A DNA stretch of 18,052 nucleotides, taken from contig CAAEUM010000023.1 of NCBI GenBank assembly GCA_900759225.1, forward strand, positions 1-18,052. The letters are read 5' to 3'. The position numbers and the translations under genes are program-made. The notes under the pieces were generated by a model. It saw only the letters and a list, made by a program, of their open reading frames with translations, searched no databases and was not told the DNA's origin. This document shows positions 1 through 18,052 of this stretch, piece after piece. Origin of the DNA: Lachnospiraceae bacterium (lineage in GTDB: Bacteria > Bacillota > Clostridia > Lachnospirales > Lachnospiraceae). Position 1 is the stretch's first letter; every line of letters begins with the position of its first letter.

Positions 1-70
1 ATTGGCAGACAGGCAAGACTAAGGATCTTGTGGGTGTATGCTCGTGTGGGTTCAAGTCCCATCTCCCGCA
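1..70 (+). tRNA. tRNA-Leu(AAG), 5' end outside window
   Basis: Positions 1-76 are identical to 2149-2224, which includes the last 70 nt of the intact tRNA-Leu further on, so only the first 14 nt (acceptor 5' strand and start of the D arm) are missing because the window starts here. The anticodon stem CAAGA/TCTTG encloses the loop CTAAGGA, with T33 and anticodon AAG at 21-23. A long variable arm, the T arm with TTCAAGT, the acceptor strand CTCCCGC and discriminator A follow. No CCA is encoded. It should read CUU, and other CUN codons if A34 is deaminated to inosine. Confidence 0.93.
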
Positions 71-81
71 TGGTAACGAAA

Positions 82-126
82 AGTGATATATTTTCTGTGT
101 GTTTCAGAAGATATATCGCTTTTTTA
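82..126 (+). terminator. Intrinsic terminator of the first tRNA-Leu
   Basis: A long stem (AGTGATATAT pairs with ATATATCGCT with one G-U pair, extended inward by TTTCTG/CAGAAG) is followed directly by a T tract. It starts about 12 nt after the tRNA discriminator base and so ends the tRNA transcript. Confidence 0.85.
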
Positions 127-163
127 TTTTGTAAAAAAAGTGCAGCAGCGTCTTTCCTATAAG

Positions 164-216
164 AAAAAAGCTCTGTATCACAGTACACCTCAGAGAAGTT
201 TTCTGTGATACAGAGC
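164..216 (-). terminator. Intrinsic terminator of brnQ
   Basis: Read on the reverse strand, GCTCTGTATCACAG pairs perfectly with CTGTGATACAGAGC (14 bp arms at 203-216 and 170-183) and is followed by a TTTTTT run. It lies about 30 nt after the brnQ stop codon. Confidence 0.9.
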
Positions 217-248
217 AGGTCTGTTCCATCATGCTCCTGTTATAACAT

Positions 249-1583
249 TCAGTCTGCCGCAGAAGCAGTCTGTCCATCACCTGCTTTCACCAACAAACCA
301 ATCAGGCAGCAAAGCGCTGCTGTAATAACTGCAACCATCACCCAGCCAAGCCCCAATGAATACAGCGGGAGGGAATGGCAAAGCTTGTTTACAAAGCCGA
401 ATGTCACTCCCAGATTCTCGAGAGCGTAAATCACACTGATGATTCCAACAGCCCCTATGGTGAAGGGATAAACGTAAGGGTTATGTTTTAACCATGTATC
501 GCAGAGTCCAAGCACGATCAGTGTAATGGAAATCGGATAAATTGCATCAAGTACAGGCACAGAGATGCTTAAAATCATATTCAAACCCTGATTACATACC
601 ACAAAAGAAAAGCCTGCAATGATACATACCCACTGTCTGTAGGACAATTTGCTTGTTAATGTGGAAAAATACTGCGAAATGGATGTAATCAATCCGACGC
701 AGGTTGTCAGGCAAGCCAGCGTAAAAATAGCTGCCAGCAAAATTGCCCCGGTATCTCCAAACAGCTCGTGAACGATACAGCGAAGTGTCCATGCACCATT
801 TTCCTGAATTTCAAACACGCCGGAAGAGCCCATACCCATATAGGCAAGGATCAGATAAACCATAGCCAGAATGGTTCCTGCAAAAATACCTGTCATAACG
901 GTATAGCGCATAACACCGCTCTTTTCTTTCACTCCAAGCCCGCGAATTGTTGTAGCGATAACAAGTCCGAAGTTTAAAGCGGCAATGGTATCCATGGTTA
1001 AGTAGCCTTCCAGAAATCCTTTTACAAGCGGATTTGCACGATAACTCTCCTGGGCAGGAGCAATGTCAACGGTTCCCTTCATCAGAAAACTGAAAAAGAG
1101 GAACAGCAGCAGGCAGAGCAATGTGGGAGTCAGAAATTTTCCAATTCGCTCAACCAGTTTCTTTGGAGTCATAGCCAGCCACCCTGCAATCAGAAAAAAT
1201 ACAAGGGAAAATACCAGCATATACAGCGTTAAATTCGTCCCAGCCGGAAGATAGGGAGCTACCGCCATTTCAAAGGGAAGTGAGGCAGCGCGGGGAATTC
1301 CAAGTCCCGGCCCGATTGACAGATAAATCAGAATCGTAAATATTATGGCGAATCCCGGCTTTACCTTCCTGGCAAGCCGCTCCAGTCCATCAAACCGCGC
1401 CACAACGATCACGCCAAGTACAGGAAGAGCCACCGCTGTGATCAGAAAGGTTAAAATTGCCAACGGGGTGTATTCTCCTGCATTCTGCCCCAGAAATGGA
1501 GGGAAAATCAGGTTCCCTGCTCCGAAAAACAGTGAAAACAACATGAAACTTACCAGTAAAATCTGCCTTTTCTTCAACTTCAT
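249..1583 (-). CDS. brnQ: Branched-chain amino acid:cation symporter BrnQ
   Basis: Predicted to import leucine, isoleucine and valine across the cytoplasmic membrane with Na+ (or H+), LIVCS family. The 444-residue product matches the family length, is hydrophobic throughout with about 12 membrane segments, and has the family's N-terminal signature FFGAGNLIFPP in the first helix. The open frame extends 24 codons upstream, but the start at 1583 (MKLKKRQ) is chosen because an AGGAGG site lies 7-8 nt before it and the extra N-terminal residues are not membrane-protein-like. It is monocistronic: its own promoter and T-box leader precede it and a strong terminator follows. Regulation by uncharged tRNA through the T-box, with an isoleucine specifier, fits the transported substrate. 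The gene is flanked by two direct copies of a tRNA-Leu gene. Confidence 0.95.
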   Translation of the reverse strand: MKLKKRQILLVSFMLFSLFFGAGNLIFPPFLGQNAGEYTPLAILTFLITAVALPVLGVIVVARFDGLERLARKVKPGFAIIFTILIYLSIGPGLGIPRAASLPFEMAVAPYLPAGTNLTLYMLVFSLVFFLIAGWLAMTPKKLVERIGKFLTPTLLCLLLFLFFSFLMKGTVDIAPAQESYRANPLVKGFLEGYLTMDTIAALNFGLVIATTIRGLGVKEKSGVMRYTVMTGIFAGTILAMVYLILAYMGMGSSGVFEIQENGAWTLRCIVHELFGDTGAILLAAIFTLACLTTCVGLITSISQYFSTLTSKLSYRQWVCIIAGFSFVVCNQGLNMILSISVPVLDAIYPISITLIVLGLCDTWLKHNPYVYPFTIGAVGIISVIYALENLGVTFGFVNKLCHSLPLYSLGLGWVMVAVITAALCCLIGLLVKAGDGQTASAAD

Positions 1584-1710
1584 TCTTTTATCCTCCTGAA
1601 AATAAATTGCATCTGATACAATCTTCGCCACAGAAGAATGGGGCGGCCACCGCATGCTGCCTAAGCAGTTTTTGTATCAAAGAAGGCTTTGGCAGCATTT
1701 CTTATGACAC

Positions 1711-1740
1711 AAAAAAATCGCCCTTGCCAAAAGGACGATC
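1711..1740 (-). terminator. T-box-controlled intrinsic terminator
   Basis: On the reverse strand ATCGTCCTT pairs with AAGGGCGAT around the loop TTGGC, followed by seven T. It begins about 10 nt after the conserved T-box sequence and competes with the antiterminator formed by that sequence. Confidence 0.9.
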
Positions 1741-1965
1741 ATCAATCGTGGTACCACCTTAATTCCCAAGTAAAACTCAGCTCATATCGCATCATCTAAT
1801 GCGTATCACCTGTAACGGGGCTTAACTCCGGCGCGCCTACTTTCCTTTCAGCTTGCTTCTCAAAGATGATTTCACCTGTCAGCTTCATTGACAGCTCACA
1901 CCAGCCGCTGCCTCTCTGAAAAATCCCCTGAAGGTTACTTGTTCTTATCAACGAATTTATAATCT
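1711..1965 (-). promoter_or_regulatory. T-box riboswitch leader of brnQ, apparent Ile (AUC) specifier
   Basis: On the reverse strand this leader shows the T-box landmarks in order. AAGAACAAGTAA (AGTA side of the specifier-loop S-turn) is followed by the AGAGAG motif at about 1912-1917, the distal GGCTGGTG motif, and GTGAA directly followed by ATCATCTTTGAG. The invariant T-box AAGGTGGTACCACG is at 1747-1760, and a terminator hairpin follows. The specifier is read as ATC at 1868-1870, just after the GAA of the S-turn; the next triplet (1865-1867) is also ATC. The TGGT of the antiterminator bulge would pair with a tRNA 3' end ACCA, consistent with discriminator A. The leader lets uncharged tRNA-Ile raise brnQ expression. 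The specifier assignment rests on alignment by eye to the glyQS-type arrangement. Confidence 0.92.
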
Positions 1966-1971
1966 GGGTAT

Positions 1972-2000
1972 AGTATATAAAATCTTTCAGGAAAATTCAA
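1972..2000 (-). promoter_or_regulatory. brnQ promoter
   Basis: Reverse strand TTGAAT (1995-2000), 17-nt spacer, TATACT (1972-1977). The start of transcription would be near 1965, just upstream of the T-box leader. The spacer and -35 overlap a degenerate CodY-like palindrome at 1982-1996. Confidence 0.8.
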
Positions 2001-2044
2001 GTATCTTTAAAAAAATTCGGGTCGTGATTCATGAAAAACATCTC

Positions 2045-2073
2045 TTGACAGATACAGGATTTGCCCATATACT
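2045..2073 (+). promoter_or_regulatory. Promoter of the second tRNA-Leu gene
   Basis: TTGACA (2045-2050), exactly 17 nt, TATACT (2068-2073), a near-consensus vegetative promoter. It diverges from the brnQ promoter, with about 45 bp between the two -35 elements, and would start transcription near 2080, giving a leader of about 55 nt before the mature tRNA. Confidence 0.88.
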
Positions 2074-2083
2074 ATTAGAGCAC

Positions 2084-2114
2084 AATAAATCATCCTGTTA
2101 GACAGGGATTTATT
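2084..2114 (+). other. Stem-loop in the 5' leader of the pre-tRNA
   Basis: AATAAATC pairs with GATTTATT (8 bp) and, inside it, CCTGT pairs with ACAGG (5 bp) around TAG, with a two-base bulge between the helices. It starts within a few bases of the predicted transcription start and lies 20 nt before the mature tRNA, so it would cap the 5' leader that RNase P removes. There is no T tract, so it is not a terminator. Confidence 0.6.
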
Positions 2115-2134
2115 ATGCTGACGCTTAGGTTTTT

Positions 2135-2218
2135 GCGGGAGTGCTGGAATTGGCAGACAGGCAAGACTAAGGATCTTGTGGGTGTATGCTCGTGTGGGTT
2201 CAAGTCCCATCTCCCGCA
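2135..2218 (+). tRNA. tRNA-Leu(AAG), intact
   Basis: An 84-nt class II tRNA. Acceptor GCGGGAG pairs with CTCCCGC (2211-2217) with discriminator A at 2218 and no encoded CCA. The D arm is CTG...CAG, the anticodon stem CAAGA/TCTTG holds loop CTAAGGA with anticodon AAG at 2169-2171, and G37 is as expected for CUN-reading leucine tRNAs. A long variable arm (GGGT/GCTC) and a T arm with TTCAAGT follow. A34 is uncommon in bacteria outside tRNA-Arg(ACG). From position 15 onward it is identical to the copy at the window start. Confidence 0.95.
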
Positions 2219-2222
2219 TGGT

Positions 2223-2266
2223 AAGTGTTGTATTTCCTATATTTCTGAGAAATACAGCACTTTTTT
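2223..2266 (+). terminator. Intrinsic terminator of the second tRNA-Leu
   Basis: AAGTGTTGTATTTC pairs with GAAATACAGCACTT (one G-U pair), followed by a T-rich run. It is positioned like the terminator of the first tRNA copy but unrelated in sequence. Confidence 0.85.
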
Positions 2267-2463
2267 GTTTTACAGAAAAGTCCTTGTCACACTAAAGGTG
2301 AACGTTTTTCCTGTAAAGCAAAAATGCTCCGCAGGGTCGCACTGTGACGGAAAGGAATTATGTTGCCAAAGCAACCCGCCGCAGGCGGAAAATTCTGCTT
2401 TGCAGGGTTCTTTCTTATATCATCAGGTCTATGACGCGGACCGGCTATCCAAGGAGAAGTTTC

Positions 2464-3666
2464 ATGAAAACCCTTCTGAAAAAACTGCTGGTGTTTATAG
2501 CAGTCATCTTTATCATCCAAATCCATCGAAGCAGGAGAAAGGAAAAAGCTGTCTCCTGGCCTGCTTATATAAAAAAGCTTCTCGGGCTGGAAGCAGGAAA
2601 TGCGAGCCGCAGGCAGGATATCGATCAGCTGCGCTTTCTTGCCACCATTCTTGTCATTATGGTACACAGCATGCAGTCCGGAGCACAAACGCTGCTTTCC
2701 TTATCCGGCGGTGCCAAAACCGGGCTGTGGTATGTGCTGACAGCCTCTGCAGGTCTTGCTCTTTGCTGCAACCTGCTTTTCCTGATGATAAGCGGCGCTT
2801 TAACACTCACCTGGAAGGAAGAAAACACTGCCTCCTTTTACTGGAAACGCTTTCTGAAGATTGTGGTTCCCCTGGCTGCTTATTATCTGTTTTACCTGCG
2901 CGTTTTCGGGCTCCTTCCTATTACTATTCCCTCCCTGCTGAATGCTGCCAGAACGATCCTGGCCGGCCCTACAGATATTGTCCCTCATTTCTGGCTGATC
3001 TACGTCCTGATCGGGCTCTACATTGCTGTGCCCTTCCTTCGCTGGATGTTCCATCAGCTCCCTGAAAGCAGCTTAAAAACCATGGCTGTGGTAATCCTTT
3101 CCGGAATGGCCATAAAAACCATCCTTACCTTTTTCGGCCTGGGCTTAGGAATCGGGAGCTTCTTCTTTTCCTGGGAAGGGATCTTCCTTTTAGGCTATCT
3201 CTTCAGCCAGCCATGGTGCGAAAAATACCAAAAGGGCTTTCTCACCGCAGGATGCTTCTGTGCCCTTGCCATTGTTTTTATCCACTGCACCCGAAGCGAC
3301 GCCGACCTGCTGGCAGCCAACCTGTCTATTCTGATGGTACTTTTTACGCTGGCCGTTTTCCTCTTTTTCCAGCGCTGCAGCATATGCTCCGGACATAACC
3401 CCATTCTCAGGCTTATTAACCGCTACAGCTACTCCATCCTGCTGGTTCACTGGTATGTGCTCTTTGTCCTTGTGGAAGAGCGCCTTCACATAAGCCCTAT
3501 GATGTTTGGCGGGAGCTGTTTCCTTTTGGGGACCCTGCTCCAATCGGCTGCAGCCCTGGCCTTCAGCCTTCTCCTTGCCATCCTTTTTGACAATACTGTA
3601 GTGACACTTATAACCTGGGCACTGGAACAGATGCAGAAAGCAATAAGGGCTTTCATAAAAAAATAA
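2464..3666 (+). CDS. Membrane acyltransferase, acyltransferase_3 family
   Basis: A 400-residue integral membrane protein with about ten membrane segments. Residues 52-70 carry the family signature DxLRxxA...VxxxH (R57, H68), where the histidine is the proposed catalytic residue of the OafA/WecH/NodX-type acyltransferases. The C-terminal helix with YSILLVHWYV is also typical. Such enzymes O-acetylate cell-surface glycans, exopolysaccharide or small sugars; the acceptor here is unknown. The frame is open from an upstream GTG (2344), but ATG 2464 is chosen because AAGGAG sits 7 nt before it and the preceding residues are arginine-rich and unlike the family. A predicted N-terminal helix (residues 7-20) precedes a basic stretch. 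It is monocistronic, isolated by a tRNA terminator upstream and its own terminator downstream. The leader 2267-2463 holds three small tandem hairpins, and I see no convincing promoter in it. Confidence 0.85.
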   Translation: MKTLLKKLLVFIAVIFIIQIHRSRRKEKAVSWPAYIKKLLGLEAGNASRRQDIDQLRFLATILVIMVHSMQSGAQTLLSLSGGAKTGLWYVLTASAGLALCCNLLFLMISGALTLTWKEENTASFYWKRFLKIVVPLAAYYLFYLRVFGLLPITIPSLLNAARTILAGPTDIVPHFWLIYVLIGLYIAVPFLRWMFHQLPESSLKTMAVVILSGMAIKTILTFFGLGLGIGSFFFSWEGIFLLGYLFSQPWCEKYQKGFLTAGCFCALAIVFIHCTRSDADLLAANLSILMVLFTLAVFLFFQRCSICSGHNPILRLINRYSYSILLVHWYVLFVLVEERLHISPMMFGGSCFLLGTLLQSAAALAFSLLLAILFDNTVVTLITWALEQMQKAIRAFIKK

Positions 3667-3707
3667 AAACATCCGGCACCTGCAAAAAGGCCTGCCGGAT
3701 GTTTTTT
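3665..3707. terminator. Bidirectional terminator between acyltransferase and xylB
   Basis: Perfect 10-bp arms ACATCCGGCA (3669-3678) and TGCCGGATGT (3693-3702) are flanked by AAAAA on the left and TTTTTT on the right, so it can end both the forward acyltransferase transcript and the reverse xylulokinase operon. Confidence 0.92.
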
Positions 3708-3713
3708 AACACA

Positions 3714-5171
3714 TTAAAACAAATCCTTCATAGCTGGATATAATCTTTTGAATTTCTGATACCTCTCCTCATACTTAGCGGCAAGCTCTGGCTCCGGCTC
3801 TATGGTGTCCACAACCTTTACAAGCTTTCTCCCAATGGTCTCTACATCAGGATATGCACCGCAGCCCACTGCTGCAAGCATGGCTCCGCCCATAGCCGGT
3901 CCTTCCTCATGCGCCAGAACATCCACCTTTACATTCATCACATTTGCAATGATCTTTCTCCACAAAGGGCTCTTAGCACCGCCTCCGCAGATTTTTGTAC
4001 GCTGTATCTCAATACCAAGGCGCTTTGCAACCTCAAGAGAATCCCGAAGGCCAAAGGCAACTCCTTCCAATACAGCCTGGGTTAAATCTTCCCTTGTGGT
4101 GTCCATGGACATGCCAAAGAACACACCTCTTGCATCCGGGTTATTGTGGGGGGAACGCTCCCCCATCAGATAAGGAAGGAAAAACACCTGATTTTCCCCC
4201 AGCTTTGTAATACGCTCCTGCTCCCCCGCAAAATCCTTTGTGCCTAAAATCCCCTCTGACCACCATTTATTACAGGAAGCAGCACTGAGCATGCACCCCA
4301 TTAAGTGATAATTTCCATCTGCATGGCCAAAGGAATGAAGGGCATTATTTTCGTCCACCTTAAATTCCCTGCTGGAAATAAAAATGGTTCCAGAGGTTCC
4401 AAGGGAAATATTGCACTGCCCTTCCCCCACGGTTCCGGTTCCCACAGCAGCTGCTGCATTATCCCCGGCTCCTGCCACCACCTTAACACTGAAAGGAAAT
4501 CCCAGCTCCCCGGCAATTTCCGGCTTCAGCACACCTGCTTCCTGCCAGCTTTCGTAAATCCGGGGAAGCTGCTCCCTCCTTACATGACATATTTTAAGCA
4601 TCTCCTCCGACCAGCAGCGGTTTTTCACATCAAGCAGCAACATCCCTGAGGCATCTGACACATCTGTGGAAAAGGCTCCTGTAAAACGGTAAACAAGATA
4701 ATCCTTTGGAAGCATGATCTTTTCAATCTGCTCAAATTTCTCCGGCTCATTCTTTTCCATCCAGAGAAGCTTCGGTGCGGTAAAGCCTGCAAAAGCAATA
4801 TTAGCCGTATATTCAGAAAGCGTTTTCGTTCCAATGACCTGATTGAGATAATCCGTTTCCCGGCCTGTGCGCCCGTCATTCCACAGGATCGCCGGCCTGA
4901 GTACCTCATCCTGGCGATCCAGTGTTACAAGACCATGCATCTGGCCTCCCAGGCCAATTCCGGAAATTTGGGACTTGTCTATATCCCGGGTCAGTTCCTT
5001 CATCCCCTCCATAGCCTGCACAAACCAATCCTCAGGATTCTGCTCCGACCAGCCGGGATGGGGAAATGAAAGCGGATATTCTCTCGATACAATGCCACAG
5101 ACTGTCCCATCCTCCTCCATTAAAAGGAGCTTTACAGCCGAGGTTCCCAAATCAATACCGATATAATACAT
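3714..5171 (-). CDS. xylB: Xylulokinase (FGGY carbohydrate kinase)
   Basis: ATP-dependent phosphorylation of D-xylulose to D-xylulose 5-phosphate, which enters the pentose phosphate pathway; cytosolic. The 485-residue protein has the family's length and motifs: phosphate-binding IDLGTS near residue 6, GGQMHG (75-80), WNDGRT (97-102), the catalytic aspartate in GAGDNAA (D237), SLGTSGT, and GERSPHNNP. These are close to E. coli XylB in wording and spacing. It is the last gene of the araC-DUF4867-isomerase-kinase operon, 14 nt after the isomerase stop, and ends at a bidirectional terminator. The isomerase upstream is not XylA, so the true ketose substrate could be another pentulose. FGGY specificity cannot be fixed from motifs alone, but xylulose is the best guess. 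Confidence 0.88.
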   Translation of the reverse strand: MYYIGIDLGTSAVKLLLMEEDGTVCGIVSREYPLSFPHPGWSEQNPEDWFVQAMEGMKELTRDIDKSQISGIGLGGQMHGLVTLDRQDEVLRPAILWNDGRTGRETDYLNQVIGTKTLSEYTANIAFAGFTAPKLLWMEKNEPEKFEQIEKIMLPKDYLVYRFTGAFSTDVSDASGMLLLDVKNRCWSEEMLKICHVRREQLPRIYESWQEAGVLKPEIAGELGFPFSVKVVAGAGDNAAAAVGTGTVGEGQCNISLGTSGTIFISSREFKVDENNALHSFGHADGNYHLMGCMLSAASCNKWWSEGILGTKDFAGEQERITKLGENQVFFLPYLMGERSPHNNPDARGVFFGMSMDTTREDLTQAVLEGVAFGLRDSLEVAKRLGIEIQRTKICGGGAKSPLWRKIIANVMNVKVDVLAHEEGPAMGGAMLAAVGCGAYPDVETIGRKLVKVVDTIEPEPELAAKYEERYQKFKRLYPAMKDLF

Positions 5172-5185
5172 ATTTTCACCTCACC

Positions 5186-6670
5186 TTAGCCCCATGGATT
5201 TTCTGTGAGATAGCGGACACCTGCTGGCTGGTTATACCCAATCTCCTCCGGCACAACACCTATGTATTTAAACACCTCAAAAAGCTGTTTTCCAAAGTGG
5301 CCGAAGGCAACTGCACCATGATGGGGGAAGTTTTTCTCAATCAATACATGGCGATAAAAACGGCCCATTTCAGGAATTGCAAACACACCAATGGAGCCAA
5401 AGGAACGGGTGGCAACCGGAAGCACCTCTCCCTCTGCAATATAGGCTCTCAGCTGATTGTCAGCGGTGCTCTGCAGTCGGTAGAATGTAATATCGCCGGG
5501 AATGATATCTCCCTCCAGTGTTCCCTGGGTCACCTCCTCCGGAAGGTTTCTTGCCATGATCATCTGATACTTCATTTCGCAGAAGGACAGCTTTCCCGCT
5601 GCTGTATTTCCGCAGTGGAAGCCCATAAAGGTATCCTTCTGGGTATAGTTGAATTTTCCCTTAATATCGCTTTCGTACATATCCTTTGGCACAGAATTAT
5701 TAATGTCAAGAAGGGTAACGGTATCCTGGCTTATTACTGTACCGATAAATTCGCTTAATGCCCCGTAAATATCCACCTCGCAGGATACAGGAATGCCCTG
5801 GGCTGCCAGGCGTCCATTTACATAGCAGGGCACAAAACCAAATTGGGTCTGGAATGCTGGCCAGCACTTTCCTGCAATAGCCACATATTTCCGGTAGCCC
5901 TTATGATCCCTTACCCAGTCCTTTAATGTAAGCTCATACTGTGCAAGCCTTGGAAGGATCTCCGGCTTCTTATTTCCGGCCCCCAGCTCCTCCTCCATCT
6001 CTTTTACAATAGAAGGAATCCGCTCATCCCCCTCATGGCCGTTAAAAGCCTCAAACAGGTCAAGCTCAGAGTTTTCCTCAATCTCCACACCCAGATCATA
6101 AAGCTGCTGGATTGGCGCATTGCAGGCAAGGAAGTTTAAGGGACGCGGGCCAAAGCTTATGATCTTTAAGTCATGGAGCCCAATCACCGCCCTGGCAATA
6201 GGGACAAAATCATGAAGCATGTCTGCACATTCCTCTGCATCCCCCACCGGGTACTCCGGAATATAGGCCTTTACACCTCTCAGCTTTAAATTGTAGCTGG
6301 CATTTAACATGCCGCAGTAGGCGTCACCGCGGCCCTGTACCAGGCTGTTTCCCGATTCCTCTGCCGCAGCCAGGAACATTTTAGGGCCGTCAAAATGCTT
6401 TGCAAGCAGGGTTTCTGAAATTTCCGGACCAAAATTCCCAAGATAAACTGCAAGCGCATTGCAGCCTGCCTTCTTAATATCCTCCAGGGCCTGTACCATG
6501 TGGATCTCACTTTCAACAATACAGACCGGACATTCATAAATCTCCGCTGCGTCATACTTGTCTGTATATGCTTTTACAAGCGCCTTCCTCCGGTTTACCG
6601 AAAGGCTTTCCGGGAAACAATCGCGGCTTACTGCTACAATTCCAATCTTTATCTCCGGCATATTATTCAT
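5186..6670 (-). CDS. L-fucose/L-arabinose isomerase-family sugar isomerase
   Basis: A 494-residue cytosolic metal-dependent aldose-ketose isomerase of the L-fucose isomerase superfamily. Visible landmarks are KCWPAFQTQFG (268-278), CEVDIYG with E298, LLDINN with D322, FHCGN with H352, and FPHHGAVAFGH near 449-459. The 24-residue gap between E298 and D322 equals that between the catalytic/metal-binding Glu337 and Asp361 of E. coli FucI, so the active site looks intact. The protein is about 100 residues shorter than FucI and belongs to the divergent annotated 'fucose isomerase' group, for which substrate is not established. The start overlaps the DUF4867 stop (ATGA) and is preceded by a GAGGGGGG purine run, implying translational coupling. 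With a xylulokinase downstream, D-lyxose, D-arabinose or another pentose is more likely than L-fucose, since no fuculose-phosphate aldolase is present here. Confidence 0.85.
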   Translation of the reverse strand: MNNMPEIKIGIVAVSRDCFPESLSVNRRKALVKAYTDKYDAAEIYECPVCIVESEIHMVQALEDIKKAGCNALAVYLGNFGPEISETLLAKHFDGPKMFLAAAEESGNSLVQGRGDAYCGMLNASYNLKLRGVKAYIPEYPVGDAEECADMLHDFVPIARAVIGLHDLKIISFGPRPLNFLACNAPIQQLYDLGVEIEENSELDLFEAFNGHEGDERIPSIVKEMEEELGAGNKKPEILPRLAQYELTLKDWVRDHKGYRKYVAIAGKCWPAFQTQFGFVPCYVNGRLAAQGIPVSCEVDIYGALSEFIGTVISQDTVTLLDINNSVPKDMYESDIKGKFNYTQKDTFMGFHCGNTAAGKLSFCEMKYQMIMARNLPEEVTQGTLEGDIIPGDITFYRLQSTADNQLRAYIAEGEVLPVATRSFGSIGVFAIPEMGRFYRHVLIEKNFPHHGAVAFGHFGKQLFEVFKYIGVVPEEIGYNQPAGVRYLTENPWG

Positions 6671-7299
6671 TTGAATCCCCCCTCGTATATTTCAATATTA
6701 TCGCCCTTAAGCCCAACAAAAGCGCCCTCAATCCCCGCTTCCTCATGGGCGATCAGCCATTTATTTTTTGCAGCCAAAAGCCTTCCTTCCCCTGTTTTAT
6801 CCACTGGGAAGGTAAGCTCTGTGTTGGTTCCCACAGGAAGCGCCACAACACACATGAAGCCGTCCTCCTCCAGGCTGCAGGGTGCATAATGAAGGGTTGT
6901 TGCATAAATCTCCACGCCGGTTCCTGCAGGTACAAAAAATGCCTCTATTTTTGAGGTATCATAGGTAAAATCCTCCCCTATATCCTGCTGGCAGCCCAAC
7001 AAGAGGACCATGTCCGTAACTGCTATATTAATCTCAGAATTCCTGTGATACTCCACTGCATTTAATTTTTTGTTATAGCCGCAGCAGTATCCAATCTGAA
7101 GGGGCATTCCGCCAAAGCCCTTATTCTGCAGCTGCTTTGCCGCATCCAGGGTCTCCAGCTCCTCCACGACCGGGATATATACCACTTCTTTTGTAATGGG
7201 TGTATGGCGCATCGCCTTTAACATCCCCGTAAAATCATATCCCTGCAGCACACTTCCGTATTTACGGAATTCTTTATCCAATACACTGTAAAGCTCCAT
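6667..7299 (-). CDS. DUF4867 family protein, cupin-like
   Basis: A 210-residue soluble protein that I recognise as the DUF4867 family by its wording (GGMPLQIGYCCGYNKKLNAVEYHRNSEIN). The family has no assigned function that I know of. EYHRNSEIN (H85, E89), VPAGTGVEIYATTLHYAPC (E130, H137) and short beta-rich segments resemble the two metal-binding motifs of a cupin. A Shine-Dalgarno AAAGGAGG lies about 8 nt before the ATG. It sits between the AraC regulator (31 nt upstream) and the isomerase (4-nt overlap), so it is almost certainly part of the same sugar pathway. A sugar epimerase/mutarotase or a second isomerase, by analogy with cupin D-lyxose isomerases, is a guess from fold and context only. 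Confidence 0.8.
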   Translation of the reverse strand: MELYSVLDKEFRKYGSVLQGYDFTGMLKAMRHTPITKEVVYIPVVEELETLDAAKQLQNKGFGGMPLQIGYCCGYNKKLNAVEYHRNSEINIAVTDMVLLLGCQQDIGEDFTYDTSKIEAFFVPAGTGVEIYATTLHYAPCSLEEDGFMCVVALPVGTNTELTFPVDKTGEGRLLAAKNKWLIAHEEAGIEGAFVGLKGDNIEIYEGGFK

Positions 7300-7330
7300 T
7301 TCTTCTCCTCCTTTGTATTATACAGAAAGC

Positions 7331-8236
7331 TTAACAGGAGTTTTCCTTTGTTTCGCCTTTTTTCTTGTCCGGAATCATGCTATTTTTTGACCTTTTATAA
7401 GAATCAGAAGAACTGCCCCTCCTCTGGCCGGCAAACTCGCTGGGCAAAATCCCGTACCGCTTTTTAAATTCTCTGGCAAATCCCCTGCTGCTGCAGAAAC
7501 CATTGTTGAGAGCAATGGTGCTGATGGTGTCATCCGTCGTCATAAGCTCCCTGTAGGCATAGGCCATCCGTATATCCTGAAGATAGGTCTTAAAATTTAC
7601 CCTGGCATACTTCTGAAACATTCTGGATAAATAGGCATCTGAATACCCGAACATGACCGCCAGATCTGACAGCCTTAAATCCTCTCTGTAATGCTCCCGC
7701 ATATAGGTGGTAATTTTTGACAATGCATCCAGCTTCCGGCTATGGCGCACCTCCTTTTCTCCCACCTCCGTAATCCGGTAAGCACTGACAAGCAGGAACA
7801 TGATCTCATTATAGAGTGCCAGGATCTGAAAGGGACAGCCAATCTCCTTTTTCCGGCTTGCCTCATACAATCTTCGGATACACCCGGCCAATTCCTTATT
7901 TTTAGGATGCCCGCTGCTTGTAAAGCGGATAAACCGCTCTGCTGTAAAATAGTCCTCAAACTGTTTTAAGGGAATCTGAAGGACAAGGGTACAGTTTTTC
8001 TCCGGAGCCTGAATCCAGTGTATCTCATTGGAATTAATGATCACCAGCTCCTCCTGCTTTAAGGGGTATTCCCGGTCATTTAAAAACAGGCTCAGCCGCC
8101 CTTCCATTACTGCAAAAATCTCAATGGATGTATGCCAGTGCTTTTCCCGTACATAATTCCCATTGCCGCCCTCAAACAAAAACAGCTTAAAGGGCATCCC
8201 CTGGTCTGTAATAATAAGTTCATGCTGAAGCTCCAT
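7331..8236 (-). CDS. AraC-family transcriptional regulator
   Basis: A 301-residue regulator. The N-terminal cupin sensor (HWHTSIEIFAVMEGRLSL, EIHWIQ) should bind a small ligand, probably the pathway sugar. The C-terminal third has two helix-turn-helix motifs (LSDLAVMFGYSDAYLSRMFQKY and ISTIALNNGFCSSRGFAREFKKRYG), the standard XylS/AraC DNA-binding domain. ATG 8236 is chosen over an earlier in-frame ATG (8263) because AGGAGG is correctly spaced before it. It is the first gene of the sugar operon, so it probably autoregulates and controls DUF4867, the isomerase and xylB. The last ~30 residues, after the second helix-turn-helix, form an unusual lysine/serine-rich tail without family resemblance. 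Confidence 0.92.
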   Translation of the reverse strand: MELQHELIITDQGMPFKLFLFEGGNGNYVREKHWHTSIEIFAVMEGRLSLFLNDREYPLKQEELVIINSNEIHWIQAPEKNCTLVLQIPLKQFEDYFTAERFIRFTSSGHPKNKELAGCIRRLYEASRKKEIGCPFQILALYNEIMFLLVSAYRITEVGEKEVRHSRKLDALSKITTYMREHYREDLRLSDLAVMFGYSDAYLSRMFQKYARVNFKTYLQDIRMAYAYRELMTTDDTISTIALNNGFCSSRGFAREFKKRYGILPSEFAGQRRGSSSDSYKRSKNSMIPDKKKGETKENSC

Positions 8237-8267
8237 TTTCTTCCTCCTGTACGATAGGTTCAAGTAC

Positions 8268-8307
8268 AGTATATCACCGAAACGGACATGTCGCCTAGCG
8301 GCGACAT
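8268..8307 (-). promoter_or_regulatory. Candidate extended -10 promoter with palindromic operator for the araC-xylB operon
   Basis: On the reverse strand TGATATACT gives a TGn extended -10 (TATACT at 8268-8273) about 30 nt before the araC start codon. No consensus -35 exists at 16-18 nt; that place is covered by a perfect inverted repeat, ATGTCGCC (8288-8295) and GGCGACAT (8300-8307), separated by TAGC. A palindrome across a missing -35 suggests a regulated promoter. AraC proteins usually bind direct half-sites, so another regulator is possible. Not proven from sequence. Confidence 0.5.
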
Positions 8308-8383
8308 CACCAATTATGAAAATCCATTGCTTCGCGCCTTTGGCACTCCCGTAATCGCCGCCAGTATTCGCAATCCGTGCTAA
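8288..8383 (+). other. Possible 31-codon reading frame or gene remnant
   Basis: A forward frame starting at ATG 8288 reads MSPSGDITNYENPLLRAFG and continues to TAA at 8381-8383, with coding-like codon choice and a protein-like composition. The frame stays open about 8 codons upstream of the ATG. There is no ribosome binding site and no matching forward promoter, and it overlaps the araC control region. It could be the 3' remnant of a decayed gene or chance. I do not recognise the peptide. Confidence 0.2.
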
Positions 8384-8413
8384 AAAAAGGAGCCGCCATA
8401 TGCAGCCCCTTTT
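8382..8413 (-). terminator. Intrinsic terminator of the gntP-dehydrogenase operon
   Basis: On the reverse strand AAGGGGCTGC pairs with GCGGCTCCTT (two G-U pairs) and is followed by TTTTTTT. It lies about 50 nt after the SAF-domain oxidoreductase stop and separates that operon from the araC operon. Confidence 0.85.
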
Positions 8414-8459
8414 ATCTTGTCAGGTTTTAAGATTGTAACAGTTCAACGATTGCTTAAAA

Positions 8460-9830
8460 TCACTTAAGCTCCAGCCCCTTTTTATATAATTGATAGGTTT
8501 CAAGCCCGGATAGATCCACATCCTCCGTTGTCACAAGCTGCCCTTTCTTCACGCCCCTCAGCAATACTGCGCCATTGAGCAGATAAAACGGTGCCGCATC
8601 TCCTGCTGCGCTGATCTCAAGCAGCTCCGGCACCAGGCCGTCGATGGAATGATGATGGCCTTCAACCTTCAGCACCGTTCCTGCCGGCAGATCCTTCTGC
8701 GCAACGCCTGCCATAACTGATATCTGACGGCACTCCTCATGAGTTCCTATATCCATAAAATCTCCCAGAAGGATTGATACCGGAGTTTCCAGGCCCATAT
8801 AGTGATATGGATAATAAATACAGCAGTATTTACCGTTCCTGCTCATAACATGGCCCTTTCCCTTAAGGATTTCCCACATCTTTTCATTCTCACATTTTAC
8901 AACAATGAACTCTCCTCCGCAGAAGCTTGCTTCATCCTTTCCTCTTAAGTTATAAAATACATCTACAACTCCCTCGCGGTCTAATATACCGCCATCCTCC
9001 TTTGGAATAAAAATATCAGCAAGCTCGCTTACTTTTGCAATGGGATAGCTTAAGAAGGGGGAAGCCGGCGCCATATGGGTAATATTGGATACCAGATTCA
9101 TTTCACATAGATCCGCCGAAATTACCTCTCTGTACTTTTCCAGAAGGCCGCTTCTCTCCTCCAGAGTTTTTGTCCCTTCATAGTACCAGCAATCCTGCAT
9201 CTGCGGAAGCTGTTCACTGGGGGAATTTCCATCCATATAAATAAACTCTCCCGTTTCACGATCCCATACAAAATCGTATTCGCTGGATTTTCCTGCTGCA
9301 ACTACCTCCAGTCCAAGAAGCATTGCCCAGGACCATAAATCCAGCAGATTTCTGGGCTGGTCGCCATTTACAAGGGCATATACTGCATTGTTCTCCTTGG
9401 CAACCTGATTTAAAACAGGGCCGCACACGCTGTCAGTTTCCTTTGATACCATATAAACATTAATACCCTTCTTTAAAGCGGATAAAGCAGCGTCTGAGCT
9501 CACCGCCGTATTTCCGGTACATTCCACCAGGGCAGTAATCCCGCATTCCATTACCAGACGGTAATCACTGACGATCAGGATCGCATCCTCATTCGCTTTT
9601 TCAATCTCTGCCTTATCCTTACATGTCACGATCTTTGATACGTCATAGCCAATTTCTGTCAGAACCTCCAGACATTCCTCCGGATGCCTGGAACAGATAA
9701 CCCGAAGCTCCATCAGCTTCACCTTTGGGATTTGTGCCAGAAGCGTATAACCATATCCTCTTGTTGCCCCTATAATTCCTACCTTTGATTTCTTTCCACT
9801 TTTGTCATGAAGCAATTTTGTATAATCCAT
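8460..9830 (-). CDS. Homoserine-dehydrogenase-like NAD(P)-binding oxidoreductase with C-terminal SAF domain
   Basis: A 456-residue cytosolic protein. Residues 14-150 form a Rossmann domain (KVGIIGATRGYG at 16-27; LVECTGN at 101-106) of the type seen in homoserine/aspartate-semialdehyde dehydrogenases. A middle catalytic-type domain follows, and residues about 372-445 look like a SAF domain (AGVAQKDLPAGTVLKVEGHH ... LRGVKKGQLVTTEDVDL). The family is often annotated 'SAF domain-containing' or 'NAD(P)H-dependent oxidoreductase' and its reaction is not settled. It is the last gene after the GntP permease and the zinc dehydrogenase, with a good GAGGAG site 8-9 nt before the ATG, and ends at a terminator. 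Context suggests oxidation, reduction or isomerising oxidation of an acid sugar. Homoserine metabolism is unlikely here: there is no ACT domain and no threonine genes nearby. Confidence 0.82.
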   Translation of the reverse strand: MDYTKLLHDKSGKKSKVGIIGATRGYGYTLLAQIPKVKLMELRVICSRHPEECLEVLTEIGYDVSKIVTCKDKAEIEKANEDAILIVSDYRLVMECGITALVECTGNTAVSSDAALSALKKGINVYMVSKETDSVCGPVLNQVAKENNAVYALVNGDQPRNLLDLWSWAMLLGLEVVAAGKSSEYDFVWDRETGEFIYMDGNSPSEQLPQMQDCWYYEGTKTLEERSGLLEKYREVISADLCEMNLVSNITHMAPASPFLSYPIAKVSELADIFIPKEDGGILDREGVVDVFYNLRGKDEASFCGGEFIVVKCENEKMWEILKGKGHVMSRNGKYCCIYYPYHYMGLETPVSILLGDFMDIGTHEECRQISVMAGVAQKDLPAGTVLKVEGHHHSIDGLVPELLEISAAGDAAPFYLLNGAVLLRGVKKGQLVTTEDVDLSGLETYQLYKKGLELK

Positions 9831-9859
9831 ATGTGATTCTCCTCTAGTCAGTTTTTTAG

Positions 9860-9899
9860 TAACAGTTCAGCCGTGCATCTTCGCATGGCTGAACTGTTA
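9860..9899. repeat. 17-bp intercistronic hairpin
   Basis: TAACAGTTCAGCCGTGC (9860-9876) and GCATGGCTGAACTGTTA (9883-9899) form a 17-bp stem with one G-U pair in the forward RNA (one A-C mismatch in the reverse RNA) around a 6-nt loop. It fills most of the 75-nt gap between the zinc dehydrogenase and the SAF oxidoreductase. In the operon's direction no T tract follows, so it may protect or process the polycistronic mRNA. Partial copies of one arm occur at 8435-8450 and 14352-14368. Confidence 0.75.
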
Positions 9900-9905
9900 T
9901 GTTTT

Positions 9906-10895
9906 TTATGGGCGGAAGATGATTTTAATAGCCGCATCATCCTTATCGGCCAGGTCAAAGCCTGCTTTTATATCTGCAAGCTGAAACTCATTTGTAATAA
10001 GAGGCTTGATCTTTACAGACCCCTGAATGATCGGGCGCATTGTATCCGGAACCCAGACATAGCGCTGCTGCCAGGTATGATGCACCAGACAGGTATTCAC
10101 AAACTCCAGTCCGTCATCATGCCAGCGGCTGATATTTAATGTCACCGGAGTTGTTACCCAGCTGTAAAATACAAATTTTCCATTATGACGGAGCATTGCA
10201 CTGGCTGCATTGAAGGATGCTTCCGTTCCGGCTGCCTCTACTACTACATCTGCCCCCCGTCCTCCGGTCAGCGCCTTTACCCTTTCAACCGGGTCCTCCT
10301 GACCGGAATGAATGACAATATCCGCTCCCAGGGATTTCGCCAGATCCAGCTTTCCATCCAGCACATCCACCACAATGACCCGGTAAGCGCCTTTCAGCTT
10401 TGCACACTGTGCAATGATCTGTCCTGCGTAGCCTCCGCCCATGACAACAACTGTATCCCCAAGCTGTACTCCTGAATTGAGTCCGGAATACATAGCACAG
10501 GCAGTAGGCTCGCCCAGAGCTGCAATATCCATGTCAAGACCTTCCGGAACAGGCTGAAGCTGAAACTCCTTTGATCTGAAATAGTCGGCAAAATTATTAT
10601 TCCAGCCAAAAGCCATTACCTTATCCCCGGGCTTATAGCCGCTTACACGGCTCCCCACTGCTACAACGGTTCCACCGCTTTCATGTCCTAAAAGGAAGGG
10701 AAATTCGGGCGGCTGCCTGAATTCCGCTGTCTGAGGAGGCATATTTCCTCTGTAAAAGCTTTTATCCGAGCCGCAGATTCCCATTAGATGATTTTTTACA
10801 ATAATATCATCCTCGCCGCACTCCAGCTCACGTTCGATCAGTTCAATATCATAGGCCTTATTGAGCCTTGCTGCACGAGTAATAAATTTTTCCAT
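9906..10895 (-). CDS. Zinc-dependent medium-chain alcohol dehydrogenase
   Basis: A 329-residue NAD(P)-dependent polyol/hydroxy-acid dehydrogenase of the MDR superfamily. Catalytic zinc ligands are C41 (GICGSD), H71 and E72 (GHE), with the usual downstream GEP (E129). The coenzyme fold has GGGYAG (153-158) and D177 at the end of the second strand, which favours NAD over NADP. The structural-zinc lobe with its four cysteines is absent: GDKVMAFGWNNNFADYF runs straight through. ATG 10895 is chosen over ATG 10901 because the GAGGAG site abuts the earlier ATG but is 6 nt from the later one. It starts 16 nt after the gntP stop. Neighbouring permease and otnK/otnC suggest it oxidises a hydroxyl of an imported sugar acid. 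Substrate unknown. Confidence 0.88.
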   Translation of the reverse strand: MEKFITRAARLNKAYDIELIERELECGEDDIIVKNHLMGICGSDKSFYRGNMPPQTAEFRQPPEFPFLLGHESGGTVVAVGSRVSGYKPGDKVMAFGWNNNFADYFRSKEFQLQPVPEGLDMDIAALGEPTACAMYSGLNSGVQLGDTVVVMGGGYAGQIIAQCAKLKGAYRVIVVDVLDGKLDLAKSLGADIVIHSGQEDPVERVKALTGGRGADVVVEAAGTEASFNAASAMLRHNGKFVFYSWVTTPVTLNISRWHDDGLEFVNTCLVHHTWQQRYVWVPDTMRPIIQGSVKIKPLITNEFQLADIKAGFDLADKDDAAIKIIFRP

Positions 10896-10911
10896 ATGCA
10901 TCTCCTCTATA

Positions 10912-12237
10912 TCAGATAATGCCGATAGCTACAAGAATGCAGGTGATGACCGCTCCTGTAAATCCGGCAACTGTAGAAGCTCCGCCTACTGCGCGGATAC
11001 CCTGCTTTACATCCATATTGGACATAGATACAGTTACCCAGAAACCGGAAGAATTTGCATGCTTGAACATGAGAGCGCCGGTTCCGCAAGCCAGGAATGC
11101 CGCTACCGGAGAAATCCCCAGCGTTGCAAGCATCGGCTCTACCAGAGCTGCTGCGGTCATAACTCCCAGAGAGTTGGAGCCTGTCACTACATGGATCAAG
11201 GCTGCAATGATGATCGGGATCAGGATCGCCGGGAAGGATGACTGAGCCACTACTTCTGCGATCTTATCTGCAACGCCTGAGCTTTTTACAAAAGTTGCCA
11301 GAGCGCCGCCCATACCGGTTACTACGATAGGCATTGCTGCAGCAGTAATACCCTCATCTACCCAGTCATTTAAAACCTTCTTTGTCTTCCACTCCTTACC
11401 GCACAGCAGAAGGGACAGGATACATCCTGTAAAGAGCGCAGCCAGAGGGCTTCCGATAAAGGACAGGAAGTTTGCCAGCTCTGTTTCCGGGAAAAGAATG
11501 GAGCCTGCTGTGTTAAGAAGAATAAGGAACAGCGGGAACAGAATCGGAAGCAGGGACTTTGACAGAGACGGAAGCTCAGCATCATTTGTATTCTCTGCTG
11601 CCTTTAAAAACTCCTCCTTTGGAGCTACCGGTGTTTTCAGGGTGATACAGTAAAGGGTTGCACAGATAATACTTGGAACTGCCACAACTGCTCCCCACAG
11701 GATCGCCTGTCCCAGCGGAACCTTCAACAGTGCTGCTGCAGATACCGGGCCTGGTGTAGGCGGTACTAAGGATGCTGTTACCAGAGCGCCTACATACAAT
11801 GCTGTACCATAGCTCATCATGGACTTCTTTGTTCTCACTGCCAGAAGTGATACGATCGGAATCAGCAGGATCACTACTGTATCTGCCCAGATCGGAATAC
11901 CTAGAATACCGGAGCTTAACGCGATTGCCCAGATAATATTTTTCTCACCTACCAAGTTGATCGCCCATTTGGTGATCCGGATAGCCGCCCCCGTTTTCTC
12001 CAGGACCGTACCCATGGTACATCCAAGAAAGATAACGATCGCTACGCTCTTGATCGTTCCCGAAAATCCCCCATTAATCGCGTCTTCAATCTCCTCCCAG
12101 GGAGTTCCCAGAGCAATGGCTAAAATGATGGCCGACATGAGAATCCCCATTGCCGCATTGACCTTGCACTTTGAAATCAGGACGATCATAAGTACAATGA
12201 CAAGGGCAAACACAATCAATACATACGCTGTTGACAT
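10912..12237 (-). CDS. GntP-family gluconate/acid-sugar permease
   Basis: A 441-residue membrane protein with 12 or more hydrophobic segments, in the GntP family of proton-coupled carboxylate permeases. Family hallmarks are VPPTPGPVSAAALL in the middle and the C-terminal HANSSGFW segment. In E. coli the otnK-otnC cluster carries a GntP-family permease (ygbN), so import of a four-carbon sugar acid such as threonate or erythronate is the natural proposal; gluconate itself is possible, but no gluconate kinase is seen. It is the first gene of the reverse operon, with a strong GGAGGAGG site. A sigma-54 promoter lies 47-61 bp before its start and a palindromic enhancer-like element further up. The PrpR-type activator gene is next upstream. 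Confidence 0.92.
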   Translation of the reverse strand: MSTAYVLIVFALVIVLMIVLISKCKVNAAMGILMSAIILAIALGTPWEEIEDAINGGFSGTIKSVAIVIFLGCTMGTVLEKTGAAIRITKWAINLVGEKNIIWAIALSSGILGIPIWADTVVILLIPIVSLLAVRTKKSMMSYGTALYVGALVTASLVPPTPGPVSAAALLKVPLGQAILWGAVVAVPSIICATLYCITLKTPVAPKEEFLKAAENTNDAELPSLSKSLLPILFPLFLILLNTAGSILFPETELANFLSFIGSPLAALFTGCILSLLLCGKEWKTKKVLNDWVDEGITAAAMPIVVTGMGGALATFVKSSGVADKIAEVVAQSSFPAILIPIIIAALIHVVTGSNSLGVMTAAALVEPMLATLGISPVAAFLACGTGALMFKHANSSGFWVTVSMSNMDVKQGIRAVGGASTVAGFTGAVITCILVAIGII

Positions 12238-12283
12238 GTTGCTACCTCCTCCTTACAGTTTGTTTTTGATATTTATCTATACA

Positions 12284-12298
12284 GCATTTTTCGTGCCA
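12284..12298 (-). promoter_or_regulatory. Sigma-54 (-24/-12) promoter of gntP
   Basis: The reverse strand has TGGCAC (12293-12298), 5 nt, then ATGC (12284-12287), which keeps the invariant GG and GC at the correct spacing of the consensus TGGCAC-N5-TTGC. Transcription would start near 12272, 35 nt before the gntP ATG. A sigma-54 activator is encoded next door. Confidence 0.82.
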
Positions 12299-12367
12299 GC
12301 TTTGATCTGCTTGTTTATTTTATTGATTTTTCATTATTTTTTAATTTTTACAGTTTTTTCTAATCAA

Positions 12368-12427
12368 AAATGTGTTGCATTATGCAGCACGATACAACAA
12401 CGTTTTGCAACATAATGCAACACATTT
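12368..12427. promoter_or_regulatory. 17-bp inverted repeat, candidate enhancer for the PrpR-like activator
   Basis: AAATGTGTTGCATTATG (12368-12384) is repeated as its exact reverse complement at 12411-12427, with a 26-bp spacer. The TGTTGCA core recurs: the left arm continues into TGCAGCA, making a small palindrome, and the right arm has TTGCA 6 nt from TGCAA. It lies about 95-155 bp upstream of the predicted gntP transcription start, the normal place for an upstream activating sequence bound by a sigma-54 activator dimer pair. The 222-bp gap between gntP and the activator gene contains this and the promoter, with no clear terminator for the activator gene. Confidence 0.75.
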
Positions 12428-12458
12428 ATTCTTTTTGAGGACTCTATTTTCAAAGCAT

Positions 12459-14330
12459 TTATAAAATTTTATATTTTTTCATTCTTCTCCACAAGGTAGA
12501 GCGATCGATACCCAGCATTTCTGCCGCTTTACTGCGGTTTCCTTTACTCTCTAAAAGGATCCTTTGTATCTGCTCCTGTTCACTTTCAAAAGCAGGCTTC
12601 ACTTTTTCTTTCCCTATATCCCCCGGATAAAGTGCTTCCTGCATCATCTCTCCCGTGATCACTCCGCCCGATCGGATTACAAAAATCCGCTCTGCCAGGT
12701 TATACAGTTCCCTCACATTCCCCCTGAAGGGATATGTATGCAGCAGCGCCAAAGCCTCTTCCTCTACCTGAAGCGGTTCTGTTTCCAGTTCCTTCATTCT
12801 ATGAAGAAACAAAAGTTCCATATCATTTTCCCTTTCCCGCAAGGGAGGCAAAAACAAACGCAGTACATCCAAACGATATACCAGATCGCGCCGGAATTCC
12901 CCGTTATCTGCCATATGGCTAATGCTTTTATTCGTAGCGGAAATAACCCTCACATCCACATTGATTACTTTATTATCTCCCACTCTTCGCACCTGGCGTT
13001 CCTGGAGCACTCGAAGCAGCTTGCTCTGAATAGACATTGAAATTTCCTCTATTTCATCTAAAAACAAGGTCCCCCCATGAGCCTGCTCAAAAAACCCCAT
13101 TTTTCCACCCTTACTGGTTCCTGTAAATGCCCCCTCAACATAACCAAACAATTCACTCTCCAGCAGATTTTCAGGAAGGGCTGCACAGTTGATCGCCACA
13201 AAGGGGCCGTTTCTGCGCTTACTTTCATTATGAATGCTCTGGGCAAAAAGTTCCTTACCCGTTCCTGTCTCTCCTACAATGATCACATTGGAATCTGAGG
13301 CAGCGTAGCGCTTTGCCATAGAAATCGTGCGTTCGATCACACTGCTTTCATGCAGGATATCCTGAAACCGATAACGGGCCTTCAGCCCCCGTTCGCTTAG
13401 CTTGCGGCGAATCTGACTTTCTAAATCCTGTATCTGGGTTACGTCCGATAGATTGAATACAACACCGGAAATTTTTTTATTTACAATTACCGGAGTGCAT
13501 TTTACCGATACCGTATTGCGGGTTCCGGGAATTTTCACCAGGCGCGCCTCCTCCGCTTCTTTTGAGGAAACAACACCTAAAAAGATTTTTTCAAGCCAGG
13601 GGATCGCGTCCTTTAAAGGCCTTTTCATCAGGCTTACATCCCCATTCATTTTGCGTATCACATAATTACGCACCTGTATTATACCCTGGCAATCCACATA
13701 GAGAAGTCCTGCATCCGAAGAATAAATGATCGTCTTATACATTTGCGAGAGTATCCGCTCCTGACGGATCGTGTCCACCGTATGGATTGCCTCATCCATC
13801 GCCTGTGCCAGTGTATCCGCGCCTGTTTTAATAACAACCGCTGGCAGCCCTGCCTCCCTGGCCAGAATATTCGCGGAATATCCGCCTACCAGAGCATCAC
13901 AGCCCGCCTCCCTGGCCTTCTGGATCGCCTGAGGAAGCTCATGATTTTCAACTGGTGCATATACCTCTGCCTCAACCCCAAAAAAGCGGCAGATATCCTT
14001 CGCTCCATAAAGGCGGTTTCCAAATCCGCAGATCGCAATCTTTTTCGGATGATAAAGCTGGCAGCACTCCGAAAGAGCACGCACAATGTCATAACCAGAA
14101 ATCTGCAGGGTAATTGTAGGAATCGAAGAGTAAGCTGCAGATGTTTTCTGCGCTGTGTATCCCCTGGCAATAATGGCATCATACTCCGCCGCAGGAACAT
14201 CCGGCGTTTCTTCCACCGTCATAGTCTTTACCTCTACATTCAGTCGTTTCCGCTCAGGATGGTTTTCCAATACATACTTTACCGTTTCCTCAAGCTCCGG
14301 ATAAGGAACTATAAATAACAAACGAATCAT
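12459..14330 (-). CDS. PrpR-type sigma-54-dependent transcriptional activator
   Basis: A 623-residue enhancer-binding protein. Residues about 10-190 match the propionate-activator (PrpR_N) sensor type that binds a small ligand, and about 195-300 look like a PAS domain. Residues 322-560 form the AAA+ module: Walker A GETGTGKE (353-360), GAFTGT (400-405), Walker B GGTLFLDEIEEI (419-430), sensor ISATN, and the arginine region FRRDLVYRLDVLRL. A Fis-type helix-turn-helix ends the protein (NRSKAAEMLGIDRSTLWRRM, 598-617). The sixth residue of the GAFTGA loop that contacts sigma-54 is threonine instead of alanine. ATG 14330 has GAAGGAG 5-6 nt upstream. It lies between gntP and the divergent otnK-otnC, both with -24/-12 promoters, so it very probably activates both in response to a pathway acid sugar. 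It is unlikely to control propionate use, as no methylcitrate genes are present. Confidence 0.93.
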   Translation of the reverse strand: MIRLLFIVPYPELEETVKYVLENHPERKRLNVEVKTMTVEETPDVPAAEYDAIIARGYTAQKTSAAYSSIPTITLQISGYDIVRALSECCQLYHPKKIAICGFGNRLYGAKDICRFFGVEAEVYAPVENHELPQAIQKAREAGCDALVGGYSANILAREAGLPAVVIKTGADTLAQAMDEAIHTVDTIRQERILSQMYKTIIYSSDAGLLYVDCQGIIQVRNYVIRKMNGDVSLMKRPLKDAIPWLEKIFLGVVSSKEAEEARLVKIPGTRNTVSVKCTPVIVNKKISGVVFNLSDVTQIQDLESQIRRKLSERGLKARYRFQDILHESSVIERTISMAKRYAASDSNVIIVGETGTGKELFAQSIHNESKRRNGPFVAINCAALPENLLESELFGYVEGAFTGTSKGGKMGFFEQAHGGTLFLDEIEEISMSIQSKLLRVLQERQVRRVGDNKVINVDVRVISATNKSISHMADNGEFRRDLVYRLDVLRLFLPPLRERENDMELLFLHRMKELETEPLQVEEEALALLHTYPFRGNVRELYNLAERIFVIRSGGVITGEMMQEALYPGDIGKEKVKPAFESEQEQIQRILLESKGNRSKAAEMLGIDRSTLWRRMKKYKIL

Positions 14331-14382
14331 AGGTTCTCCTTCAAATACTACGTAACCGTTCAGCCGACACGATCATACAGAT

Positions 14383-14411
14383 CTATTGCAACGTCACGTC
14401 TCTTCCGTCAA
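14383..14411 (-). promoter_or_regulatory. Weak candidate promoter of the activator gene
   Basis: Reverse strand TTGACG (14406-14411), 17 nt, CAATAG (14383-14388). The -35 is good and the -10 poor. It is the best vegetative match in the divergent intergenic region, which also holds a GTTGCA half-site resembling the gntP enhancer core. Confidence 0.3.
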
Positions 14412-14433
14412 TGTTCAGTTTAAGGCATAGTTT

Positions 14434-14450
14434 TTGGCATGATCTTTGCT
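14434..14450 (+). promoter_or_regulatory. Sigma-54 (-24/-12) promoter of otnK-otnC
   Basis: TTGGCAT (14434-14440), GATCT, TTGCT (14446-14450): TGGCAT-N5-TTGC matches the consensus except for one C-to-T. Transcription would start near 14460, about 108 nt before otnK. The -12 element runs into TGCTATAAT (14447-14455), a perfect extended -10 hexamer for the vegetative sigma factor, but without a matching -35. Confidence 0.85.
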
Positions 14451-14567
14451 ATAATATATAGTATAGATGTTAGCGGCAGAGGGACGAGCTGTCCTTTATC
14501 CCCGGCATCCAGTATAAGAAGCATTATAAAAACGCGGCCTTGCAATGGCCAGAAAGGGAACAAACAC

Positions 14568-15821
14568 ATGGCTATTTTAGGATGTATTGCAGATGATTTT
14601 ACAGGAGCCAGCGACGCAGCCTCCTTTCTTGTAAAAGGCGGAATGAGTGTCAAGCTTTATAATGGAATACCCGGCCCTCTTTCCAGCACTGAAACGGCCC
14701 AGGCAATTGTTATTGCTTTAAAATCAAGAAGTGAAGACAGAGAAAAGGCAGTAGACGACAGTTTAAATGCAGCTGATTTTCTGTTATCCCAGGGTGTCCG
14801 GCAGATTTATTTTAAATACTGCTCCACATTTGATTCTACACCAGAAGGGAATATCGGCCCAGTAGCAGATGCACTGATGGAGCATCTTAAGGTCTCCTGC
14901 TCACTGCTATGCCCTTCACTTCCTGTAAACGGACGCACCGTAAAAAACGGAATGCTTTTTGTGAACGGAACTCCCCTGGATGAGAGTCACATGAAAAATC
15001 ATCCCCTTAACCCCATGTGGGATTGCCGTATTCCAGAACTCATGAAGCCCCAGAGCAAATATCCCTGCAAAATAATCACACAAAGCCAGATTGCAGAAAA
15101 AGAGGCCTCCTCTCTTTTTTCCCAAAAAAGCGGGCACTTTTATCTGGTGCCCGACTACGAAACAGATGAGGATGGCGCTTTCATTGCAGAGCACTTTGGA
15201 GGATTGACTTTTCTTACGGGAGGAAGCGGACTTCTTTCCCATTTAGCCAGGCGCTGGAGTCAGACACTGGACAGCCTGGGTTTTATTCCCGAAAGCAAAA
15301 CAGACGGCAAGGCACTGCTGATCGCAGGAAGCTGTTCTAAAGCTACTCTTGAGCAGATTGACTGGTATAAAAAACAGGGCTTTCCCTGCTGCAAGCTAAA
15401 GCCCGACTATATGCTGGACGGAAAGCAGACACTGGATGAGGTATGGGATTTCATCAAAGAGAACACCTCCAAGGAGCGCTCTGTACTTGTATACAGCTCA
15501 GATACACCGGAACATGTACAGCAGTATCAGACCCTTGGGCGGGAAACAGTCGCCGGCCTTCTGGAAAACGCTGCTGCCTGCCTTGCAAAAAGGGCGCTGG
15601 ACAATGGCTTTACAAGAATTATTTCCGCTGGAGGCGAAACCTCAGGAGCAGTTACCAAAGGCCTTGGTTTCTGTTCCTACTGGATGGGAGAAAGCGTAGC
15701 TCCCGGTGTTCCTATTATGGTTCCTGCTGAGCGCATGGATGTACGGCTGATTTTAAAAAGCGGCAATTTCGGACAGACTGATTTCTTTACAAGAGCCTTA
15801 GATATGACACAGAGGAGGTAA
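14568..15821 (+). CDS. otnK: 3-oxo-tetronate kinase (DUF1537 four-carbon acid sugar kinase)
   Basis: ATP-dependent phosphorylation of 3-oxo-tetronate to 3-oxo-tetronate 4-phosphate in L-threonate/D-erythronate degradation; cytosolic. The 417-residue protein has the family signatures: ADDFTGASD (8-16), KYCSTFDST (83-91), a PVNGRTV...FVNGTPLDESHM...HPLNPM stretch close in wording to E. coli YgbK/OtnK, the ATP-site GGETSG (355-360) and LKSGNFG (396-402). The frame opens upstream at 14439, inside the promoter, so ATG 14568 with AAAGGGA about 9 nt before it is chosen. It is the first gene of a two-gene forward operon with otnC (stop and next start adjoin). The sigma-54 promoter upstream ties it to the divergent PrpR-like activator. 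The DUF1537 family also contains 3-oxo-isoapionate and D-threonate kinases, but pairing with otnC supports OtnK. Confidence 0.92.
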   Translation: MAILGCIADDFTGASDAASFLVKGGMSVKLYNGIPGPLSSTETAQAIVIALKSRSEDREKAVDDSLNAADFLLSQGVRQIYFKYCSTFDSTPEGNIGPVADALMEHLKVSCSLLCPSLPVNGRTVKNGMLFVNGTPLDESHMKNHPLNPMWDCRIPELMKPQSKYPCKIITQSQIAEKEASSLFSQKSGHFYLVPDYETDEDGAFIAEHFGGLTFLTGGSGLLSHLARRWSQTLDSLGFIPESKTDGKALLIAGSCSKATLEQIDWYKKQGFPCCKLKPDYMLDGKQTLDEVWDFIKENTSKERSVLVYSSDTPEHVQQYQTLGRETVAGLLENAAACLAKRALDNGFTRIISAGGETSGAVTKGLGFCSYWMGESVAPGVPIMVPAERMDVRLILKSGNFGQTDFFTRALDMTQRR

Positions 15822-15826
15822 TGAAC

Positions 15827-16417
15827 ATGGATGAGATACTAAATAAAACGCTTGCGGATGCTGTCTGGGCCGCCCACAGCTTATTCCAAAGAGGAAAAAC
15901 CTCCGGCTCCTCCGCCAATCTCAGCTTCCGCCATAACGGGCAGATTTATATCAGTGCCAGCGGTTCCTGTTTCGGAACCCTGACACCGGAGGATTTCGCC
16001 GTCCTTAACATGGATGGAACTGCCTTAACAGAAAAGAAGCCAAGCAAAGAGTGGCCTCTTCACCTGGCACTTTATGAAAAATCCGATGAGATTCAAGGAG
16101 TGATCCATACCCATAGCCCCTATTCCATACTTGTAAGCTTTATCCCCGGGCTTCCTGAGCATGACTGTATTCCCAGCCACACGCCCTATCTTAAAATGAA
16201 GCTGGGTACCGTAGGTCTTATTCCATATGAAAAACCTGGTTCCCAGGAGCTATTTGACGCTTTCAGGCAAAGGCTTTCCTTAAGCGATGGCTATCTCCTT
16301 CGCAATCATGGCCCTGTAGTTCCAGGAAAGACCATTAAAGATGCCTTTTACTGCCTGGAAGAGCTGGAGGAAAGCGCCAGGATTGCCTGGGAGCTTTACC
16401 GGGCCGGGCTTGGTTAA
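15827..16417 (+). CDS. otnC: 3-oxo-tetronate 4-phosphate decarboxylase (class II aldolase family)
   Basis: Decarboxylates 3-oxo-tetronate 4-phosphate to dihydroxyacetone phosphate and CO2, the step after OtnK. The 196-residue protein has the class II aldolase/adducin fold motifs: TSGSSANLS (25-33), PSKEWPLH with E75, zinc ligands H94 and H96 in VIHTHSPYS, and NHGPVV with H161. The wording is close to E. coli YgbL/OtnC (PSKE, HTH, TPY, NHGPVV). An ATG at 15821 overlaps the otnK stop by one base, but the AGGAGG (15813-15818) is only 2 nt from it and 8 nt from ATG 15827, so 15827 is preferred. L-fuculose- or L-ribulose-phosphate aldolase activity is the alternative, less likely next to otnK. I see no terminator in the 27 bp before the convergent ABC genes. 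Confidence 0.9.
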   Translation: MDEILNKTLADAVWAAHSLFQRGKTSGSSANLSFRHNGQIYISASGSCFGTLTPEDFAVLNMDGTALTEKKPSKEWPLHLALYEKSDEIQGVIHTHSPYSILVSFIPGLPEHDCIPSHTPYLKMKLGTVGLIPYEKPGSQELFDAFRQRLSLSDGYLLRNHGPVVPGKTIKDAFYCLEELEESARIAWELYRAGLG

Positions 16418-16444
16418 AACTTCCGTTTCCGGCGCTCCTGATCC

Positions 16445-17524
16445 TTACCTCAGATAATAATAAGGCAAGAACAATTTCCCCATCACCTCAAGCTCCGGGA
16501 CCAGCGCCCCTATATCAAGAAATACAGGGCAGAATATAAGACTTCCCAAAAGGAAAAAGGGTATCAGGCAGCACAGCAGCTCCGGCGAAGGAAGAAGCAG
16601 CTTTAAGACCCATGCCATAGCAAGAACTGCCACTCCATAAAGGAACATGGCGGCACCCTCCCGCAAAACACCTGCCGCCTCCCCGCCGGCATACAAGGCC
16701 AAAAGGGCAGACAGGGCCATTAATGCCACAGGGGCTGCCAGAGAAGCCAGGCGGCAGGGAAGCTTCTGACGGTAACCAAGGCGCACAAACAGCCCCCGCT
16801 TTTCATCCCGCATAAGGACGACTGCACTGTAAAGCCCGGCAGCAAACACCGCCACTGCCCCAATCCCCCGCACAGGAAATACAGAAGGGGCCAGAGCCTC
16901 ACTGCCGTTCTCGCCGGTTGTCTGGTATACATACTGAAACTGGAAGGTTCCACCCTGCTCCATCCATTTATCATACAATATCCCGGCTTTATCCGACACC
17001 TCCGCTCTTCTTTCTGTGCCCGGCTTCCCCAAAGCAGAAAATGCCTCGCCGGACATGGCGTATTCTTTTGTCAGTTCCCTGCCGTAAAGCTCCATCAATG
17101 CCGCAAAAACAGTTTCTGTAGACAAAGAGGCTGTTACTGTAGATGGAGCAGACCACACAGTGATCAGCCGCTTTTTCTCCCCCTGATTCAGCTTTTCCCT
17201 TAAGTCTTCCCCTATTACATATCCGCACTCTGCCCGTTTTGCAGCTACATCCTCCTTCAGCTGCTGCTCATTTTCACACTGATAAAAGGAAAACATCCCA
17301 TCCCGGCTCCCCTGCCCGGACAGTTTCTCAATAAGCTGCACTTCCAGGGAATCCTCTGCCTTTCCGTCCGTATAAAGTGCGATCCGGATCTGACCAGATG
17401 AGTTCCCCAAAGAACCTCCGGCAAGCAGAGCTGCAAAGGGAAGTACAAGAAGCAAAAGCAGAAAAACAGGCTGCTTTAAATACCGCTTACAGGAAAGAAA
17501 AAACCAGATCAACGCCCGTTTCAT
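16445..17524 (-). CDS. ABC-2 type transporter permease
   Basis: A 359-residue membrane subunit. One helix near residues 15-37 (YLKQPVFLLLLLVLPFAALLAGG) is followed by a large external domain (about 40-210) and then about five helices, the architecture of YhgE/Pip-like and ABC2_membrane_3 export permeases. The external domain has IALYTDGKAEDSL and a VIGEDLREKLNQGE segment typical of this group. The start (17524) overlaps the stop of the upstream permease (ATGA), with an AAGGAGG about 11 nt before it, so the two are translationally coupled and probably form a heterodimer. The exported substrate (drug, peptide or lipid) cannot be inferred. It runs convergently toward otnC. Confidence 0.82.
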   Translation of the reverse strand: MKRALIWFFLSCKRYLKQPVFLLLLLVLPFAALLAGGSLGNSSGQIRIALYTDGKAEDSLEVQLIEKLSGQGSRDGMFSFYQCENEQQLKEDVAAKRAECGYVIGEDLREKLNQGEKKRLITVWSAPSTVTASLSTETVFAALMELYGRELTKEYAMSGEAFSALGKPGTERRAEVSDKAGILYDKWMEQGGTFQFQYVYQTTGENGSEALAPSVFPVRGIGAVAVFAAGLYSAVVLMRDEKRGLFVRLGYRQKLPCRLASLAAPVALMALSALLALYAGGEAAGVLREGAAMFLYGVAVLAMAWVLKLLLPSPELLCCLIPFFLLGSLIFCPVFLDIGALVPELEVMGKLFLPYYYLR

Positions 17525-18052
17525 TTCCAATCTGCCTCCTTCCATAAACATATAAGAAAGCACACTCCAAACAGTAATGCCAGCCGAAGGAATACAGGCA
17601 GGCTCCAGCTTTCTGTCATTATCATTTTTACCCCATCCATTAAAATCCCCGACGGAAGCACCCTTCCCAGACTTCTGATTCCCTCTGGAAGAAATACACA
17701 CGGAAGAAAACCTCCTGACAGAAAATGGTTTATCACCGTCACAAAAAAGAGAGCCATCACTCCGGAAAGAAGGCTGCCTGCCAGCCAGAACAGGCAGACA
17801 CAAAAGGCCGCGGCAGAAAGCAGCACCAGAATCATGCTTCCTGCTGCCGGAATACCAAAGGCTGCCATATCCAGCCGGAAGGCCAGAACTGCTGCCGGAA
17901 CTGCTACAGCCAAAAGCAGGAAAGAGAGCCCCAGAACCGCAGCCAAAACCCGCACCAATGGCCCCATTCCGCCAAGGGTCAGCTTCTGCTTCATGATCCT
18001 GCTTTTCGGTGTAAGATATCCTGAAGCAGGGATTGCTCCAAATAAAAGGCAC
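17521..18052 (-). CDS. ABC-2 type transporter permease, 5' end outside window
   Basis: The reverse frame is open from the window edge and reads LLFGAIPASGYLTPKSRIM before the first internal methionine at 17994, so the gene begins beyond the window and only its last ~176 codons are seen. These hold about four hydrophobic segments with short polar links (FLSGGFLPCVFLPEGIRSLGRVLPSGILMDGVK is a typical loop between the last two helices of ABC-2 permeases). It ends in ATGA overlapping the next permease. An ATPase gene is expected upstream, outside the window. Confidence 0.78.
   Translation of the reverse strand, partial: CLLFGAIPASGYLTPKSRIMKQKLTLGGMGPLVRVLAAVLGLSFLLLAVAVPAAVLAFRLDMAAFGIPAAGSMILVLLSAAAFCVCLFWLAGSLLSGVMALFFVTVINHFLSGGFLPCVFLPEGIRSLGRVLPSGILMDGVKMIMTESWSLPVFLRLALLFGVCFLICLWKEADWK

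Follow-up and report, generated by a model that had tools for sequence, protein, structure and literature searches.

How can a locus that encodes the last two enzymes of threonate and erythronate breakdown supply their substrate when the first two are missing? In the pathway described by Zhang et al. 2016 (as outlined in the cited part of PMC12540250) the four enzymes are LtnD, OtnI, OtnK and OtnC. The window analysed here, the whole stretch of 18,052 nucleotides from a Lachnospiraceae bacterium, shares with that pathway OtnK, a probable OtnC of adducin type, an acid transporter and DHAP as the presumed product, but it lacks an LtnD-type gene and OtnI and has instead a DXR-II-like oxidoreductase (DLO) and sigma-54/PrpR-type control. 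An uncharacterised relative of an isoprenoid enzyme probably does the combined job of the two missing enzymes. The features, by position in the window, are:

8460..9830, minus strand, dlo: DXR-II-like oxidoreductase (DRL_cat), predicted one-step enzyme from tetronate to 3-oxotetronate
9906..10901, minus strand, mdr: zinc MDR dehydrogenase without the structural zinc lobe, putative exchangeable accessory enzyme; PF08240, PF00107
10912..12237, minus strand, gntP: GntP-family permease, first in the gntP-mdr-dlo operon; PF02447, 286 bits
12283..12298, minus strand, sigma-54 promoter TGGCACGAAAAATGCT: about 45 nt before gntP, 10/11 match
12368..12427, strand unassigned, inverted repeat with 22-nt arms: possible upstream activator site, weak
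12459..14330, minus strand, PrpR_N-type sigma-54-dependent activator: PF06506, PF00158, PF02954
14435..14450, plus strand, sigma-54 promoter TGGCATGATCTTTGCT: about 117 nt before otnK, 10/11 match
14568..15821, plus strand, otnK: 3-oxotetronate 4-kinase; NF043035, 422 bits
15821..16417, plus strand, otnC: adducin-type, probable 3-oxotetronate 4-phosphate decarboxylase; PF00596

A check of the window ORFs confirmed all of these genes as real at these positions; otnK likely starts at 14568, the start at 14439 in the ORF list being over-extended, and a plasmid search in near mode gave no match. The kinase, GntP permease, sigma-54 activator and MDR reported in the original prediction were all confirmed in their domains and families by Pfam and NCBIfam. 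OtnK scores as the kinase of the classical pathway (NF043035, 422 bits against a cut-off of 350), whereas the OiaK model NF042436, with a cut-off of 700, gave it only 117 bits, by which an isoapionate pathway of the OiaK type was rejected. OtnC is an Aldolase_II protein in which Pfam finds PF00596 only. Its 175 bits with NF043034 lie under the cut-off of 250, as do the 172.6-195.1 bits of three OtnCs from LtnD-type loci of the Lachnospirales. In halophiles, the OtnKs of two dlo operons share 70.6-78.6% identity with their counterparts in two LtnD/OtnI operons from that group, and OtnC, taken from one operon of each kind, scored 349 bits (dlo) and 347 bits (LtnD/OtnI). The kinase would accordingly be expected to act on one and the same compound in both kinds of operon. 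Another acid is possible, but the presence of OtnK and OtnC indicates that the two routes converge on 3-oxotetronate.

The absence of the first two classical enzymes from the window, as predicted, was borne out for the LtnD and OtnI types, whose HMMs matched none of the 41 ORFs of at least 80 aa. Pfam scans of 14 window ORFs found no family of the LtnD, OtnI or DenD type (DenD by Pfam only) and no lactonase or RuBisCO-like protein. A neighbourhood survey further established that the arrangement recurs in many species. Among 52 loci collected by DLO alone the LtnD-type HMM had no match; OtnK is found in 33 of them, accompanied by OtnC in 29. Neither the LtnD-type nor the OtnI-type HMM matched within these 33 loci, 22 of which span at least 18 kb. 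An isomerase-like TIM barrel is present in all five LtnD-type loci reached via OtnK (L079, L080, L081, L086 and L089), a comparison set confined to loci reached in this way; of seven LtnD loci in all, two were retrieved on account of their OtnI matches. The halophiles carry recurrent dlo-tctCBA-otnK-otnC operons, and OtnK is missing near DLO in 6 of 11 halophile loci of one set and 1 of 4 of another. DLO also keeps other company: it lies alongside transaldolase- and IolO-like genes in L031 and L034, and L025 has gntP-mdr-dlo in a genome without an OtnK over the cut-off.

It must be noted that the LtnD-type comparison group is itself a presumed one, since NCBIfam names the presumed Firmicutes LtnDs 2-hydroxy-3-oxopropionate reductase and the local TIM barrels of LtnD-type loci score best as psicose 3-epimerase. 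Curated cut-offs alone proved unsafe for LtnD and OtnI in Firmicutes, and the searches there relied on local HMMs and on E-values across whole genomes. The presumed local LtnDs score 158-198 bits, and several Firmicutes DLO genomes have LtnD-like proteins in this range, at 150-216 bits. NF043033 detects the local TIM barrels, diverged as they are, at 1e-9 to 1e-10. In 11 of 23 Firmicutes DLO genomes, which may include incomplete MAGs, the OtnI family had no match at E<=1e-3, and in five of the 23 (G002, G006, G010, G021 and G022) the LtnD matches, too, are short Rossmann pieces or none. The other 12 have OtnI-family matches under the cut-off. All 15 proteobacterial DLO genomes searched match NF043033, four of four over the cut-off in one set and ten over it among 11 matches of 11 in another, so that an isomerase acting in trans is possible there. 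Of 392 genomes sampled across the order, with G003 as the search centre, 13 carry OtnK; DLO stands beside it in G003 and in none of the 12 others, two of which carry a distant MDR instead.

The dlo product had been labelled a homoserine-dehydrogenase-like SAF protein, and this label has to be corrected. The protein matches PF21135 (DRL_cat, 87.5 bits), the Pfam scan found no separate SAF domain at E<=0.001, and by sequence it retrieves 3upl/3upy at 1.7e-29. Its structure model (pLDDT 93.9, which replaced a shallow-alignment model of pLDDT 75) has 3upl as the best fold match over the length of DLO (TM 0.77/0.80, rmsd 6.7). On sequence and modelled fold, the protein is a DXR-II-like oxidoreductase, a relative of the alternative MEP-pathway reductoisomerase. 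A true homoserine dehydrogenase was rejected, the fold match being E 2.1e-34 for 3upl versus 5.2e-8 for ThrA, and DLO proteins annotated as 'homoserine dehydrogenase', as they are in some source records, call for caution.

With DXR-II (DRL, 3upl/3upy) and the DLO1/DLO2 clades (PMC3847144, cited part) the protein shares DRL_cat, the overall fold and the lysine and acidic residues, K181, E131 and E243 being retained in the alignment with DXR-II. It differs from DXR-II by an identity of only about 21%, by its acid-sugar context and in the phosphate anchors K191/K193/T229, of which two of three are replaced: K191 is kept as K181, and K193 and T229 read S183 and D240, although for T229 MAFFT pairs T222 and it is the gapless stretch to E232/E243 that gives D240. 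Such substitutions are expected if the substrate is unphosphorylated, upstream of the kinase. A tree separates the window DLO from 3upl (100/99). A role in the MEP pathway was rejected, the phosphate anchors being lost and canonical Dxr being present in 21 of the 23 Firmicutes DLO genomes (absent from G008 and G022 only). In the cited part of PMC3847144, from 2013, the DLO relatives are listed as uncharacterised and four DLO1/DLO2 proteins are reported to have failed to rescue dxr-deficient E. coli. No later assignment of a function to DLO or COG4091 appeared in the literature listings and abstract openings searched.

The original prediction named the MDR dehydrogenase together with this protein as replacements for the first two enzymes; the replacement itself stands, but the MDR is not obligatory. 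It has ADH_N and ADH_zinc_N domains (PF08240, PF00107), and matches to its orthologues begin at residue 3. The motifs GICGSD, GHES and LGEPT are retained, and no four-Cys lobe is seen. Of 40 Firmicutes-type DLO loci, 17 carry the gene, and it is missing from 19 of the 33 loci with DLO and OtnK, which leaves DLO as the only oxidoreductase common to all of these, among the genes compared. Across the DLO tree its presence changes nine times, at least five of the changes being forced by starred branches. Judged by this distribution, the MDR is dispensable and exchangeable, and the two proposed replacements would reduce to one core enzyme, DLO.

We propose that these genes form a catabolic module under sigma-54 control, with a C4 sugar acid as its substrate. 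Import would fall to GntP, which would take up either the acid itself or a closely related precursor for the MDR to convert. DLO, dependent on NAD(P), would turn the tetronate into 3-oxotetronate in one step and so replace LtnD (or DenD) and OtnI, either by oxidising the C3 hydroxyl directly or by oxidising C2 and carrying out an enediol shift as well. Phosphorylation at C4 by OtnK and decarboxylation by OtnC would then yield DHAP. What DLO catalyses, on which isomer and with which cofactor, and what the MDR contributes are inferred, and we give this route, from the acid by DLO to 3-oxotetronate and by OtnK and OtnC to DHAP, an even chance of being correct. The more specific notion that DLO is a one-enzyme oxidoisomerase, DXR-II run oxidatively, which couples oxidation to a shift of the carbonyl (or, with a branched acid, of carbon) to give 3-oxotetronate, is rather unlikely.

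DLO may instead be a C2 dehydrogenase that makes 2-oxotetronate, with 3-oxotetronate arising through an unlinked TIM-barrel isomerase or by spontaneous enolisation, and this has a modest chance of being right. L055, where a distant DLO (26% identity) occurs together with otnK, otnC and otnI, suggests that some DLOs may make only 2-oxotetronate, and the OtnI-family proteins of the proteobacterial genomes and of 12 Firmicutes genomes would fit as well. Against this stand the 11 Firmicutes genomes in which no such match was found, and the contrast between 0 of 33 DLO and OtnK loci and 5 of 5 LtnD-type loci with an isomerase-type gene. A branched substrate, which a DXR-II-like reaction in reverse would oxidise while shifting carbon to give 3-oxotetronate or a close analogue, appears improbable. 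It would agree with the full-length match to 3upl and the retained K181, E131 and E243. In the D-apionate oxidoisomerase pathway with OiaK, too, a DUF1537 kinase follows an oxidising and isomerising step. The window kinase, however, scores as a 3-oxotetronate kinase and far under the OiaK cut-off, the 14 ORFs scanned include no lactonase or RuBisCO-like protein, and by reasoning a 3-oxotetronate product would require carboxylate migration.

That the acid is in fact oxidised by the MDR, at C3 as by threonine 3-dehydrogenase, with another role for DLO such as a second epimer, is quite improbable. The MDR resembles Tdh and IolM, if only at 126-140 bits, far under the cut-offs, and in two Lachnospirales loci without DLO, otnK-otnC are accompanied by a TRAP transporter, a PrpR_N activator and a distant MDR (26-29% identity). 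Its patchy presence among DLO and OtnK loci argues against this, as does the finding that the window-type MDR (E<=1e-80) occurs in 2 of the 392 genomes, one of them the search centre, and both have DLO. Very improbable is an action of OtnK and OtnC on 2-oxotetronate with no need for an isomerase. An OtnI-free route of this kind exists, since the three-step L-threonate bypass of Guo et al. 2024 (via the cited part of PMC12540250) keeps LtnD and employs 2-OtnK and an OtnC of the F_bP_aldolase type. The window likewise has no OtnI, but it also lacks LtnD, its OtnK exceeds the cut-off set for 3-oxotetronate kinases, and its OtnC is of the adducin type (PF00596).

Should the one-step route by DLO be true, threonate and erythronate degradation would be one enzyme shorter in gut Lachnospiraceae and perhaps in halophiles. 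For an uncharacterised family, the repeated linkage to OtnK and OtnC narrows the search to a definite class of substrates, which a simple coupled assay can address. If the oxidoisomerase reading holds, DXR-II and the acid-sugar DLOs would share one reaction logic.

The 22-nt inverted repeat was unsupported as a conserved activator site, since it precedes only 3 of 20 gntP genes, that of the window included. The predicted sigma-54 regulon shared by the two operons, in turn, finds support in near-consensus promoters before both, TGGCACGAAAAATGCT on the gntP side and TGGCATGATCTTTGCT on the otnK side, and in their recurrence in Firmicutes loci. Counting sites with at least a 10/11 match within 250 bases of a gene start, such sites precede gntP in 17 of 19 cases, otnK in 17 of 28 and dlo in 14 of 38, as compared to mdr in 1 of 17, otnC in 0 of 24 and prpR in 0 of 31, with shuffled-sequence means of 0.03-0.14.

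The region carries two gene groups:

8460..14330, minus strand: gntP-mdr-dlo and a gene for a PrpR-type sigma-54 activator (gene reading and family scans)
14568..16417, plus strand, divergent from the gntP-mdr-dlo side: otnK-otnC (family scans)

The gene set originally predicted, comprising kinase, decarboxylase, GntP permease, sigma-54 activator and zinc dehydrogenase (MDR), was upheld in each member by family scans, which identified GntP, MDR and PrpR_N/sigma-54 proteins, OtnK (422 bits against NF043035, cut-off 350) and OtnC, an Aldolase_II protein scoring under the NF043034 cut-off. The predicted lack of ltnD and otnI at the locus also held, with HMMs of both types matching none of the 41 window ORFs; the remaining large ORFs comprise a BrnQ-type transporter, an acyltransferase, a xylB-side operon and some unassigned ORFs. 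The separate operon at 3714-8263, putatively a sugar pathway, encodes a xylulokinase-type FGGY kinase, DUF4867, an AraC regulator and a protein of the fucose-isomerase-C type, which reaches 66.8 bits on the sulfoquinovose isomerase model (cut-off 700).

The SAF protein, initially described as homoserine-dehydrogenase-like, is instead DXR-II-like. Its Pfam family is PF21135 ('oxidoreductase DRL, catalytic domain'). At E<=0.001 a PDB sequence search matched 3upl/3upy alone, which is the Brucella DXR-II enzyme, and 3upl is also the best fold match of its structure model (pLDDT 93.9; TM 0.77/0.80, rmsd 6.7, 21% identity), with homoserine dehydrogenase far behind. According to PMC3847144, the clades DLO1 and DLO2 are sisters of DXR-II and uncharacterised, and four of their members were unable to replace DXR; the label DLO is used loosely here and does not mean placement in either clade. 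In an alignment excluding rows of <=400 aa, DXR-II residues K191, E141 and E232 are kept in 38/38 Firmicutes-type and 12/12 other rows. The K193 position is Ser in 37/38 (one Thr) and 12/12, respectively, and T229 lies opposite DLO D240 in a gapless stretch up to E243, although MAFFT placed T222 opposite T229. That two of the three phosphate anchors appear to be lost would suit an unphosphorylated substrate.

The genome-neighbourhood survey suggested in the original prediction was performed as one scan of species-representative genomes with two short peptide patterns from a DLO alignment, and yielded 52 DLO loci: 40 Firmicutes-type (L036 included), 11 Halomonadaceae and one Falsochrobactrum. 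OtnK was present in 33 (28, 5 and 0, respectively) and OtnC in 29 of these, both counts being lower bounds since some contigs are short (22/33 loci >=18 kb). MDR occurred in 17/52 loci, every one Firmicutes-type, and in 14/33 loci with OtnK. Of the two oxidoreductases predicted to stand in for the missing enzymes, DLO probably retains this role, while MDR, lacking from 19/33 DLO+OtnK loci, is not an obligatory substitute. An amidohydrolase was found in eight Firmicutes-type DLO loci and together with MDR in 0/40 (hypergeometric P 0.006, rows not independent). This mutual exclusion, and the MDR/amidohydrolase swap between L008 and L024, whose DLOs are sisters (98/98 in the DLO tree), make the transporter and accessory enzyme look exchangeable around a DLO-OtnK-OtnC core.

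KdgT permease and amidohydrolase stand in for GntP and MDR in six loci (e.g. L024:7835-9960), and the amidohydrolase accompanies TctA in two more. This amidohydrolase scores 190 bits to a Xaa-Pro dipeptidase model (cut-off 500); an amide or ester may be the source from which it frees the acid. Among the 11 halophile loci, four read dlo-tctCBA-otnK-otnC, L049 has the same genes in another order and six have no OtnK nearby; of four further halophile loci, three are ordered dlo, tctC, tctA, otnK, otnC and one is without OtnK. An IolO-like TIM barrel occurs in three DLO loci without OtnK (L021, L031, L034), and in L031:10001-14135 and L034:9007-13393 a window-type DLO adjoins transaldolase-like, GntR-type and IolO-like genes. 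At L103 (3522-8251), PrpR-gntP-mdr has no adjoining dlo, which lies on another contig of that genome.

Most likely, DLO alone yields 3-oxotetronate. It could oxidise C3 directly, as favoured by simplicity, the C4-acid context and distant homoserine dehydrogenase kinship, or it could be an oxidoisomerase, as favoured by the DXR-II fold. The probable role of MDR is to feed this pool from another isomer or a reduced precursor. Since a pathway without OtnI has been described before, the lack of OtnI is not in itself a novelty; according to PMC12540250, that pathway keeps LtnD and uses a different OtnC type, whereas no LtnD-type gene was found in the window. Within the literature searched, a DXR-II-like oxidoreductase as entry enzyme appears to be new.

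In an order-level sample of 392 genomes drawn around G003, OtnK exceeded the cut-off in 13. In five, OtnK lay beside an LtnD-type dehydrogenase together with an isomerase-like TIM barrel, which in one case is fused to OtnK. Two had a TRAP transporter and a distant MDR next to OtnK, one had DLO, and five had other or too little context. The single DLO case is G003 itself, hence none of the 12 other OtnK genomes showed DLO beside OtnK, and the DLO form is rarer than the LtnD form in this sample. PF21135 was found in 7/150 genomes of the family, four of them with window-type DLO, G003 included.

HMMs built from such LtnD- and isomerase-like proteins matched 0/33 DLO+OtnK loci. An isomerase-like gene is present in 5/5 LtnD-type loci vs 0/33 (Fisher 2e-6, counting related rows apart and with some of the five loci used to build the HMM). 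The names LtnD and OtnI rest on context here, since the proteins score as other families: the dehydrogenases reach 158-198 bits on the LtnD model (three of five tested) and carry the NCBIfam name 2-hydroxy-3-oxopropionate reductase, and psicose 3-epimerase is the top-scoring model for the TIM barrels. The Halomonas LtnD loci L053 and L054 also carry OtnI, and were left out of the 5/5 count because they were chosen for their OtnI matches.

Fusions to OtnK involve the isomerase-like TIM barrel (L086:8604-10637) and an OtnC-type Aldolase_II domain (L088:8431-10320). In L087:7391-15105 and L090:5127-13912, otnC-otnK is accompanied by a distant MDR, a TRAP transporter (DctM) and an activator of the PrpR_N sigma-54 type, with no match to an LtnD-, OtnI- or DLO-type gene; by gene content they represent a putative further substitute entry enzyme. 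In other genomes of the family (L058, L059), a DXR-II-like protein is flanked by a fucose-isomerase-like protein and an MDR, 24-27% and 25-26% identical to those of the window, which points to another uncharacterised sugar pathway.

Whole-genome searches covered 27 DLO genomes. OtnI and LtnD each exceeded the cut-off in 0/23 Firmicutes-type and 4/4 halophile genomes, and OtnK in 20/23 and 4/4. As these cut-offs are missed by the presumed local LtnDs and isomerases, a narrower statement is safer: 11/23 Firmicutes-type genomes have no OtnI-family match at E<=1e-3, and in five of these (G002, G006, G010, G021, G022) LtnD matches are confined to short Rossmann pieces or lacking. Among these five, G002, G010 and G021 have an OtnK over the cut-off, that of G022 falls slightly short of it (341 bits) and that of G006 is partial. 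Eleven further proteobacterial DLO genomes all have an OtnI-family match (over cut-off in 10), so an isomerase may act in trans there.

The kinases of DLO-linked halophile operons L042 and L048 are 70.6-78.6% identical to those of the LtnD/OtnI operons L053 and L054, and 71-75% to that beside otnI in L055. All eight halophile rows form one group in the OtnK tree (100/100) with Firmicutes kinases outside, and halophile OtnCs score alike (349, 347, 341 bits). From this kinship the OtnK-OtnC pair and DLO seem to have come together on more than one occasion, in keeping with 3-oxotetronate as a shared intermediate; since no more than two label changes are required by the tree, repeated joining is not proven. 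A counter-case is L055:792-5457 (Halomonas), where a distant DLO adjoins otnK, otnC and otnI, possibly a two-step form of the same replacement.

The predicted shared sigma-54 control gained support from sites preceding gntP (by ~45 nt) and otnK, the latter inside an over-extended ORF call, with the start read as 14568. Window sites matching >=9/11 number six vs 2.2 in shuffles, and position and recurrence therefore weigh more than site count. Across Firmicutes loci, sites with at least 10/11 matching positions were found at 17/19 gntP, 17/28 otnK and 14/38 dlo, and at 1/17 mdr, 0/24 otnC and 0/31 prpR; given the recurrence at the first three, the transporter, oxidoreductases and kinase look like one regulon. 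A 22-nt inverted repeat at 12368-12427, which most relatives do not conserve, lies between the activator gene and gntP, and a tRNA-Leu gene (AAG anticodon) is located at 2134-2219, ~6.2 kb from the region.
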